DNA of 64,000 nt from Promicromonospora sukumoe 327MFSha3.1 (GTDB lineage: Bacteria; Actinomycetota; Actinomycetes; Actinomycetales; Cellulomonadaceae), in the NCBI RefSeq assembly GCF_000385135.1, contig NZ_ARQM01000003.1, forward strand, positions 1 to 64,000, given 5' to 3'. Under the pieces are notes generated by a model. The model was given only the letters and a program-made list of their open reading frames with translations. It was not told where the DNA came from and searched no databases. The translations under genes were made by a program, and so were the position numbers. Shown here in pieces: positions 1-64,000 of this stretch (position 1 is the first letter of the stretch; each line of letters begins with the position of its first letter).

Positions 1-22
1 TGTGATGTCCAGGGAGGTTGTT
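1..22. repeat. Left terminal inverted repeat of the IS481 element
   Basis: A perfect 22-bp reverse complement of 1087-1108. It is the presumed transposase binding and cleavage end. Confidence 0.95.
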
Positions 23-62
23 TCTGGATTCGGGCGACACGCGGTCGGAGTTAGGGGCCGAG

Positions 63-120
63 GAAGGCCTCCGGTTGTGGAGTGGAGTTGTCGAGAAACC
101 ACTTCCTACCGGAGGCCTTC
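63..120 (+). promoter_or_regulatory. Hairpin that hides the transposase ribosome binding site
   Basis: A 13-bp perfect inverted repeat pairs 63-75 with 108-120. The 3' arm contains GGAGG (111-115) and ends on the base before the GTG start at 121. A transcript entering from outside the element would fold and mask the Shine-Dalgarno sequence. A transcript starting inside the loop (76-107) would lack the 5' arm and be translated. IS10 and IS50 are known to protect themselves from impinging transcription this way; its use here is inferred. Confidence 0.7.
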
Positions 121-1113
121 GTGACCCACGCTAACGCCCTGCTGACCCCGCGAGCACGTCTGCGCCTGGCGCGTCTGGTGGTCGAGTCCGGGTGGACCAT
201 CACCAGCGCCGCGAAGATGTTCATGGTCTCGCCCCGCACAGCCGGCAAGTGGGCCCACCGCTACCGCACCGAGGGGCCCGCGGGCATGACCGACCGGTCC
301 TCACGCCCGCGCCGCAGCCCGCACCGGACCCCACGACCCGTGGTCAAGCAGATCGTGGGCCTGCGGTGGCGCCACCGCCTGGGCCCGGCGCAGATCGCCG
401 GGCGCCTGGGTATGCCGGCCTCGACCGTGCACGCCGTCCTGGTCCGGACCAGGATCAACCGCCTGTCCCGGATCGACCGGGTCACCGGCGAACCGATCCG
501 CCGCTACGAACACGAGTACCCGGGTTCGTTGATCCACGTCGACGTGACCAAGTTCGGCAACATCCCCGACGGCGGCGGGCACCGCTACGTCGGCCGCCAG
601 CAGGGCGCAGCCAACAAACTCGCTACCACCGGCCTGCCCCGCGGCGCGGACTACAAGCCCCGCACCGGGACCGCGTTCCTGCACACCGTGATCGACGACC
701 ACTCCCGGGTCGCCTACGCCGAGATCCACACCGACGAGAAGGCCGACACCGCAGTCGGCGTCCTGCACCGCGCGACCGCCTGGCTGGCCGAACACGGCGT
801 GAGCGTCCAGCGGGTCCTCTCGGACAACGGGGCGGCCTACCGGTCCCACGCCTGGCGTGATGCCTGCGCTCAGCTCGGTATCAAGCACAAGCGCACGCGC
901 CCCTACCGGCCCCAGACCAACGGCAAGATCGAACGCTTCCACCGCACCCTGGCCGACGGCTGGGCCTACGCCCGCCGCTACACCTCGGAGACCGAACGCC
1001 GCGACGAGCTACCCGGCTGGCTGCACTACTACAACCACCACCGCGCCCACTCAGCGATCGGCAACCAACCACCCATCACCCGACTGAACAACCTCCCTGG
1101 ACATCACACCTAG
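121..1113 (+). CDS. IS481-family DDE transposase
   Basis: Transposase of about 330 residues that cuts and joins the element ends. It has an N-terminal helix-turn-helix half (about residues 15-110, including VSPRTAGKW) and an rve/DDE integrase core, with VIDDHSR, a following VLSDNGAAY and the terminal Glu in NGKIERFHRT. GTG 121 is preferred over the upstream in-frame GTG at 82 because GGAGG lies five bases before it and the protein then starts at the usual VTHANA. The right inverted repeat lies inside the gene's 3' end, and the TAG stop (1111-1113) lies outside the repeat in the CTAG target. The stop codon is therefore supplied by the insertion site. Confidence 0.93.
   Translation: MTHANALLTPRARLRLARLVVESGWTITSAAKMFMVSPRTAGKWAHRYRTEGPAGMTDRSSRPRRSPHRTPRPVVKQIVGLRWRHRLGPAQIAGRLGMPASTVHAVLVRTRINRLSRIDRVTGEPIRRYEHEYPGSLIHVDVTKFGNIPDGGGHRYVGRQQGAANKLATTGLPRGADYKPRTGTAFLHTVIDDHSRVAYAEIHTDEKADTAVGVLHRATAWLAEHGVSVQRVLSDNGAAYRSHAWRDACAQLGIKHKRTRPYRPQTNGKIERFHRTLADGWAYARRYTSETERRDELPGWLHYYNHHRAHSAIGNQPPITRLNNLPGHHT
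1087..1108. repeat. Right terminal inverted repeat of the IS481 element
   Basis: Perfect complement of 1-22. It lies inside the last codons of the transposase, which ends NNLPGHHT. Confidence 0.95.
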
Positions 1114-2804
1114 AGCCGGACGGCGTCCCGGAGCTGCCGGGCGTACGGGTGCTCCGCATCCTCGAACAGTGTCGACGCCGGGCCCTGCTCCACGATGCGG
1201 CCCTCCTGCATCACCGCGAGGTCGTCGCTCATGTGCAGCGCGACGCCGAGGTCGTGCGTGATCAGCAGGTACGCGAGGTCGCGCTCGCGCTGGAGCCGGT
1301 CCAGGAGGTCGAGCACCTGCGCCTGGACCGAGACGTCGAGCGCGGAGACCGGCTCGTCCAGGACCAGCACCCGGGGCTCGGCCGCGAGCGCCCGCGCGAC
1401 CGAGACGCGCTGCCGCTGCCCGCCCGACAGGTGCAGCGGACGGCGGGCAGCCAGCGCGGGGTCGAGGCCCACGGTGTCGAGCAGGTCCGCGATCTGCGTG
1501 CGCACCGGGCCGGGCCGGAGCGACCGCCCGCGGGTGATCGCGTCGGCCAGGACGGCGCCGACCGTCCAGCGCGGGTCGAACGAGCTCAGGGCGTCCTGGA
1601 ACACCGCGCCGATCAGGTGCCGGCGCGGACGCCGTCGGGCCTCCTGGAGCGGGTTCCAGGGCTCGCCCAGCAGCGTGACCTCGCCGGCGTCGGGGTGCTC
1701 GAGCCCGAGCAGGAGCCGGGCGGTGGTCGACTTGCCCGATCCGGACTCGCCGACCAGCCCCAGGGTGCGGCCCGCGCGGAGCGTGAACGACACGTCGTCG
1801 GCGGCGACGATCTCCCGCCCGCCGACATGAAACACCCGCGACACCCCCCGCGCTTCGACAAGCACCCCCTCGTCACTGCCACCAGCCCCGTCGAACGTAG
1901 GGTTGCTCGGCTCATCAGCGCTGAGAGAGCGATCATCCCTACGTTCGACGTCCGCGGCCGACGGCGGGGCGGCGGCACCACCGCCGGACAGCAGGGCTCC
2001 CCGCGCCCGCCCCGCCGGCACCGCATCCACGAGCTTGCGCGTGTACGGGTGCCGGGGGCGCTCGAACACCTCGGTCGGCGTGCCCTCCTCGACCACCACG
2101 CCGTCGGTCATCACCAGCACGCGGTCCGCGATACCCGTCACCACGGACAGGTCGTGGCTGATCAGCAGCACGGCGGTGCCCTCGTCGCGCAGCTGCCCCA
2201 GCAGCCGGAGCACCCCGGCCTGCACGGGCTGGTCGAGCGCCGTGGTGGGTTCGTCGGCGATCACCAGCCGCGGGTCGGCCGCGATGCCCGAGGCGATCAG
2301 CGCCCGCTGCCGCTGCCCGCCCGAGAGCTGGCCGGGGCGCTGACCGGCGCGCAGCTCGGCGTCGGGCAGGCCCACCCGCTCCAGGAGCGCGACGGTCCGC
2401 GCCCGGCGCGCGGCGGCGTCCAGATCGGTGTGCAGGGCGAGCGTGTCACCGATCTCCCGGCCGACCGGGCGCAACGGGTCCAGCGAGACGAGCGCATCCT
2501 GCGCGATGAGGCCGACGACGCCCCCGCGCAGCCGGCGCAGGCGCCGTCCGGACAGTGACAGCACGTCCTGCCCCGCCACCCGCAACGTCGAGGCCGAGAC
2601 CCGCGCCCCCTCGCCAGCCAGGCCGACGACGCTGCGCGCGGTCACGCTCTTGCCCGACCCGGACTCGCCGACGATCGCGACGCACTCGCCCGCGGCGACG
2701 CGCAGGCTCACGCCGTCGACCACCCGCCGTCCGCCGAACGACACGACAAGGTCCCGCACGTCCAGCACGGGCCCCTCCGAAGCCTCCCGAGTCACACCGC
2801 TCAC
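1110..2804 (-). CDS. Oligopeptide/dipeptide ABC importer, fused double ATPase (DppD-DppF type)
   Basis: A 564-residue protein carrying two complete ABC ATPase domains that power uptake by the two permeases encoded upstream. Domain 1 has GESGSGKS, LSGGQRQRAL and IADEPTTALD. Domain 2 repeats GESGSGKS, LSGGQRQRVS and LDEPVSALD. Both halves have an oligopeptide-type C-terminal extension (RHPYTRKL, EHPYARQL). The halves are joined by a low-complexity linker of about 50 residues, part of which (1892-1947) is encoded by a 56-bp palindromic repeat found elsewhere in the window. The GTG start overlaps the permease stop (GTGA), so translation is probably coupled. The stop codon lies in the CTAG where the IS element inserted, and the protein is intact. 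Confidence 0.92.
   Translation of the reverse strand: MSGVTREASEGPVLDVRDLVVSFGGRRVVDGVSLRVAAGECVAIVGESGSGKSVTARSVVGLAGEGARVSASTLRVAGQDVLSLSGRRLRRLRGGVVGLIAQDALVSLDPLRPVGREIGDTLALHTDLDAAARRARTVALLERVGLPDAELRAGQRPGQLSGGQRQRALIASGIAADPRLVIADEPTTALDQPVQAGVLRLLGQLRDEGTAVLLISHDLSVVTGIADRVLVMTDGVVVEEGTPTEVFERPRHPYTRKLVDAVPAGRARGALLSGGGAAAPPSAADVERRDDRSLSADEPSNPTFDGAGGSDEGVLVEARGVSRVFHVGGREIVAADDVSFTLRAGRTLGLVGESGSGKSTTARLLLGLEHPDAGEVTLLGEPWNPLQEARRRPRRHLIGAVFQDALSSFDPRWTVGAVLADAITRGRSLRPGPVRTQIADLLDTVGLDPALAARRPLHLSGGQRQRVSVARALAAEPRVLVLDEPVSALDVSVQAQVLDLLDRLQRERDLAYLLITHDLGVALHMSDDLAVMQEGRIVEQGPASTLFEDAEHPYARQLRDAVRL
1892..1947. repeat. 56-bp palindromic repeat, copy A (inside a gene)
   Basis: Same length and ends (CGAACGTAGGG ... 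CCCTACGTTCG) as the copies at 32220 and 49938. Including one flanking base on each side, the outer 13 bp pair perfectly (1890-1902 with 1937-1949); the inner part is degenerate. It is read as part of the interdomain linker of the ABC ATPase (around SADEPSNPTFDG). Confidence 0.85.
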
Positions 2805-3628
2805 GAAGCACTCCTGTTCCGCTTCTGGATCCCCCGGCCGACGACGGTCGCGGCGGCGGCGCTGGCGACGATCGCGAGGCCGGGGAAGAACGTCATCCAC
2901 CAGAAGTTGGCGATGTACGTGCGGCCGGCGGCGAGCATCGCGCCCCACTCGGCGGCGGGAGGCACCGCGCCCAGCCCCAGGTAGCTCAGCGACGACACCC
3001 AGATGATCGCCTGCCCCAGACCGAGCGTGGCCAGCACGAACAGGGCGGCGGTCACGTTCGGCAGGATGTGGCGCGCGGTGATCCACAGCCGGCTCCGCCC
3101 CAGCACCCGGGCGGCGTCGATGAACTCCGCGGACGCCGTCCGGCGCACCTGGGAGCGGATGATGCGCGCGTACCCGGGCGCGGTCGCCAGCCCGACGGCG
3201 ATGGTCGAGCTCAGCACGCCCGGGCCCGTGACCACGATGAACAGCAGCGCGAGCAGCAGGCCGGGGAACGCGAACAGCACCTCGACCACGCGGGTGGTGC
3301 CGAAGTCGAGCCAGCGCGGCCCGAGCCCCGCCACGAAGCCGAGCACGATCGCCAGGCCGATGCCGATCGCGGTGGCGAGCACGCCGATGAGCAGCGACTC
3401 CGAGGCGCCGTGCACCACGCGGGTGTAGATGTCGCGGCCCGACTCGTCGGTCCCGAACAGGTGGGCGAGCGACGGCGGCTGGAAGGCGTCGGCGTGGGAG
3501 ACGGCGAGCGGGTCGCCGGGCGCGAGCAGGCTCGGCCAGAGCGCCGCGACCACGAGCAGCAGGAGCAGGACGCCGGCGATCGCCTCGGTGACGGTGGGCC
3601 GGAAGCCGCCGACCCGGGCCCGGCTCAT
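2801..3628 (-). CDS. Oligopeptide ABC importer permease, DppC/OppC type
   Basis: A 275-residue inner-membrane permease with an N-terminal membrane segment (about 15-35, IAGVLLLLLVVAALW), the OppC-like LFGTDESGRDIYTRV segment and a BPD_transp_1 domain of about five helices. The coupling loop EFIDAARVLGRSRLWITARHILPN contacts the ATPase. Length is normal for the family. ATG 3628 overlaps the preceding stop (ATGA), and its own stop overlaps the ATPase GTG, so the subunits are translationally coupled. The imported substrate cannot be deduced. Confidence 0.92.
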   Translation of the reverse strand: MSRARVGGFRPTVTEAIAGVLLLLLVVAALWPSLLAPGDPLAVSHADAFQPPSLAHLFGTDESGRDIYTRVVHGASESLLIGVLATAIGIGLAIVLGFVAGLGPRWLDFGTTRVVEVLFAFPGLLLALLFIVVTGPGVLSSTIAVGLATAPGYARIIRSQVRRTASAEFIDAARVLGRSRLWITARHILPNVTAALFVLATLGLGQAIIWVSSLSYLGLGAVPPAAEWGAMLAAGRTYIANFWWMTFFPGLAIVASAAAATVVGRGIQKRNRSAS

Positions 3629-4620
3629 TCGGCCACCGCCCGGGTGCGCGGGTCGATGACCCGGTCCGCCAGGTCGGTGACCAGCGTCATCACCGCGTAC
3701 GCGAGCGCCACCACGAGCACGATGCCGGTCACGAGCGTGACGTCGCGCAGCTGCACCGCGGACAGCAGGCTGCGCCCGAGACCCTGCCGCGCGAACACGG
3801 ACTCGACCACCACGGCGCCGCTGATCAGCGACCCGAACGCCCACCCCGACAGCCCGACGGCGGGGATGGCCGCGTGCCGCAGGGTGTGCCGCCAGAAGAT
3901 GCGCACCTCGCTCTCCCCGCGCGCCCGGGCCGTGGTGACGAACGGCGACTCCATGGCGGTGAGCAGGGACTCGCGCATCACCTGGCCCAGGAACCCCGCC
4001 AGGGGGATCGCCAAGGTCAGCGCGGGCAGCACGATGCCGAGCGGCCCCGGCACGCTGACCGGCGGGAGGATGCCCAGGGTGAGGCTGAAGAACAAGATCA
4101 GCACGGTCGCGAGCCAGAAGTGCGGCACGGCGGCGGCGACCAGCTCCAGCCCCGAGCCGATGGCCCAGGCGATCCGCCCGCCCCGCACGCTCCACGCCGC
4201 CAGACCGCACGCGAGCGCCCACGCCAGCGCCAGCGAGACCAGGGCCAGCGTCAGCGTGGCGCCGAACTGCTCGCCGATCGCGGTCAGCACCGGCTTGTGC
4301 AGCGAGTACGACTGGCCCAGGTCGCCCGTCACCAGCCGCCCCAGGTAGGTCAGGTACTGCACCGCGAGCGGCTGGTCGAGGCCGTACTCGCGGCGCACCT
4401 GCGCCAGGGCCTCGGGCCCGGCCTGCGAGCCCGGGCCGCCGAGGATCGCCTCCGCGGGGTCGCCGGGGACCAGGCGGAGCGCGAAGAACGTGATCGTCGC
4501 CGCCGCCCACAGCACGAAGAGGACCCCGCCGGCGCGCAGGAGCAGCCAGTGCCGGTTGCCCGGCACCGGCCTCCTGCGCGCCCCGGTGGTGGGGACCGGA
4601 AGGGTCAAGGCACCAGCCAT
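3625..4620 (-). CDS. Oligopeptide ABC importer permease, DppB/OppB type
   Basis: A 331-residue permease that forms the channel with its DppC-type partner. It has an N-terminal membrane helix followed by FFALRLVPGDPAEAILGG, typical of DppB, a periplasmic loop, then five further helices with the coupling motif FVTTARARGESEVRIFWRH. The start overlaps the end of the binding-protein gene by 16 bp, and the stop overlaps the next permease, so the four subunits form one operon in the order binding protein, B, C, ATPase. Confidence 0.92.
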   Translation of the reverse strand: MAGALTLPVPTTGARRRPVPGNRHWLLLRAGGVLFVLWAAATITFFALRLVPGDPAEAILGGPGSQAGPEALAQVRREYGLDQPLAVQYLTYLGRLVTGDLGQSYSLHKPVLTAIGEQFGATLTLALVSLALAWALACGLAAWSVRGGRIAWAIGSGLELVAAAVPHFWLATVLILFFSLTLGILPPVSVPGPLGIVLPALTLAIPLAGFLGQVMRESLLTAMESPFVTTARARGESEVRIFWRHTLRHAAIPAVGLSGWAFGSLISGAVVVESVFARQGLGRSLLSAVQLRDVTLVTGIVLVVALAYAVMTLVTDLADRVIDPRTRAVAE

Positions 4621-6275
4621 GCCCCGGCGAAGGTGGGCGTCGACACCGTCGGCATCGCGCGCAGGCCCTGCACGCTCGACGAACGCAGGAAGTGGTTCTG
4701 CTGGTCGTACAGCGGCAGGATGTAGCAGCCCTCGAGGATGATCCGCTGCGCCTCCTCGTAGAGGCTGGCCCGCTCGCCGGCGTCGCTCGTGGCGGAGGCC
4801 TGGGTGAGCAGCTCGTCGAGGTCGGCGTCGTCGACCTGCGCGAGGTTCGCGAAGTAGCCGCTCGGCGCCGGGGTGATCGAGTCGGAGTGGTACAGGATGC
4901 GCAGCACGTCCGGGCCGACCTTCGTGTACGGGGCGCTGACCAGGTCGTACTCGTTCTCGGCGAGCACGCCGTACCAGCTCGACAGGTCCAGCGGCTGGAG
5001 CCTGACCTCGAAGCCGGCCGTCTTGGCGTCGGCCTGGATCTGCTCGAACAGGGACTGCTCGGCGGGGATCGACTGGTTGGTGCTCACCGGGAAGTCGAGG
5101 GTCAGGCGCTCACCGTCCTTGACGCGGTAGCCGTCGGCGTCGCGCTCGTCCCAGCCCGCCTCGTCCAGCAGCGCGGACGCCGCGTCCGTGTCGACGGCGA
5201 ACAGATCGGGCAGGCTCAGGCCCAGCGGCTCGACGCTCGACAGCGGCGAGTAGGACCGCTCGGCGGTGCCGAAGAACAGGCTCTGGATGCCGTCGTCCAC
5301 GTTCACGGAGCGGATGAACGCCTCGCGGACGCGCTCGTCGTCGAACGGCGCCTTGCCGGAGTTGAGCTCGATGCGGTTGGAGGCGCCGGGGCGCGGGGCG
5401 TCGAGCTCCTCGATCGCGTCGTCGGACTCGGCCGACTTGATGGTGTCGGGCTGCGCGTTGTCGATGACCTGGACCTCGCCCGACTGCAGGGCGGCGTAGC
5501 GGCTCGCGGAGTCGGGGATGAACCGCCACACGATCGAGTCGAGGTACGGCAGGTCGCTGCCCTCGGTCGCCTCGGCGACGTCGGCCGGCGGCGAGCTGTA
5601 GTCCTCGTTGCGGACCAGGGTCACCGAGTCCTGGCGCTCCCACGAGTCGACGACGAACGGGCCGGTGCCGACGGGCGCGGCGCAGTTCTCCTCCTGGCTG
5701 CGCTCCAGGGCCTTGGGCGACTCCATCGCGACCCACACCTGGGACAGTGACTCCAGCAGAGCGGAGTCGGGGGCGCTCATCTCGAGCCGCACCAGGTGGT
5801 CGTCGACGGCGACGACGTCCTTGATCTTCGCCAGCGCGAGGTACCCGGTCGACGACGCCGTGGCCGGGTCCTGCACGTGCGCGATGTTCGCGGCGACGGC
5901 CTCGGCGTCGAACGGCGTGCCGTCGGTGAAGGTGACGTCGTCGCGGAGCGTGAACTCCCACTCCAGGCCGTCGTCGCTCGCGTCCCACTCGGTGGCGAGC
6001 CACGGGACGACCTCGCCGTCCTCGTCGAGGGAGACGAGGGACTCCAGGTACTGGGTCGCGATGAGCGCCTGCGGGTAGTTGCCGCCGACGTGCGGGTCGA
6101 GGCAGGACGGCTCGGCGTCGCCCGACGCGTAGGTCAGCGTGCCCCCGGTGACGGGTTCGCCGGACGGTTCACCGGTGCTCCCTCCTCCCCCGGAGGTGCA
6201 GGCGGCGAGCAGGAGGGCGACGGCTGCCGTGACGACGACGGCGGCACGCGGGCGGGAGAACCGGCGCGAGGGCAT
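4605..6275 (-). CDS. Oligopeptide/dipeptide ABC importer substrate-binding lipoprotein
   Basis: A 556-residue SBP_bac_5 family receptor. A signal peptide ends in a lipobox (LLLAACTSGG), so the mature protein should be lipid-anchored outside the membrane. A Gly/Ser/Glu-rich tether precedes the family start GGTLTYASGD and the motif TFTLRDDVTFTDGTPF is present in near-canonical form (EFTLRDDVTFTDGTPFDAEA). First gene of the operon. The substrate could be a peptide, opine or metal chelate; the sequence does not tell. Confidence 0.9.
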   Translation of the reverse strand: MPSRRFSRPRAAVVVTAAVALLLAACTSGGGGSTGEPSGEPVTGGTLTYASGDAEPSCLDPHVGGNYPQALIATQYLESLVSLDEDGEVVPWLATEWDASDDGLEWEFTLRDDVTFTDGTPFDAEAVAANIAHVQDPATASSTGYLALAKIKDVVAVDDHLVRLEMSAPDSALLESLSQVWVAMESPKALERSQEENCAAPVGTGPFVVDSWERQDSVTLVRNEDYSSPPADVAEATEGSDLPYLDSIVWRFIPDSASRYAALQSGEVQVIDNAQPDTIKSAESDDAIEELDAPRPGASNRIELNSGKAPFDDERVREAFIRSVNVDDGIQSLFFGTAERSYSPLSSVEPLGLSLPDLFAVDTDAASALLDEAGWDERDADGYRVKDGERLTLDFPVSTNQSIPAEQSLFEQIQADAKTAGFEVRLQPLDLSSWYGVLAENEYDLVSAPYTKVGPDVLRILYHSDSITPAPSGYFANLAQVDDADLDELLTQASATSDAGERASLYEEAQRIILEGCYILPLYDQQNHFLRSSSVQGLRAMPTVSTPTFAGAWLVP

Positions 6276-6434
6276 GGCTACTGGTACATCCTGTCTTCAA
6301 GGGTGTCCGAACGACTCCGTTCATCGTCCCAAACCCCGGGCCCGGCCGGGCCTATTCCTTGCGCACGCACCAGGTGAGGCGCGCCACACCGACCAGTTCA
6401 CCAGGGCAACCGATCAGCCCTGAAGGTCCCGCGG
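6276..6434. other. Intergenic region upstream of the oligopeptide importer
   Basis: A 159-bp gap between the importer start (6275) and the end of the toxin-antitoxin-like pair (6435), both on the minus strand. It must hold the importer promoter and any terminator of the pair. I see no convincing promoter hexamers or hairpin. Confidence 0.5.
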
Positions 6435-6734
6435 TCAGGCTGCGGAGTACCGCTGCCGAGCAGCTTCGCCCGTGGTACCCAGCGCCTGGCCGACGACGTT
6501 CCACGACAGCCCCTGCGCACGCGCCTGGGCGACGGCGTCACGCACTGCCTTCTCCGCCTGGCTGGTCAGGTAGATGCGCCGGGCCGCTGCTCGCTGCAGC
6601 TCCAGCAACGCCGGTGCCGTCGGCTTCAGCTTCTCGGCATAGTCGTCGGTGACGGCCTTGGCCGCCATCTCCTCGCCCCAGGCCTCGAGCTCTGCCCGCT
6701 CCTCGGGTGTCAGGTTCAGGTCCTCGATCTTCAT
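6435..6734 (-). CDS. Probable antitoxin-like HTH protein
   Basis: A 99-residue soluble protein. The N-terminal half is acidic and helical (LTPEERAELEAWGEE). The C-terminal half ends in a predicted helix-turn-helix, QGLSWNVVGQALGTTGEAARQRY, of the kind found in small plasmid-maintenance and antitoxin-like proteins. ATG 6734 lies two bases after the stop of the upstream gene, with a GAGGTGAG ribosome binding site inside that gene. Toxin-first order is typical of BrnT/BrnA and HigB/HigA-type modules. Assignment as antitoxin rests on size, order and the DNA-binding motif only. Confidence 0.6.
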   Translation of the reverse strand: MKIEDLNLTPEERAELEAWGEEMAAKAVTDDYAEKLKPTAPALLELQRAAARRIYLTSQAEKAVRDAVAQARAQGLSWNVVGQALGTTGEAARQRYSAA

Positions 6735-6736
6735 GC

Positions 6737-7006
6737 TCACCTCACCTCGCCCCTCTCCTTCGGCGTCAGGAACTTGTCCCGCGCCTCCATCGCGTGGAAG
6801 ACCACGAACTGGATCCCCCACTTGGAACGGTGCCCGATCTCCAGGAGCACCCCCGACTCGGCCGGGCCGATCGTCATCGCCGAACCGTCCTCGTCGTTGT
6901 CGAAGCTGCGTCGCGAGAAACCCAACGCATGTCCGATGTCTGCTTCCGTGATCCCCGGGTGCTTCAAAGCACTCGGCAAGACCAGGATGCCCTCAACTTC
7001 ATCCAT
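6737..7006 (-). CDS. Small toxin-like protein, BrnT-like family suspected
   Basis: An 89-residue protein, first gene of a two-gene operon. It has the pattern H-x-G-[IV]-T-x-x-D-I ... LLEIG ... VVFHAMEARDKFL, resembling the short toxin family whose members end in an I-H-A-M-x-x-R segment; I suspect a BrnT-like RNase fold but cannot confirm it. ATG 7006 has no Shine-Dalgarno sequence. A TAGCCT hexamer (7013-7018 on the minus strand) ends six bases before it, so the message is probably leaderless. Direct and inverted repeats cover that promoter (7007-7037), as expected for autoregulation. Confidence 0.6.
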   Translation of the reverse strand: MDEVEGILVLPSALKHPGITEADIGHALGFSRRSFDNDEDGSAMTIGPAESGVLLEIGHRSKWGIQFVVFHAMEARDKFLTPKERGEVR

Positions 7007-7037
7007 TTGGCAAGGCTACTTGGCAAGGCGCCTTGCC
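7007..7037. promoter_or_regulatory. Repeat-rich operator/promoter of the toxin-antitoxin-like pair
   Basis: Two direct copies of TTGGCAAGGC (7007-7016, 7020-7029), 13 bp apart. The second overlaps a perfect 16-bp palindrome, GGCAAGGCGCCTTGCC (7022-7037). The repeats cover the presumed -10 hexamer of the minus-strand operon, so a protein bound here would block it. Confidence 0.6.
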
Positions 7038-7164
7038 GCGCGAGATGGCTCCCGTCCGACGCCGGCCGACCAGTCACCCGCTCCCCCGGGAACTCTGTCC
7101 GGTGCCCCCTCGTTCTCACCCCGCCGAGCAGCGCTTCCGCCCTCGAAGACGGTAGCCCGCGGCA

Positions 7165-7170
7165 TATACT
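7165..7170 (+). promoter_or_regulatory. Probable -10 hexamer (TATACT) for the TelA-PknG operon
   Basis: TATACT is one mismatch from TATAAT and stands out in this GC-rich region. It lies 35 bp before the TelA start, leaving room for a short leader with the GAGGAG ribosome binding site (7195-7200). No good -35 box is visible. Confidence 0.5.
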
Positions 7171-7205
7171 CGCCGCGTTCGGACGCCCTATCTCGAGGAG
7201 CACCG

Positions 7206-8423
7206 ATGACCGAGCCGATGCCGCTTCAACCCCCCGCGCCAGCAGAGCCGCTCGTGCTCACCGCGCCCGACCCGGTACAGCCCGTCGCCAGCACCCAGGC
7301 GCCCAAGATGGCACCAAAGGTGGACCCCGCCGTGGCTCCCGCGCTCGACCAGAAGGTCAGCACCTACCTGGACGGCCTGCTCGGCACCGACACCCGCTCC
7401 CCCGAGTTCGCGCAGCGCGCCGACGACGTGCGCACCATGGGCGACCAGGACATCCGGCAGGCCGCCGACTCCAGCAACCGGCTGCTGGCCACGCCCGTGC
7501 GCGCCCTGAAGGAGGGCGGCCTGGCCGACGGCTCGAAGGTGGGCCAGACCCTCCTGGAGCTGCGCCGCACCGTCGAGGACCTGGACCCGTCCGAGGCCAG
7601 CGTCGGCCGCAAGATCCTCGGCGTCATCCCGTTCGGCGACAAGATCCAGGACTACTTCCGCCGTTACGAGTCCGCCCAGGGACAGCTCAACGCCATCATC
7701 CAGGCCCTCCACAACGGGCAGGACGAGCTGCGGAAGGACAACGCGGCGCTCAACCTGGAGAAGCAGAACCTCTGGGACACCATGACGCGGCTCAACCAGT
7801 ACATCTACGTGGCCGAGCGGCTCGACGCCCAGCTCTCCGCGAAGATCGCCGAGCTGCAGATCGCCGACCCGGAGCGGGCCAAGGCGCTGTCCGAGGACGT
7901 CCTGTTCTACGTGCGCCAGAAGCACCAGGACCTGCTCACGCAGCTCGCCGTCTCGATCCAGGGCTACCTCGCGATCGACATCATCATCAAGAACAACATC
8001 GAGCTGACCAAGGGCGTGGACCGCGCGACGACGACCACGGTCTCCGCGCTGCGCACCGCCGTCATCGTGGCGCAGGCCCTCGCGAACCAGAAGCTCGTGC
8101 TCGACCAGATCGGCGCCCTGAACACGACGACGTCGAACATGATCGCGTCGACCTCCAAGATGCTCGCCGACCAGTCGGCGACCATCCAGGAGCAGGCCGC
8201 GAGCTCGACCGTCGGCATCGAGCAGCTCCAGACGGCGTTCGCGAACATCTACGCGACGATGGACTCCATCAGCGACTTCAAGACCCGTGCGCTGGACTCC
8301 ATGTCGCAGACCATCGGCGTGCTGCAGACCGAGACGACCAAGGCCTCCGAGTACGTCGAGCGGGCCCGGCGCACGAACACCGACGGCGTGGCGAGCGGTT
8401 CGCTCGATCTCGGCAACCGGTGA
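7206..8423 (+). CDS. telA: Toxic anion resistance protein TelA/KlaA family
   Basis: A 405-residue cytoplasmic helical protein. After a Pro/Ala-rich N-terminus (about 1-50) it matches the TelA family throughout: [22 protein letters not shown], a long coiled-coil-like central part, and repeated Thr/Ser-rich helices near the C-terminus ([16 protein letters not shown]). TelA was named from plasmid tellurite resistance, but its biochemistry is unknown and chromosomal copies often sit with stress and signalling genes. GAGGAG precedes ATG 7206. First gene of the ten-gene operon. Confidence 0.9.
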
Positions 8424-8446
8424 CGGCCGCAGGCACGGGGGAACGT

Positions 8447-9040
8447 ATGGGCTGGTGGCAGCGGATCTTCGGCGGCGGACGCCCCGAGGAGGAGCAGCCC
8501 GTCGCCGTCCCGGCACCGCCCACGACCGAGCAGATCGTGACGTCCGTCGACGCCGTCCTGGCCCGCGCGTCCGGCAAGGCCCCCGCGGCCGTGACCGCCC
8601 GCGTGCAGCGCGTGGTGGAGACGGTGCACGAGATGGTGCCGCGCCTGGACCGGCTCGGCCCCGGCTCCCAGCAGGCGCACACCGTCGTCGCCACGGCCAC
8701 GAGCTACCTGCCCGAGGCCGTCGACGCGTACCTGCGGCTGCCCCGCGACTTCGCCGACCGGCGCGTCGTGGACCGCGGCAAGACGTCGCTGCTGATCCTC
8801 TGCGACCAGCTCGACCTGCTGGGCGCGACGCTCGACAAGATCTCGGACGCCGTCTCGCGGGCCGACGCCGTGGCCCTCGTGGCGCACGGGCGGTTCCTGG
8901 AGGAGAAGTTCGGCACCTCGGGCCTCACGCTCCCGGGCCAGGTCCAGCCGGGCCAGATCCAGCCCGGCCAGGCCCTGCCCGGCCCGGGCGCGACAGGCCC
9001 CGGCACCGCGTCGGGCCCCGCGCCCCTGGAGGCCCCGTGA
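8447..9040 (+). CDS. Small helical protein of unknown function next to TelA
   Basis: A 197-residue protein starting [11 protein letters not shown]. Residues about 25-160 are predicted mostly helical ([42 protein letters not shown]). The tail contains three PGQ units ([11 protein letters not shown]). TelA genes are often next to small helical proteins of the XpaC-like group, but I cannot make a firm match. It follows TelA after 23 bp, with GGGGGA before ATG 8447, and its stop overlaps the next start (GTGA). Confidence 0.75.
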
Positions 9041-10425
9041 CGACGACGGCGCTGGCCACCGCTCTCGACGCCCTCGCGGCGGCCGGCACCGCCGCCGGCG
9101 TGGGCGGCCCGGCGGCCCGCGCCGAGGGCGAGCGGCTGGCCGCCGCCGTCGCCGAGTCCTCCCCCGGCGCCCCGGCCGACTGGCTCGCGGCGACGTCCCC
9201 GGGCCGGCCGGCGTCGGCCACGCTGCAACCCTTCTTCGACGCCGCCGTGGGCGCCCGGCGCTGGCGCTCCGCCCCGACGGACCTGCTCGCGGGCCTCGTG
9301 GCGGACGGCTCGGCCCACGCGGCCGGGTACGCCGAGGCGCTGGCCGCGGTGGTCGACGCCGCCGCCGGGCTCGGCGACCCGAGCATCAGCGCCATCGCCG
9401 CCGCCGAGGGCACCAAGGCCGTGCACCGCAGCGCGGCGGCGGGCCGCGCGGCCGCGCCCCGGCCCGCCGGCGACCTGGGCCTGGAGTTCGGCGCTCCGGT
9501 CAGCGCACCCACGCCGTCGGCCACGGAACCGGAGCCGTCCGCCCAGACCGCACAGGCCGCCGGGACCGAGCCCGAGCCCGGACCCGCGGACGAGCCCCGC
9601 CCGCTGGCCGAGCTGCTCGACGAGCTGGACCAGCTCATCGGCCTGGGCCGGGTCAAGGACGAGATCCACCGCCAGACCGAGCTGCTGCGGATCGAGCGGC
9701 TGCGCGCCGAGGCGGGCCTGACCTCCCCCACGCTCACGCGCCACCTGGTGTTCACCGGCAACCCCGGCACGGGCAAGACCACGGTGGGCCGCCTGGTGGC
9801 GGGCATCTACCGCGCGCTCGGCCTGCTGGACAAGGGCCACCTCGTGGAGGTCGACCGCTCCGAGCTGGTGGCCGGGTACCTGGGCCAGACGGCGGAGAAG
9901 ACGACGGCGGTGGTGCAGCGCGCCCTGGGCGGCGTGCTGTTCATCGACGAGGCGTACGCGCTGGCCGAGGACCAGTACGGCCGCGAGGCCGTGGACACGC
10001 TGGTCAAGGACATGGAGGACCACCGCGACGACCTCGTGGTGATCGTGGCGGGCTACCCGGGCCCCATGGCCCGGTTCATCGCGACGAACCCGGGCCTGGA
10101 GAGCCGGTTCGCGCGGACCATCACGTTCGAGGACTACTCGCCCGAGGAGCTGCGCCGCATCTTCGCGGCCATGGCGGGCTCCGCGGACTTCGAGCCGGAG
10201 CCGGAGACCCTCGACCGGTTCGACCGTCTCGCGGCGGACCAGGTGCGGGGCGAGGGCTTCGGCAACGGCCGCTGGGCACGCAACGTGCTCGACTCCGCGA
10301 TCGCCCGGCACGCCTGGCGCCTGCGGGACGTTGAACGACCGACGGTGGACCAGCTGCGCACGCTGGTCCCGGAAGACCTGGAGGACGTCGTGGACATCGG
10401 GACAGACAGCGAGGCCACCCTGTGA
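9037..10425 (+). CDS. CbbX/SpoVK-like AAA+ ATPase
   Basis: A 462-residue protein. The first 190 residues are an Ala-rich helical region with a Pro/Glu/Ala-rich linker. The C-terminal AAA+ module (about 195-460) has Walker A GNPGTGKT (about 241-248), Walker [11 protein letters not shown] (about 300), sensor segment [10 protein letters not shown] and the arginine-finger region [11 protein letters not shown]. This is the CbbX/SpoVK subfamily of hexameric remodelling ATPases. Paired with a VWA protein in the same operon, it may be a chaperone pair, as MoxR-type AAA+ and VWA proteins often are; that is inference. GTG 9037 overlaps the upstream stop. Confidence 0.9.
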
Positions 10426-11768
10426 CCGCACCCCTGACGACCACGGGCCCCCCGCCGGCCGACCCGGACCCGGCGGCCCCGGCCCCCGGCGACACCCCGC
10501 CTGCCCGCACCGGCCTGCGGGACCGCATCACGGCGGAGCTCGCGACCACCCCGGGACGGCTGGCGCTGGCCACCGCCGTGGCCGTGGTGGCGTGCCTCCT
10601 GCTGGCGGTCACCGGGTTCCTGGCGGGCAACAGCCAGGCCGCGGCGCTCCGGGACGCGCAGCGCGACGCCGCCCAGCTCGTGGGCACGCAGGAGCTGCGC
10701 AACGACCTGGTCTCGGCCGACGCGACGGCGACCAACGCCTTCCTGGTCGGCGGGCTGGAGCCCACCGAGGCCCGGGAGCGCTACGAGGCCAGCCTGTCCG
10801 AGGCCGCGCAGGCCCTGCCGACCCTGTCCGCCACAGCGCAGGGCGCGGACGAGACCGCCGACCTGGCCACGGTCTCCGACTCCGTGCAGCGGTACGCGGG
10901 CCTGGTCGAGTCGGCCCGCGCCAACAACCGGCAGGGGTTCCCCGTGGGCGCCGCCTACCTGGACCAGGCCTCGGCGGCCCTGCGCGACGAGGTGCTGCCG
11001 ACGCTCGACCAGGTGGCGGTCTCGACGTCCGAGCGGGTCGACTCCGACCTGACCTCCGTCACCCTCGCCCAGGCCCTGCTGCTGTTCGTGCTGCTGGGCC
11101 TGGTGGCGCTGGCCGCCGTCCAGCTCTGGCTGGCGCGGCGCACCCGCCGCCGGCTCAACCTGGGCCTGGCCGCGGCGAGCGCCGCCCTGCTGGTGGGCGG
11201 CATCGTGGCGACGGTCGCGGTCCTGGGCGGCAACGGCGTGGCCCGGTCGGTGGCGAGCGGCCCGTACGCCGCCACGGTCGCCACGTCGCAGGCGCTGTCG
11301 CAGGCGACGGACGCCAAGTCCATGGAGTCGTTCACGCTGATCAAGCGCGGTTCCGGCGCCGAGTTCGAGGAGACCTACCAGACCGCGGTGGCCGACGCCC
11401 GCAACCTGCTGGACGAGGCGGCGGACGCCGTCCCGAGCACCGGCTCCGGCTCCGACTCGCCCCGCGAGCTGCTGGACGCGTGGGACGCCAGGCACGCCGA
11501 GATCCGCGAGCTGGACGACGGCGGTGACTGGGAGGCCGCCGTCGAGGCGGCGACGTCCACGGCCGACGACTCGGCGGGCGCGGCCTTCACCGCGTTCTCC
11601 GACCGGGCCCACGCCGACGTGGAGGCCACCAGCGCCGACGCCGTCGGCCGGCTCGGCTCCGCGGCGACCACCGCGCAGATCGCCGCGTGGGTCGCCCTCG
11701 TGCTCGGTGTCGCCGGGGCCGTGGCCGCGGCCGCCGGGATGAACGTCCGCCTGAAGGAGTACCGATGA
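10422..11768 (+). CDS. glnX: GlnX-like membrane sensor subunit
   Basis: A 448-residue membrane protein with four predicted helices: TM1 about 46-69, TM2 and TM3 around 210-265 separated by a basic loop (ARRTRRRLN), and TM4 at about 422-442. Two similar helical domains of about 145 residues, between TM1-TM2 and TM3-TM4, face outside. This matches GlnX of mycobacteria, which with GlnH senses external aspartate/glutamate and controls PknG. Identification rests on topology and on glnH and pknG lying in the same operon. GTG 10422 overlaps the AAA+ stop. Confidence 0.8.
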
Positions 11769-12799
11769 GCACGCGCGCAGCCCGCAGACCGATCGCCGCC
11801 GCCCTGGTGGCGCTGGCCCTGGTGGGCACGACGGCGGCGTGCGCGCCCCAGCCCACGACGCAGCTCCTGACCGGCGCGGCCGGGGTGGGCTCCGCGCAGG
11901 AGTCCGTGCAGGACACCGCGCCGGGATCGGCTCCGCAGGCCGCGGCGGGCGGCACGACGTCGGGCACGGCGACCGCGGCGGCGGACTGCAGCGACGGGCT
12001 GCCGGCCGTCGCCTCGGCGGACCCGGACGGCAGCCCCGAGGTGACGTCGGGCTCCACGATGGCCGACATCCGCGAGCGCGGGGCGCTGCGGGTCGGCGTC
12101 TCGGCGGACACCCTGCTCATGGGCTCGCGCAACCCGTTCAACGGTGACATCGAGGGCTTCGACATCGACGTGGCCCGGCAGATCGCGGACGCGATCCTGG
12201 GCGACCCCGACAAGATCCAGTACCGGGTCATCACGTCCGGCGACCGGGAGACCGTGCTGGAGGACGGCGACGTCGACGTCGTGACGCGCGCGTTCACGAT
12301 CAACTGCGACCGGTGGGAGAACATCGCGTTCTCCGCGGAGTACTACCACGCGGGCCAGAAGCTGCTGGTGCCGTCGACGTCGGACGTGGAGAGCATCGAC
12401 GACCTGGACGGGCAGCGCGTGTGCGCGCCGGAGGGCACCACGACCCTGGAGCGGCTGGAGGAGTGGGAGGGCGTCGAGGCGGTGCCCGCGGCCACCCACA
12501 CCACGTGCCTGGTCCTGTTCCAGCAGGGGGCGGTGGACGCCATCACCGGCGACGACACGGTCCTGGCGGGCTTCGCGGCCCAGGACCCGTACGCCAAGGT
12601 GGTGGGCGACGCCGTCAGCGACGAGCCGTACGGCGTGGGCATCCCCGCCGGCCAGCCGGACATGGTGCGGTTCGTCAACGGGGTGCTGGAGGACATGGTC
12701 TCCAGCGGGGAGTGGGAGAAGTCCTACGACCGCTGGCTGGGCGACGCGCTCGGCAGCGCGCCGGACGCCCCGGAGCCCGTGTACGGACGGACGCCGTGA
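11765..12799 (+). CDS. glnH: GlnH-like amino-acid binding lipoprotein
   Basis: A 344-residue family-3 solute-binding protein. A signal peptide ends in lipobox VGTTAAC, followed by a Thr/Gly/Ala-rich tether and the binding fold (about 95-335) starting TMADIRERGALRVGVSADT, with FNGDIEGFDIDVARQIADAI and TRAFTINCDRWENIAFS. No ABC permease or ATPase is nearby, so it is more likely a receptor than an importer part. In M. tuberculosis GlnH binds Asp/Glu and acts with GlnX upstream of PknG. ATG 11765 overlaps the glnX stop. Confidence 0.85.
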   Translation: MSTRAARRPIAAALVALALVGTTAACAPQPTTQLLTGAAGVGSAQESVQDTAPGSAPQAAAGGTTSGTATAAADCSDGLPAVASADPDGSPEVTSGSTMADIRERGALRVGVSADTLLMGSRNPFNGDIEGFDIDVARQIADAILGDPDKIQYRVITSGDRETVLEDGDVDVVTRAFTINCDRWENIAFSAEYYHAGQKLLVPSTSDVESIDDLDGQRVCAPEGTTTLERLEEWEGVEAVPAATHTTCLVLFQQGAVDAITGDDTVLAGFAAQDPYAKVVGDAVSDEPYGVGIPAGQPDMVRFVNGVLEDMVSSGEWEKSYDRWLGDALGSAPDAPEPVYGRTP

Positions 12800-13899
12800 G
12801 CCGGACACAGCGCGCGCCGGCGCCGCCCGGTGCCCTGGGCGTGGCGGCCGAGCCCGCCGCGCTGCTCACCTACCTGTCCGACCTGCAGGCCTGGCTCGAC
12901 GTGCGCCGGGCCGACCTGGACCGGCTCGACACCGCGGCCCGGCAGGCCGGCGCGGACGCCGTCACCGCCGACGTCGTGCTGGCCCTGACCCTGTGGCAGG
13001 CGGTGCGCACGCGCGCCGACGAGCTGATCGAGGTCTGGGACTCCGGGCGGGCCGACGCGGTGGCGCGCGAGCGCATGTCGCAGCTCGTCTGGGGCCGGCT
13101 CGGCGGCGACCCCGCCACGTCCCTCCTCTCCCTGGTCGACGCCGCCCGGCTGTGCGACGCGCAGTCCGACCAGCTCGCCACGAGGCTGTCCTTCGACCCG
13201 CACGCCGCCGACGTCACCGCGCGGTTCCGGGCGGTGGCCGCCGGGATCGTCCGGGCGGAGGACGCCGCGCGGGCCACGGCCGCGACGGAGGACGACGCCG
13301 CCGTCGCCCGCCTGCGCGACCGGCACGCCCGGCTCAAGGCGGACGCCGCCCGCGGCGCCGACGTCACCGGGCCGCTGGGCGCGCTGGAGGACGAGGTCGC
13401 GCGCACCGAGCGGGACCTCATCGTGCACGCGGCCCGGAGCCGGTCGCTCGCCAAGGACCGGGAGCGCGCCGTCGAGCTGCGCGCCGCCCTCGCGGGCCGG
13501 GCGCCGGGGCTGGCGAGCATCGCCGACCGCTGCCGCCGGGAGGTCGCCGACCCGCCGCGGCTCGCGATCCCGGACGTGCTCCGGCTCGGCGAGGTGCCGC
13601 ACGAGCAGGCGGCGCTGACGACCTACGTCCAGCGGCTGGGCGCCGTCGAGCGCGCCATGGAGAAGGTCGAGGACGCCTACACCGCACCGCTGCGGGAGCG
13701 CGCCGAGCTGCGCTACCGCGTCAAGAACCTGATGACGAAGGCCCAGGGCAACGGGCGCTCGTCGTCGCCGGCCGTGAAGGCGGGCGAGGACGAGGTGCGC
13801 GACGTGCTCGACGCGACCCCCTGCGACCTGGCCCTGGCCCGGCACTTCACCGAGCAGCTCGAGACGCTCGTGCGCGACCTCCCGGAGGGACACCGATGA
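12796..13899 (+). CDS. Unknown helical protein between GlnH and PknG
   Basis: A 367-residue, Ala/Arg/Asp/Glu-rich protein with no signal peptide or membrane segment. It is predicted almost wholly helical, with coiled-coil-like stretches (AEPAALLTYLSDLQAWLDVRR; VARLRDRHARLKADAARG). A basic patch near the C-terminus reads ELRYRVKNLMTKAQGNGR. I do not recognise a family. It is locked between glnH and pknG by four-base stop/start overlaps on both sides, so it is probably made in step with them. A cytoplasmic adaptor between the GlnX-GlnH receptor and PknG is one reasonable guess. Confidence 0.8.
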   Translation: MSRTQRAPAPPGALGVAAEPAALLTYLSDLQAWLDVRRADLDRLDTAARQAGADAVTADVVLALTLWQAVRTRADELIEVWDSGRADAVARERMSQLVWGRLGGDPATSLLSLVDAARLCDAQSDQLATRLSFDPHAADVTARFRAVAAGIVRAEDAARATAATEDDAAVARLRDRHARLKADAARGADVTGPLGALEDEVARTERDLIVHAARSRSLAKDRERAVELRAALAGRAPGLASIADRCRREVADPPRLAIPDVLRLGEVPHEQAALTTYVQRLGAVERAMEKVEDAYTAPLRERAELRYRVKNLMTKAQGNGRSSSPAVKAGEDEVRDVLDATPCDLALARHFTEQLETLVRDLPEGHR

Positions 13900-16187
13900 C
13901 CGAACAGAAGTGCGCCGAGCCGGGCTGCACCGGCACCATCGAGGACGGCTACTGCAACGTCTGCGGCACGCCCGCCGGCGGCAACCCGGACGGCGACGCG
14001 CTGGCCGCCGTCGCCGCGTCGTGGGCCGAGGGCGACCTCGACGCGACCACGGTCCGCGCGTCGGGCTCCGTGCCGAACGGGATGGCGGAGCCGTCGACCG
14101 GGCGCACCAGCTCCTCGCGCCTCGCCTCCACCGCCCTGGGCTCGGCCCGCGTCACCGGGGGCACCAGCCAGACGCGCCGGGTCGGCACCGGCTCGACGCG
14201 CCTGCGCGGGCACCGCCTCGGCGCGGGCCTGACCACCGTGCCGCACACCCCGGTCGCCGACCCGCTGCAGGCCGTCATGGCCACGCCCGAGCTCGCGGAG
14301 TCCAAGCGGTTCTGCCCCACGTGCGGGCAGCCCGTGGGCCGGGCCAGGGACGGCGTGCCCGGCCGCATCGCCGGGTTCTGCGGGCACTGCGGCGCGCGGT
14401 ACGACTTCGCGCCCGCGCTCAAGGCGGGCGACCTCGTGGCCCGGCAGTACGAGGTGGTGGGCTGCCTGGCCCACGGTGGCCTCGGCTGGATCTACCTGGC
14501 CCGGGACCGCAACGTCAGCGGCCGCTGGGTGGTGCTCAAGGGCCTGCTGAACGCGGGCGACACCGAGGCGTACGAGGCCGCCGTCGCCGAGCGGCAGTTC
14601 CTCGCCGAGGTGGAGCACCCGCTCATCGTCGAGATCTTCAACTTCGTGCTGCACGAGGGCCTGGGCTACACCGTCATGGAGTTCGTCGGCGGCCGGTCGC
14701 TCAAGGACGTGCTCAAGGACCGCCGCGAGCAGGACGGCGGCCAGCCGCGCCCGCTGCCCGTGGACCAGGCCATCGCCTACATCCTCGAGGTGCTGCCCGC
14801 GTTCAGCTACCTGCACGACCACGACCTGCTGTACTGCGACTTCAAGCCGGACAACATCATCGCCCAGGGCGACGGCGTCAAGCTGATCGACATGGGCGGC
14901 GTGCGCCGCACCGACGACCTCACGTCGGCCATCTACGGCACCGTCGGCTACCAGGCGCCCGAGGTGCCGGAGGTCGGCCCGTCCGTCGCGTCGGACATCT
15001 TCACGCTCGGCCGCACCCTGGCCTCCCTGGTGCTGGACTTCCGGGGCAACACGACCGTCTACCAGGCGTCGTTCCCGCCGGTCGCCGACACCCCCGTGTT
15101 CCAGAAGTACGACTCGTTCTACCGCTGGCTCGCCAAGGCCTGCGCGCCCGCGCCCGCCGACCGGTTCGCGTCGGTGGACGAGGCCCGGGTGCAGCTCCTG
15201 GGCGTGCTGCGCGAGGTGGTCGCCACCGACAAGGGGCCGGGATACACGGCCACGACGTCGGCCGAGTCGGTGCTGTTCGGCGTGCCGCCGCTCGACGGCG
15301 CCGACGGCGCCCTGGACTGGAACGAGCTGCCGCTGCTGAAGGTCGACTCCACCGACCCGATGGCGTCCTGGCTGGCCGGCGTCAACGTCGCCGACCCGGC
15401 CGAACGCATCAAGGCGCTGGCCGACCCGGCCGAGCACACCGTCGAGGTGCGCCTCGCCGTGGCGCGGGCCGCGATCGAGGCGGACGACGGCGCACTGCTC
15501 CGCTCCACCGTCGCGCAGATCCTGGAGCACGACCCGTGGGAGTGGCGCGCCGCCTGGCTGGAGGGCCTCGGGCACCTCGCGACCGGCAACGCCGCCGCGG
15601 CCCGCGCGTCGTTCAACGCCGTCTACGGGCAGGTGCCCGGCGAGCCCGCGCCGAAGCTGGCGCTGGCCACGGTCTGCGAGCTGTCGGGCGAGCCCGGCGT
15701 GGCCGAGCAGCTCTACGGCACCATCGCCCGGGCGGACGCCAACTACACGGGCGCGGCCGCGTTCGGCCTGGCCCGCGTCCGGTCCGGGGGCGGCGACCTG
15801 GACGGCGCGCTCGGCGCGCTGGAGCTCGTGGGCCCCACGCGCGGGTCGTTCCCGGACGCCCGCCTGCAGCGGGCCCGGCTGCTCGTGGAGGCGCACCGCT
15901 CGCTGGTCGACCTGGCCGACGCCGTCGCCGGGCTCGACGCCGCCCACATCCCCGACCGCCCCAAGGCCGTCGTCACCGTCGAGGCCCTCGACGAGGCGCT
16001 GGAGATCGTGCTGCGCGACGGCCCCCTGCCGAGCCTGCGGGTGGCGGGCGTGACCGCCGAGGAGGGGCCGCTGCGGGACCGGCTGGAGCTCGCCCTGCGC
16101 AACCTCGCCCACCTCACGGACGACCGCTCGGAGCGCGTGGCGCTCGTGGACCGGGCAAACTCCGTACGGCAGTGGACGTGGCGATAA
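13896..16187 (+). CDS. pknG: Serine/threonine protein kinase PknG
   Basis: A 763-residue soluble kinase with the PknG layout. It has an N-terminal zinc ribbon (CxxxxC...CNVCGTP, residues 6-24), a rubredoxin-like pair CPTCG/CGHCG (about 140-166), a kinase domain (about 180-450) and a TPR tail. Kinase landmarks are the catalytic Lys in VVLKG (about 214), YCDFKPDN in place of HRD (about 313-320) and DMGGV in place of DFG (about 332-336). In actinobacteria PknG phosphorylates the FHA protein GarA/OdhI and so controls 2-oxoglutarate use. M. tuberculosis PknG is about 750 residues. The first zinc ribbon is an addition resembling those on the phosphatase and FHA protein downstream. Confidence 0.95.
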   Translation: MTEQKCAEPGCTGTIEDGYCNVCGTPAGGNPDGDALAAVAASWAEGDLDATTVRASGSVPNGMAEPSTGRTSSSRLASTALGSARVTGGTSQTRRVGTGSTRLRGHRLGAGLTTVPHTPVADPLQAVMATPELAESKRFCPTCGQPVGRARDGVPGRIAGFCGHCGARYDFAPALKAGDLVARQYEVVGCLAHGGLGWIYLARDRNVSGRWVVLKGLLNAGDTEAYEAAVAERQFLAEVEHPLIVEIFNFVLHEGLGYTVMEFVGGRSLKDVLKDRREQDGGQPRPLPVDQAIAYILEVLPAFSYLHDHDLLYCDFKPDNIIAQGDGVKLIDMGGVRRTDDLTSAIYGTVGYQAPEVPEVGPSVASDIFTLGRTLASLVLDFRGNTTVYQASFPPVADTPVFQKYDSFYRWLAKACAPAPADRFASVDEARVQLLGVLREVVATDKGPGYTATTSAESVLFGVPPLDGADGALDWNELPLLKVDSTDPMASWLAGVNVADPAERIKALADPAEHTVEVRLAVARAAIEADDGALLRSTVAQILEHDPWEWRAAWLEGLGHLATGNAAAARASFNAVYGQVPGEPAPKLALATVCELSGEPGVAEQLYGTIARADANYTGAAAFGLARVRSGGGDLDGALGALELVGPTRGSFPDARLQRARLLVEAHRSLVDLADAVAGLDAAHIPDRPKAVVTVEALDEALEIVLRDGPLPSLRVAGVTAEEGPLRDRLELALRNLAHLTDDRSERVALVDRANSVRQWTWR

Positions 16188-16230
16188 CCGGGGCGGGAGC
16201 CCTGACGAAAGCAAGGAGATCCACCCAGAC
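16188..16230 (+). promoter_or_regulatory. Short gap with strong ribosome binding site before the PP2C gene
   Basis: The only non-overlapping junction in the pknG half of the operon apart from the next one. AAGGAG lies about ten bases before ATG 16231. No clear internal promoter or terminator is visible. Confidence 0.5.
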
Positions 16231-17349
16231 ATGAGTGCCGAAGACAGCGTCCTCGTCCGATGCCCCAGCTGCGGGGAGAACGCGGCGCCCCGCGCCAGGT
16301 TCTGCGAGAACTGCGGCACCGCGCTGGGCACCGGCGGGGCAGACCCGTCCCTGCCCTCCGAGGTGACGCTGGACGTCGCCCCCACGGTCCTGGACCTCGA
16401 CCCCGCGACGGGCGAGGCCGGGGGCAACCGCCGGTGCGCGGCCTGCGGCGGCGTCATCGCCGACGACGGCTACTGCGCCGACTGCGGCACCCCCGGCCAG
16501 TCCGAGCGCGACCACTTCGAGGAGCGGCCGGCCACCTGGGTCGCCGGAGTCTGCGACCGCGGCATCCGGCACGCGCGCAACGAGGACGCGATGGCCCTGG
16601 CCGCGAACGGCGCCTTCGCGGCGCTGGTGGTGTGCGACGGCGTCTCCAGCGCACCGGACTCCGACGTCGCCTCGCTCGCCGCGAGCCGGGCCGCGCGGGA
16701 CGTGCTCGTGGCCTACGGGCCCGAGGGGCCGAGCTCGGTCGAGGGCGCGACCAGCCGCCGCATCGCGGGCTGGACCGACGCCATGGTCGCCGCGTCGCGC
16801 GCCGCCGGGCAGGCCGTGCGCGGCGCCGCCGAGCAGCTCGCCGCGACCAAGGGGACCGACGTGGCGGACGACCCGCCGTCGTGCACGTTCGTGGCCGCCG
16901 TCGTCGACCACGACCTCATCGTCGCGGGCTGGCTCGGCGACTCCCGCGTGTACTGGCTGCCGGACGCCGGGCCCGCCGAGCAGCTCAGCGTCGACGACTC
17001 GTGGGCGCAGGAGATGATCGCCGCCGGCGTGCCGCGCGCCCAGGCCGAGACGTCGCCGCAGGCGCACGCCATCACCCGGTGGCTCGGGCCCGACGCCGCC
17101 GACACCGACGCGCGCTGCGCCGCGACCGTCCCGAACGGTCCCGGCTGGCTGCTGGTCTGCTCGGACGGCCTGTGGAACTACTGCTCCGACGCGCACGAGA
17201 TGGGTGAGCTCGTGCGCAAGTTCGCCGGCTGCGGCGAACCCCACGCCGCCGCCGCGGCGCTCGTCCGCTGGGCGAACGCCCAGGGCGGGCGGGACAACAT
17301 CACCGCCGCGCTCGCGCGGATCGCCCCGACTGTCACCGAGCAGCGCTAG
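16231..17349 (+). CDS. PP2C-family protein phosphatase with two zinc ribbons
   Basis: A 372-residue phosphatase. Two zinc ribbons come first: CPSC...CENCGTA (about 11-31) and CAAC...CADCGTP (about 70-89). The PP2C domain follows (about 98-368) with metal-binding motifs RHARNEDA, LVVCDGVSS, GWLGDSRVYW, VCSDGLWNY and GGRDNITAA. It should remove phosphate from Ser/Thr. In corynebacteria a PP2C enzyme reverses PknG action on OdhI, so this is the likely partner of the adjacent kinase. Strong ribosome binding site. Confidence 0.93.
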   Translation: MSAEDSVLVRCPSCGENAAPRARFCENCGTALGTGGADPSLPSEVTLDVAPTVLDLDPATGEAGGNRRCAACGGVIADDGYCADCGTPGQSERDHFEERPATWVAGVCDRGIRHARNEDAMALAANGAFAALVVCDGVSSAPDSDVASLAASRAARDVLVAYGPEGPSSVEGATSRRIAGWTDAMVAASRAAGQAVRGAAEQLAATKGTDVADDPPSCTFVAAVVDHDLIVAGWLGDSRVYWLPDAGPAEQLSVDDSWAQEMIAAGVPRAQAETSPQAHAITRWLGPDAADTDARCAATVPNGPGWLLVCSDGLWNYCSDAHEMGELVRKFAGCGEPHAAAAALVRWANAQGGRDNITAALARIAPTVTEQR

Positions 17350-17374
17350 CCTGCCGTAACCGAGAGGAGCCACC

Positions 17375-18691
17375 GTGGCCGAGTTCTCCGCCGAGGTCTT
17401 CCAGAACGAGTTCCTGTCCGACGGCGGCACCGACGTGCACGCCATCGTGTCCGTGACCTGCACCGGCGCGGGGGCCGCCGGGGCCGGGACCGCCGCGAGC
17501 GCCACCGCGGACGCGGGCGGCGCGGGCGCGGGCCAGGTCGCCGAGATCGTCGCCGTCGACACGTCCGGCTCGATGCAAGGCCGCAACATGGAGGCCGCCA
17601 AGCACGCGGCCGCCGTGGCCGTGGACCAGATCCCCGACGGCACGCTGTTCGCGATCATCGGCGGCTCGCACGTGGCCACGCGGATCTTCCCCTACCCGAA
17701 CGCCCGCGTGCCGATGGTGGCGATGGAGCCCGGCGCGCGCGCCGAGGCCAAGCGCGCCATCTCGACCATGGCGGCCAGCGGCGGCACGGCGATCTCGACG
17801 TGGCTGCGGCTCGCCGACGACCTGTTCGCCACCGTCCCCGCGGCGCAGAAGCACCTGATCCTGCTCACGGACGGCAAGAACGAGTCCGAGCCGAAGATGC
17901 ACCTGGACCAGATGATCACCCACGTCACGGGGCACTTCCAGTGCGACGCCCGCGGTGTGGGCGACCGCTGGGTGGTGGAGGAGCTGCGCAAGATCTCGAC
18001 GGCGTTGCTCGGCACCGTGGACCTCATCGCGCGCCCCGAGGACATCGCGGAGGACTTCGCGGCCCTCGTGCGCAAGTCCATGGCTCGCGGCGTCGCCGAC
18101 GTGGACCTGCGCGTCTGGGCGCCGCAGGGCTCGCAGGTCCTGTTCGTCAAGCAGGTGGCCCCCGAGGTGGACGACCTGACGAGCCGCCGCACCGAGGTGA
18201 ACGCGCTGACCAGCGGGTTCCCCACGGGCGCGTGGGCCGACGAGACCCGCGACTACCACGTGGCGGTCCGCGTGGCGGCCAAGCCCGTGGGCTCGGAGCA
18301 GCTCGCCGCGCGCGTGCAGATCGCGGTGGGCGGCGAGGTCCAGGCGTCGGGCCTGGTCAAGGCCAAGTGGTCGGACGACTCGACCTTGACCGCGCGGATC
18401 AGCCCCGAGGTGGCGCACTACACGGGCCAGGCGGAGCTCGCCTCGGCCATCCAGGAGGGCCTGGCGGCCAAGGCCTCGGGCGACGAGGCGACGGCGACCG
18501 TGAAGCTCGGCCGCGCGGTGCAGCTCGCCGCCGAGACCGGCAACGACGAGGCCACCTCGCGCCTGCGCAAGATCGTGGAGGTGGAGAACGAGGAGGAGGG
18601 CACCGTGCGGCTCAAGCGGAACACCGCCAAGCTGGACGAGATGGCACTCGACACCGCGTCCACGAAGACCACCCGGGTGAGGCGCGCATGA
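17375..18691 (+). CDS. VWA-domain protein
   Basis: A 438-residue cytoplasmic protein. A von Willebrand A domain lies at about 50-230 with the MIDAS motif VDTSGSMQGR (about 61-70), a Thr in SGGTAIS and an Asp in LLTDGKNESE. A beta-rich middle and a helical C-terminus follow (ELASAIQEGLAAKASGDEA). VWA domains grip protein partners through a bound metal and often work with AAA+ ATPases, one of which is encoded earlier in the operon. GTG 17375 has AGGAG before it. Its stop overlaps the FHA gene start (ATGA). Confidence 0.9.
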   Translation: MAEFSAEVFQNEFLSDGGTDVHAIVSVTCTGAGAAGAGTAASATADAGGAGAGQVAEIVAVDTSGSMQGRNMEAAKHAAAVAVDQIPDGTLFAIIGGSHVATRIFPYPNARVPMVAMEPGARAEAKRAISTMAASGGTAISTWLRLADDLFATVPAAQKHLILLTDGKNESEPKMHLDQMITHVTGHFQCDARGVGDRWVVEELRKISTALLGTVDLIARPEDIAEDFAALVRKSMARGVADVDLRVWAPQGSQVLFVKQVAPEVDDLTSRRTEVNALTSGFPTGAWADETRDYHVAVRVAAKPVGSEQLAARVQIAVGGEVQASGLVKAKWSDDSTLTARISPEVAHYTGQAELASAIQEGLAAKASGDEATATVKLGRAVQLAAETGNDEATSRLRKIVEVENEEEGTVRLKRNTAKLDEMALDTASTKTTRVRRA

Positions 18692-19602
18692 CCGTCGTCT
18701 GCCCCGAGGGACACACCAGCCAGGCCACGGACTACTGCGACGTCTGTGGCACGCCGATCCCGGCGAGCTCGGCGGCCGATCCCGGGCGGCCGGGGTCGGC
18801 GGCGTCCGCGGCCCCCGCGGCCGGGGGTGGTTCGAGCACGCCGGCCGAGGCGGCGTCCGGCCCCGTGACCTGCCCCAACTGCGGCGACGTGTCCCCCGGC
18901 GACTCGCTGTTCTGCGAGAACTGCGGGTACGACTTCACCACCGGCACACCGGCGGCACCGGCCCCGCCCGCGGCCCCGGCGTCCGGACTGGACCTCGGGG
19001 ACCTGGGGGCGACGCAGCCCGGGACCGGGTCGGTCCCGGCCGACCCCGGGTCGGGGCAGGTGGCGGCGGGATCGGCACCGGCGTCGGCAGGTTCGGTTCC
19101 GGCGTCGGCCGGGCCGGCCGGGATGTCGGCGTCGGCCGGTGTGCCGGCGCCCGCGCCGTCGTCCGAGGGTGGGCTCGCCGCGCCGCCCGTCCCCGGCGAC
19201 GACGTCTGGGTGGCCGAGATCTGGGTGGACCCCGACTGGTACGCGCACGAGCGGCCCGAGGACCCGATGCCGTCCGCGGGCCTGCCCGGCCTGGTGACGC
19301 TGCGGCAGCGCAGCCTGCTGGTGGGGCGGCCGTCCAGGTCGCGCGGCATCACGCCGGACATCGACTGCGGCAGCGACCCCGGGGTGTCCCGGCGGCACTG
19401 CCAGCTGACCACGGACGGTCAGCGCTGGTGGGTGGAGGACCTGGGCTCGTCGAACGGCACCTTCGTCTCGGCGGCGGGCGACCCGCTGCCGGACAACCCG
19501 CTGACCCAGGGCGTGCGCCGCGAGATCGAGGAGAACGACCGGGTCTTCGTCGGCGCGTGGACGCGCCTGGTGATCCGCAAGGCCCTCCCGGGCGAGGCCT
19601 GA
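18688..19602 (+). CDS. FHA-domain protein with zinc ribbons
   Basis: A 304-residue protein. Zinc ribbon 1 is CPEGH...CDVCGTPIP (about 5-24) and ribbon 2 is CPNC...CENCGYDF (about 64-85). A Pro/Ala/Gly/Ser-rich flexible region follows, then an FHA domain (about 205-295) with the phosphothreonine-binding landmarks LVGRPSRSRG, VSRRHCQL and DLGSSNGTFVS. It should read a phosphorylated threonine, probably on PknG or a PknG target. It lacks the N-terminal ETTS phosphorylation site of GarA/OdhI, so it is not a simple orthologue. Last gene of the operon. Confidence 0.92.
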   Translation: MTVVCPEGHTSQATDYCDVCGTPIPASSAADPGRPGSAASAAPAAGGGSSTPAEAASGPVTCPNCGDVSPGDSLFCENCGYDFTTGTPAAPAPPAAPASGLDLGDLGATQPGTGSVPADPGSGQVAAGSAPASAGSVPASAGPAGMSASAGVPAPAPSSEGGLAAPPVPGDDVWVAEIWVDPDWYAHERPEDPMPSAGLPGLVTLRQRSLLVGRPSRSRGITPDIDCGSDPGVSRRHCQLTTDGQRWWVEDLGSSNGTFVSAAGDPLPDNPLTQGVRREIEENDRVFVGAWTRLVIRKALPGEA

Positions 19603-19610
19603 CCCCCGTC

Positions 19611-19648
19611 TCAGACGCTCAGGTCACCCGGGTGACCTGAGCGTCTGA
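19611..19648. terminator. 38-bp perfect palindrome between convergent genes (family 2, copy 1)
   Basis: Centre AGGTCACCCGGGTGACCT with outer arms TCAGACGCTC and GAGCGTCTGA. It lies between the FHA gene and the convergent MFS gene, which fits a two-way terminator without a U-tract. The MFS reading frame runs through it, so the palindrome also encodes that protein's last residues (VSDAQVTRVT). A second copy with paired base changes is at 34797-34842. Confidence 0.75.
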
Positions 19649-20959
19649 CACGCCCGGGTCGGGGGTGCGGCGCAGGCGCAGCGCGACCAGCCCGGCCGCG
19701 ACCACCACGACGACGTTCGCCAGCACGAGCAGGCGGTAGTCGACGAACGCGAGCAGCCCCGCGCCGAGCGCCGTCACCACGGTGCCGGGCAGGTTGTTCA
19801 CCAGGTGCCCGGCGGCGGCGACCCGGCCCTGCAGCCGCTCGGGCGTGCGGACCTGCCGTTCGGTGACCCACGCGATGACCGCGGCCGTCACGCCGAAGCC
19901 GAGCAGGGCCTGCGCGGCCACCGCCGGGATCACCCAGCTGAACATCAGCGGCACCAGGGCGATCCCGGCGGCGAGGATCCCCAGCGCGTAGACGCGCGGC
20001 CGCCCGTAGCGCGCCATCAGCCGCGGCGTCAGCGCCCCGGCGACGAACCCGGCCACCCCCTGCAGCACGGTGAGCGGACCGAGCCAGGCCGGGGGCAGCC
20101 CCAGCCCGTCGAGCACCGCGAAGACGACGGCGTTCACCAGGCCGACCGACGCGAAGACGATCACCGCGTTCCAGGTCATGCCGCCCAGCGGCTGTGTGCC
20201 GAACAGGTGCCGGAACCCGGCCGTGACCGCCGCGAGGTACGACTCGCCCGGGTCGTCCTCGTACCGGGACTCGACGACCCGCACCAGCAGGAACACGACG
20301 GCGGCCCCCGCGAACCCGCCGATCGCCACCGCGACGAGCGGCACCACGCCGACCAGCGCGTAGACCGCGGCGCCGAGGATCGGCAGCGCCACGCGGAACA
20401 CCTGGTCGATCATGGAGAGGCGGCCGTTGGCGTGCCCCAGGGCCTCGTTCGGCAGGAGGTCCTTGAGGATGCCCGACTGGCAGGCGCCCGTCACGTACGC
20501 GACCGCCGAGTAGACCAGCGTGGACACGAAGATGACCCAGACCTGGTCCGGGCGCTGCACCCAGAACAGCGGCACCAGCCCGAGCGCGCCCACCACGTAG
20601 GCGACCACGAGCATGAGCCGGCGCGAGACCCGGTCCGCCAGGTGCCCCAGGAACGGCGAGGCGAGCGCGGGCAGGCCCAGCAGCGCGAACGTCACGCCGC
20701 CCAGCGCGGCGCTGCCGGTCAGGTCGGCGACCCAGACCGCCATGAGCAGGGTGAGCAGCGAGTCCGCCACGTTCGCGAGGGTCCAGCCCACCACAAGCGT
20801 GCGGAAGACGGGGGTCCGCAGGTGCCGCGCGGGGTCGGTCGGCTGGGGCTGCCCGACGGCGTCGGCCTGGGCCGGATCTGCCGGTCCCGGCCGCCCGACG
20901 ACGGGCGGGTCGCCCTGGGCCGCGTCGTCGCCGGCCGCCGGGGGCTTGGTGGTGGTCAT
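19619..20959 (-). CDS. MFS transporter, MFS_3 (drug/siderophore exporter-like)
   Basis: A 446-residue protein with about 12 membrane helices after a 45-residue Pro/Asp/Gly-rich N-terminus. MFS signatures include FLGHLADRVSRRLMLV in the 2-3 loop and PRLMARYGRPRVYALG in the second half. Pairing with an upstream HTH regulator suggests inducible export. ATG 20959 overlaps the regulator stop (ATGA). The C-terminus is encoded inside palindrome 19611-19648, so insertion of the palindrome may have extended the protein. Confidence 0.88.
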   Translation of the reverse strand: MTTTKPPAAGDDAAQGDPPVVGRPGPADPAQADAVGQPQPTDPARHLRTPVFRTLVVGWTLANVADSLLTLLMAVWVADLTGSAALGGVTFALLGLPALASPFLGHLADRVSRRLMLVVAYVVGALGLVPLFWVQRPDQVWVIFVSTLVYSAVAYVTGACQSGILKDLLPNEALGHANGRLSMIDQVFRVALPILGAAVYALVGVVPLVAVAIGGFAGAAVVFLLVRVVESRYEDDPGESYLAAVTAGFRHLFGTQPLGGMTWNAVIVFASVGLVNAVVFAVLDGLGLPPAWLGPLTVLQGVAGFVAGALTPRLMARYGRPRVYALGILAAGIALVPLMFSWVIPAVAAQALLGFGVTAAVIAWVTERQVRTPERLQGRVAAAGHLVNNLPGTVVTALGAGLLAFVDYRLLVLANVVVVVAAGLVALRLRRTPDPGVSDAQVTRVT

Positions 20960-21585
20960 GCGTCCTCGCCCTCCGGGTCCGGGATCTCGGACCAGACCGC
21001 GCCGAACAGGTGGGCCCGGCGCGCGCCGGGCGGGCGCTTGCCGGGGTTCTCCGAGCGGCCACGGAACCGTTCGGTGAGCTCCTCGAGCCGCCGGGAGAGG
21101 TCGTCCAGCTCGTCGCGCGTCACCCAGAACTCCTGGTGCGTCTGGGTGGTGGCGTACAGCCAGGCCGGGTCGTCCCGTCCGGCGTCGGCGAGCCAGCGCT
21201 GCAAGGCCGCGAACTGCTCGGCCACGAACATGCTGCCGAACGCCTGGGCGGCGGGCCACGACTCCGGGTCCGCGAGGTCGGGCCGCACGCTGAACCCTCG
21301 GCTGACGGCCCGCCACGGCCGCTCCTTGCCGTGCGGCTCGGCGCGCTCGACGTGCCCGTACTTCTCGAGCTGGCGCAGGTGGAACGAGCAGCTCGCCACG
21401 GACTCCCCCGTGCGCTCGGCGCACTGGGTGGCGGTGAGCTCCACGCCCCCGCCGAACAGGGCGAGCAGGCGGATGCGCAGCGGGTGGGTCATGGCCTTGA
21501 TGGCGTCGGCCTGCGAGATGACGGCGTCTTCGGGCTGCGTCGGCCGGGTGAACCCCTGGACCTCGGGCTGCTTCTGCTCGGGCAT
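20956..21585 (-). CDS. ArsR-like winged-helix regulator
   Basis: A 209-residue repressor-type protein. The HTH_20/ArsR-like domain (about 25-110) reads AIKAMTHPLRIRLLALF, CAERTGESVASCSFHLRQLEKYG. The C-terminal half resembles proteins of this class that regulate an adjacent MFS exporter. There is no Cys pair typical of metal sensing, so the ligand is probably organic. Start ATG 21585 lies 15 bp from an inverted repeat with TTGCGCAA at its centre (21601-21634), the likely operator. Confidence 0.85.
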   Translation of the reverse strand: MPEQKQPEVQGFTRPTQPEDAVISQADAIKAMTHPLRIRLLALFGGGVELTATQCAERTGESVASCSFHLRQLEKYGHVERAEPHGKERPWRAVSRGFSVRPDLADPESWPAAQAFGSMFVAEQFAALQRWLADAGRDDPAWLYATTQTHQEFWVTRDELDDLSRRLEELTERFRGRSENPGKRPPGARRAHLFGAVWSEIPDPEGEDA

Positions 21586-21600
21586 GCGGCGAGCGTAGAA

Positions 21601-21634
21601 CGCTAAAGAGAACTTGCGCAAGGAATCTTTAGCG
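21601..21634. promoter_or_regulatory. Inverted repeat, probable operator of the ArsR-like regulator
   Basis: CGCTAAAG (21601-21608) and CTTTAGCG (21627-21634) are exact complements, with a TTGCGCAA palindrome (21614-21621) between them. AT-rich for this window, and directly upstream of the regulator start. Confidence 0.55.
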
Positions 21635-21792
21635 ACTTCGCCCGAATAAAGCCGTGCGCCGCACCGCCGTCTCCTGGGAGGCTCAAGGCACACCGCGGTG
21701 ACGTCCGTCCGGTCCCATGCCGGGCGGTGGACAGGGTCCGGCCAGACCCTCTGTCGGGAGACCGGCAATCCAGCGTCACGAAAGGCACTCAC

Positions 21793-21972
21793 GTGCATAC
21801 CGAGTACGACCTGGCGCAGACCCTTCACCGGGACCGCCTCCGGGACGCCGAGCAGAACCGGCGCTTCCGTCAGCTCCGCGAGGAGCAGAAGCGACGCAGG
21901 GCCGAGGCCCGCGCCGCACACCGGACCGACGACCGCGCACCGGCACCCGCCCTGCGCGTGCGGTCCGCATGA
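21793..21972 (+). CDS. Small Arg-rich protein, 59 residues
   Basis: Starts VHTEYDLAQTLHRDRLRDAE and is strongly charged, with a helical basic stretch (RQLREEQKRRRAEARAAHR). No signal or membrane segment. GTG 21793 has AAAGG about ten bases upstream, and a strong hairpin terminator follows (22024-22069), so it is its own transcription unit. A second small basic protein with a similar MH start and Arg-rich end lies 280 bp further on. Function unknown. Confidence 0.65.
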   Translation: MHTEYDLAQTLHRDRLRDAEQNRRFRQLREEQKRRRAEARAAHRTDDRAPAPALRVRSA

Positions 21973-22023
21973 CCCGTACGGCGCCCGCCGGAGCTCCTCC
22001 GGCGACCGGCGCTGCAGGCATCC

Positions 22024-22069
22024 ACGAAGCAGAGCGTGTGTCCCGCACACGCTCTGCTTCGTTCTTTTG
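22024..22069 (+). terminator. Rho-independent terminator after the first small gene
   Basis: A 17-bp perfect stem (22024-22040 with 22046-22062), a 5-nt loop TCCCG, then TCTTTT. The clearest classical terminator in the window. Confidence 0.88.
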
Positions 22070-22249
22070 CGCCCGCTGACCTGCGCAAGGGTGCTGCAGA
22101 TCACCACTGTCCGCCTTGCGCGGGATTTCCTGAATGAGGGAGGATGTAACACGACGGAAACACTGAGGAGCACCGCGCCGCGACCCGGCCCGGAGCACGC
22201 CCGCTGCGACCGTCACCCCCTCCCCACCCCTGGAAGGACCACCACGGAC

Positions 22250-22399
22250 ATGCACGCCCAGACCGCCTACTACATCGGCCGCGCCCAGGTCGCAGAGATC
22301 GCCCGCCGCGCGGAGGTCGCCGGCGCCCAGGAGCGCGCGCTGCGCGAGCGCCCCGAGCGTCGTACCGCCAAGCGCACGAAGCGGCTCCGCCTGATCTGA
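22250..22399 (+). CDS. Small basic protein, 49 residues
   Basis: Starts MHAQTAYYIGRAQVAEIARR and ends in a run of basic residues (RRTAKRTKRLRLI); predicted to be mostly one helix. GGAAGGA lies about eleven bases upstream of ATG 22250, and a hairpin follows (22432-22472). Size, charge and MH start resemble the protein at 21793, so the two may be distant paralogues. Function unknown; nucleic-acid binding is conceivable from charge alone. Confidence 0.6.
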   Translation: MHAQTAYYIGRAQVAEIARRAEVAGAQERALRERPERRTAKRTKRLRLI

Positions 22400-22431
22400 C
22401 CCGCCGGCCACTGGCCTGACGCGCACATCCT

Positions 22432-22472
22432 GGCCCTTCCCCGGACGACCACCGTCGTTCCGCGGAAGGGCC
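22432..22472 (+). terminator. Hairpin after the second small gene
   Basis: GGCCCTTCC (22432-22440) pairs with GGAAGGGCC (22464-22472) across a 23-nt loop, followed by TTCG. Weaker than the upstream terminator. Confidence 0.5.
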
Positions 22473-22552
22473 TTCGTGCACCCACCGCCCGCGCGCGCCC
22501 CGTACCGCACCCGTGTACACCAGCGGCGCGCCGAACGGAATAGGCTGGGCCG

Positions 22553-23188
22553 GTGAGCCTTCCCAACCCCAACGAGCGCATCGTCTGGATCGACTGCGAG
22601 ATGACCGGCCTCGACCTGCGCGCCGACGCGCTGATCGAGGTCGCCGCGATAGTCACCGACTCCGACCTCAACGTCCTGGGCACCGGTGTCGATGTCCTGG
22701 TCAAGCCGCCGGCCGAGGCGCTGGAGCAGATGAACGACTTCGTGCGCGCCATGCACACGACGTCCGGCCTGCTCGACGAGCTCGACCAGGGGCTGACCCT
22801 CGAGGAGGCGCAGGAGCAGATCCTCGCCTACATCCGCGAGTACGTGCCCGAGCCGGGCAAGGCTCCGCTGGCCGGCAACTCGGTCGGCACCGACAAGTCC
22901 TTCCTCGACCTGCACATGGCCGAGCTGGTGGACTACCTGCACTACCGGATCATCGACGTCTCCTCGATCAAGGAGCTCTCGCGGCGCTGGTACCCGCGGG
23001 TCTACTTCGCCTCCCCGAAGAAGGACGGCGGGCACCGCGCGCTGGCCGACATCCTGGAGTCGATCGACGAGCTGCGCTACTACCGCGAGGTGCTGTTCCC
23101 CGCGCAGCCAGGCCCCGACACGGCGACCGCACGGGCCGCCGCCGCGCACGTCGCCGAGACGTCCGTCACGAAGCAGCTCGCTCCGTAG
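22553..23188 (+). CDS. orn: Oligoribonuclease
   Basis: A 211-residue DEDDh 3'-5' exonuclease that degrades 2-5 nt RNA fragments and linear cyclic-di-GMP products. Catalytic residues are visible in WIDCEMTGL (Asp, Glu), LAGNSVGTDKSFLD (Asp) and the late GGHRALADI (His, Asp). Length is typical. GTG 22553 has no Shine-Dalgarno sequence, but TAGGCT (22541-22546) ends six bases before it, so the mRNA is probably leaderless. tRNA-His lies just downstream, a common actinobacterial neighbour. Confidence 0.96.
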   Translation: MSLPNPNERIVWIDCEMTGLDLRADALIEVAAIVTDSDLNVLGTGVDVLVKPPAEALEQMNDFVRAMHTTSGLLDELDQGLTLEEAQEQILAYIREYVPEPGKAPLAGNSVGTDKSFLDLHMAELVDYLHYRIIDVSSIKELSRRWYPRVYFASPKKDGGHRALADILESIDELRYYREVLFPAQPGPDTATARAAAAHVAETSVTKQLAP

Positions 23189-23259
23189 GTATGAGTTCGG
23201 ATCGTGGCCGCTGACCATGTATGCTTTTCGACGGTCGCCGGTCCAGGATCGACGAGCAT

Positions 23260-23336
23260 GGTGGGCGTAGCTCAGCTGGTAGAGCATCGCGTTGTGGTCG
23301 CGAGGGCCGCGGGTTCAAGTCCCGTCGCTCACCCCA
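23260..23336 (+). tRNA. tRNA-His (GTG), CCA encoded
   Basis: A cloverleaf with acceptor GTGGGCG/CGCTCAC, the extra 5' G (-1) opposite C73 that defines tRNA-His, anticodon GTG at 23294-23296 within TTGTGGT, and T-arm GGGTTCAAGTCCC. The CCA is encoded (23334-23336). Confidence 0.95.
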
Positions 23337-23340
23337 TGCA

Positions 23341-23376
23341 GAAGAGGGCCCCTCACTCCGGTGAGGGGCCCTCTTC
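23341..23376. terminator. Terminator after tRNA-His
   Basis: A perfect 16-bp stem, GAAGAGGGCCCCTCAC with its complement, and a TCCG loop. It lies between the tRNA and the convergent ATP-grasp gene, so it can serve both. Confidence 0.85.
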
Positions 23377-23408
23377 CGTCTCCGCGGCGGCCGGCGCCGC
23401 CCCCTGGA

Positions 23409-24305
23409 TCAGGCCAGGAGCTTGACCACCGCGTCGGCCAGCTTGTCCTCGACGCCCGTGCCGTACTTCATCCACAGCGACGGCTCGGTCAGCTCGAGCT
23501 CGATGACCATGGGCACCCCGTCGTCGCCGGTGACGAGGTCCACCCGGGCGTACGTGAGGTCCGCGCCGGTCGCGGTGCGCGCCACGGCGAGCGCGCGCTC
23601 GGCCACCTCGATCTGCTCGGGCGTGGCCTCGTACGCCGAGTTCTCCTCCTCGGCGTACAGCTCGCCGGTGTCCTCGGCGGGGCCGGTGAGCAGCGCGTTC
23701 TTGCGGATGGCGTGGGTGTGCTCGCCGTCGACGAAGATCAGGCAGGTCTCGCCCGCGGTGTCCACGGAGGTGACGTAGGGCTGGATCATGACCCAGCGGC
23801 CGTCGTCGAGCAGGCGGGTGGCGTGCGCGATGGCCTTGCCGCGCGACTCCGCGGAGACGGGCTGGTAGCGGCCCGTGTTCTGGGCACCGGCGCTGACCAC
23901 GGGCTTGACCACGAAGTCGCCGAACGCGGGCATGCGGGTGTGCACCGCGCGCTTGGACAGGTGCCGGGCGGGGTCGAGCCAGATGGTGGGGATCACGGGG
24001 ATGCCCGCGGCCTCGAGCTCGCGCAGGTACCGCTTGTCGGTGTTCCACTCGATGACGTCGGCGCTGTTCGCGACCTTGGGCAGCGAGCGCGCCCACGCGA
24101 GGAACTCGTCGTGCCGCGGCGAGTAGTCCCAGGTGGAGCGGACCAGCACGAGGTCGTAGGCCTGCCAGTCGACGGCGGGGTCGTCCCACACGGCGGGTTC
24201 CGCGGTGATCCCGCGCGAGGCGAGCGCCGCGATCAGCGGCACGTCGTCCTTGTCGAGGTCGGGCAGCTGGGAGCAGGTCGCGAGGGCTACACGTGCGTTG
24301 GTCAC
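23409..24305 (-). CDS. ATP-grasp family ligase-like protein
   Basis: A 298-residue protein with an N-terminal Rossmann-like part (RVALATCSQLPDLDKDD; LVLVRSTWDYSPRHDEF) and an ATP-grasp fold: FVVKPVVSAGAQNTGRY as the ATP-binding segment, a mid-domain YVTSVDTAGETCLIFVDG, and the metal-binding end GVPMVIELELTEPSLWM. It resembles the RimK/glutathione-synthetase-like group that includes DcsG-type enzymes. It should join a carboxylate to an amine or thiol, with unknown substrates. GTG 24305. Confidence 0.82.
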   Translation of the reverse strand: MTNARVALATCSQLPDLDKDDVPLIAALASRGITAEPAVWDDPAVDWQAYDLVLVRSTWDYSPRHDEFLAWARSLPKVANSADVIEWNTDKRYLRELEAAGIPVIPTIWLDPARHLSKRAVHTRMPAFGDFVVKPVVSAGAQNTGRYQPVSAESRGKAIAHATRLLDDGRWVMIQPYVTSVDTAGETCLIFVDGEHTHAIRKNALLTGPAEDTGELYAEEENSAYEATPEQIEVAERALAVARTATGADLTYARVDLVTGDDGVPMVIELELTEPSLWMKYGTGVEDKLADAVVKLLA

Positions 24306-24354
24306 GCACCGAGACTATCTGGCGAGTTGTCCGAGGTCCCGGCCTGCGCGCGGG

Positions 24355-25431
24355 TCAGGACGCGGCGTCGGTCACAGCGGCGTCGTCGGCGCCCGCGGGC
24401 GCCTCGGCCGCTTCCGCCTCCGGTGCGTCCCAGGGGGTCTCGGCAGCGGCGTCCGCCGCCCGGCGCAGGGCGCCGAGGATCCCGTCGGCGGTGAGCGAGC
24501 CGACGACGTCGCCCGTCTCCCCCACCACGGGCACCCGCCCCATGGCCGACGCCGGCAGCGCCGCCACGGCCTCGAACGCGTCGGTCAGACGCGCGCCGAG
24601 CCGCACGGGCGCGGGGGCGGGCTGGACGATCCGGTCGGCGCCGTCCAGGTCGGTCGTCTCCACCTGGGCGAGGGAGAGCATGCGGGAGGCCGCGCCGTCG
24701 CCGATGAAGTCGCGCACCCGCTCCGACGCCGGGTGGGCCAGCACCGCGAGCGGGCTCGCGACCTGCTCCAGCTTGCCGCCGCGGGACAGGACGGCGATGC
24801 GGTCGCCGAGGCGCGCGGCCTCGTCGATGTCGTGCGTCACGAGGATCACGGTGGTGCCCGTCTCCTGCTGGATCCGCTGGAACTCGGTCTGCAGGTGCCG
24901 GCGGAACTCCGGGTCCACGGCGCCGAACGGCTCGTCCATCAGCAGCACGGGCGGGTCGGTCGCCAGCGCGCGGGCCACGCCGATGCGCTGGCGCTCACCG
25001 CCGGACAGCTCGTGCGGGTACCGCTTCGCGTAGGTAGCGGCGGGCAGGCCCACCAGGTCCAGGAGCTCGGCCACGCGCGCCCGCGTGCGCCGCCGGTCCC
25101 AGCCGAGCAGGCCGGGGACGGTCGCGATGTTCGCCTCGACCGTCCGGTGCGGGAACAGCCCGACGTTCTGGATCACGTAGCCGATGCGGCGCCGCAGGGC
25201 CACGGGGTTGCTGTTGGTGACGTCCTCGCCGTCGAGCAGGATGCGGCCCGACGTCGGCTCCACCAGCCGGTTCACCATGCGCAGCGTGGTGGACTTGCCG
25301 CAGCCGGACGGGCCCACGAGGGCGAGCACCTCGTGCTCGCGCACGGAGAGGCTGAGTCCTTCGACGGCGACGGTGCCGCTCCCGAACGCCTTGCGGACGG
25401 TGTCGAGCTCGATCACGGTGCGAGAAGCCAT
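24355..25431 (-). CDS. Quaternary-amine (glycine betaine) ABC importer ATPase with CBS-like tail
   Basis: A 358-residue ATPase, OpuCA/ProV type. Walker A GPSGCGKST, signature LSGGERQRIG, Walker B LLMDEPFGAVDP and H-loop LVTHDIDEA. The family-specific VNRLVEPTSG segment is present. A CBS-like region follows (about 265-330, MGRVPVVGETGDVVGSLTADG), which in OpuA-type systems senses ionic strength. The tail is acidic and Ala-rich. Divergent from the permease genes. ATG 25431 has TAGGTT seven bases before it, suggesting a leaderless transcript. Confidence 0.93.
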   Translation of the reverse strand: MASRTVIELDTVRKAFGSGTVAVEGLSLSVREHEVLALVGPSGCGKSTTLRMVNRLVEPTSGRILLDGEDVTNSNPVALRRRIGYVIQNVGLFPHRTVEANIATVPGLLGWDRRRTRARVAELLDLVGLPAATYAKRYPHELSGGERQRIGVARALATDPPVLLMDEPFGAVDPEFRRHLQTEFQRIQQETGTTVILVTHDIDEAARLGDRIAVLSRGGKLEQVASPLAVLAHPASERVRDFIGDGAASRMLSLAQVETTDLDGADRIVQPAPAPVRLGARLTDAFEAVAALPASAMGRVPVVGETGDVVGSLTADGILGALRRAADAAAETPWDAPEAEAAEAPAGADDAAVTDAAS

Positions 25432-25438
25432 GTGCTCG

Positions 25439-25467
25439 AACCTACCGGGTGAAGAGCACGATAGGTT
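25439..25467. promoter_or_regulatory. Twin divergent leaderless promoters of the betaine importer
   Basis: TAGGTT occurs on the minus strand at 25439-25444, seven bases before ATG 25431, and on the plus strand at 25462-25467, seven bases before ATG 25475. Both divergent genes thus have an identical -10-like hexamer at the distance that places transcription start at the start codon. No clear -35 boxes. Confidence 0.6.
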
Positions 25468-25474
25468 TTACGGC

Positions 25475-26134
25475 ATGCCCGGCAACCCGTGGTTCTCCTG
25501 GTCCTACGTGGTCGACAACGCGCCCCTGATCTGGCAGCGCACCGTCGAGCACGCCGGCCTGACGATCGAGGCGGTCGCGATCTCGGCGGCCATCGCCATC
25601 CCGCTGGGGGCGCTGGTCTCCCGGTCGCGGTGGCTGGCCGGGCCGGTGCTCGGCACGGCGGCCGTCATGTACACGGTGCCGTCGCTGGCCCTGTTCGCGA
25701 TCCTGGCGCCGCTGCTCGGGATCGGCCGCACGCCGGTCCTGGTGGGCCTGGTGGTCTACGCGCTGCTGATCATCCTGCGCAACACCGTCGCGGGTCTGTC
25801 CACCGTGGACCCGGCCGTCACCGACGCCGCCCGCGGCCTGGGCTACGGGCCCGGCCGGCTGCTGGTGCAGGTGGCCATGCCGAGCGCGCTGCCGAGCATC
25901 ATCGCCGGGCTGCGCCTGGCCACCGTGTCCACCGTCGCGCTGGTGACCGTGGGCATCGTCGTCGGGTACGGCGGGCTGGGGCAGCTCATGTTCCAGGGCT
26001 TCCGCAACAACTTCTACCGGGCCGAGATCATGACGGCGACGCTCGCGACCATCGCGCTCGCCCTCGTGCTCGACCTGGCCCTGTGGGCCGTCGGCAGACT
26101 CCTGACCCCCTGGCTGCGCGGGAGGGCGTCATGA
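25475..26134 (+). CDS. Quaternary-amine ABC importer permease (OpuCB type)
   Basis: A 219-residue inner-membrane permease with about six helices and the BPD_transp_1 coupling loop TDAARGLGYGPGRLLVQVAMPSALP. The family signature VGIVVGYGGLGQLMFQGF is present. Works with the next gene as a heterodimer. Its stop overlaps the next start (ATGA). Confidence 0.93.
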   Translation: MPGNPWFSWSYVVDNAPLIWQRTVEHAGLTIEAVAISAAIAIPLGALVSRSRWLAGPVLGTAAVMYTVPSLALFAILAPLLGIGRTPVLVGLVVYALLIILRNTVAGLSTVDPAVTDAARGLGYGPGRLLVQVAMPSALPSIIAGLRLATVSTVALVTVGIVVGYGGLGQLMFQGFRNNFYRAEIMTATLATIALALVLDLALWAVGRLLTPWLRGRAS

Positions 26135-26814
26135 GCGCCCCCACCGGCGTCCTCCAGGAGGCGATCGTCTGGCTGAACGACCCCCTGACCTGGACCGAGC
26201 CCGGTGGCATCCTCGAGCTCGCGGGCGAGCACCTGGTGATGACGGCGATCGCGGTGGCCGTCGCCGCCGCCGTCGCCATCCCGACCGGCGCCTGGCTGGG
26301 GCACAGCGGCCGGGGCGCGGGCACCGTCGTCTGGCTCACGAACGCGTCCCGCGCGCTGCCGACGCTCGGCATCATCCTGCTGCTCGCCGCGGGCGGGCTG
26401 TTCGGCAACACCGCCACCGTCATCGCCGCGGCGTTCTTCGCCGTGCCGGTGCTGCTGGTCAACACCTACGAGGGCGTACGCGGCGCCGACCCCGACGCCA
26501 AGGACGCCGCGCGCGGCATGGGCATGAGCGACGGGCGCATCCTGCTGCAGGTCGAGCTGCCGCTGGCCACGACGCTGGTCTCCGCGGGCCTGCGGGTGAC
26601 GATCGTGCAGGTCGTCGCCACGATCCCGCTCGCCGCGCTGGCGGGCGGCGGCGGCCTGGGTCAGATCATCGCGCTGGGCATGGGCACGCAGCGCTACGGC
26701 GAGGTGCTGGCGGGCGGCATCGTGGTCGCGGGGCTGTGTCTCGCGATCGACGGCGTGCTCGCGATCGGGCAGCGCCTGACCACACCGGCGCCGCTGCGGG
26801 TCCGGGCGGGCTAG
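26131..26814 (+). CDS. Quaternary-amine ABC importer permease (OpuCD type)
   Basis: A 227-residue permease paralogous to its neighbour, with coupling loop KDAARGMGMSDGRILLQVELPLA and ALAGGGGLGQIIALGMG. The TNASRALPTLGI segment is typical of OpuCD. Length normal. The gap to the binding-protein gene is 135 bp. Confidence 0.93.
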   Translation: MSAPTGVLQEAIVWLNDPLTWTEPGGILELAGEHLVMTAIAVAVAAAVAIPTGAWLGHSGRGAGTVVWLTNASRALPTLGIILLLAAGGLFGNTATVIAAAFFAVPVLLVNTYEGVRGADPDAKDAARGMGMSDGRILLQVELPLATTLVSAGLRVTIVQVVATIPLAALAGGGGLGQIIALGMGTQRYGEVLAGGIVVAGLCLAIDGVLAIGQRLTTPAPLRVRAG

Positions 26815-26949
26815 AACCCGCCGAGCGGCCTAATGTAACGACATCCTCACGAGCGGGTTTATCCCTTGCCATCGACCGCCTGCCGGGGTCGAATGGGACA
26901 GATCGAAGCCGTAGAACAGATGTACGTCACCCACGTTCGGAGACATTCG

Positions 26950-27981
26950 ATGAAGTTCCCCCGTACGCACGTTTCCCTGCCCCGCGCGCTCGGCGCCGCG
27001 GCAGCCGTCGTCTCCCTCGCTTTCCTGACCGCCTGTGGCGAACCCGGTTCGGCCGGCGGCGGGGGTGGCAGCAGCGAGACCGGGGGCAGCAGCCTCGCGG
27101 CCTGCGAGGCGGTCCCCGGCGACGAGCTGGTGGTGCTCGAGGACGACAAGCAGCTCCAGACCGTCGACAACATCATCCCGGCGGTCAACGCCGCGGCGGT
27201 GGAGGGCGACGACAACCTGGTCCCGCTGCTCGACACCGTCTCCGCGGCGCTCGACACGGACACCCTCATCGGCCTGAACAAGGCCGTCGACGTCGACCGC
27301 CGCACCTCGAAGGAGGTCGCCGAGGAGTTCGTGGCCGACGCCGGGCTCGACAACCCCGAGCAGAGCGGCAGCGGCAAGGTCGTCGTCGGCGCCGCCGACT
27401 TCGCCGAGAGCGCCACGCTCGGCACCATCTACGCGACGGTGCTGAACGCCGCCGGGTACGACGCCGAGGTCACCACCATCGGCAACCGCGAGGCGTACCT
27501 CCCCGCGCTGGAGGACGGCAAGCAGGTCCAGGTGATCCCCGAGTACGTGGGCACGCTGACCGAGTTCATCAACAAGGACGTCAACGGCGCCGACGCCGAG
27601 CCCGTCGCGAGCAGCGACCTCGACGCGACGGTCGAGGGCCTCACGGGTCTCGGCGAGGAGGTCGGCCTCGTGTTCGGCACGCCCTCCCCCGCCCAGGACC
27701 AGAACGCCTTCGCCGTGACCAAGGCCTTCGCGGACGAGCACAGCCTCACCACGCTCAGCGAGCTCGCCGAGGCGTGCGGCGGCCTGGTGCTCGGCGGCCC
27801 GCCGGAGTGCACGGAGCGCCCGTTCTGCCAGCCGGGCCTGGAGGAGACCTACGGCCTGGAGTTCGCGGAGTTCCGCTCGCTCGACGCCGGCGGCCCGCTG
27901 ACCAAGTCGGCGCTGCAGCAGGGCGAGGTCACTCTCGGCCTGGTCTTCAGCTCGGACGGCTCGCTGACGCCCACGAGCTGA
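26950..27981 (+). CDS. Quaternary-amine ABC importer binding lipoprotein, apparently circularly permuted
   Basis: A 343-residue OpuAC/OpuCC-type receptor. The signal peptide ends in lipobox SLAFLTACGE with a Gly/Ser tether. The order of parts is unusual. The segment DELVVLEDDKQLQTVDNIIP through NKAVDVDRRTSKEVAEEF, which normally forms the C-terminus in this family, comes first (about 60-130). The usual N-terminal start GKVVVGAADFAESATLG comes next, and the protein ends at LGLVFSSDGSLTPTS, just where the LVVLEDDK segment would normally follow. All parts of the fold seem present. GGAGA precedes ATG 26950. Confidence 0.88.
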   Translation: MKFPRTHVSLPRALGAAAAVVSLAFLTACGEPGSAGGGGGSSETGGSSLAACEAVPGDELVVLEDDKQLQTVDNIIPAVNAAAVEGDDNLVPLLDTVSAALDTDTLIGLNKAVDVDRRTSKEVAEEFVADAGLDNPEQSGSGKVVVGAADFAESATLGTIYATVLNAAGYDAEVTTIGNREAYLPALEDGKQVQVIPEYVGTLTEFINKDVNGADAEPVASSDLDATVEGLTGLGEEVGLVFGTPSPAQDQNAFAVTKAFADEHSLTTLSELAEACGGLVLGGPPECTERPFCQPGLEETYGLEFAEFRSLDAGGPLTKSALQQGEVTLGLVFSSDGSLTPTS

Positions 27982-28033
27982 CGCGCCGCTGACCCGTCCG
28001 GCCTCGGGTGGCCTGACGACTGCGCAGTTCCCT

Positions 28034-28093
28034 TTCGAGGCCTAGGTTTCTTCGCTTTGACCGGTGTCAAAGCGAAGAAACCTAGGCCTCGAA
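28034..28093. terminator. Long 28-bp stem hairpin between convergent genes
   Basis: Perfect 28-bp arms (28034-28061, 28066-28093) around a CGGT loop, with a CCTAGG core. It lies between the convergent ends of the betaine receptor and the flavin oxidoreductase, fitting a two-way terminator. The sequence is less GC-rich than its surroundings (it includes TTTCTTCGCTTTGAC) and has no relative elsewhere in the window. Confidence 0.78.
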
Positions 28094-28121
28094 GTGGTTT
28101 GCAGCCCGGATCATGGGCAGG

Positions 28122-29735
28122 TCACAGGCCGTACGACTCCAGGAAGCGGATCCAGACCTCGCTCACCGTCGGGTACGCCGGGACCGCGTGCCACAGCCGG
28201 TCCAGCGGCACCTCGCCGACGACGGCGATGGTCGCGGCGTGCAGCATCTCGCCGGCGTCGGGCCCCACGAAGGTGGCGCCCACGAGCACCCGCCGCTGCG
28301 TGTCGACCAGCACCTGGGCACGTCCCGTGTACCCGGGGCCGTCCACGCTCGCGCCCGCCATCCAGGACAGGTCGTACGACACCGCCTCGACGGGGATGCC
28401 GGCGGCGCGCGCCTCACGCTCCGTGGGTCCCACCCAGCTGACCTGCGGCCGCGTGAACACCACCTGCACGCGCGCCCCGTGGTCGGCGGTCGCGGCGTAG
28501 CGCGACCACGGCCGGCCCTCCTGCCCGACGGCGGGCCCCGGCTCACCGGTGGTCGGGGACCGGTCGCCCGCCTGCGTGCCGTACCGCGCCGCGACCACGT
28601 CGCCGACGATCCGGCCCTGGTACTTGCCCTGGTGCGTGGTGGCCGCGCGGCCGGTCACGTCGCCGCAGGCGTACAGCCAGCCGCCCGGCACGCCCACGAC
28701 CTCGAGCGACTCGGTGACGGGGAGCGCCCCGTGGCGGCCCAGCCTCGACTCGTCGAGGCCCACGGCCTCAACGTTCAGGTCCGTCGTGCGCGGCACCCGC
28801 CCCGTCGCGACGAGGATCTCGGCGGCGGTGACCTTGTCGCCGTCGGACAGGCTGACCGTCACCGGGCCGGCGGGCTCGCTCTCGCTCCCGGTGCCGGGCC
28901 GGTCCACGGAGGCGACCTCCACGCCCGTCCGGACGTCGACGCCGGCCGCGCGCAGCGACTCCGCGACCATCTCGCCCGCGAACGGCTCGGCGTTGGACAG
29001 CAGGCCGCCCCGGGCCAGCAGCGTCACCCTGGCACCGAAGTCCGCGTACGCGTTCGCCATCTCGACGCCCACCACGCCGCCGCCGATCACCACGAGGGAC
29101 TCGGGCACCGACTCGGCCCCCGTGGCCTCGCGGCTGGACCAGGGCGAGGCCGCCGCCAGGCCCGGGGTGTCGGGCAGCACGGGCACGCTGCCGGTCGCCG
29201 CGATCACCGCGTGCCGGGCACGCAGCAGCCGGGTCACCGGTGCCTCGCCCGTCTCGGCCTCCCCCAGCCCGCCGCCAATGTCACCGTCCTCGTCGCCGGC
29301 GCCGCCTGCCGAACCGGCGGGCGTCTCCCGCGGCACCGTGACCTCGACCAGCCGCTCGCCGGCCAGCCGGCCGTGCCCGCGCACCAGCGTCAGGCCGGCC
29401 CCCTCGACCCACGAGACCTGCCCGGAGTCGTCCCAGTTGTTCGTGATCTCGTTCCGGCGGGCCAGGACCGCGGCGACGTCGATGTCCCCCGGGTCGGCCA
29501 GGCCGGGCGTGTCCCGGGCCAGGGCACGCACCGTGCCGGCCCGCAGCAGCACCTTGGACGGCATGCAGGCCCAGTACGAGCACTCGCCGCCCACGAGCTC
29601 GGACTCGACAAGGGCCACGGACAGGCCGGTACGCGAGGCGCGGTCCGCCGCGTTCTCGCCCACCGGCCCGCCGCCGATCACGATCACGTCGTAGGTCTCG
29701 TCCGCCTCGCCAGGGGTCTCAGGTGCGTTGTTCAT
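28122..29735 (-). CDS. FAD pyridine-nucleotide disulfide oxidoreductase
   Basis: A 537-residue flavoprotein of the dihydrolipoamide-dehydrogenase/mercuric-reductase group. FAD motif VIVIGGGPVGENAADRA, redox-active cysteines in GGECSYWACMPSK, NAD(P) motif LVVIGGGVVGVEMANAYADFG, second FAD motif GGWLYACGDVTG, and a C-terminal dimer domain with AVPAYPTVSEVW. It lacks the usual His-x-x-x-x-Glu catalytic pair of lipoamide dehydrogenase (HAVPAYPTVSE is the nearest match), so the substrate is unknown. A Gly/Asp/Glu-rich insert occurs at about 130-165. Confidence 0.88.
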   Translation of the reverse strand: MNNAPETPGEADETYDVIVIGGGPVGENAADRASRTGLSVALVESELVGGECSYWACMPSKVLLRAGTVRALARDTPGLADPGDIDVAAVLARRNEITNNWDDSGQVSWVEGAGLTLVRGHGRLAGERLVEVTVPRETPAGSAGGAGDEDGDIGGGLGEAETGEAPVTRLLRARHAVIAATGSVPVLPDTPGLAAASPWSSREATGAESVPESLVVIGGGVVGVEMANAYADFGARVTLLARGGLLSNAEPFAGEMVAESLRAAGVDVRTGVEVASVDRPGTGSESEPAGPVTVSLSDGDKVTAAEILVATGRVPRTTDLNVEAVGLDESRLGRHGALPVTESLEVVGVPGGWLYACGDVTGRAATTHQGKYQGRIVGDVVAARYGTQAGDRSPTTGEPGPAVGQEGRPWSRYAATADHGARVQVVFTRPQVSWVGPTEREARAAGIPVEAVSYDLSWMAGASVDGPGYTGRAQVLVDTQRRVLVGATFVGPDAGEMLHAATIAVVGEVPLDRLWHAVPAYPTVSEVWIRFLESYGL

Positions 29736-29897
29736 GTCGTCATCCTGGACCGAACCTCCGACACCGGTCCATCGGACGTGAGGTGGAGGGTGAAGCAAAG
29801 GCGTTATACCCCATCCCGAAAATAGGGCCTCTGGTACGAAACGCCCGGGTTCGCTAGCGTTCGGGCACACCCGGCCGAGTGCGAGGAGGCGCCCGTG

Positions 29898-30527
29898 ATG
29901 TCCGAGGTCACCAGCTACGAGTCGGTCGACCAGGCGGCGCGCGAGCTGCGGCTCGGCGTGTGCCGCGCGGTGTTCACGGGGGCGGGCACGACCACCACGG
30001 CCGGCGAGGCCACGGGCGGCCGGGCGCTGCACGTCTTCGAGGAGGGGGTGGTGGTCCGCGGCGCGAAGGGCCGGGTCCTGCCCTATCGCTGGGAGCAGGC
30101 GCGGGTGGTCCGGGTCGGGGTCCGGCCCGCGGGCTCCGCGGACAGCCGGGGCAGGTGGTCGTACGGCCTGCTGAGCGCGACCACGCCGCCGGTCGTCATG
30201 GGCGAGTTCGAGCGCATCGACGTCTGGGGGCCCGCGCTCGAGGCGGCGATCACCCGCGCCACCACGCCCCGCGTTCTGGACGAGCTCGCCGAGGGACGGA
30301 CGGTCCCGTTCGGGCCCGTTTCCGCGACGCCCGAGGGGCTGGCCGTCGACGGACGGCTGACCCCGTGGGCCGACGTCACGAACCTCCGGATCGACGACGG
30401 CTACCTGCAGTGGAGGCAGCGGGGCAGGCCGGTCCGGTCGTCGGTGCCGGCCGACGACGTGCCGAACCTCCTCGTGCTCGTCTGCGTGGCCGACCACCTC
30501 GCCGCGGCATCCCCGTCCCCGGAGTAG
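29898..30527 (+). CDS. Hypothetical protein, DUF6585-like
   Basis: A 209-residue soluble protein, predicted mostly beta in the first half (ALHVFEEGVVVRGAKGRVLPYRW; ITRATTPRVLDELAEGRTVPFGPV), like small PH-like proteins named DUF6585 in actinobacteria. No signal peptide or catalytic motif. GAGGAGG at 29883-29889 serves either GTG 29895 or ATG 29898. Upstream lies a 160-bp divergent gap. Function unknown. Confidence 0.72.
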   Translation: MSEVTSYESVDQAARELRLGVCRAVFTGAGTTTTAGEATGGRALHVFEEGVVVRGAKGRVLPYRWEQARVVRVGVRPAGSADSRGRWSYGLLSATTPPVVMGEFERIDVWGPALEAAITRATTPRVLDELAEGRTVPFGPVSATPEGLAVDGRLTPWADVTNLRIDDGYLQWRQRGRPVRSSVPADDVPNLLVLVCVADHLAAASPSPE

Positions 30528-30540
30528 GTCCCCGGGTCGG

Positions 30541-31344
30541 TCAGGCCCGGCGGGCGGGCGCGTCCCGCACCAGCACGACGTCGGCCGAGGCCTTCTGGCC
30601 GAAGACGTCCAGGACGTCGACCACGAGGTCCTGCACCAGCGCGTCCAGGTGCGCCACGGCCGCCGGGTCGTCGACGTCGCCCACGTGGCCGTAGACGGTC
30701 AGCGTGAGCAGGCCCCAGAGCCGGGCCGAGCACAGGTTCATCGCGTGCAGCAGCCCGAGCGGGACGTCCGGCGGAAAGCCCGGGACCGCCAGCATGGCGT
30801 CGCGCGCGGCCCGCAGGTGCGGGAGCAGGGCCGGGGCGATCTCGTCGTCGGGCACCACCGGGCAGCCCGCCTGCCACCAGGCGAGGGCGATCGGCGTGAA
30901 CGCGCCGCCCACGCGGTCGAGGGACATCAGCGGCGGGTGGCGGGGGTCGTCGGCGGTGTCGCCCTCCTGGCCGCGGATGCGCAGCCGGCCCGACATCAGC
31001 AGGTCGTACTCGTTGCGGTGCGTGAGGCACCAGCGGAACAGCTCGTGGATCACGCCGTGGCACTGCGCGGCCGGATCGTCCGCGGGCTGTCGCACCCGGG
31101 CCCGCTCCACGGAGGCCAGGAGCTCGTCGGTCACGTGCTGGTGCGTGGCGTGCAGCAGCCCGGGCCGGCCGTCGAAGTACCGGTACAGGCCGGGCGCGGC
31201 GATCCCGACGTCCTTGGCGACGGCCTGCATCGTGACGCCGTCCGCGCCGTGCTCCTCCAGCAGGCGGCGCACCGAGGCCAGCGCCTGGTTCAGCAGCTCG
31301 CGGCGCAGCCGGGCGCGACGGCCCGTCGGCTCGCGCGGGGTCAT
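30541..31344 (-). CDS. TetR-family regulator (tandem copy 1)
   Basis: A 267-residue regulator with an N-terminal HTH (about 15-60, GVTMQAVAKDVGIAAPGLYRYFDGR) and a long C-terminal ligand domain containing WCLTHRNEYDLLMSG. It starts inside the stop codon of a similar regulator (ATGA). The matching LYRYF..R, H-x-NE-[YF]-DLLL-x-G and VPLGL patterns show the two are paralogues. Possible targets include its own operon; no catabolic partner is visible. Confidence 0.88.
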   Translation of the reverse strand: MTPREPTGRRARLRRELLNQALASVRRLLEEHGADGVTMQAVAKDVGIAAPGLYRYFDGRPGLLHATHQHVTDELLASVERARVRQPADDPAAQCHGVIHELFRWCLTHRNEYDLLMSGRLRIRGQEGDTADDPRHPPLMSLDRVGGAFTPIALAWWQAGCPVVPDDEIAPALLPHLRAARDAMLAVPGFPPDVPLGLLHAMNLCSARLWGLLTLTVYGHVGDVDDPAAVAHLDALVQDLVVDVLDVFGQKASADVVLVRDAPARRA

Positions 31345-32147
31345 GACCCGCCTCGCTCTCCGGTGTCGGCGAACACCGGTTCCAGCAGGACGGCGGGGCT
31401 GGGCAACATGCCGAAGAGCGCGAGGTTGCGCTCGTTCAGGTCGTCGAGCAGCGCGGTGATGTAGTCGTGCCGCACCGGCCCGTCGGGTTCGAGCACGTGG
31501 TTGTAGACCGTCATGCACAGCAGGCCGAAGGTGCGCTGCCAGGCCACGCGGACGGCGGCGACCAGCCCGAGCGGCACGTCGCGGGGAGCGTCGGGGAACG
31601 CCGCGAGCAACGCGTCGCGGCGCGCGGTCAGCTCGGCCTCGAGCTCCGGGGACACCGGGTCGTCGAACCGGACCGCGCCGTCGGCCCACTGCGCGGCGAC
31701 CGCCGGGAACGCGAGGGCGGCCACCTCGTAGAACGTGCCGCCGCCGGCCTCGCCCGCCACGGCGCCGTCCTCGCCGGCCAGGCGCAGGCCGGCGCCCAGG
31801 AGCAGGTCGAACTCGTTGGGGTGCGCCACGCACCAGGCGAACATCGCGTAGGTCAGCGCGTGCACCTCGGCGGCACGGTCACCGGCGGGCTGGCGGGCGA
31901 CCGCCGCGCGGACGTGCCCGACCAGCTCGTCGAGCACGTGCCGGTAGGTGGCCCGCAGCAGGTCGGAACGGCTCGGGAAGTACCGGTAGAGCCCCGGCCC
32001 GGCGATGCCGATCTCCCGACTGACGGCCAGCATCGTCACGCTCTCGAGCCCGCCGTCCGCGAGCAGCCGGCGCGCCACGTCGATCGAGCTGCTCAGCAGT
32101 TCCTCGCGCCGACGTCGCCGGGTCGTGCTCTCTGCGCTGCGGGCCAC
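31341..32147 (-). CDS. TetR-family regulator (tandem copy 2)
   Basis: A 268-residue paralogue of the next gene with HTH SVTMLAVSREIGIAGPGLYRYFPSR and ligand-domain segment WCVAHPNEFDLLLGAG. GTG 32147 is chosen because the longer frame runs through the palindromic repeat at 32220-32275, which is unlikely to be coding here. A GGAG lies about 14 bases upstream, so the exact start is uncertain. Confidence 0.85.
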   Translation of the reverse strand: MARSAESTTRRRRREELLSSSIDVARRLLADGGLESVTMLAVSREIGIAGPGLYRYFPSRSDLLRATYRHVLDELVGHVRAAVARQPAGDRAAEVHALTYAMFAWCVAHPNEFDLLLGAGLRLAGEDGAVAGEAGGGTFYEVAALAFPAVAAQWADGAVRFDDPVSPELEAELTARRDALLAAFPDAPRDVPLGLVAAVRVAWQRTFGLLCMTVYNHVLEPDGPVRHDYITALLDDLNERNLALFGMLPSPAVLLEPVFADTGERGGS

Positions 32148-32219
32148 GAGGCGTACGTGTTCTCCATCTGGGGGCTGACTGTGCGGCCCCAGTCTCGCAC
32201 GCAAAGCACCCTGACAGCG

Positions 32220-32275
32220 CGAACGTAGGGTTGGTCGCCCCATCAGACGTCATGCGGCGACCAACCCTACGTTCG
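32220..32275. repeat. 56-bp palindromic repeat, copy B
   Basis: 19-bp perfect arms (32220-32238, 32257-32275) sharing CGAACGTAGGGTTGGTCG with copies at 1892 and 49938. It lies between the 3' end of tex and the start of the TetR pair, a position that would suit a terminator for tex. Confidence 0.88.
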
Positions 32276-32304
32276 AGCACCTCGCGGGCAGCGCCCGCGG
32301 CGTG

Positions 32305-34704
32305 TCAGGCCAGGCCTGCGCGGCGGAGGGCGTCCGCCATGGCGGTGTCGGCCGGGGCCGGGCGGCCGCGGCCGCCCTGTCCGCCCTGTCCACGCTGCCC
32401 CTGGCCCTGGCCGCCCTGACCTCGGCCCTGGCCCCCGCGGCCACGGCCCTCGCCGCCGCCCGGGCGCCCGCCACGCTGACCGCCCTGACCGCCGCCGGAG
32501 CTGCCCGAGCTGCGGCCGCCGGGGGCCGCGCCGACCTCGTCGTCCAGCCGCAGGGTCAGGGAGACCCGCTTGCGCTGGAGGTCGATGTCCAGGACCTTCA
32601 CCTTGACGATGTCGCCCGACTTCACGACCTCGCGCGGGTCGCTGACGAAGTTCTTCGACATGGCCGAGACGTGCACGAGCCCGTCCTGGTGCACGCCGAT
32701 GTCCACGAACGCGCCGAACGCGGCCACGTTGGTCACCTGCCCCTCCAGCACCATGCCGGGCACCAGGTCGCCGAGGGTCTCGACGCCGTCGGCGAAGGAG
32801 GCCGTGGTGAACGCCGGACGCGGGTCGCGGCCCGGCTTCTCCAGCTCGGCGAAGATGTCGGTCACGGTCGGCAGACCGAACGTCTCGTCCACGAACTCGG
32901 TGGGCCGCAGCGTGCGCAGGGCACCGCCGTTGCCGATGAGCGCCTGCACGTCCGTGCCCGACGCCGTCACGATGCGCCGCGCCAGCGGGTACGCCTCGGG
33001 GTGCACCGAGGACGCGTCCAGCGGCTCGGCGCCGCCCGAGACCTTGAGAAAGCCCGCGCACTGCTCGAACGCCTTGGGGCCCAGGCGCGGCACGTCCTTC
33101 AGCGCGGCGCGCGACGCGTACGGGCCGTTGGCGTCCCGGTGGGCCACGATGTTCTCGGCGAGCGTCGAGGTGATGCCCGAGACGCGCGACAGCAGCGGCA
33201 CCGACGCGGTGTTGAGGTCCACGCCGACGCCGTTGACGCAGTCCTCCACCACGGCGTCCAGCGACCGCGACAGCTTGGTCTCGGTGATGTCGTGCTGGTA
33301 CTGGCCCACGCCGATCGACTTGGGGTCGATCTTCACGAGCTCGGCGAGCGGGTCCTGGAGGCGGCGCGCGATCGAGACGGCGCCCCGGATGGACACGTCC
33401 AGGTCGGGCAGCTCCGCGCTGGCGTAGGCGGACGCCGAGTACACGGACGCTCCCGCCTCGGACACGACGGCCTTGGTCAGGCCGAGCTCCGGCACCTTCT
33501 TCATCAGGTCGGCGGCCAGTCGCTCGGTCTCGCGCGACGCCGTGCCGTTGCCGATCGCGACCAGGTCCACGTCGTGCTTCTGGGCCAGCCGGGCCAGCAC
33601 GGCCAGCGACTCGTCCCAGCGGTTGGCGGGCTGGTGCGGGTAGATGGTCGCGTGCTCCACGACCTTGCCCGTGGCGTCGACGACGGCGACCTTGACACCC
33701 GTGCGCAGGCCCGGGTCGAGGCCCATCGTGGCCCGCGTGCCGGCGGGCGCCGCGAGGAGCAGGTCGCGCAGGTTGGCGGCGAAGACGCGCACGGCCTCGT
33801 CCTCGGCCTCGGAGCGCAGCCGCAGGCGCACGTCGATACCGAGGTGCACCAGGATCTTGGTGCGCCAGGCCCAGCGGACCGTGTCGTTCAGCCAGCGGTC
33901 GGCCGGGCGGCCCTGGTTGGTGATGCCGAACTGGTGCGCGATCGTGCCCTCGTAGGACGTCGGCACGCCGGCCTCGATGCCCTCCTCGGGCTCGATCGTC
34001 AGGTCCAGCACGTCCTCCTTCTCGCCCCGGAACAGGGCGAGCACGCGGTGCGAGGGCAGGGACGACAGGGCCTCGGCGAACTCGAAGTAGTCCGAGAACT
34101 TGGCGCCCTTGTCCTGCGCGCCGTCGCGGACGCCGGACAGCATGCGCCCGCGCTTCCACAGCCGCTCGCGCAGGGTGCCGATCAGGTCGGCGTCCTCACC
34201 CATGCGCTCGACGAGGATCGCCCGGGCGCCGTCGAGCGCCGCGGCGGCGTCGGCCACGCCCTTGTCGGAGTCGACGTACGGGCCGGCGGCCTCGGTCGGG
34301 TCGAGCGACGGGTCGCCGAGCAGCGCCTCGGCGAGCGGCTCCAGGCCGGCCTCGCGCGCGATCTGCGCCTTGGTGCGCCGCTTGGGCTTGTACGGGAGGT
34401 AGATGTCCTCCAGACGCGACTTGGTCTCCGCCGCCAGGATCTGGGCTCGCAGCTCGTCCGTGAGCTTGCCCTGCTCCTGCACCGACGCCAGGATCGCCGC
34501 GCGCCGCTCCTCGAGCTCGCGCAGGTACCGCAGCCGCTCCTCGAGGGTGCGCAGCTGCGCGTCGTCGAGGGTGCCCGTCACCTCCTTGCGGTAGCGGGCG
34601 ATGAACGGCACGGTCGCGCCGCCGTCGAGCAGGTCGACGGCCGCGGTCACCTGCCCCTCCCGAACGCCCAGCTCCTCAGCGATGCGCTGGTTGATACTTG
34701 CCAA
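32305..34704 (-). CDS. tex: Tex-family transcription accessory protein
   Basis: A 799-residue nucleic-acid-binding protein of the Tex/Spt6 family. It has an N-terminal Tex domain ([35 protein letters not shown]), a YqgF-like RNase H fold ([16 protein letters not shown]), helix-hairpin-helix repeats ([19 protein letters not shown]) and an S1 RNA-binding domain ([31 protein letters not shown]). An Arg/Gly/Gln-rich tail of about 60 residues resembles RGG-box RNA binders and is unusual for a bacterial Tex. TTG 34704 is the likely start (SINQR follows, AGGA upstream); a GTG lies 15 bases earlier. Confidence 0.93.
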
Positions 34705-34796
34705 CGTCCTGTACCTCACTTCAGGGGTCGAAACCCAGCCGGATGGTCGGGACAGATTGTGCCCGGCGCCACTGACATCTGTCGCATCCGCCCACG

Positions 34797-34842
34797 CGTG
34801 TCAGACACACAGGTCACCCGGGTGACCTGTGTGTCTGACACG
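34797..34842. repeat. 46-bp perfect palindrome (family 2, copy 2)
   Basis: Shares the core TCAGACnCnCAGGTCACC and its complement with 19611-19648. The two variable positions differ from copy 1, but on both arms together, so pairing is kept. Unlike copy 1 it lies between divergent genes (tex and the serpin), in a 224-bp intergenic region with no other clear signal. Confidence 0.85.
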
Positions 34843-34928
34843 GACGTGGGTGCAAGGCCGGGGCCCGCCGCCACACATCCAGATCAGGACCCGCCTGCGA
34901 GCGCGGGCCCCCGACCCCGGAGGAAACC

Positions 34929-36275
34929 GTGCAGCGTCGCCCCAGGACCGCCCGCCCCGAACAGCGCCCCGCGCCTGCCCGACGCCACGGCGTCACGGCC
35001 ACAGCGGCAGCCGCCGCCCTCGCCCTGACCACGTGCGGCGTCCTGACCGCCTGCGCCCCCTCCACCGACGAGGCCGCCACCGAGGGCCTGGAGCGATCCG
35101 ACGCCGCCCGCGCCGTCGTGGCCGTCGCCGACGCGCCCGCCACGACGGACGCCGTCGCCGCGACCGAGGAGCTGGGCCTGCTCGCCCTGCGCGCGACGGC
35201 GGAACCGAAGGAGAACGCCCTCGTCTCCCCCGCGTCCCTGTCGTTCGCCCTGGCGCTGCTGGCCGAGGGGGCGCGCGGCGAGACCGCCACGACCTTGGAC
35301 GCGGCGCTCGGCGCCTCCGGCGAGGACCGCACGTCCGCCTACAACGCCCTGCAGGGCGAGCTGGCGAAGCACGACGGCGACCCCTCCGTCGCGCAGGACG
35401 ACGAGCTCCCCGAGCGCCCCGTGCTGCACCTGGCGAACCAGGCCGTGCTCGACGACCAGCTCGCCGTCGAGCCGGACTACCTCGACGCGCTCGCGTCCGC
35501 GTTCGACGCCGGCGTGCAGCGCACCGACCTGGGCAGCGGCGAGGGCAAGAAGGTGCTCGACTCCTGGGTGAACCACCACACCGGCGGCCTGATCGAGGAG
35601 TCGGCGATCCAGCCCGACCCGTCGCTGCGCCTGGTGCTGCAGAACGCGATCCTGCTCGCGGCGCGCTGGCAGAGCCCGTTCGAGGAGGCGTCGACCGGCG
35701 ACCAGGACTTCACCGGACCGGGCGGCACCGCCCCGACCGAGATGCTGCGCGGCGCGCACCCGTGGGCCTACGCCGAGAGCGACGGCTGGGCCGCCGTCCG
35801 CCTCCCGTACGCGGAGGCGTTCCACGCGGACGTGCTCCTGCCGCCGGACGGCACCGACCCGGCCGACGTCGACCCCGGGACGCTGACCGCTCTCACCACC
35901 GCGCTCGACGACGCCGCGCCCCAGGTCGTCGAGCTCGCCATGCCGACGCTGGAGCTCGAGCCGCCCACCCTGGACCTGGCGCCGGCGCTGGACCAGGCGG
36001 GCCTCGCCGGCCTGTACGACTCCCCCGACCTGTCGGGCATCAGCACCGCCGAGCAGCTCCGGGTGAGCCAGGTGCTGCAGCAGGCCTACCTGAACCTGGA
36101 CGAGGAGGGCACCGTCGCGGCCGCCGTCACCGAGATCGCCGCCGAGGCGACCAGCGCCATGCCCGAGGAGCCCGCCGTCCGCATGACGGTGGACCGGCCC
36201 TATCTGCTGCGGATCGCCCACACGGAGACGCACCTACCCCTGTTCCTGGCCGCGGTGCGCAGCCCGCAGCACTGA
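34929..36275 (+). CDS. Serpin-family protease inhibitor, lipoprotein
   Basis: A 448-residue secreted serpin. The N-terminal signal region is Arg-rich, then hydrophobic, ending at CGVLTAC, which reads as a lipobox. The serpin fold spans about 75-445, with NALVSPASLSFALALLAEGA, VLQNAILLAARWQSPF and a C-terminal DRPYLLRIAHTETHLPLF. The hinge before the reactive loop is EEGTVAAAVTEIA, close to the inhibitory consensus with small residues, so it is probably an active suicide inhibitor. The reactive loop (AAEATSAMPEEPAV) does not point clearly to one target protease. GGAGG precedes GTG 34929. Confidence 0.9.
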   Translation: MQRRPRTARPEQRPAPARRHGVTATAAAAALALTTCGVLTACAPSTDEAATEGLERSDAARAVVAVADAPATTDAVAATEELGLLALRATAEPKENALVSPASLSFALALLAEGARGETATTLDAALGASGEDRTSAYNALQGELAKHDGDPSVAQDDELPERPVLHLANQAVLDDQLAVEPDYLDALASAFDAGVQRTDLGSGEGKKVLDSWVNHHTGGLIEESAIQPDPSLRLVLQNAILLAARWQSPFEEASTGDQDFTGPGGTAPTEMLRGAHPWAYAESDGWAAVRLPYAEAFHADVLLPPDGTDPADVDPGTLTALTTALDDAAPQVVELAMPTLELEPPTLDLAPALDQAGLAGLYDSPDLSGISTAEQLRVSQVLQQAYLNLDEEGTVAAAVTEIAAEATSAMPEEPAVRMTVDRPYLLRIAHTETHLPLFLAAVRSPQH

Positions 36276-36350
36276 GCCGGCCGGCGGCGGCGCGGACCAT
36301 TGACCCGGGCATCCGACGCCAGTAGCGTGCGCACGCAAACGGGAGAAACC

Positions 36351-36390
36351 GCACCTCGTGCGGGGTGATCCCCTGAGCACGAGGAGGTGC
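36351..36390 (+). promoter_or_regulatory. Hairpin overlapping the ribosome binding site of the OFA transporter
   Basis: GCACCTCGTGC (36351-36361) pairs with GCACGAG(GAG)GTGC (36377-36390) with a 3-nt bulge, and GGGG/CCCC extends the stem inside. The 3' arm contains GAGGAGG, the transporter's Shine-Dalgarno sequence. Translation could be off until the stem is opened. Could also be chance in GC-rich DNA. Confidence 0.5.
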
Positions 36391-36392
36391 GC

Positions 36393-37790
36393 ATGGCGCT
36401 GTCGTTCCTCGACCGCGAGCACACGGTGGCAAAGCCCGGCTACAGCAGGTGGCTGATCCCGCCGGCCGCGCTGGCCATCCATCTGTGCATCGGCCAGGCG
36501 TACGCCACCAGCGTCTACAAGAGCGCGCTGGTCGCCCACTTCGAGTCGAGCCTCACCGCGATCGGCGTCATCTTCTCGATCGCCATCGTCATGCTCGGTC
36601 TCTCGGCCGCGGTGCTGGGCACGTGGGTGGAACGGGCCGGGCCCCGCGCCGCGATGTTCGCCTCGGCCTGCTTCTGGGCCTCCGGGTTCCTCGTCGGGGC
36701 GCTCGGCATCGCGACGTCGCAGCTGTGGCTGGTCTACGTCGGGTACGGCTTCATCGGCGGCATCGGGCTCGGCATCGGCTACATCTCGCCGGTGTCCACC
36801 CTGATCAAGTGGTTCCCCGACCGGCCGGGCCTGGCCACGGGCATGGCCATCATGGGGTTCGGCGGCGGCGCGCTCATCGCCTCGCCGCTGTCCCGCCAGC
36901 TCATGGCCGGCTACGACAGCGGCTACGACCCCACCGACCCCACCTCCGTGGCGTCGGGCAGCGCCGTCACCTCGCTCTTCGTGACCCTGGGCATCGCGTA
37001 CTTCCTGGTGATGATGCTGGGCGTGTTCACGGTGAAGGTCCCGCCGCCCGGCTGGAAGCCCGCCGGGTTCGACGCCGCCGCGGTCGCCGCCAAGCCGATG
37101 GTCTCGACCGCGAACGTCTCCGCGGCGAACGCGATCAGGACCCCGCAGTTCTGGTTCCTGTGGACCGTGCTGTTCTGCAACGTGACGGCGGGCATCGGCA
37201 TCCTGGAGCAGGCGGCGCCCATGATCCAGGACTTCTTCCGCGAGGACGGCATGTCCTCGGTCGCGCCGGCGACGGCGGCCGGGTTCGTGGCCTTCCTGTC
37301 CCTGTTCAACATGGCGGGGCGCTTCGTGTGGTCCTCGACGTCGGACTACATCGGCCGCAAGCCGACCTACGTCATGTACCTGGGCGTCGGCATGATCATG
37401 TACGTGCTGCTGGCGACGGTCGGCCACACGTCCACGGTGATCTTCGTGCTGGTCGCGGCCGTGATCCTGTCGTTCTACGGCGGCGGCTTCGCCACCGTGC
37501 CCGCCTACCTGCGCGACCTGTTCGGCACGTTCCAGGTGGGCGCGATCCACGGCCGCCTGCTCACCGCGTGGTCGGCCGCGGGCATCGCCGGGCCGCTGAT
37601 CATCAACGGCTTCCTGGACGCCCAGGGCACACCGGGCGAGCTGGTGGCGGCCGACTACCGGCCCGCGCTGTTCACCATGGTGGCCGTGCTCGCGGTCGGC
37701 TTCGTGGCCAACGCCCTGGTCCGCCCGGTCGCGGCGCGGTTCCACGAGCGGCCGGGCCAGACCGACGAGTTCGCCGAGGGAAAGGTGTGA
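36393..37790 (+). CDS. OFA-family MFS transporter (oxalate/formate antiporter-like)
   Basis: A 465-residue MFS carrier with 12 predicted helices and typical OFA segments: HLCIGQAYATSVYKSAL, GFIGGIGLGIGYISPVSTLIKWFPDRPG and RFVWSSTSDYIGRKPTY. OFA carriers exchange oxalate, formate or other small carboxylates. The gene is followed after three bases by a 48-residue single-helix protein of the MFS small-subunit type. A formate-dehydrogenase accessory gene and molybdoenzyme 2 kb downstream fit formate or oxalate as cargo. ATG 36393 has GAGGAGG six bases before it. Confidence 0.9.
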   Translation: MALSFLDREHTVAKPGYSRWLIPPAALAIHLCIGQAYATSVYKSALVAHFESSLTAIGVIFSIAIVMLGLSAAVLGTWVERAGPRAAMFASACFWASGFLVGALGIATSQLWLVYVGYGFIGGIGLGIGYISPVSTLIKWFPDRPGLATGMAIMGFGGGALIASPLSRQLMAGYDSGYDPTDPTSVASGSAVTSLFVTLGIAYFLVMMLGVFTVKVPPPGWKPAGFDAAAVAAKPMVSTANVSAANAIRTPQFWFLWTVLFCNVTAGIGILEQAAPMIQDFFREDGMSSVAPATAAGFVAFLSLFNMAGRFVWSSTSDYIGRKPTYVMYLGVGMIMYVLLATVGHTSTVIFVLVAAVILSFYGGGFATVPAYLRDLFGTFQVGAIHGRLLTAWSAAGIAGPLIINGFLDAQGTPGELVAADYRPALFTMVAVLAVGFVANALVRPVAARFHERPGQTDEFAEGKV

Positions 37791-37792
37791 CC

Positions 37793-37939
37793 ATGGCCGA
37801 GCAGACACCCGAACCGGCCCCGCAGTCGACGTCGAACCAGGTACCCCGGCTGGTCCTCACCTGGGCCGTGGTGACCGTGCCGCTGGCCTACGGCCTGTTC
37901 CAGACGGTCCGGAGCGTCATCCCGCTGTTCACGGGCTGA
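37793..37939 (+). CDS. MFS transporter small subunit
   Basis: A 48-residue protein: a hydrophilic start MAEQTPEPAPQSTSNQVPR, then one membrane helix (VLTWAVVTVPLAYGLFQTV). The position directly after an OFA-family carrier is the same as for the known 'MFS transporter small subunit' family. Probably binds the carrier in the membrane; its role is not established. Confidence 0.78.
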   Translation: MAEQTPEPAPQSTSNQVPRLVLTWAVVTVPLAYGLFQTVRSVIPLFTG

Positions 37940-37964
37940 GCCCGGCCGCCCGACGGCGACCCGC

Positions 37965-38468
37965 TCACCTCGCGCTCCCGGTCTCCAGACCGGCCCGCAC
38001 GGCGGTGAGGACACGCGCGAGACGGGCGAGGTCGCCGTCGGGCACGCCCGTGCCCCGCAGCACCTCGGCCGTCTCGCGGTCGAGCGTCGGCGACATCTCG
38101 TCCAGCACCTGCCGCCCGGCGGACGTGAGCTCGAGGAACGACGAGCGCCCGTCCTCGGGGTTGGCCTGCCGGCGCACCAGACCGTCCTGCACCTGCCGGT
38201 CGACACCCTTGCTCGCGGCACCCACCGTGATCCCGAGCCGCCGGACCACGTCGGAGACCCGGCACCGCGGGACCGCGTCGACCGCGCGCAGCAGGTCGAA
38301 CCGCCCGAGCCCGTGCGCGTGCGCGGCCCGCAACCGCGCGTCGAGCAGGGTGTAGAGGCGGACCTCGACGCGGACGAGGTCGTCGAGCAGCCCCGCGGCG
38401 TCGAACCCGTCGCCGCCGCCCCCGTTCCCCCGGGGAATAGATTCCATGGAATCTTGTTTGGCTTCCAT
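37965..38468 (-). CDS. MarR-family regulator
   Basis: A 167-residue winged-helix regulator (about 160 if ATG 38447 is used). HTH: CRVSDVVRRLGITVGAASKGVDRQVQDGLVRRQANPEDGR, with the beta-wing DGRSSFLELT. Divergent from a hydrolase. Two TTCCATGGAA palindromes overlap both candidate start codons (38437-38477), which suggests self-repression from very near the transcript start. Neither ATG has a Shine-Dalgarno sequence. Confidence 0.85.
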   Translation of the reverse strand: MEAKQDSMESIPRGNGGGGDGFDAAGLLDDLVRVEVRLYTLLDARLRAAHAHGLGRFDLLRAVDAVPRCRVSDVVRRLGITVGAASKGVDRQVQDGLVRRQANPEDGRSSFLELTSAGRQVLDEMSPTLDRETAEVLRGTGVPDGDLARLARVLTAVRAGLETGSAR

Positions 38469-38477
38469 GGAATCTAT
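38437..38477. promoter_or_regulatory. Twin palindromic operators between MarR and the hydrolase
   Basis: Two TTCCATGGAA cores (38442-38451 and 38463-38472) have centres 21 bp apart, two helical turns. The left one extends to the perfect 16-mer AGATTCCATGGAATCT. The outer flanks ATAGA/TCTAT make the whole block nearly symmetrical. Likely binding sites for two MarR dimers controlling both genes. Confidence 0.8.
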
Positions 38478-38497
38478 CTTCGCGCACCGAGGGGACC

Positions 38498-39385
38498 ATG
38501 GACCAGAACGCGCTCACCGAGCTCCGCACCTTCTACACCTCGTTCGGCCGGCTGCCGCTGCCGGACGGCACCCACGTGACCGAGACGACGCGGGGCGGCG
38601 TCCCGACGCTGGACATCACCGTGCCGCAGGCCGGCGACGACGCCCCCGTGCTGCTCTACCTGCACGGTGGCGGCTACGTGATCGGCGACGCCGGCACGGG
38701 CGTCCCGCTGGCGGCGGCACTCGCAGCCCGTGCGGGCCTGCGCGCGGTCGCACCCGACTATCGCCTCGCCCCCGAGCACCCGTTCCCGGCGGCCGTCGAC
38801 GACGGCCTGGCTGCGTACCGGGCGCTGCTGGAGCGCACCGACGCGAGCCGCGTCGTGGTCGCGGGCGACTCCGCGGGCGGTGGCCTCGCCCTCGCCACGG
38901 TCCTGACCGCTCGCGACGCGGGGCTCCCGCTGCCGGCCGCCGTCGTCACCTTCTCCGGCTGGTTCGACCTGACGCTGTCCGGCGCGAGCCTCACCGGCAA
39001 GGAGAGCGTCGACCCGATCTTCGACGCCGCGAACATCCGCGAGTACGCCGCCACGTACCTGCCCGACGGCGCCGACCCGCGCGACCCGCTCGCGAGCCCC
39101 CTGCTCGCCGACCTGCGCGGCCTGCCGCCGCTCCTGCTCCAGGTCGGCACGCACGAGGTGCTGCTCGACGACACCACCGGCCTGGCCGCGCGCGCCGCGT
39201 CGGCGGACGTCGACGTGACCCTGGAGGTCTACGCCGGCAGCGCGCACGTGTTCCAGCACCACCACGCGACGGACCCGGTGGCGGCGCACGCCATGGACTC
39301 CGCGGCGGCATTCCTGGCGCGGCACGCCGGGCACGTCCTGCCCGGACGCGACACGGCTCAGGACAGCCGGTCCGCCCGCGTGTAG
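38498..39385 (+). CDS. Alpha/beta hydrolase, HSL/acetyl-esterase family
   Basis: A 295-residue esterase. Oxyanion-hole motif YLHGGGYV, nucleophile GDSAGGG, acid in VGTHEVLLDD and catalytic His in GSAHVFQHH. The LAPEHPFPAAVDD segment marks the hormone-sensitive-lipase family. No signal peptide. GAGGGGA precedes ATG 38498. It is divergent from the MarR gene and probably induced when the regulator binds a small aromatic or ester ligand. Its 3' end overlaps the convergent fdhD by 28 bp. Confidence 0.92.
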   Translation: MDQNALTELRTFYTSFGRLPLPDGTHVTETTRGGVPTLDITVPQAGDDAPVLLYLHGGGYVIGDAGTGVPLAAALAARAGLRAVAPDYRLAPEHPFPAAVDDGLAAYRALLERTDASRVVVAGDSAGGGLALATVLTARDAGLPLPAAVVTFSGWFDLTLSGASLTGKESVDPIFDAANIREYAATYLPDGADPRDPLASPLLADLRGLPPLLLQVGTHEVLLDDTTGLAARAASADVDVTLEVYAGSAHVFQHHHATDPVAAHAMDSAAAFLARHAGHVLPGRDTAQDSRSARV

Positions 39386-40260
39386 ACGTTCATCGAGCCG
39401 CCGCGGACGAACCCCAGCAGGGTCAGGCCGCACTCCTCGGCCAGGTCCACGGCGAGGGTCGACGGCGCCGAGATCGCGGACAGCACCGGGATCCCGGCCC
39501 GCGCGGCCTTCTGCACCAGCTCGAACGACGCCCGCCCGCTGACCTGGAGCACCGTCCCGGCAGCGGGCAGGGCGCCGTCGCGCAGCGCGGCTCCCACCAC
39601 CTTGTCGACGGCGTTGTGCCGGCCCACGTCCTCGCGGACGTACAGCGGCTCGCCGTCGGCGGTGAACAGACCCGCGGCGTGCAGGCCGCCGGTACGGTCG
39701 AAGGCGCGCTGCCGCTCCCGGAGCAGGTCGGGCAGGGCGGCGATCACGTCGGTGCGGACCGTGACGGCGTCGCGCGCGACCGGCCAGCGCAGCGCGGCCC
39801 GCACCTCCACCACGGTGTCCGACCCGCACACCCCGCACGCGCTGGTCGTCGCGAACGCGCGCTGCCGCGGGGGCTCGACGCCGGGCGCGAGCGCCACCTC
39901 GACCGTGTTGTCCTCGTCGGGGCACAGCCGCATCCCCGCGATGTCCTCGCGCGCCGTGACGGCGCCCTCGGAGACCAGCCATCCGGCGACCAGGTCGAAG
40001 TCGTCGCCGGGGGTGCGCATCGTGACGGTGAGCGTGCTTCCGGTGGGCGGTGCGCCCGGCAGGACGCCGTCCGGCAGCATCCCGCCGACCGGGACGACGC
40101 TCGCCGGGACCGCGCCGAGCGGCCGCGCCCGGCCGACCAGCGCGCCGGGTCCGACGAGCCGGACCATGAGCGGTTCCTCGACGGCGAGCGTGTCGGGGCG
40201 CGCCGCGCGAGCGCCCTCCCGGACGCGCACCACGCGCCTTCGGTCGGTGACGACTCCCAT
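39358..40260 (-). CDS. fdhD: FdhD, sulfurtransferase for formate dehydrogenase
   Basis: A 300-residue protein that passes sulfur to the molybdenum cofactor of formate dehydrogenases. The sulfur-carrying cysteine pair is in SACGVCGSDT, and other family landmarks are GWLVSEGAV, REDVGRHNAVDK and SGRASFELVQKA. It is divergent from an FdhF/YdeP-type molybdoenzyme, its likely client. Overlaps the convergent hydrolase gene by 28 bp. Confidence 0.95.
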   Translation of the reverse strand: MGVVTDRRRVVRVREGARAARPDTLAVEEPLMVRLVGPGALVGRARPLGAVPASVVPVGGMLPDGVLPGAPPTGSTLTVTMRTPGDDFDLVAGWLVSEGAVTAREDIAGMRLCPDEDNTVEVALAPGVEPPRQRAFATTSACGVCGSDTVVEVRAALRWPVARDAVTVRTDVIAALPDLLRERQRAFDRTGGLHAAGLFTADGEPLYVREDVGRHNAVDKVVGAALRDGALPAAGTVLQVSGRASFELVQKAARAGIPVLSAISAPSTLAVDLAEECGLTLLGFVRGGSMNVYTRADRLS

Positions 40261-40296
40261 CCCGCCAGTCTCGCACCGCTTCCGCCCGCTGCGGCC

Positions 40297-40444
40297 ACCG
40301 ATATGTCCACCAGTACGCACGGCCGCCCCGAGGTTTTGTTCAAGCCACGACGTTGCGACGTTTCAAGCCGGTCCCTGCGGGCAGTGGTTCGTGGTCTGAA
40401 CAGAACCTCAGGAGCGAACGGTGACTCCTGACCGATATGTCCAC
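40297..40444. mobile_element. Possible MITE-like insert in the fdhD-fdhF promoter region
   Basis: ACCGATATGTCCAC occurs as a perfect 14-bp direct repeat (40297-40310, 40431-40444) flanking 120 bp. Inside is an imperfect inverted repeat with 21-bp arms (40330-40350, 40389-40409; 18 of 21 pair), centred within 1 bp of the midpoint of the direct repeats. That symmetry fits a small non-coding mobile element with a target duplication. Alternatively the direct repeats are two binding sites, one about 40 bp from each divergent gene. Confidence 0.45.
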
Positions 40445-40484
40445 AGCCTCCACAGGAGGTTGACTCCGGCGTAGGGTCAGGAGG

Positions 40485-42809
<2,325 letters not shown>

Positions 42810-42823
42810 CGCCCGGACGACGG

Positions 42824-42861
42824 CGGCCGTGGTCACCTCTCGCGAGAGGTGACCACGGCCG
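42824..42861. terminator. 38-bp perfect palindrome between convergent genes
   Basis: CGGCCGTGGTCACCTCTCG followed by its complement, with no spacer. It lies between the molybdoenzyme and symporter 3' ends and is probably a two-way terminator. Confidence 0.75.
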
Positions 42862-42901
42862 TCCTCGGGCAGCGGGCAGGCCGCAGCTCAGGGGTGGAGC
42901 G

Positions 42902-44551
42902 TCAGTGCGAGACCGCCTTCTCGGCGCCCGCGCCCGTCAGGGAGCGGACCTCCATCTCGGCGTACTTCTCCGGGTGCGACTGCTCCTTGCTCAGGTACGT
43001 GCCGACGATGCCGAGCAGGAACGCGAGCGGGATGGTCACGATGCCCGGGTTGTCGAGCGGGAACCAGTGGAAGTCGATGTCCGGGTTGCTGATCATCGAC
43101 TTGCTGAGCCCGGTGACCGGGTCGGCCGGCTTCCCCGAGACGACCGGGGAGAAGATGATCAGCACGACGGTCGAGATCAGACCGCCGTAGATGCTCCAGA
43201 GCGCGCCCGAGGTGTTGAAGCGCTTCCAGAACAGCGAGTAGATGATGGTCGGCAGGTTCGCCGCCGCCGCGACGCAGAACGCCAGCGCCACGAGGAACGC
43301 GATGTTCTGCCCGTTGGCGAAGATGCCGCCGATGATCGCGATGATGCCGATGACGACCACGGTCCAGCGGGCCACGCGGACCTCGCCGTCGGGCGACACC
43401 TGCCCCTTCTTGATGATCGAGGCGTAGATGTCGTGCGAGAAGCTCGCCGCCGCCGTGATCGTCAGGCCGGCCACCACCGCGAGGATGGTCGCGAAGGCGA
43501 CCGCCGCGATGATGCCGAGCAGGATCTCGCCGCCGAGCTCGAACGCGAGCAGCGGTGCCGCCGAGTTCTGCCCGCCCGGCGCCGCGAGGATCGCCTCCGG
43601 ACCCACCAGCGCGCCCGCGCCGTACCCGAGCACCAGGGTGAACAGGTAGAAGATGCCGATCAGCCAGATGGCCACGACCACGGACTTGCGGGCCTCCTTG
43701 GCCGACGGCACCGTGTAGAAGCGCATCAGCACGTGCGGCAGGCCCGCGGTGCCGAGCACCAGGGCGAGCGCGAGCGACAGGAAGTCGAGCTGCGAGATCG
43801 CCGAGGCCCCGTACTGCAGGCCCGGTTCGAGGATCGCCTCGCCGTTCTCGCCGGCCATGTTCACGGCCTCCTGCATGACGGCGGACAGGTTGAAGCCGAA
43901 CCGCGCGAGCACCCAGATCGTCATCGCGCCGGCGCCCAGGATGAGCAGCGTCGCCTTGATGATCTGCACCCACGTGGTGCCCTTCATGCCGCCCACCAGC
44001 ACGTACAGGATCATGAGGGCGCCCACGACGGCGATCACCAGGCCCTGGCCGCCCTTGTCCGTGATGCCGAGGAGCAGGGCGACGAGCCCGCCCGCGCCGG
44101 CCATCTGGGCCAGCAGGTAGAAGAAGACGACCGCGAGCGTGGACAGCGCCGCCGCCATGCGGATGGGGCGCTGCTTGAGCCGGAACGACAGCACGTCCGC
44201 CATCGTGAACTTGCCGGTGTTGCGCAGCAGCTCGGCGACCAGCAGCAGGGCCACGAGCCAGGCCACGAGGAAGCCGATGGAGTAGAGGAAGCCGTCGTAG
44301 CCGTTGACGGCGATGGCGCCCGCGATGCCGAGGAAGCTCGCGGCGGACAGGTAGTCGCCCGCGATCGCGGTGCCGTTCTGCGTGCCGGTGAAGTTGCGGC
44401 CGCCGGCGTAGAAGTCGGCGGCGCTCTTGTTCTGCCGCGAGACGCGGAAGACGACGATGAGCGTGACCACCACGAACGCCGCGAAGATGCCGATGTTGAT
44501 CCAGGTGTTGCCGACGTTGGTCGCCGCCGCGGCCATGACTGTCCCGTTCAC
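42902..44551 (-). CDS. actP: Cation/acetate symporter, ActP/MctC type (SSS family)
   Basis: A 549-residue sodium:solute symporter with about 13 helices. Family segments include DFYAGGRNFTGTQNGTAIAGDYLSAASFLG, GLPHVLMRFYTVPSAKEARKS and ITAAASFSHDIYASIIKKG. ActP-type carriers take up acetate, pyruvate or propionate. The GTG start overlaps the stop of the DUF485 gene (GTGA), with AGGAGG upstream. The DUF485-ActP pair is a widespread operon. Confidence 0.9.
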   Translation of the reverse strand: MNGTVMAAAATNVGNTWINIGIFAAFVVVTLIVVFRVSRQNKSAADFYAGGRNFTGTQNGTAIAGDYLSAASFLGIAGAIAVNGYDGFLYSIGFLVAWLVALLLVAELLRNTGKFTMADVLSFRLKQRPIRMAAALSTLAVVFFYLLAQMAGAGGLVALLLGITDKGGQGLVIAVVGALMILYVLVGGMKGTTWVQIIKATLLILGAGAMTIWVLARFGFNLSAVMQEAVNMAGENGEAILEPGLQYGASAISQLDFLSLALALVLGTAGLPHVLMRFYTVPSAKEARKSVVVAIWLIGIFYLFTLVLGYGAGALVGPEAILAAPGGQNSAAPLLAFELGGEILLGIIAAVAFATILAVVAGLTITAAASFSHDIYASIIKKGQVSPDGEVRVARWTVVVIGIIAIIGGIFANGQNIAFLVALAFCVAAAANLPTIIYSLFWKRFNTSGALWSIYGGLISTVVLIIFSPVVSGKPADPVTGLSKSMISNPDIDFHWFPLDNPGIVTIPLAFLLGIVGTYLSKEQSHPEKYAEMEVRSLTGAGAEKAVSH

Positions 44552-44886
44552 AGCTCGCCCTCCTCGATCTCCTCGCGCAGGGCCTGCGCCCGGGCGTCGA
44601 ACTTGTCGTTGGCCCACCGCGCGTAGAGCGTGGTGATGACGAACGTGGACACGAACTGCAGCAGCCCGAAGATCAGACCCACCGTGATGGTGCCGGCCAC
44701 CCGGATGCTCATGAACTCGTGCGCGTACGTGCTCATGAGCGCGTACAGCAAGTACCAGACGAGGAACAGCGCCGTCATCGGGAAGACGAAGTTCCGGAAG
44801 GCCTTGCGGAGGCTCTGGAACTCGTCCGATCTCTCGACGCGTTGGTAATCGGTTTCTGCAGACCCTGAAGCCTGTACGTCACTCAT
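44548..44886 (-). CDS. DUF485-family membrane protein, ActP partner
   Basis: A 112-residue protein with two membrane helices (FPMTALFLVWYLLYALM; GTITVGLIFGLLQFVSTFVI) and charged ends. This small protein is nearly always encoded directly before ActP-type symporters and is thought to assist them. First gene of the operon. Confidence 0.9.
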   Translation of the reverse strand: MSDVQASGSAETDYQRVERSDEFQSLRKAFRNFVFPMTALFLVWYLLYALMSTYAHEFMSIRVAGTITVGLIFGLLQFVSTFVITTLYARWANDKFDARAQALREEIEEGEL

Positions 44887-44957
44887 GACGCCTCCATTGG
44901 CTCATGGGGGCGCGCGCTCTGCCGCGGCCCGGTGTGCGCATCTCGCACCCGGCCCAA

Positions 44958-44973
44958 TGTGCCGTACCTCACA
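44958..44973. promoter_or_regulatory. Possible CRP/GlxR-type site
   Basis: TGTGC-N6-TCACA differs by one base from the CRP/GlxR consensus TGTGA-N6-TCACA, 72 bp upstream of the DUF485-actP start. A weaker match, TGTGC-N6-CGCAC (44933-44948), lies 25 bp away. Acetate uptake genes are GlxR targets in corynebacteria. The 195-bp region 44887-45081 shows no other clear signal. Confidence 0.5.
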
Positions 44974-45081
44974 CGTTTGGGGCAAACAGATCAGACGGCG
45001 CGTTCGGCGACTTGACCAAGTCGTTACATCCGACGCGGCTTTCACCCGCTCGCCGACGGGAACCGGCAGGTCAGCGCAACA

Positions 45082-45876
45082 TCAGCGCCGGACGTACGCC
45101 AGGTCCGCGATCTCGCGCCCGGCGTCGTGCGCCTTGCGCTCGAACCCGGTCAGCACCCGCCGCTCGAACCGCGGGGCGCGGCTGCCCGGACCGTGCGCGT
45201 TGACGAGGTTCTCGTCGGCCTCCAGGACCTCGATCATCTGCTCGGCGTACTCGGCCCAGTCGGTCGCGAGGCGCAGGGTCCCGCCCGGGCGCAGCACGCG
45301 CGCCGCGAGCGCCGCGAACTCGGCGGTGACCAGGCGGCGCTTGTGGTGCCGGGCCTTGTGCCACGGGTCCGGGAAGAAGACCCACAGCTCGTCCACGGAG
45401 CCGGCCGGGACCGTGGTCTCGAGCAGCTCGGCCGCGTTGGCCTGCACGAGCCGCAGGTTGGGCAGCCCGTCCTGGCCCAGGGCGGCGCCGGCGCGCTCGG
45501 CGCGGGCGATCGTGTGCACCAGCCCGGGCTGGTAGACCTCGACGGCGAGGAAGTCCCGCCCGGGATCCGTCGAGGCCGCGCCGACGACGGCGTCCCCCAG
45601 GCCGGAGCCGATCTCCACGACGAGCGGGGCGGTGCGCCCAAAGATCGCCGCGGCGTCGAGCACGTACTCGGGGTGCACGGAGGTGCGCGCGATGGCGCGC
45701 GGTACGTCGACGACGTAGGCCGTGCGGCGCTCGGACCAGAGCCGCTTCTGCTTGTCCGTGAGCCGGCCGGACCGGCGCACGAAGGACACCGGCTTGGTCC
45801 GGAACCCCGAGAGGTCGAGCGGGGTCTCGGTGTCCTGGCGAGCGGTGTCGGGCTGGGCGGAAGCGGGCTGACTCAC
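45082..45876 (-). CDS. trmB: tRNA (guanine-N7-)-methyltransferase
   Basis: A 264-residue SAM-dependent enzyme that methylates G46 of tRNA. SAM motif VVEIGSGLGDAVVGAA, and the TrmB signature VFFPDPWHKARHHKRRLV with the following TLRLATDWAEYAEQM are clear. GTG 45876 starts VSQPASAQPD; no Shine-Dalgarno sequence is visible and the first 30 residues are not conserved, so the true start may differ. Confidence 0.93.
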   Translation of the reverse strand: MSQPASAQPDTARQDTETPLDLSGFRTKPVSFVRRSGRLTDKQKRLWSERRTAYVVDVPRAIARTSVHPEYVLDAAAIFGRTAPLVVEIGSGLGDAVVGAASTDPGRDFLAVEVYQPGLVHTIARAERAGAALGQDGLPNLRLVQANAAELLETTVPAGSVDELWVFFPDPWHKARHHKRRLVTAEFAALAARVLRPGGTLRLATDWAEYAEQMIEVLEADENLVNAHGPGSRAPRFERRVLTGFERKAHDAGREIADLAYVRR

Positions 45877-46005
45877 GGGAAAAGCGTACGAGGTCGCGGG
45901 CGGGCGTTGCGTATCCGCACTGATTCGCGGCCCGCCGCGCGGACCGGCGGCCGCGCCGGGCAGGCTGGGCGCAGCCGCCTCGCCAACCACTTCCAGGAGC
46001 CGCAC

Positions 46006-46185
46006 ATGCTGGCTATCGCCCCTGAAGCAGAACCTCCCGGGCAGGACGAGCACTCCTGCCACCATGCGTCGAACGAACCCGTCAAGCTCCCGATCGTCTC
46101 GAGCGGTGATCCGTCATTCGCCTCACGCGCTGACGAGATCCTTCGATCGACGATTGCCGAACCGGATGCCAGCCAGCCGTCATGA
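46006..46185 (+). CDS. Possible small protein, 59 residues
   Basis: An ORF starting MLAIAPEAEPPGQDEHSCHH with AGGAG eight bases before ATG 46006. Acidic, no membrane segment, one CHH cluster. The ribosome binding site and lack of a competing gene support it; I see no recognisable family. Confidence 0.4.
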   Translation: MLAIAPEAEPPGQDEHSCHHASNEPVKLPIVSSGDPSFASRADEILRSTIAEPDASQPS

Positions 46186-46219
46186 TCAAATCCTCGGCCC
46201 TCTCGAATCGGAAGCGCCC

Positions 46220-46516
46220 ATGACCGACCGCGCCCCCTGCTCGCGCGTCGAGCTCGACGGACGGCGGGTCGTCGTCGACCTCTCCGGCGCGGACGCCGAC
46301 CGGCTCGGCACCATGGCGGCGCGCAGCGGCGTCGCCGGGCCGGAGCTGGTGCTCGGGTGGATCCGGCGCGGGCTGCTCGACGGCCCGGCCCAGGACATGC
46401 GCGCCTGGGACGGGCCCGTCGACCGGGGCGCCCGGCAGGCGCGGGACGTCGAGGTCGCCCGGACCGCCGAGGAGGCCTTCCGAGGCTTGTTCGGAAGCCC
46501 GGACCGGCCCGACTGA
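46220..46516 (+). CDS. Hypothetical protein, 98 residues
   Basis: Residues 8-55 could form a small beta-alpha unit (SRVELDGRRVVVDLSGADADRL), followed by an acidic helix. No recognised domain. ATG 46220 has a weak GGAAG upstream. It converges on a TetR gene with a 16-bp gap. Probably real on codon pattern, function unknown. Confidence 0.55.
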   Translation: MTDRAPCSRVELDGRRVVVDLSGADADRLGTMAARSGVAGPELVLGWIRRGLLDGPAQDMRAWDGPVDRGARQARDVEVARTAEEAFRGLFGSPDRPD

Positions 46517-46532
46517 CACCGGGCCCGAGCGC

Positions 46533-47096
46533 TCAGCCCGCGCCCACCTCGGCCTCCAGTATCGCCACGGCCTCGGCCGGCTCCAGGTCCCGGACCAGCA
46601 CCCGCAGCGTGAGTCCGTCCGCGAGCGCCAGCAGCCGCCGGGCCTGGGCCAGCGCGGTCTCGGCGCTCACGTCCCGGTCGGCGCGGATCAGGCGCACACA
46701 CTCGTCCTCGGCGCCCCGCCGCGCCTCGGCCAGCACCTGGCGGACGGCGGCGTCGTTGATCGACTTCGCCACGTAGGCGTACCAGACGCTGACGCCGATG
46801 CGCCCGGCGTCGTCCCGCGGGATCTGCTGGGTCATGACGTGCAGCAGCCGCTCGCGCGGGGCGGCGTCGGCGGTCTCCTGGTAGCCGCCGTAGGCGCGGT
46901 CGACGAGGGCGGTGCAGCCGGCCAGGACGAGGGCGTCCTTGGTGCCGAAGTAGTGCTGGATGCGGCCCATCGAGACACCGGCCTCGGCGGCGACGTGGCG
47001 CAGGCTGACGCCCTCGATCCCCTGCTCGGCGATGACCAGCCAGAGCGCGAAGACGATCTCCCACCGGCGTTCTTCGTGGTCCACGACTCTCGGCAT
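46533..47096 (-). CDS. TetR-family regulator
   Basis: A 187-residue regulator with HTH GVSLRHVAAEAGVSMGRIQHYFGTKDALV and a TetR_C-like effector domain (VWYAYVAKSINDAAVRQVLAEARRG). Divergent from an alpha/beta hydrolase with a clear inverted repeat between them (47109-47152), so it probably represses itself and the hydrolase. Confidence 0.9.
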   Translation of the reverse strand: MPRVVDHEERRWEIVFALWLVIAEQGIEGVSLRHVAAEAGVSMGRIQHYFGTKDALVLAGCTALVDRAYGGYQETADAAPRERLLHVMTQQIPRDDAGRIGVSVWYAYVAKSINDAAVRQVLAEARRGAEDECVRLIRADRDVSAETALAQARRLLALADGLTLRVLVRDLEPAEAVAILEAEVGAG

Positions 47097-47108
47097 GGAC
47101 CCAGGGTA

Positions 47109-47152
47109 GCAATGCGGTCGCATCGCTACCTGTTACGATGCGAGTGCATTGC
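47109..47152. promoter_or_regulatory. Inverted-repeat operator between TetR and the hydrolase
   Basis: Arms 47109-47125 and 47136-47152 match at 15 of 17 positions (GCAATGCggTCGCATCG and complement), spacer of 10 bp. Located 13 bp from the TetR start and 28 bp from the hydrolase start. Confidence 0.8.
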
Positions 47153-47179
47153 AAAGCCCCGGCGTCGAGAGGAACCCCG

Positions 47180-48181
47180 ATGAGCACGCGAACCAGTGGT
47201 CCCAGGCGCCGTCGCTGGCCGATCGTCCTGCTCGCCGTCGTCGCGGCGGTGTCCACGAGCGGGCTGGTGCTGCTCGTCGCGGCGGGCGGTCCCGGCGTGG
47301 GCCACTTCCGCACTCCCGAGGCCCGCCAGGCGTACGACGACGCGTACGCGGACGCGATGGCCGCCCTGCCCGAGCCGACCGCGACGCACGACGTCGCCAC
47401 GAGCTTCGGCACCGTCCGCGCCTACGCCTGGGTGCACGCGGACAACCCCGACGCCACCCCCGTGGTCCTGCTGCCGGGCCGCTCGGCCGCCACCCCCATG
47501 TGGGCCGACAACCTGCCCGACCTCGTCGAGCACCGCACGGTGTACGCCTTCGACACCCTCGGCGACACGGGTCTGTCGGAGCAGACCGTGGCGCTGCGCG
47601 ACGTCGCCGACGCGGCACGCTGGGTGGACGAGGCGCTGGCCGGTCTCGGCCTCGACCGGGTGCACCTCGTGGGGCACTCGCAGGGCGGCGGGCTCGCGGC
47701 GGCCGTGGCGGTGCGGCACCCGGACCGGCTGGCCAGCCTCACGCTGCTCGAACCGGTCATGACGCTGGGCATGATGCCGCTCTCCGTCGTCCTGACGACC
47801 ATCCCGGTGTCGCTGCCGTTCTTCCCGCAGTCGTGGCGGGAGTCGGCTCTCAACCGGATCGGCGGCGTGTCCGACGACGAGGTGGACCCCGGCGACCCGC
47901 TCGCTCGGATGATCTCGGTGGGCTCCAAGAGCTACAGCTCGTCCGGGCTGCCGAACCCCAGCGTGCTGACCGACGCGGAGCTGGGGGCGCTGCCGATGCC
48001 GGTGTACGTGGCGATCGCGAGCGACTCGTCGCTGGCGGGCGGCGAGGCGGCGGCCGAGAAGGCCCGGCTCATCCCGGACGCGCAGGTCAAGATCTGGCCG
48101 GACACCACGCACTCGCTGCCCATGCAGGTGGCCCAGGCACTGGACGCGGAGCTGGAGACGTTCTGGGCGGCGCACCCTTAG
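47180..48181 (+). CDS. Alpha/beta hydrolase, membrane-anchored or secreted
   Basis: A 333-residue protein. An N-terminal hydrophobic segment (about 13-36, WPIVLLAVVAAVSTSGLVLLVAAGG) anchors or exports it. The fold has VVLLPGRSAATPMW, nucleophile GHSQGGG (about 165-171), and a late His in DTTHSLP. Serine hydrolase of unknown substrate, probably controlled by the divergent TetR. GAGAGGA precedes ATG 47180. Confidence 0.88.
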   Translation: MSTRTSGPRRRRWPIVLLAVVAAVSTSGLVLLVAAGGPGVGHFRTPEARQAYDDAYADAMAALPEPTATHDVATSFGTVRAYAWVHADNPDATPVVLLPGRSAATPMWADNLPDLVEHRTVYAFDTLGDTGLSEQTVALRDVADAARWVDEALAGLGLDRVHLVGHSQGGGLAAAVAVRHPDRLASLTLLEPVMTLGMMPLSVVLTTIPVSLPFFPQSWRESALNRIGGVSDDEVDPGDPLARMISVGSKSYSSSGLPNPSVLTDAELGALPMPVYVAIASDSSLAGGEAAAEKARLIPDAQVKIWPDTTHSLPMQVAQALDAELETFWAAHP

Positions 48182-48183
48182 CC

Positions 48184-48199
48184 GTTGCGTATACGCAAC
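48184..48199. promoter_or_regulatory. 16-bp perfect palindrome
   Basis: GTTGCGTATACGCAAC begins three bases after the hydrolase stop. Less GC-rich than its surroundings. Either a protein-binding site or a short terminator stem. The rest of 48200-48337 is the AT-richer upstream region of the AbiE pair. Confidence 0.5.
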
Positions 48200-48290
48200 A
48201 AGCGGCGCCATCGAGCGCCAAGTAGCTGTAAATGCGCCACCATCGTCGCCATGAGAACAGCCAGTAGCACCACCCCGATGTCAGCGCTAT

Positions 48291-48324
48291 GTCAAAATAC
48301 TCATGATTCCGTTAGCTTTTTGAC
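48291..48324. promoter_or_regulatory. Inverted repeat in the AbiE promoter region
   Basis: GTCAAAA (48291-48297) and TTTTGAC (48318-48324) frame a relatively AT-rich stretch just before the antitoxin start. AbiEi antitoxins are known to repress their own promoter by binding inverted repeats. Confidence 0.5.
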
Positions 48325-48337
48325 GTCGAGGTGGGAC

Positions 48338-48889
48338 ATGACGGCACAGGATCTGCTGTGGCAGGTAGCCCTCGACCAACATGGCCTCATCACACTGTCC
48401 GACGCCCGAGGTCTCGGGATCAGCGAGGACGCCGTGATGATGCTCGCCCAACGAGGAAAGCTCGAACGGGCCGCCACCGCGGTCTACCGGTTTCCCCGGT
48501 TCCCGGCCGGCCCGAACGAGCCCTACATGCTCGCGGTGCTCTGGACGGGCGAGCCTCGGGCGTGCCTGAGCCACGACACAGCGCTGGCCGCGTACGACGT
48601 ATCAGACATCAACCCAGGGCGAGTCCACCTCACCGTGCCGCGCGGACGGCGCATCCGCAGGTCAGGAGGCGACCTGTACACCGTCCACCATGAAGACCTG
48701 GCCGATGACGAGACCGGTTGGTGGGACGAGATTCCGACCGTCACGCTCCCGACCGCCATCCGGCAGTGCATCGACAGCGGTGTTCCGACGTATCTGATCC
48801 GACAGGCGCTCGAGCGGGCCCCAGAGGCCGGGCGGCTCGCCGCAGCTGACGCGGAGGCGCTGACCGCGCGTCTGGACCGGCGAGCGTGA
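48338..48889 (+). CDS. AbiEi-type antitoxin (type IV toxin-antitoxin)
   Basis: A 183-residue protein with an N-terminal winged helix (LVALDQHGLITLSDARGLGISEDAVMMLAQRGKLERAATAVYRF) and a C-terminal AbiEi-like part (HDTALAAYDVSDINPGRVHLTVP). It neutralises the partner nucleotidyltransferase without direct binding and represses the operon. GAGGTGGG precedes ATG 48338. Its stop overlaps the toxin GTG. Confidence 0.85.
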   Translation: MTAQDLLWQVALDQHGLITLSDARGLGISEDAVMMLAQRGKLERAATAVYRFPRFPAGPNEPYMLAVLWTGEPRACLSHDTALAAYDVSDINPGRVHLTVPRGRRIRRSGGDLYTVHHEDLADDETGWWDEIPTVTLPTAIRQCIDSGVPTYLIRQALERAPEAGRLAAADAEALTARLDRRA

Positions 48890-49824
48890 CGGCCGACGAC
48901 CCCATCGCGCTGATCGGTTCGCTGCCGGGCCGCGACAAGGAGCCGACGAACGCACGGGTCCTGGACTCCTGGGTCACCGCCGCCCACGACAGGGTCGAGC
49001 TCGACAGCGGTCGGCTGGGCTGGCTGGTGGCGTCCACGGTGGTGGTCGCAGCGCTGCAGCGCGCGGTCGGCTCGTCGTCGGAACCGAGGTTCTTGCTCAA
49101 GGGCGGGACCTACCTTCAGCACCGCCTCGGCCGCTCGGCACGCCCCACGAAGGACGTCGACGGGATCATCAACGGTGACATCGAGCAGTTCGTCCACGAC
49201 CTCGACACCATCCTCGCTGAGCCCTGGGGGCCGCTCACGCTGGAACGCGGCCCGGTCGAGACGATCGAGACGCCGGCCCGCGTGACCAGGCCGCGCCGGC
49301 TCGACGTCCGGCTCGGCCTCCGCGGCAAGGTCTGGCGACGGATTCAGGTCGAGATCGCTCCCGAGGAAGGCTCGGCGGCCCGGGACAGCGACGTGCTCAC
49401 GGCACCCTCGCTCGAGCATTTCGGTCTGCCGTCACCGGATCGTCTGCTGGGTATTGCACTGCGCTATCAGATCGCGCAGAAGCTGCATGCGTGCACAGAT
49501 CCCCACCAGCCGCCTGCGCACAGGAACGACCGAGCACGCGACGTCGTCGACCTGCTCTCGCTCCGTGGACTGGCTGAGCTCGAGAACGCGGCAACGGCTC
49601 ACGACCTGCGAGCTGCCTGTGTCGACGTCTTCGGCGCACGCGCGGACGACGCTCGACGCCTTGGGCGCATGCCGCGCGAATGGCCGTGCACGGTCGTTCC
49701 GTACCCGCACTGGGGACCGGACTTCGCTGCGGCAGCGGAGGCGGCCGGTCGTCCGCACCTGACGCTCGACGAGGCCGTCCGGGAACTCAACACCTGGATC
49801 ATGTTCATCGACGGCGCCGGCTGA
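48886..49824 (+). CDS. AbiEii-type nucleotidyltransferase toxin
   Basis: A 312-residue protein with the AbiEii nucleotidyltransferase pattern: FLLKGGTYLQHRLGRSARPTKDVDGII (the Gly-Gly and Asp-x-Asp catalytic elements), RLDVRLGLRGKVWRRIQVEI, and a late Lys/Arg region KLHACTDPHQPPAHRNDRARDVVDLL. Such enzymes stop growth by adding nucleotides to tRNA and abort phage infection. GTG 48886 overlaps the antitoxin stop. The pair and its upstream region look acquired. Confidence 0.88.
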   Translation: MTADDPIALIGSLPGRDKEPTNARVLDSWVTAAHDRVELDSGRLGWLVASTVVVAALQRAVGSSSEPRFLLKGGTYLQHRLGRSARPTKDVDGIINGDIEQFVHDLDTILAEPWGPLTLERGPVETIETPARVTRPRRLDVRLGLRGKVWRRIQVEIAPEEGSAARDSDVLTAPSLEHFGLPSPDRLLGIALRYQIAQKLHACTDPHQPPAHRNDRARDVVDLLSLRGLAELENAATAHDLRAACVDVFGARADDARRLGRMPREWPCTVVPYPHWGPDFAAAAEAAGRPHLTLDEAVRELNTWIMFIDGAG

Positions 49825-49874
49825 GCTGCCCGCCGTCACTCGATCTGGCGGACGCCAGCCTGGCCACACGGCGC

Positions 49875-49934
49875 CAGCCCCAGGCCCAGCCCCAGCCCCA
49901 GCCCCAGCCCCAGCCCCAGGCCCAGGCTCAAGCC
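49875..49934. repeat. (CAGCCC)10 hexamer tandem repeat
   Basis: Ten consecutive 6-bp units, seven of them close to or exactly CAGCCC and the rest CAGGCC, CAGGCT and CAAGCC. Three bases separate it from palindrome copy C. Not in any convincing gene; likely slippage-prone. Confidence 0.85.
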
Positions 49935-49937
49935 CGT

Positions 49938-49993
49938 CGAACGTAGGGTTGGTCGGCGCATGAGCGCTCATGCGCCGACCAACCCTACGTTCG
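49938..49993. repeat. 56-bp palindromic repeat, copy C (perfect)
   Basis: Both 28-base halves are exact complements with no loop (left half starts CGAACGTAGGGTTGGTCG). Lies between the convergent ends of the AbiEii and HupE-like genes, where it could terminate both. Confidence 0.92.
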
Positions 49994-50004
49994 GCGGATC
50001 CCGC

Positions 50005-51276
50005 TCAGAACGCCAGGCGCTCCACCACCCACCAGAGGGCTACCGCCGCGATCGCCGTGCAGCCCGCGAGCAGCACCCAGCGGGCCGTGCGCGGCGCACG
50101 CACCCGCAACAGCACCAGCAGCGGGAACACCAGGGCGATGATGCCGAGCTGCACCGCCTCGATGCCCACGTTGAACGACAGCAGCGACCACAGGAGGGTC
50201 CACGACCAGGCCGCGTCGATGCCGAGCGCCCCCGCGAACCCGACGCCGTGCACCAGCCCGAAGACGAACACCACGGGCAGCCGCCACCGGTCCCAGGCGC
50301 CGCTCTCGTCCCGGAGACCGGCCGGGGCCCGCCACCGCAGCGCGTCCCGCACCGTGCCCGACGTCGGACCGGCCGACGCCGAGCCCCCGAGCCCGAACCC
50401 GCCCCCAGACCCGCCCCGCCGGATCAGCACCAGGTCCACCACGGCCACCACCGCGATGGACGCGGCGATCACCGGCTCCACCACGATCGCCGGCACCGAC
50501 ACCACGCCCAGGGCCGCGAGCAGGAACGTCACCGAGTGCGCCACGGTGAACGCGGTCGCCGTCAGGACGACGTCCCGCAGCCGGCGCGACCCGATCAGCA
50601 GCGCCAGCAGGAACAGCACGTGGTCGATGCCGAACAGCAGGTGCTCGCCGCCCAGCACGAAGAACTCGCCGACCTGCTTGAGCAGCCGGTGCTCCCCCGT
50701 CGTCAGGCTGGGCGACGCCGCGGTGAGCACCGCCGAGCCGTCCTCCTCGTCGAGCGAGTACCGGATGATCGTCTCGGTCGAGTGCACGAACGACTCCGCG
50801 TCCGGGAACAGCGCGCTGGAGACCTCGTGCACGCCCTCGGCCTCGCCGTCGCAGGCGAACGTGTAGGTCAGGGAGGCGTAGGGCCGCTCCCCGCGCTCCA
50901 CGAGGTCGACGCCGGAGAGCGCCGGGGCACACGGTTCGCCGTCGTAGGCCACGGCGAACCGGTCGGTGACGTACCCGTTCACCTCGGCCTCGTGCTCGTC
51001 GAGCTGGGCGAGCTGGTCGTCCCTGCCGGTCGCCTCGTACGCCTCGGCCCGCAGCCATGCGGACTTCATGAGCAGGTCGTACTCGAGGTCGAGCACGGCC
51101 ACGACGTCCGTCCCGCCGTCCTCCGGAGCGGAGGACGACGGCGCCGCGGTCACCTCCGCGTACACGTCGCTGGTCGCGTCGTGCGCCCAGGCGGTCTGCC
51201 CGACGGCGGGGCTGCTCAGCACTGCGAGCAGCCCCGCCAGGGCCACGGTGCGTCCGCGGAGAGGGCCGGGCCTCAA
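50005..51276 (-). CDS. HupE/UreJ-like membrane protein
   Basis: A 423-residue protein with a signal peptide (ALAGLLAVLSSPAVGQTAWA), an extracellular domain to about 205, and a HupE/UreJ-type membrane region with FGIDHVLFLLALLIGSRRLRDV, FTVAHSVTFLLAALG and VFGLVHGVGFAGALG. These His-containing helices suggest divalent metal (Ni, Co or Cu) transport. The TTG start overlaps the stop of the phosphoesterase gene (TTGA) and no ribosome binding site is visible, so it is probably translated by coupling; another start inside the signal region cannot be excluded. Confidence 0.8.
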   Translation of the reverse strand: MRPGPLRGRTVALAGLLAVLSSPAVGQTAWAHDATSDVYAEVTAAPSSSAPEDGGTDVVAVLDLEYDLLMKSAWLRAEAYEATGRDDQLAQLDEHEAEVNGYVTDRFAVAYDGEPCAPALSGVDLVERGERPYASLTYTFACDGEAEGVHEVSSALFPDAESFVHSTETIIRYSLDEEDGSAVLTAASPSLTTGEHRLLKQVGEFFVLGGEHLLFGIDHVLFLLALLIGSRRLRDVVLTATAFTVAHSVTFLLAALGVVSVPAIVVEPVIAASIAVVAVVDLVLIRRGGSGGGFGLGGSASAGPTSGTVRDALRWRAPAGLRDESGAWDRWRLPVVFVFGLVHGVGFAGALGIDAAWSWTLLWSLLSFNVGIEAVQLGIIALVFPLLVLLRVRAPRTARWVLLAGCTAIAAVALWWVVERLAF

Positions 51277-54200
51277 CGCCGCGCCGTGGTGAAGTACGCC
51301 GGCGACGCCGTCGTCGTGCCGCCGCCCGGCGTGCGGGCCGTGACGAACCAGCCGTAGGTGCGGCCCGGCTTGAGGCCCGACCAGCGGACCGAGGCGACCT
51401 CGCCGGAGGCCACCGTGTCCCGGCCGATCTCGCGCACCGGGTCGTACAGCACCACGGACTCGGTGCTGAACGACGTGCTGCGGGAGGTCAGGTCGACCGG
51501 CAGCACCATGTTGTCCTCGAGGCCGTTGTACCGGTGCTCGGTGTCGTACTCCGTGGCGCCGAACTCGCCGAGCAGCGGCGAGTAGGTGTCGATGGAGACC
51601 TCACCGCGGTCGACGTCGAACTGCAGCATGCGGAAGAACGAGGCACCGAACTGGAGCTGGTCGGCCGGGTCGTACCCGCCGATCTCGGTGAGCCCGAGCT
51701 GGCCGGCGGACACGGTGTAGAACTGGTAGTCCGCGAGCAGCTCGACCACGCCGCCGCCGATGTCGCCGACCACGGGCGGGCGCACGTTCGTGCCCACGCC
51801 GTGCCGGTGCCCGGCGAGCACCATGAACACGTTCGGGTTGTCCTTGACGAGCAGGTTGTACAGCAGCGGCCCATCGGACCCGCCGAAGTTGGCGCCGCGC
51901 CCGTCGGGCGACGCGGACGGCTCCAGGTAGTCGTGCGTCAGCAGGATGCCGTTGCGGTCGGAGTACCGGTCGAAGATCGACGCCGCCCACTCGGCCTCGT
52001 CACGGGTCACGCCGTAGGACAGGCCCACCACCACGAAGTCCAGGCCGCCGGCCGAGAACAGGTCGTAGTGGTTCTCGTTCGAGCCGGGCTCCATGACGCC
52101 GCCGTAGGAGGCGTCCTCCCAGCCCTCGGACAGCGCCTCGTACCGGTCCGGGCCGAAGTACTCGTTGTAGAGCGTCGCGTCGGTGCCCGACTGGTTGTCG
52201 TGGTTGCCGGCGACGACGCCGTTCGGGATGCCGGCGGCGTCGATCCGGGCCTGCGCCTGAGAGGCGAACTCGAACTCGCCGATGACCTGGTCCTCGAGCT
52301 CCTCCGAGAACGCGCGGATGTTGGTCTCGGTGATGTCGCCGGTGTGCGCCACGTAGGCGATCTTGCGCTCGTCGGCGTTGTCGACGATCCAGTCCATGAC
52401 CCCGTTGTAGCCCTGCGCCCAGACGGCCCGCTCCTCGGCGGTCTCCTGCTCCACGGCGCCCTCGGTCAGGTACTGGGTGTCGGTGTAGTGCACCATCGAG
52501 AAGTCGTAGTCGTCGGGGTCCTCGAACCGGTCCTTGTCGCCGGCGTCGATGTCGTCGGCGAAGGGATCCTCGCCCGTGACCATGGCGTGCACCGAACCAC
52601 GGTCCACGTAGTCGCGGGACACGGTGCCCTCCAGGACGGTGCCGCCCTCGGCCGCACCCCGCGCCGAGGCCACGACGTCCCAGGCCCGCGTGTCCGGGTT
52701 CCACGCCCGCAGGCTGACCAGGCGCGCCGGATCGGCGGTGCCCTCCCAGCGCAGCACCGGCGCCTCGACCTTGCCGCGGACCGGCACGTCGAACCGCTGA
52801 TAGGTCACGTCGCCCGACGCCAGGGAGTCCACGGACTTCCCGTCGCCCGGCTCGAGCCCCTTGGTGCCCACCTTCTTCTCACCGCGCGTGGACAGCGTGG
52901 TCGGCACCTGCGCCGCACGGCCCTGCCAGGCCTTGTTCGGGGTCAGGATCTCCGCGGCGGAGAAGTGCGCGGTGACCTTCCCGCCGTCGGGCCCGGCGAC
53001 CTTCGCCTCCAGCGTGGCCGTGCGGCCCACACCCTTCGTGCCCGACGCCGGGGCGACGTCGGCCGGGGCGTCCGGGATGCCGGCGCTGACGAACGCGATC
53101 TCGTGGGTGACCTCGTTGCCGAGGCCGTCCGTCGCGGACACCTCGAGCGTGTGCTCGCCCGCGGACAGGCCCGGGCCGACCGGGTCGCCCACGGCGATCT
53201 CGTCGCCGTCGAGCGTGACGTCCGGGCCCTCGACCACACCGGAGGCGTCGTCCAGCGCGACCGCGAGCGCCACGGCCGAGGTGAGCCGGTCGCCGTCGGC
53301 CGGGGTCGCGGAGACCAGCGCGGGGCCGGAGTTGTCGGTGAACAGCGCGCGGGTTGCGGTCTCGCCCGTGGTCGAGGTCGCCGCGAGCTCGTGCTCGCCG
53401 TCGGACAGGGTGGCCGTGTCGACGTCGGCACGCAGGCCGCGCGCGGGGGCGTCTACCGTGAAGGTGACGGTGATCTCGCGCAGGGCGGTGCCGCTGGAGC
53501 CGCAGGTGCCGTCGCCCATGGCGTAGGAGGGCTTGAGCCCGACGCCGGTCGCGGTGCCCGCGGCGGGCGTGAGCGCGAGGTTGGAGATGGTGAAGTCGTC
53601 GCGGTTGCAGTCGCCCGCGAAGGTGCCGGTCACGACCTTGACCGTGTTGTCGCCGGGGCGCAGCCACTCGTTCGGGACCGGGACGTCGGCGCGCTGGCTC
53701 GCGTACGAGCCGCCCAGCGGCATCTCGATGCCGTTGACGACCAGCAGGTTCGCGGCCTTGCCGTCGACGGCGTTCGAGCCCACGTCGAACGAGAAGGCCG
53801 CGTCGCCCGCGCCGAGCGTCTCGGTGGTCTCGACGGCGTCGCCGTCGACCGTGAGCTCAGCGGTGGCACCCTCGCCGTCCGCGGGGCGGGCGCCCGTGAC
53901 GGTGACCGTGCCGTTGGCCAGCGTGCCGTCGACCGGGGTCAGGCGCGGTGCGCCGGCGGGCGCGTTGTTCACGCGGACCTGGTGCTTCGTCGAGTCGCCG
54001 GACGCCGTGGTGGCCTCGATCGTGTGCGCGCCGTTGGTCAGCGTGGTGGTGTCGAGGTCGGCGCTCAGTCCGGTGGTGCCCTTTGGGTCGCCCTGGACGA
54101 AGAACGTCAGCTCGGCGCGCAGCAGGAGGCTGGTGTTGCTGCCGCAGGTGCCGTCGCCGAACGAGTAGGTGTACTCGTTCTCCTCGCCGTCGGCGAGCTC

Positions 54201-54779
54201 GCCGAGGGGCGCCAGCGTGAAGTCGGACAGCACGAAGTCGTCGTGGTTGACGCCGCAGTCGGAGTCGATGGTGCCCACCACGACCTCGACCGTGTTCTCG
54301 CCGGTCACGAGGTACTCGTTGGGCACCTCGAGCTCGACGCGCTGGCTCACGGCATCGGGCAGGTGGATGGGCTCCGAGCCGTTGACCGACACGTAGTTCC
54401 TGTACCGCGCCTCGGTCGAGTTGGTGCCCACGGTGTAGCCGAGCACGGACGTGCCGTGGGTCTCCGTGGCGCCCGGGACGGCGTCGCCGTCCACGGTCAG
54501 GCTCGCGACGTCGTCGCCGGGGGCGACGGGCTCGGCCGCGACGGGCACGGTGCCCTCGAGGAACTCGCCCTCGTCCGGTGTGAGGACCGGGCTGCCCGTG
54601 GCCGGGGCCTCCGGCTGGTGCGGGGCGGTCGCCGTCGAGGCGGCGGGACGCGCCGTGTCCGCGGGGGCGGCGGACGACGACGTCGCTGCCCAGCCCGTCA
54701 TGGCGAGCGTGGCCGCCGTGACCGCCGCGACGAGGCCGGCCTGCTGGCGGCCCCGCTGTTTCCTGGTGACTGGCCGCAT
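51273..54779 (-). CDS. Large secreted metallophosphoesterase
   Basis: A 1168-residue exported protein. Signal peptide (about 1-38, ending SSSAAPA). Two tandem modules of about 190 residues follow, each with the pattern GT-x-DC-x-DDF-x-[LI]-S and a later FGDGTCGS or MGDGTCGS, then a third smaller beta domain, an Ig-like stretch, and a calcineurin-type phosphoesterase (about 800-1080) with HYTDTQ, HTGDITETN, GNHDNQS, THDYLEP and AGHRHG. A fibronectin-like C-terminus follows. No sorting signal, so it is probably released or held by the repeats. The substrate may be a nucleotide or phosphodiester. Strong ribosome binding site GGGAGGA. Confidence 0.88.
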   Translation of the reverse strand: MRPVTRKQRGRQQAGLVAAVTAATLAMTGWAATSSSAAPADTARPAASTATAPHQPEAPATGSPVLTPDEGEFLEGTVPVAAEPVAPGDDVASLTVDGDAVPGATETHGTSVLGYTVGTNSTEARYRNYVSVNGSEPIHLPDAVSQRVELEVPNEYLVTGENTVEVVVGTIDSDCGVNHDDFVLSDFTLAPLGELADGEENEYTYSFGDGTCGSNTSLLLRAELTFFVQGDPKGTTGLSADLDTTTLTNGAHTIEATTASGDSTKHQVRVNNAPAGAPRLTPVDGTLANGTVTVTGARPADGEGATAELTVDGDAVETTETLGAGDAAFSFDVGSNAVDGKAANLLVVNGIEMPLGGSYASQRADVPVPNEWLRPGDNTVKVVTGTFAGDCNRDDFTISNLALTPAAGTATGVGLKPSYAMGDGTCGSSGTALREITVTFTVDAPARGLRADVDTATLSDGEHELAATSTTGETATRALFTDNSGPALVSATPADGDRLTSAVALAVALDDASGVVEGPDVTLDGDEIAVGDPVGPGLSAGEHTLEVSATDGLGNEVTHEIAFVSAGIPDAPADVAPASGTKGVGRTATLEAKVAGPDGGKVTAHFSAAEILTPNKAWQGRAAQVPTTLSTRGEKKVGTKGLEPGDGKSVDSLASGDVTYQRFDVPVRGKVEAPVLRWEGTADPARLVSLRAWNPDTRAWDVVASARGAAEGGTVLEGTVSRDYVDRGSVHAMVTGEDPFADDIDAGDKDRFEDPDDYDFSMVHYTDTQYLTEGAVEQETAEERAVWAQGYNGVMDWIVDNADERKIAYVAHTGDITETNIRAFSEELEDQVIGEFEFASQAQARIDAAGIPNGVVAGNHDNQSGTDATLYNEYFGPDRYEALSEGWEDASYGGVMEPGSNENHYDLFSAGGLDFVVVGLSYGVTRDEAEWAASIFDRYSDRNGILLTHDYLEPSASPDGRGANFGGSDGPLLYNLLVKDNPNVFMVLAGHRHGVGTNVRPPVVGDIGGGVVELLADYQFYTVSAGQLGLTEIGGYDPADQLQFGASFFRMLQFDVDRGEVSIDTYSPLLGEFGATEYDTEHRYNGLEDNMVLPVDLTSRSTSFSTESVVLYDPVREIGRDTVASGEVASVRWSGLKPGRTYGWFVTARTPGGGTTTASPAYFTTARR

Positions 54780-54920
54780 GGCCGTCCTCCCTGTGGTCCG
54801 TGAGATGGACGGCTCCGAGCGCGCCCGGAGGACAAACCTGGCCGGGCCGGGTGAACTCCACGGGTGCAGCAGGCAACAACCGGACAAATTGTCGGTACCC
54901 GCGAGCCCTACGCTCGGTCC

Positions 54921-55220
54921 ATGACGAACCACGACGAGATCCGGCTGTGCTGCCTGCTGTGGGCGCAGCCGGGCGAGGAGGCGGGCCTGACGGCCTACGA
55001 GGACAAGGTGCTGGCCCTGGTCCCGGAGCACGGCGGGACGGTGCTCCAGCGCGCGGCGTCCGACGGCGCGGCCGGCCGGCCGCACGAGGTGCAGCTCTAC
55101 CGGTTCGCCGGTCAGGCGGAGCTCGACGGGTACCTCGCCGACCCGCGCCGCACTGCGCTGACCGCGGAGCGGGACCGGGTCGTGGCGCGGACGGAGCTGT
55201 TCCCGGTCGAGCTGCTCTGA
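54921..55220 (+). CDS. Small stress/monooxygenase-fold protein, DUF1330-like
   Basis: A 99-residue protein that fits an antibiotic-monooxygenase-like dimeric ferredoxin fold: EIRLCCLLWAQPGEEAGLTAYED, HEVQLYRFAGQAELDGYLADPRR. Catalytic role unknown. TACGCT (54909-54914) ends six bases before ATG 54921 with no Shine-Dalgarno sequence, so the message is probably leaderless. Confidence 0.78.
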   Translation: MTNHDEIRLCCLLWAQPGEEAGLTAYEDKVLALVPEHGGTVLQRAASDGAAGRPHEVQLYRFAGQAELDGYLADPRRTALTAERDRVVARTELFPVELL

Positions 55221-55250
55221 TCCGGCGGGCCCGGCCCGGTCGTGGGAACG

Positions 55251-55282
55251 ACGAAGGCCCCCACCGTGGTGGGGGCCTTCGT
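55251..55282. terminator. Terminator between convergent gene and tRNA-Lys
   Basis: Fifteen-base arms ACGAAGGCCCCCACC and complement around GT; pairs completely. Serves the plus-strand gene and the minus-strand tRNA. Confidence 0.85.
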
Positions 55283-55289
55283 CAGGTTG

Positions 55290-55362
<73 letters not shown>

Positions 55363-55480
55363 CTGCGACGGGAAGATTACCAGGGTCTGGGACCCTCGGC
55401 GCACCGATTTCTGCGCCTCACGAACGGACGTGATCCACCCTGCCGCCACAGGGCGAGAAGGGGCCGCGAGGCCGTCGTGC

Positions 55481-55556
<76 letters not shown>

Positions 55557-55672
55557 GCAACGGAGAGAAACACTACCAGGACCAGGGGCGTCATCGGTAA
55601 CCGAACGAGCGGGCCCTGCCTGTGAACTGCGTGACAGCCGGACCGGGCCGACCGTCGCTACGCTCCGGCAGC

Positions 55673-56242
55673 ATGACCGTCACCGGCACCGGCGCGAGTT
55701 CCCTGGCAGACACCGCGACGCGGCCCGAGCAGGCAGTACTCCTGCGACGCGTACGAGCGTGGCTGATCGTCTTCGTCGTCGGCCTGGTGCTGAGCGGCGT
55801 CACGGCGTTCCCGTTGACGACGGAGGTCCGGTGGGGCCACGAGCTCCTCCTCGCGTGGGGTGCGGACGCCTGGCTGCCAGGCCTCGTCGACTGGTTCGCC
55901 CGGGTCCGCGAAGGGCTGGAGGTCACGTCGCGGAACTACCCGTTCATCGCGTACGGCACGGACTGGCTCGCGTTCGCGCACCTCGTCATCGCCGTCGCCT
56001 TCTGGGGCCCGTTGCGCGACCCGGTCCGCAACCTGTGGGTCATCGACTTCGGGTTGATCGCGTGCGCGGGAATCATCCCGCTGGCCCTGATCGCCGGACC
56101 GGTCCGGGACATCCCGTGGGGCTGGAGCCTCATCGACATGTCGTTCGGCGTCTTCGGTGCGATCCCGCTGCTGCTCGTGCGCCGCATGATCAAGCGCCTG
56201 GAGGTCCTGCAGGCCGGGGCAGGGTCCGCCGGACCCGCCTGA
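55673..56242 (+). CDS. Membrane protein of unknown function
   Basis: A 189-residue protein with four predicted helices (LIVFVVGLVLSGVTAFPL; LAFAHLVIAVAFWGPL; NLWVIDFGLIACAGIIPLALIAG; SLIDMSFGVFGAIPLLLV). No known motif beyond RNLWVIDFGLIACAGIIP, which resembles uncharacterised membrane proteins. TACGCT ends eight bases before ATG 55673. A two-base gap separates it from the convergent GroES-like gene. Confidence 0.75.
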   Translation: MTVTGTGASSLADTATRPEQAVLLRRVRAWLIVFVVGLVLSGVTAFPLTTEVRWGHELLLAWGADAWLPGLVDWFARVREGLEVTSRNYPFIAYGTDWLAFAHLVIAVAFWGPLRDPVRNLWVIDFGLIACAGIIPLALIAGPVRDIPWGWSLIDMSFGVFGAIPLLLVRRMIKRLEVLQAGAGSAGPA

Positions 56243-56243
56243 C

Positions 56244-56597
56244 CTACAGGTAGAGCCCGGTGGAGCCGTCCGCCTCGTCGCTCTCGGCGACGCCGTGCAC
56301 GTCGCGCTCGCGCAGGAGCACGTAGTCCGTGCCGGCCAGGTCCACCTCGGCGCGGTCCTCGGGGTCGAACAGCACCCGGTCGCCCACGTCGACCTGGCGG
56401 ACGTGCTCCCCCTTGGCGACGACCGTGGCCCACGCGAGCCGCTTGGGCCCGACGGCGGTGGCCGGGATCACGAGGCCCGCCGTCGACTGGCGCTCCGCGG
56501 AGTCCGTCTCGGGCTCGACCAGCAGGCGGTCGTGCAGCATGCGGATCGGGAGGTTTCCGGGCTTCGTCACGGAGTCGGCAGTAGCGGGGGTGCTCAC
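56244..56597 (-). CDS. GroES-like co-chaperonin domain protein
   Basis: A 117-residue protein with the Cpn10 pattern: PIRMLHDRLLVEPETDSAERQSTAGLVIPATA, VVAKGEHVRQVDVGDRVLFDPEDRAEVDLAGTDYVLLRERDVHGV. The mobile-loop region is present but unusual (SAERQSTAGLVIP). No groEL is nearby, so it may be a divergent co-chaperonin rather than the housekeeping GroES. Acidic C-terminus. Confidence 0.83.
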   Translation of the reverse strand: MSTPATADSVTKPGNLPIRMLHDRLLVEPETDSAERQSTAGLVIPATAVGPKRLAWATVVAKGEHVRQVDVGDRVLFDPEDRAEVDLAGTDYVLLRERDVHGVAESDEADGSTGLYL

Positions 56598-56690
56598 GGG
56601 ATCAACGCTACGCGACTGCCGCGCGAGGTTGTCCACAGGGGTGTGGCGCGCGGGCCACGGGCAGGCCCCGGGGCGGCTAACGTTACGGGC

Positions 56691-57173
56691 ATGACGACTC
56701 GCCTCGAGCCCGGGGACAAGGCTCCCGACTTCACCCTCCCGACCGCCGACGGCGCCTCCGTCAGCCTCGCCGACCTGGCGAAGAGCACCGACAAGGGCGT
56801 CATCGTGTACTTCTACCCGGCCGCCGCGACGCCGGGCTGCACCAAGGAGGCGTGCGACTTCCGCGACTCGGAGGCGTCCCTGCTGGGCGCAGGCTACGCC
56901 GTCGTCGGCATCTCGCCCGACAAGGTCGCGAAGCTGGCCAAGTTCGCGCAGGACGAGACGCTCACCTTCCCGCTCGCGTCCGACGAGGACCACGCGACCC
57001 TGGAGGCGTACGGCGCCTGGGGCGAGAAGCAGAACTACGGCAAGACGTACGTGGGCGTCATCCGCTCGACGTTCGTGGTGAACCCGGACCTGACGGTCGC
57101 CGAGTCGTTCTACAACGTCAAGGCGACGGGCCACGTGGCCCGGATCCGCAAGGTGCTGGGGCTCGACTCCTAG
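56691..57173 (+). CDS. bcp: Thioredoxin-dependent peroxiredoxin, Bcp type
   Basis: A 160-residue peroxidase that reduces hydroperoxides. Peroxidatic Cys in TPGCTKEACDFRD, with the second Cys five residues later as in atypical two-Cys Bcp enzymes. The family start EPGDKAPDFTLPTADG is clear. Thioredoxin is encoded 1.4 kb downstream. TAACGT ends seven bases before ATG 56691, suggesting a leaderless transcript. Its stop overlaps the next start by one base. Confidence 0.94.
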   Translation: MTTRLEPGDKAPDFTLPTADGASVSLADLAKSTDKGVIVYFYPAAATPGCTKEACDFRDSEASLLGAGYAVVGISPDKVAKLAKFAQDETLTFPLASDEDHATLEAYGAWGEKQNYGKTYVGVIRSTFVVNPDLTVAESFYNVKATGHVARIRKVLGLDS

Positions 57174-58384
57174 TGGGATCGCCGGCCGACCTGCTCGACC
57201 TCGACGCCGAGCTCAGCGACACCGAGCTCGCGACGCGCGACCGCGTGCGGGAGTTCGTGGACCGCCGCGTGCGCCCGGACATCGCGCGCTGGTTCGCCGA
57301 CGCGCACTTCCCGCGCGAGCTCGTCCCGGAGCTGGGCGAGCTCGGGGTGCTCGGCATGCACCTGCACGGCTACGGCTGCGCGGGGCGGTCCGCCGTCGAG
57401 TACGGGCTGGCGGCCCAGGAGCTGGAGGCCGGCGACTCCGGTATCCGCACGTTCGTCTCGGTGCAGGGCTCGCTGGCGATGTCGGCGATCCACAAGCACG
57501 GCTCCGAGGCGCAGAAGCAGCAGTGGCTGCCGCGCATGGCGACGGGCGAGGTCGTGGGCTGCTTCGGGCTCACCGAGCCCGGCGCGGGGTCCGACCCGGC
57601 GAGCATGACCACGCGCGCCCGCTTCGAGCCCGGCTCCGAGGGCGGCGACGCCGGCGGCGAGTGGGTCCTGGACGGCGCCAAGCGCTGGATCGGCATGGCC
57701 TCGTTCGCCGACGTCGCGATCATCTGGGCCAAGGTGCGCGAGCCCCAGGCCGACGGCGGCGAGCGGGACCGCGTGCGCGGGTTCGTCGTGCCGACGTCGA
57801 CCCCCGGGTTCTCGGCGGTGCCGATCGAGCCCAAGCTGTCGATGCGCGCGTCCGTGCAGTGCGACGTCACGCTGGAGGGCGTGCGGCTGCCGGCCGACGC
57901 GATCCTGCCGGAGCACCCGGGCCTGGCCGGGCCGTTCGCCTGCCTCGACGAGGCACGCTACGGCATCGTGTGGGGCGCGGTCGGCGCGGCCCGGGACGCC
58001 TTCGAGGACGCCCTGGCCTACGCGCAGGGGCGCGAGCAGTTCGGCACGCCGGTCGCCGGGTTCCAGCTCACGCAGGCCAAGCTCGTCGACATGGCGCTGG
58101 AGATCACCAAGGCGCAGCTCATGGCGCTGCGCCTGGGCCGGCTCAAGGACGCCGGGCGGCTGGAGGGGCACATGATCTCGGCGGGCAAGCTCAACAACGC
58201 CCGCATCGCGATCGAGGTCTGCCGCACCGCCCGCACGGTGCTGGGCGGCAACGGCGTGACCCTCGACCACTCGCCGATGCGGCACGCCAGCAACCTGGAG
58301 TCGGTGCGCACCTACGAGGGCACCGACGAGGTGCACACGCTGGTGCTGGGCCGGCACCTCACGGGGATCGCCGCGTTCCGCTGA
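57173..58384 (+). CDS. Acyl-CoA dehydrogenase (glutaryl-CoA dehydrogenase-like)
   Basis: A 403-residue FAD enzyme. GCFGLTEPGAGSDPASM and WIGMASFADVAIIWAKV are the flavin and substrate segments, EPKLSMRASVQCDVTLEGVRLPAD is typical of glutaryl-CoA dehydrogenases, and RTYEGTDEVHTLVLGRHLTG carries the catalytic Glu. GTG 57173 shares one base with the bcp stop, so it probably depends on translation of that gene. Confidence 0.9.
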   Translation: MGSPADLLDLDAELSDTELATRDRVREFVDRRVRPDIARWFADAHFPRELVPELGELGVLGMHLHGYGCAGRSAVEYGLAAQELEAGDSGIRTFVSVQGSLAMSAIHKHGSEAQKQQWLPRMATGEVVGCFGLTEPGAGSDPASMTTRARFEPGSEGGDAGGEWVLDGAKRWIGMASFADVAIIWAKVREPQADGGERDRVRGFVVPTSTPGFSAVPIEPKLSMRASVQCDVTLEGVRLPADAILPEHPGLAGPFACLDEARYGIVWGAVGAARDAFEDALAYAQGREQFGTPVAGFQLTQAKLVDMALEITKAQLMALRLGRLKDAGRLEGHMISAGKLNNARIAIEVCRTARTVLGGNGVTLDHSPMRHASNLESVRTYEGTDEVHTLVLGRHLTGIAAFR

Positions 58385-58418
58385 CCTGCCGCTCACCTGC
58401 ACGTAGACTGAGCGCCGC

Positions 58419-58500
58419 GCGCGAGTGGCGTAATTGGCAGCCGCGCCAGGTTTAGGTCCTGGTGTCTTAGGACGTGCGGGTTCGAGTCCCGCCTCGCGCA
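58419..58500 (+). tRNA. tRNA-Leu (TAG), long variable arm
   Basis: Acceptor GCGCGAG/CTCGCGC, anticodon TAG in CAGGTTTAGGTCCTG, a class II variable arm (GTGTCTTAGGACGT) and T-arm GCGGGTTCGAGTCCCGC. No encoded CCA. Confidence 0.94.
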
Positions 58501-58511
58501 CCCCGTGTTCC

Positions 58512-58531
58512 CCGGCGCCCCCTGGTGCCGG
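58512..58531. terminator. Short hairpin after tRNA-Leu
   Basis: CCGGCGCC pairs with GGTGCCGG (one G-U) around CCCT, between the tRNA and the convergent thioredoxin gene. Weak terminator candidate. Confidence 0.4.
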
Positions 58532-58541
58532 CCCCGCCGCG

Positions 58542-58904
58542 TCAGCTCTGCTGCGCGGCGATGTCCTTGCGGACGGTGTCCATGTCGAGACCGCGGACGG
58601 CCTCCACGACCTCGGCGAGGCCCTTGGCGGGCAGCGCGCCGGCCTGGCGGAAGACGAGCACGCCGTCCCGGAACGCCATGAGCGTCGGGATGGACGTCAC
58701 CTGCGCGGCGGCCGAGATGCCGGGGTTCGCGTCGGTGTCGATCTTCGCGTGGACGATGTCCTCGTTCTTCTCCGAGGATGCCTCGAAGACGGGGCCGAAC
58801 ATCTTGCACGGCGGGCACCACGTGGCCCAGAAGTCCACGAGGACGATCCCGTTGTCGCTGACGGTCTTCTCGAACGTGGCGTCGGTGATGTCGACAGTTG
58901 CCAT
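58542..58904 (-). CDS. trxA: Thioredoxin
   Basis: A 120-residue disulfide reductase. Active site WATWCPPCK (CPPC instead of the common CGPC), cis-Pro in TSIPTLMAF, and the conserved FEKTVSDNGIVLVDFWA start. The CPPC centre is found in some actinobacterial thioredoxins. AAAGGAAG precedes ATG 58904. Confidence 0.93.
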   Translation of the reverse strand: MATVDITDATFEKTVSDNGIVLVDFWATWCPPCKMFGPVFEASSEKNEDIVHAKIDTDANPGISAAAQVTSIPTLMAFRDGVLVFRQAGALPAKGLAEVVEAVRGLDMDTVRKDIAAQQS

Positions 58905-59058
58905 GTCACGCTTCCTTTCGTTGGGCGTCTACCAGGTAGAGCACAGCCCCACCCTCTGCTATTCCGGGAGGGCCGGTTCGGCGGTCCGTGTCACATTCGG
59001 GTACCGATCGGACGGCGCGGGTCAGGCACCGCTTGGCCCGAACTGGTAGAACGGACCC

Positions 59059-59628
59059 GTGACGGACACTGCCGACTACCCTGCCGACGATTTCTACCGC
59101 GAGCCTGCCCCGGTCTCGGGCTGGATGACCGACGAGGACCTCGCCGTGGTACGCGCGCAGCTCCCGCTCGTGTACGTCGACGCCGTGCCGGTGCGCGTCG
59201 ACGACTCGGGCGACGTGGTCGCCGTCGGGCTGCTGCTGCGCGTGAACCCGCAGGGCGTGATGACCCGGGCCCTGGTCTCGGGCCGCGTGATGTACCACGA
59301 GCGCCTCCGGGACGCGCTGCTGCGCCACATCGAGAAGGACCTCGGCCCGGTCGCGCTGCCGCAGGTGCCGCCGTCGCCGCAGCCGTTCACCGTCGCCGAG
59401 TACTTCCCCACCCCGGGGATCACCGCGTTCCACGACCCGCGCCAGCACGCGGTCTCGCTCGCGTACGTGGTGCCCGTGACGGGCGACTGCCGCCCGCAGC
59501 AGAACGCACTCGACCTCGCGTGGCTCACGCCGGAGGAGGCCTGCGCGGACGACGTCCAGGCCGAGATGATGAACGGGCAGGGCATGCTGATCAAGCAGGC
59601 GATGGCCCACGTGGGCCGGCTGCCCTGA
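59059..59628 (+). CDS. Nudix-fold protein, DUF4916
   Basis: A 189-residue protein with a degenerate Nudix box (GRVMYHERLRDALLRHIEKDLG lacks the classic REUxEE), matching the actinobacterial DUF4916 group. It may have lost pyrophosphatase activity. TAGAAC ends six bases before GTG 59059 with no Shine-Dalgarno sequence. Confidence 0.82.
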   Translation: MTDTADYPADDFYREPAPVSGWMTDEDLAVVRAQLPLVYVDAVPVRVDDSGDVVAVGLLLRVNPQGVMTRALVSGRVMYHERLRDALLRHIEKDLGPVALPQVPPSPQPFTVAEYFPTPGITAFHDPRQHAVSLAYVVPVTGDCRPQQNALDLAWLTPEEACADDVQAEMMNGQGMLIKQAMAHVGRLP

Positions 59629-59633
59629 CGGTC

Positions 59634-61304
59634 TCAGCCCGTCTGCGTCAGGTCCAGGACCGGCCAGTCCTCCAGGTCCGAGCGCATGCGGCGGTCGTGC
59701 GTCGCGACGACGACGGCGCACGGCGTCACCTGGAGGGCGCGCGTGAGCTCGTCCACCAGGTCGATCGACAGGTGGTTCGTCGGCTCGTCGAGCAGCAGCA
59801 GGTGCGGGGCGTGCAGCAGCGCCCGCGCCAGCTCGAACCGGCGGCGCTGCCCCGCGGACAGCTCGGCGAGCGGCCGGTCCAGGTCCTCCTCGCTGAGCAG
59901 GCCGAGGCCCGCGACCGGCACCACGTGGTCGGGGTCCAGCTCGCCCGAGGCCAGCAGCCGCAGCGCCTCGTCGGCGTAGGTCTCGAACCCGGACCGAAGG
60001 CGCGCCTTGCCGGTGATCGGCTCGCTCTCCTGGCCGACGACGCCGATGCGCGCGCCGGCCGCGACCGTGCGGCTCCCCCGGTCCAGCTCCAGCGTGCCGG
60101 CCAGGGCCGCGAGCAGCGTCGACTTGCCGGTGCCGTTCGGCCCCACCACGAGCAGGCGGCCCGACGGCGGGATCGCCACCCGGGTGCCGGGCAGGTCCAG
60201 GCGGGCGCCGTCGTTGCCCGCGGCGGCCGGAGCGGATCCCGCGGGGAAGTCGACGCGCGGCGACCGGACCTCCACCACCGGGTTGCTCGGGTCCCAGCCC
60301 GGTGACATCGCCGGCAGGTCGGGGAAGCCCAGCTCGACCGGCGGAGCGGGCACCTCGATGGCCTCGGCCTCGAGCTTCTGGACCAGCCGGTCGGCGGCCT
60401 TCACGTGGATGCGGGCGCGCGTGGCGCGGCGGTGCTTCTGCGACCCCTTGCCCGGGCGCCACTCGTCGGACAGCCCCTCGTAGGACTCGTCGAGCCGCTC
60501 GGCCAGGGCCGCGGCCCGCTTGCGCTCCGCGCGGTACCGCTGCCGCCACCGGTGCAGCGCCTGGGTCTTGGCGAACCGGTAGGCCAGGTAGCCCGGCTGC
60601 CCGTAGAGCACGGGCTTGCCGTCCCACGACGGGTCGAGGTCGAGGATCGCGGTGGCGACGTCGTCGAGCAGCTCGCGGTCGTGGGTGACCAGGACGACTG
60701 CACCGCGCCAGGCGACGAGCTCGCCGGTGAGGAACTCGATGGCGGAGTCGTCCAGGTGGTTCGTGGGCTCGTCGAGCAGCAGCAGGTCGGCGCGCTCCGC
60801 GAGGCGGCAGGCCAGCCGCACCCGGAACCGCTCCCCCACGCTGAGCTGGTCGAGCCGGCGGGCGGGGTCGCGCGGGGCGCCCAGGCGCGTGAGGGCCACC
60901 TCGACGCGGCGGTCGGCGTCCCACACCGCGAGGTGCTCCGCGAGCGAGAGGGTGCGCTCCAGCACCGCGAGATCGCCCGAGGCGTGGTCGAACGCGGCGG
61001 CCGCGGCATCCAGCTCCGCGGCGGCGGTGCGCAGCCCCTCCAGGGTCCCGGCGATCAGGTCGCCGATGGTCTGGCCCGGTTCGGGGTGGAGCTCCTGCTC
61101 GACGAGCGCGACGCTGCCCTGGCGGCGCACCTCGCCCGACTTCGGCGGCAGGTCACCGGCCAGCAGGTGCAGCAGGGTGGACTTGCCCGACCCGTTCTCG
61201 CCGACCACGCCGAGCCGCCCGCCCTGCGACACCGAGAAGCTGACCCCGTCCATGACGGGCCGCCCGGGATAGGCGAAACCGAGGTCCTGGGCGACGAGAT
61301 GCAT
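59634..61304 (-). CDS. ABC-F family ATPase, possible ribosome-protection protein
   Basis: A 556-residue double ATPase without membrane domains. Domain 1: GENGSGKST, signature LSVGERFRVRLA, LLLLDEPTNHLD. Domain 2: GPNGTGKST, LSAGQRRRFELA, LLLLDEPTNHLS. The linker between them is long, basic and coiled-coil-like (HRWRQRYRAERKRAAAL) and then Pro-rich, as in actinobacterial ABC-F proteins that dislodge antibiotics from the ribosome. No antibiotic gene is nearby, so a housekeeping translation role is equally possible. Confidence 0.88.
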   Translation of the reverse strand: MHLVAQDLGFAYPGRPVMDGVSFSVSQGGRLGVVGENGSGKSTLLHLLAGDLPPKSGEVRRQGSVALVEQELHPEPGQTIGDLIAGTLEGLRTAAAELDAAAAAFDHASGDLAVLERTLSLAEHLAVWDADRRVEVALTRLGAPRDPARRLDQLSVGERFRVRLACRLAERADLLLLDEPTNHLDDSAIEFLTGELVAWRGAVVLVTHDRELLDDVATAILDLDPSWDGKPVLYGQPGYLAYRFAKTQALHRWRQRYRAERKRAAALAERLDESYEGLSDEWRPGKGSQKHRRATRARIHVKAADRLVQKLEAEAIEVPAPPVELGFPDLPAMSPGWDPSNPVVEVRSPRVDFPAGSAPAAAGNDGARLDLPGTRVAIPPSGRLLVVGPNGTGKSTLLAALAGTLELDRGSRTVAAGARIGVVGQESEPITGKARLRSGFETYADEALRLLASGELDPDHVVPVAGLGLLSEEDLDRPLAELSAGQRRRFELARALLHAPHLLLLDEPTNHLSIDLVDELTRALQVTPCAVVVATHDRRMRSDLEDWPVLDLTQTG

Positions 61305-61457
61305 CCGACCAGACTACGGGGGACCCGTCGTCGGGCCGAAGCCGGGGCGGCGCACCACCGGCCCGCGCCCCCGGCCCCCCGCTTTCGTTTACGCCCCGGG
61401 CCGGCCCGCGCGAGGATGTGTCCGACCCCCGGCCCGCACCGCGACCCCAGGAGTGCC

Positions 61458-62675
61458 GTGTCCCTGACCACGCCCGCCGACCCGCCGGCGCTGCGCCTGA
61501 CCAACCTGCTCCTGGCGCCCACCGCCCGCACGCGCCGGGACCCGGACGCCGTGTTCGACCGGATGATCGCGCGCGCCTCCCGTGGCCGCGCCCCGCTGAG
61601 CGCGGAGAACGCCGCCGACCTGGAGCACCTGCGGCTCGCGCTGCGCGCGTTCGCGGACTTCCCCGGCCTGAGCCCGCTCGGCTGGACGGCCGGCCAGGAG
61701 CTGGTGCGCCTCCGGATCAGGAACCGCGTCGTGGTGGGCGACCTGCGTGCCCGCCACCCCGAGGTCGCCGACGAGCCGGTCACGGCGCCGGTGTTCGTGG
61801 TCGGCATGCCGCGGACGGGCACGACGCTCGCCTACAACGTGCTCTCCCGCTCGCCCGGCCACCGCGGGCCGCAGCTGTGGGAGATGACCTACCCCGGTCT
61901 TGCCGTCGACGACGCGCGGCGGGCCGCGCTGATCCGCCGCACGGGGCGCAAGTTCGCCATGACGTCCCGCCTGAGCGCGACGTGGGACACGATCCACCCG
62001 ATGTACGCGGCGGCCGAGGAGGAGGACACCTTCATCCGCGCGCACTCCGAGATGCACGCCTCCGCCGTACCGATGCCGGACTACCTGGACCGGCTGGCGA
62101 CCTTCGACGCCCGGCCGGACTACCGGTTCCTGCGCGACACGCTGCAGCTCCTGTCGCACGGCCGACCCGCCCGTCGCTGGGTGCTCAAGCACCCCGCGAA
62201 CCTCTTCCACCTGGCGGCGATCCGCGACGTGTTCCCCGACGCCCGGTTCGTGTGGACCCACCGCGCACCCGAGGTCGCAATGGCCTCGCTGTGCTCTCTG
62301 GCCGAGTCCGCACGGCGGATCCACCGGCGGCCGGACGCCGTGGACCTCGCCGGGATCGGGCCGGAATGGCTGGCGATCATGTCCCGGGGCGTCACCCGCG
62401 CGCTGGAACAGCGCGCGGCGCTCGGAGCCGACGTCGTGGTCGACCTGCCGTACGACCGGCTCACGGCTGACCCGGGCGCCGTGCTGCCGGACCTGTTCGA
62501 GCGACTCGGCGCCCGGTGGCGCGCCGACGACGACGCGAACCTGGCCGCAGCGCTCGAAGCGCCCCGGAACCGGCCGGTCCACCGGTACACGCTCGACCGG
62601 TTCGGCCTGACGCCGGACGACGTGCACGCCGCGTTCGGCGACTACCTGACCCTGTTGCGCACCCTGCCGGCGTGA
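61458..62675 (+). CDS. Sulfotransferase-family protein
   Basis: A 405-residue protein with the PAPS 5'-phosphate loop VVGMPRTGTTLAYNVLSRSP and the second PAPS element RRWVLKHPANLFHLAAIRDVFPDARFVWTHR. It resembles actinobacterial sulfotransferases that modify lipids or glycans. The N-terminal 100 residues are helical. AGGAG precedes GTG 61458. Substrate unknown. Confidence 0.88.
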   Translation: MSLTTPADPPALRLTNLLLAPTARTRRDPDAVFDRMIARASRGRAPLSAENAADLEHLRLALRAFADFPGLSPLGWTAGQELVRLRIRNRVVVGDLRARHPEVADEPVTAPVFVVGMPRTGTTLAYNVLSRSPGHRGPQLWEMTYPGLAVDDARRAALIRRTGRKFAMTSRLSATWDTIHPMYAAAEEEDTFIRAHSEMHASAVPMPDYLDRLATFDARPDYRFLRDTLQLLSHGRPARRWVLKHPANLFHLAAIRDVFPDARFVWTHRAPEVAMASLCSLAESARRIHRRPDAVDLAGIGPEWLAIMSRGVTRALEQRAALGADVVVDLPYDRLTADPGAVLPDLFERLGARWRADDDANLAAALEAPRNRPVHRYTLDRFGLTPDDVHAAFGDYLTLLRTLPA

Positions 62676-62751
62676 CGGCGTCCGCTCCGGGCTGCCGGCC
62701 GCACGGGAGCCGCCCCCGCAGCGGTAGTCACGCGACGCCTAGGATGCGCTG

Positions 62752-63135
62752 GTGAGCACTTCTCGAACCCCGGTCTGGCCCGCGGCCGTGGCCGACGCCG
62801 TCGCCGTCCTCGTCTTCACGGTCGTCGGCATCACGTCGCACGACGGGTCGCTCGTCGCCGCGCTCGGCCGCGTGGTGTGGCCGTTCGCGCTGGCCGCCGC
62901 GATCGGCTGGGCCGTGGCCCGCGCGTGGCGCGACCCCTCGCGGGTCTGGCCCACCGGCGTGATCATCTGGGCCGTCACCGTGCTCGGGGGCCTGGCCCTG
63001 CGTGGCCTGTCGGGCGGCGGGCTGGCGTGGTCGTTCGCGCTGGTCACCGCGATCTTCCTAGCGATCACGATGCTCGGCTGGCGCGGCCTGGTGACGGGCA
63101 TCCGCCGCGGCCAGGCCCGCGCGGCGCAGAGCTAG
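62752..63135 (+). CDS. DUF3054 membrane protein
   Basis: A 127-residue protein with about four helices and the DUF3054 pattern AAVADAVAVLVFTVVGITSHDGS, WPFALAAAIGWAVARAWR, GVIIWAVTVLGGLALRGLSGGG. TAGGAT ends six bases before GTG 62752, suggesting a leaderless transcript. Function unknown. Confidence 0.9.
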   Translation: MSTSRTPVWPAAVADAVAVLVFTVVGITSHDGSLVAALGRVVWPFALAAAIGWAVARAWRDPSRVWPTGVIIWAVTVLGGLALRGLSGGGLAWSFALVTAIFLAITMLGWRGLVTGIRRGQARAAQS

Positions 63136-63149
63136 GCGCTCCCCGCGTC

Positions 63150-63202
63150 GACCATTCACCTGCTGCCAGGTCCGGCGTCCGGCTGGCAGCAGGTGCATGG
63201 TC
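63150..63202. terminator. Two-way terminator hairpin
   Basis: A 20-bp stem with one mismatch (63150-63169 with 63183-63202, GACCATtCACCTGCTGCCAG) around a 13-nt loop, between the DUF3054 and RdgB 3' ends. Confidence 0.8.
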
Positions 63203-63218
63203 GGTCGATCTGGGGCAG

Positions 63219-63902
63219 TCAGCCGCGGAGTGCCTCGACGACCAGCGGGGCCAGCGCACGGAACGCCTTGCCGCGGTGCGAGATCGCGTTCTTCTCGTCC
63301 GGGGACAGCTCCCCGGCGGTCCGCCGGCCGGGGCCGTCGACCAGGGACTCGGCGGACGGCCCCGCGAACAGGGGGTCCTCCTCCGGGACCAGGATCGGGT
63401 CGTAGCCGAACCCGTTGGCACCGCGCGGCGCCGTCGCGAGCACGCCCCGCATCTCGCCGAGCCGCACCTCCTCGCGGCCGTCCGGCGTGACCAGCGCGGC
63501 CGCGCAGACGAAGCCGCCCTGCCGGTGCTCGGCGCGCACGTCGCCGAGCTGGCCGAGCAGCAGGTCCAGGTTCGCGAGGTCGTCGCCGTGCTTGCCGGCC
63601 CAGCGCGCCGAGAAGATGCCGGGCGCCCCGCCCAGCACGTCCACGGCGAGGCCCGAGTCGTCGGCGACGGCGGGCAGCCCCGTCGCGGCGCACACGGCGC
63701 GCGCCTTGATGAGCGCGTTCTCGGCGAACTTCACGCCGTCCTCCACGGGCTCCGGGGCGCCGACCTCGCCGGAGGTCACCAGCTCGCCGTCGGGCAGGTC
63801 CAGCCCCGATTCGGCGAGGATCGCCCGCAGCTCCACGACCTTCTTGGCGTTGTGGGTGGCGAGGACGATCCGGGCGGCGGGCGGCACGATCAGGGAGGTC
63901 AT
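63219..63902 (-). CDS. rdgB: Non-canonical purine NTP pyrophosphatase (RdgB/HAM1)
   Basis: A 227-residue enzyme that hydrolyses ITP, dITP and XTP. Family motifs: ARIVLATHNAKKVVELRAIL, VEDGVKFAENALIKARA, VADDSGLAVDVLGGAPGIFSARWAG, GANGFGYDPILVPE and the final ISHRGKAFRAL. It lies just downstream of rph, the usual actinobacterial order. Confidence 0.95.
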   Translation of the reverse strand: MTSLIVPPAARIVLATHNAKKVVELRAILAESGLDLPDGELVTSGEVGAPEPVEDGVKFAENALIKARAVCAATGLPAVADDSGLAVDVLGGAPGIFSARWAGKHGDDLANLDLLLGQLGDVRAEHRQGGFVCAAALVTPDGREEVRLGEMRGVLATAPRGANGFGYDPILVPEEDPLFAGPSAESLVDGPGRRTAGELSPDEKNAISHRGKAFRALAPLVVEALRG

Positions 63903-63944
63903 GCCCCGATCATGCCAGCCCGTGGTCCGCGCCCGCGCGAGCAG

Positions 63945-64000
63945 TCAGAGCCCCTGCGCGAGGGCTGCCTGCTGGATCTTGGTGAGCTCGGCGGTGCCGG
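63945..64000 (-). CDS. rph: RNase PH, C-terminal end only (partial)
   Basis: The last 18 codons read GTAELTKIQQAALAQGL before the stop, matching the end of actinobacterial RNase PH. The gene continues beyond the window. Position next to rdgB supports the call. Confidence 0.75.
   Translation of the reverse strand, partial: GTAELTKIQQAALAQGL

Follow-up and report, generated by a model that had tools for sequence, protein, structure and literature searches.

A 120-bp palindromic insertion beside a molybdoenzyme gene of Promicromonospora sukumoe and its possible relation to an AbiEi-like/Vsr-like nuclease

RAYT transposases are regarded as the enzymes that move REPINs (PMC3733652, PMC2817692). 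RAYT genes are described as always flanked by two REPs (PMC2817692) and REP doublets as the mobile unit (PMC3116915). A different group of enzymes, the EDxHD homing endonuclease family, is described in PMC3943268. Here we analyzed a repeat block between fdhD and a molybdoenzyme gene of Promicromonospora sukumoe 327MFSha3.1, within a 64,000-nucleotide stretch of contig NZ_ARQM01000003.1 (hereafter the window), and compared it with these and other systems. The family to which the block belongs recalls REP/REPIN-RAYT in that palindromes lie on both sides of an enzyme gene, occur in many scattered copies and form several enzyme-palindrome pairs per genome (PMC2817692, PMC3116915). We lean, by a modest degree, towards reading the 120-bp block as a solo copy of a REPIN-like mobile hairpin that would be moved by an unrelated AbiEi-like/Vsr-like nuclease.

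The block contains a perfect 14-bp direct repeat, ACCGATATGTCCAC, whose two identical copies enclose 120 bp, and within these an imperfect inverted repeat with arms of 24 nt that are 83% complementary and 38 nt apart (Table 1). The centers of the direct repeat (40370.5) and of the inverted repeat (40369.5) are 1 bp apart. From the 14-mer to the neighboring start codon there are 36 bp on the fdhD side (probable ATG at 40260-40258, minus strand, picked by eye) and 40 bp on the molybdoenzyme side (GTG at 40485). The geometry given in the initial annotation is borne out by these coordinates, including the shared center and the roughly 40 bp to each divergent start. Perfect 14-bp direct repeats 40-250 bp apart occur at four other places in the window, and such a repeat is not rare by itself. 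Folded as single-stranded DNA, the 120 bp have an unexceptional energy (z -1.44, with 20 of 200 shuffles folding equally well), and the case for a hairpin element therefore rests on recurrence of the sequence rather than on energy. A search of positions 39000-42000 against Rfam returned no family at E ≤ 1. The longest nearby direct repeat is explained by tandem tRNA-Lys(ctt) genes on the minus strand (55289-55362 and 55481-55556). A near-perfect 50-bp palindrome (42818-42867) lies just past the molybdoenzyme gene, towards a sodium:solute symporter gene.

Table 1. Coordinates of the repeat block, its neighboring genes and the further solo hairpins in the window.
Feature	Position	Strand	Remark
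Left copy of the 14-bp target duplication	40297..40310	+	15 bp with the leading G in P. kroppenstedtii
Right copy of the duplication, at the position of the ancestral copy	40431..40444	+	Single recognisable copy in 5/11 relatives
Inserted unit, 120 bp	40311..40430		Here and in P. kroppenstedtii; not at the locus in 11/11 other same-genus genomes
Conserved hairpin core of the dispersed family	40327..40412	+	12 places in this genome, 16 in P. kroppenstedtii
Inverted repeat, left arm	40327..40350	+	24 nt
Inverted repeat, right arm	40389..40412	+	24 nt
fdhD (FdhD/NarQ family), left neighbor	39358..40260	-	FdhD-NarQ match E 2e-67; start codon picked by eye
Molybdopterin oxidoreductase gene, right neighbor	40485..42809	+	Family match E 3e-23
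Solo hairpin, family bracketing nuclease L129 (G000:C11:799017)	28030..28097		Match to bracket hairpin
Solo hairpin, family bracketing nuclease L130 (G000:C3:128459)	49934..49997		Match to bracket hairpin
Solo hairpin, L130 family	32217..32278		Match to bracket hairpin
Degenerate solo	1889..1950		L141 (P. kroppenstedtii relative of L130), 73% over 86 bp, E 2e-6
Solo hairpin, family bracketing nuclease L131 of P. kroppenstedtii	63149..63203		Match to bracket hairpin

The history of the block was read from the corresponding spacer in other Promicromonospora genomes. In P. kroppenstedtii (G010) the spacer is 92% identical over 226 bp, insert included, and the core is missing at this locus in all 11 of the other genomes of the genus that were compared. 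Five of these 11 relatives (G003, G005, G006, G007 and G011) keep one recognisable copy of the 14-mer, GACCGAT(A/T)TGTC..; among the remaining six the copy has diverged in three, and none is visible in three. For example, the spacer of G007 reads ..CGC-GACCGATTTGTCCAC-AGCCTCC.. at the place occupied in the window by repeat, insert and repeat. Since the empty sites in relatives carry a single 14-mer, the 14-mer is the older sequence, located upstream of the molybdoenzyme gene and duplicated by the 120-bp insertion. It is the empty site, and not the direct repeat alone, that is decisive here. Judged from the aligned spacers, the block is evidently an insertion with duplication of a 14-bp target (15 bp with the G kept in P. 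kroppenstedtii), in a lineage to which both this species and P. kroppenstedtii belong.

Flanking direct repeats were scored at 24 of the 28 known core-family copies, four P. kroppenstedtii copies being left out, and compared with a null of mismatched flanks (300 draws; mean 7.5, 95% point 9, maximum 13). The window site and the matching P. kroppenstedtii site scored best, at 14-15. None of the other 22 copies examined exceeded the null maximum of 13 in this scoring; the best of them, L022, scored 10, above the 95% point and below the maximum. No flanking direct repeat longer than 8 nt was found at 20 solos of two high-copy families. Among the copies examined, clear target duplication is confined to the insertion in the window and the matching one in P. 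kroppenstedtii, which together represent a single insertion event.

Using a consensus query, we located the core at 12 distinct places in this genome (G000) and 16 in P. kroppenstedtii; the query gave 15 and 19 rows, three in each genome being the same hairpin read backwards. The other 57 of the 59 genomes searched gave no match to the core among the best 13 candidates scored per genome, five of them matching the flanks only. The conserved portion of the family is 86 bp, and some copies reach about 246 bp with additional outer complementary arms. The window insert is a shortened member of the family, yet it holds the complete conserved core and both arms. Six other core sites of this genome were compared with relatives: five were recovered in P. 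kroppenstedtii, all of them filled. At four sites filled in P. kroppenstedtii (L088, L089, L091 and L093) the core is missing in G006 and/or G007, and L092 is occupied in these two genomes by some 1.4-1.5 kb of other sequence. No matching region was recovered in a relative for L087. The genome search and the empty-site comparison had both been suggested in the initial annotation; the core is neither kept at the fdhD locus in all relatives nor confined to it, the combination that would have argued against a MITE.

Two copies of the core in this genome (C15:91358 and C15:92477) point the same way at a distance of 1.1 kb, with one gene between them, and two P. kroppenstedtii copies (C149) enclose the same type of gene at the same spacing and likewise in one orientation. 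In this genome, the bracketed gene sits between maltokinase-like and glgB-like genes (neighbors named by eye). Its 317-aa product matches AbiEi_4 (residues 3-46, slightly below Pfam's threshold) and, weakly and also below the threshold, REase_MTES_1575 and DUF559 between residues 233 and 301. Only 6 of 20 relatives match MTES_1575 at E ≤ 0.01, and NCBIfam gave no family for four of the nucleases. By profile, the N-terminal ~190 residues match AbiEi. An AlphaFold model of the protein (pLDDT 80.3, pTM 0.80, with low confidence at residues 253-274) was used in a fold comparison that is informative only for AbiEi-, nucleotidyltransferase- and Vsr/EDxHD-like chains, other folds being outside its reach. 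Residues 1-193 of the model align with AbiEi 6y8q (Z 11.3); for residues 197-306 the match is to the I-Bth0305I catalytic domain (3r3p; Z 7.7, 96 residues, 4.5 Å). The nuclease-domain model also aligns with 3hrl (Z 7.3); the values for 3r3p and 3hrl, both under 8, lie in a range (Z 7-8) that can reflect a common arrangement. Invariant residues across 20 nucleases include S198, E201, R205, Q219, R232, D234, E248, D250, H255, D264, R267 and N269. Among them is a conserved acidic/His set of active-site type (E201, R232-x-D234, E248-x-D250, H255, D264 and R267-x-N269), the named residues of which we take to be catalytic. The protein consists of an AbiEi-like winged-helix part joined to a predicted C-terminal Vsr/EDxHD-like nuclease domain and is a putative nuclease.

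Among the 59 genomes, a nuclease of this type occurs elsewhere only in P. kroppenstedtii (86% identical), the next best match being 51%. This nuclease and the core repeat share the same distribution, being found in these two genomes only (for the core, among the best 13 candidates per genome). More distant relatives of the nuclease are widespread, with members of the family in 39 of the 59 genomes. Near the P. kroppenstedtii nuclease locus on C149, a 98-bp tandem duplication with 97% identity was observed (L086:8716-8906), and it has no counterpart in a self-comparison of the matching stretch of this genome (L085).

The bracketing of nuclease genes was examined more broadly by looking for a repeat common to the 500 bp upstream and the 500 bp downstream of each gene. 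A set of 48 loci was assembled from the best locus of 30 genomes, ten other matches from G000 and P. kroppenstedtii, and eight hand-chosen loci. A bracket repeat was found in 39/48 loci at E ≤ 1e-6 (32 at 1e-10), and 37 loci match on both strands, meaning that the repeat is itself palindromic; nine loci failed at E ≤ 1e-6. The corresponding controls gave 0/30 for FdhD loci and 0/120 for random 930-bp stretches of this genome (4/120 at 1e-4). A second, overlapping set comprised 80 loci from named genomes, many of them the same genes. Here 54 passed at E ≤ 1e-6, 43 at 1e-10 and 51 on both strands; among 213 shifted controls taken within these loci, the respective numbers were 4, 0 and 2. The 26 failures at E ≤ 1e-6 in the 80-locus set include L211 and L230, which have less than 200 bp of upstream sequence and were scored as failures. 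Passing loci are found in genera that include Promicromonospora, Antribacter, Myceligenerans, Cellulomonas, Oerskovia and Isoptericola, and further in Cellulosimicrobium, Ruania, Serinibacter, Catellatospora, Hamadaea and Nocardiopsis. Within Nocardiopsis only N. terrae passes; the other five Nocardiopsis loci fail, as do the Occultella loci. Most of the repeats detected measure about 55-130 bp, and in the sequences inspected the bracket hairpins are wholly different between nuclease subfamilies and alike within them. Six enzyme-hairpin pairs are present in this genome, one of them (L127) at E 1.7e-6. Based on these comparisons, a layout of a putative nuclease gene between two subfamily-specific palindromes, with solos elsewhere, evidently recurs in other actinomycetes. 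At three failing loci (L106, L108 and L111) bracketing repeats lie farther out on the downstream side, possibly enclosing an additional gene. Two nuclease loci of other families carry tandem repeats: at L119 the copies recur every 52 bp or a multiple of it to either side of the gene, and at L122 they are spaced 103 bp apart.

Solo hairpins were sought with the hairpins that bracket six further nucleases, five from this genome and one from P. kroppenstedtii. Counting both strands and scoring at most the best 40 candidates per genome, we obtained at least 86 rows in G000, 83 in G010, 84 in G007, 105 in G006 and 51 in G001, as well as 2 in G005, which are the bracket of that genome's own single full-length nuclease. 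Nearly all rows inspected come from two families with near-invariant arms of ~30 nt and a variable loop. Eight solo sites were queried and four aligned, with the solo present in one species and missing in another. The window itself holds five further solos from three nuclease-bracketing families (Table 1). In G001 (one contig, 99% complete), four distinct places examined among the hairpin rows are all of the L129 type, and no full-length nuclease of the family was found, only two weak nuclease-like matches. Solos can therefore persist after the enzyme is lost, or else hinge on another factor.

Solos are also found outside the genus. Six genomes of other genera were searched with a mix of six hairpins, and the 150 rows listed match essentially each genome's own hairpin segment. 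Distinct places listed number 25 in Catellatospora bangladeshensis, 34 in Oerskovia turbata, 40 in Nocardiopsis terrae, 7 in Cellulosimicrobium arenosum, 3 in Ruania albidiflava and 2 in Cellulomonas terrae. These counts include copies adjacent to the nuclease gene; without them, C. arenosum has 5, R. albidiflava 1 and Cellulomonas terrae 0. Among the matches listed, own-hairpin solos away from the nuclease gene occur in five of the six genomes. Both places listed for Cellulomonas terrae (G064) adjoin the nuclease gene, and few places are listed for G062 and G063.

Two other features of the window are noted here. An AbiE-like pair on the plus strand (48185-49824) consists of an AbiEi-like ORF, with a weak nuclease-profile match (E 8e-4), followed by a probable AbiEii nucleotidyltransferase ORF (48886-49824; named by eye), and an L130-family solo hairpin lies about 110 bp downstream of the pair. 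Two closely similar, near-perfect 46-bp palindromes (19607-19652 and 34797-34842), about 15 kb apart, were unmatched by the bracket-hairpin queries and perhaps belong to another dispersed family.

We compared hairpin and protein divergence among 79 distinct bracketed nucleases. Hairpins matched in 0/2698 pairs below 50% protein identity, 6/287 at 50-60%, 2/47 at 60-70%, 30/37 at 70-85% and 12/12 above 85%. As a control at 70-85% identity, outer 80-bp flanks matched in 23/37 pairs and the hairpin-to-gene spacer in 7/37. Much of the hairpin/protein co-divergence is vertical, with orthologous flanks co-diverging too, and its value as proof of specificity is weakened by the match of the outer flanks. 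Among non-syntenic pairs, defined as having no common flank of at least 100 bp within 700 bp, hairpins matched in 8/8 at ≥70% protein identity and 0/2689 below 50%. The eight matches indicate that nuclease and hairpin keep together at different places.

How far does this resemble known systems? Like RAYT genes, the enzyme gene here is flanked by two palindromes at most of the loci scored in both sets, and many scattered copies are seen for the core family and several others, though not for G064. The two high-copy solo families also share with REPINs their near-invariant arms and variable loop. However, the RAYT enzyme (TnpA-REP, Y1 HUH) is different from the AbiEi-like and Vsr/EDxHD-like protein found here: PF01797, the RAYT domain, was found in none of 19 genomes (0/13 Promicromonospora and 0/6 others) by a search that detected it in 5 of 14 known genomes used as a control. 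The repeats also differ in being mostly about 55-130 bp, with one copy carrying a 14-bp target duplication. In the sequences inspected, no GTAG (or CGTC) tag was seen by eye at repeat ends. Since the defining enzyme is missing, we do not file the family under REP/REPIN-RAYT despite the similar layout. CGTC-tagged REPs are likewise dispersed palindromic repeats apparently without a dedicated transposase, but the excerpted text of PMC3733652 names no nuclease partner and does not mention Actinobacteria.

The two halves of the protein point to other relatives. The predicted fold of its C-terminal domain resembles that of EDxHD homing endonucleases (I-Bth0305I), but the gene lies between palindromes and its putative DNA-binding part is AbiEi-like. 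That part resembles AbiE type IV toxin-antitoxins by profile and fold, whereas here it is joined to a nuclease domain, and no AbiEii toxin gene is apparent by eye beside it at the C15 locus. No DUF559, AbiEi or MTES_1575 protein tied to flanking or dispersed hairpins was found among the matches listed in the open-licence PMC literature. As for bacterial MITEs, the block is short and non-coding, with inverted repeats and a target duplication, and the suggestion in the initial annotation that it is a MITE with target duplication holds to the extent that empty sites and a dispersed core mark it as a mobile miniature element. It is not a textbook MITE, however. The inverted arms are set 16-18 bp in from the ends of the 120-bp insert rather than being terminal, the duplication is long, and the sole gene-bracketing pair found for the core family encloses the AbiEi-like/Vsr-like nuclease and not a known (DDE) transposase.

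We infer from these sequence associations that the nuclease may be the mover of the hairpins. In such a mechanism, the AbiEi-like part would bind the hairpin of its own subfamily, and the nuclease would make a staggered cut in the hairpin donor DNA or in the target. A hairpin copy would then be joined in at the break, and fill-in of the overhangs would yield the target duplication. The bracketed gene would mark the source, and the solos would be non-autonomous copies derived from it, a relation that would parallel that of RAYT to REPINs with an unrelated enzyme.

Other explanations were weighed against this one. The hairpins could be binding sites of the AbiEi domain, either operators or chromosome-organising sites, with the flanking copies autoregulating the nuclease gene and spread occurring by other means. 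AbiEi antitoxins bind inverted repeats at their own promoter (PMC7319586, excerpt), the N-terminal part of the nuclease matches AbiEi, and G001 has solos without a full-length nuclease, all of which would fit. But binding sites of this kind predict neither a second copy just downstream of the gene nor an invading, target-duplicating copy or the turnover of solos from species to species, and we consider this explanation rather unlikely. Even lower on our scale is the regulatory pair offered in the initial annotation as an alternative, in which both 14-mers would act as operators, serving fdhD and the divergently oriented molybdoenzyme gene. A single 14-mer-like copy does lie upstream of the molybdoenzyme gene in 5/11 relatives, but the second 14-mer occurs only together with the insertion, with which it came, and the 14-mers, being direct repeats, are oriented oppositely with respect to the two divergent genes; this alternative is extremely improbable. 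The original 14-mer lies in a stretch kept upstream of the molybdoenzyme gene in some relatives, and the duplicate may matter by accident.

The remaining two explanations concern how the hairpin moved, and both seem doubtful to a similar, considerable degree. An ordinary MITE of a DDE insertion sequence would make the ~246-bp members with outer complementary ends (CTAGTGCT..GTCGC) the mobile form, the link to the nuclease being incidental. Several copies have outer complementary arms ending near CTAG/TAG, and the end motif of the longer members was matched at six copies; across whole genomes, though, this motif is not commoner than a reversed control (22 vs 37 sites in G000, 19 vs 39 in G010), and no transposase gene with such ends was seen among the end-motif neighborhoods inspected. 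The window copy, moreover, has no outer arms and carries the 14-bp duplication, and the bracketing of sister nucleases by unrelated hairpins would be left unexplained. Alternatively, the insert could be filler DNA, a hairpin fragment captured by end joining at a staggered double-strand break, with a one-off 14-bp duplication and no transposition. This would agree with the duplication being seen at only this one insertion among the copies examined and with the insert being a shortened family member, but the family is present or absent at other sites too, and the insert retains the complete conserved core with both arms.

The reading we prefer, in which the AbiEi-like/Vsr-like nuclease moves the hairpins, extends to a wider proposal that we regard as evenly balanced: a separate class of mobile element, in which palindromes of ~55-130 bp would be replicated in actinomycetes by a dedicated nuclease of this kind whose gene lies between two of them, with its own hairpin for each subfamily. 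If true, this class would be a counterpart of RAYT-REPIN built on an unrelated enzyme, and its ancestry would be shared with type IV antitoxins. A second, non-homologous enzyme with the same layout would mean that the arrangement of a solitary nuclease plus a population of hairpins arose more than once. It would also assign a job to a protein family with such a broad presence in the genomes searched, and the six enzyme-hairpin pairs of this genome would provide the material for testing it.
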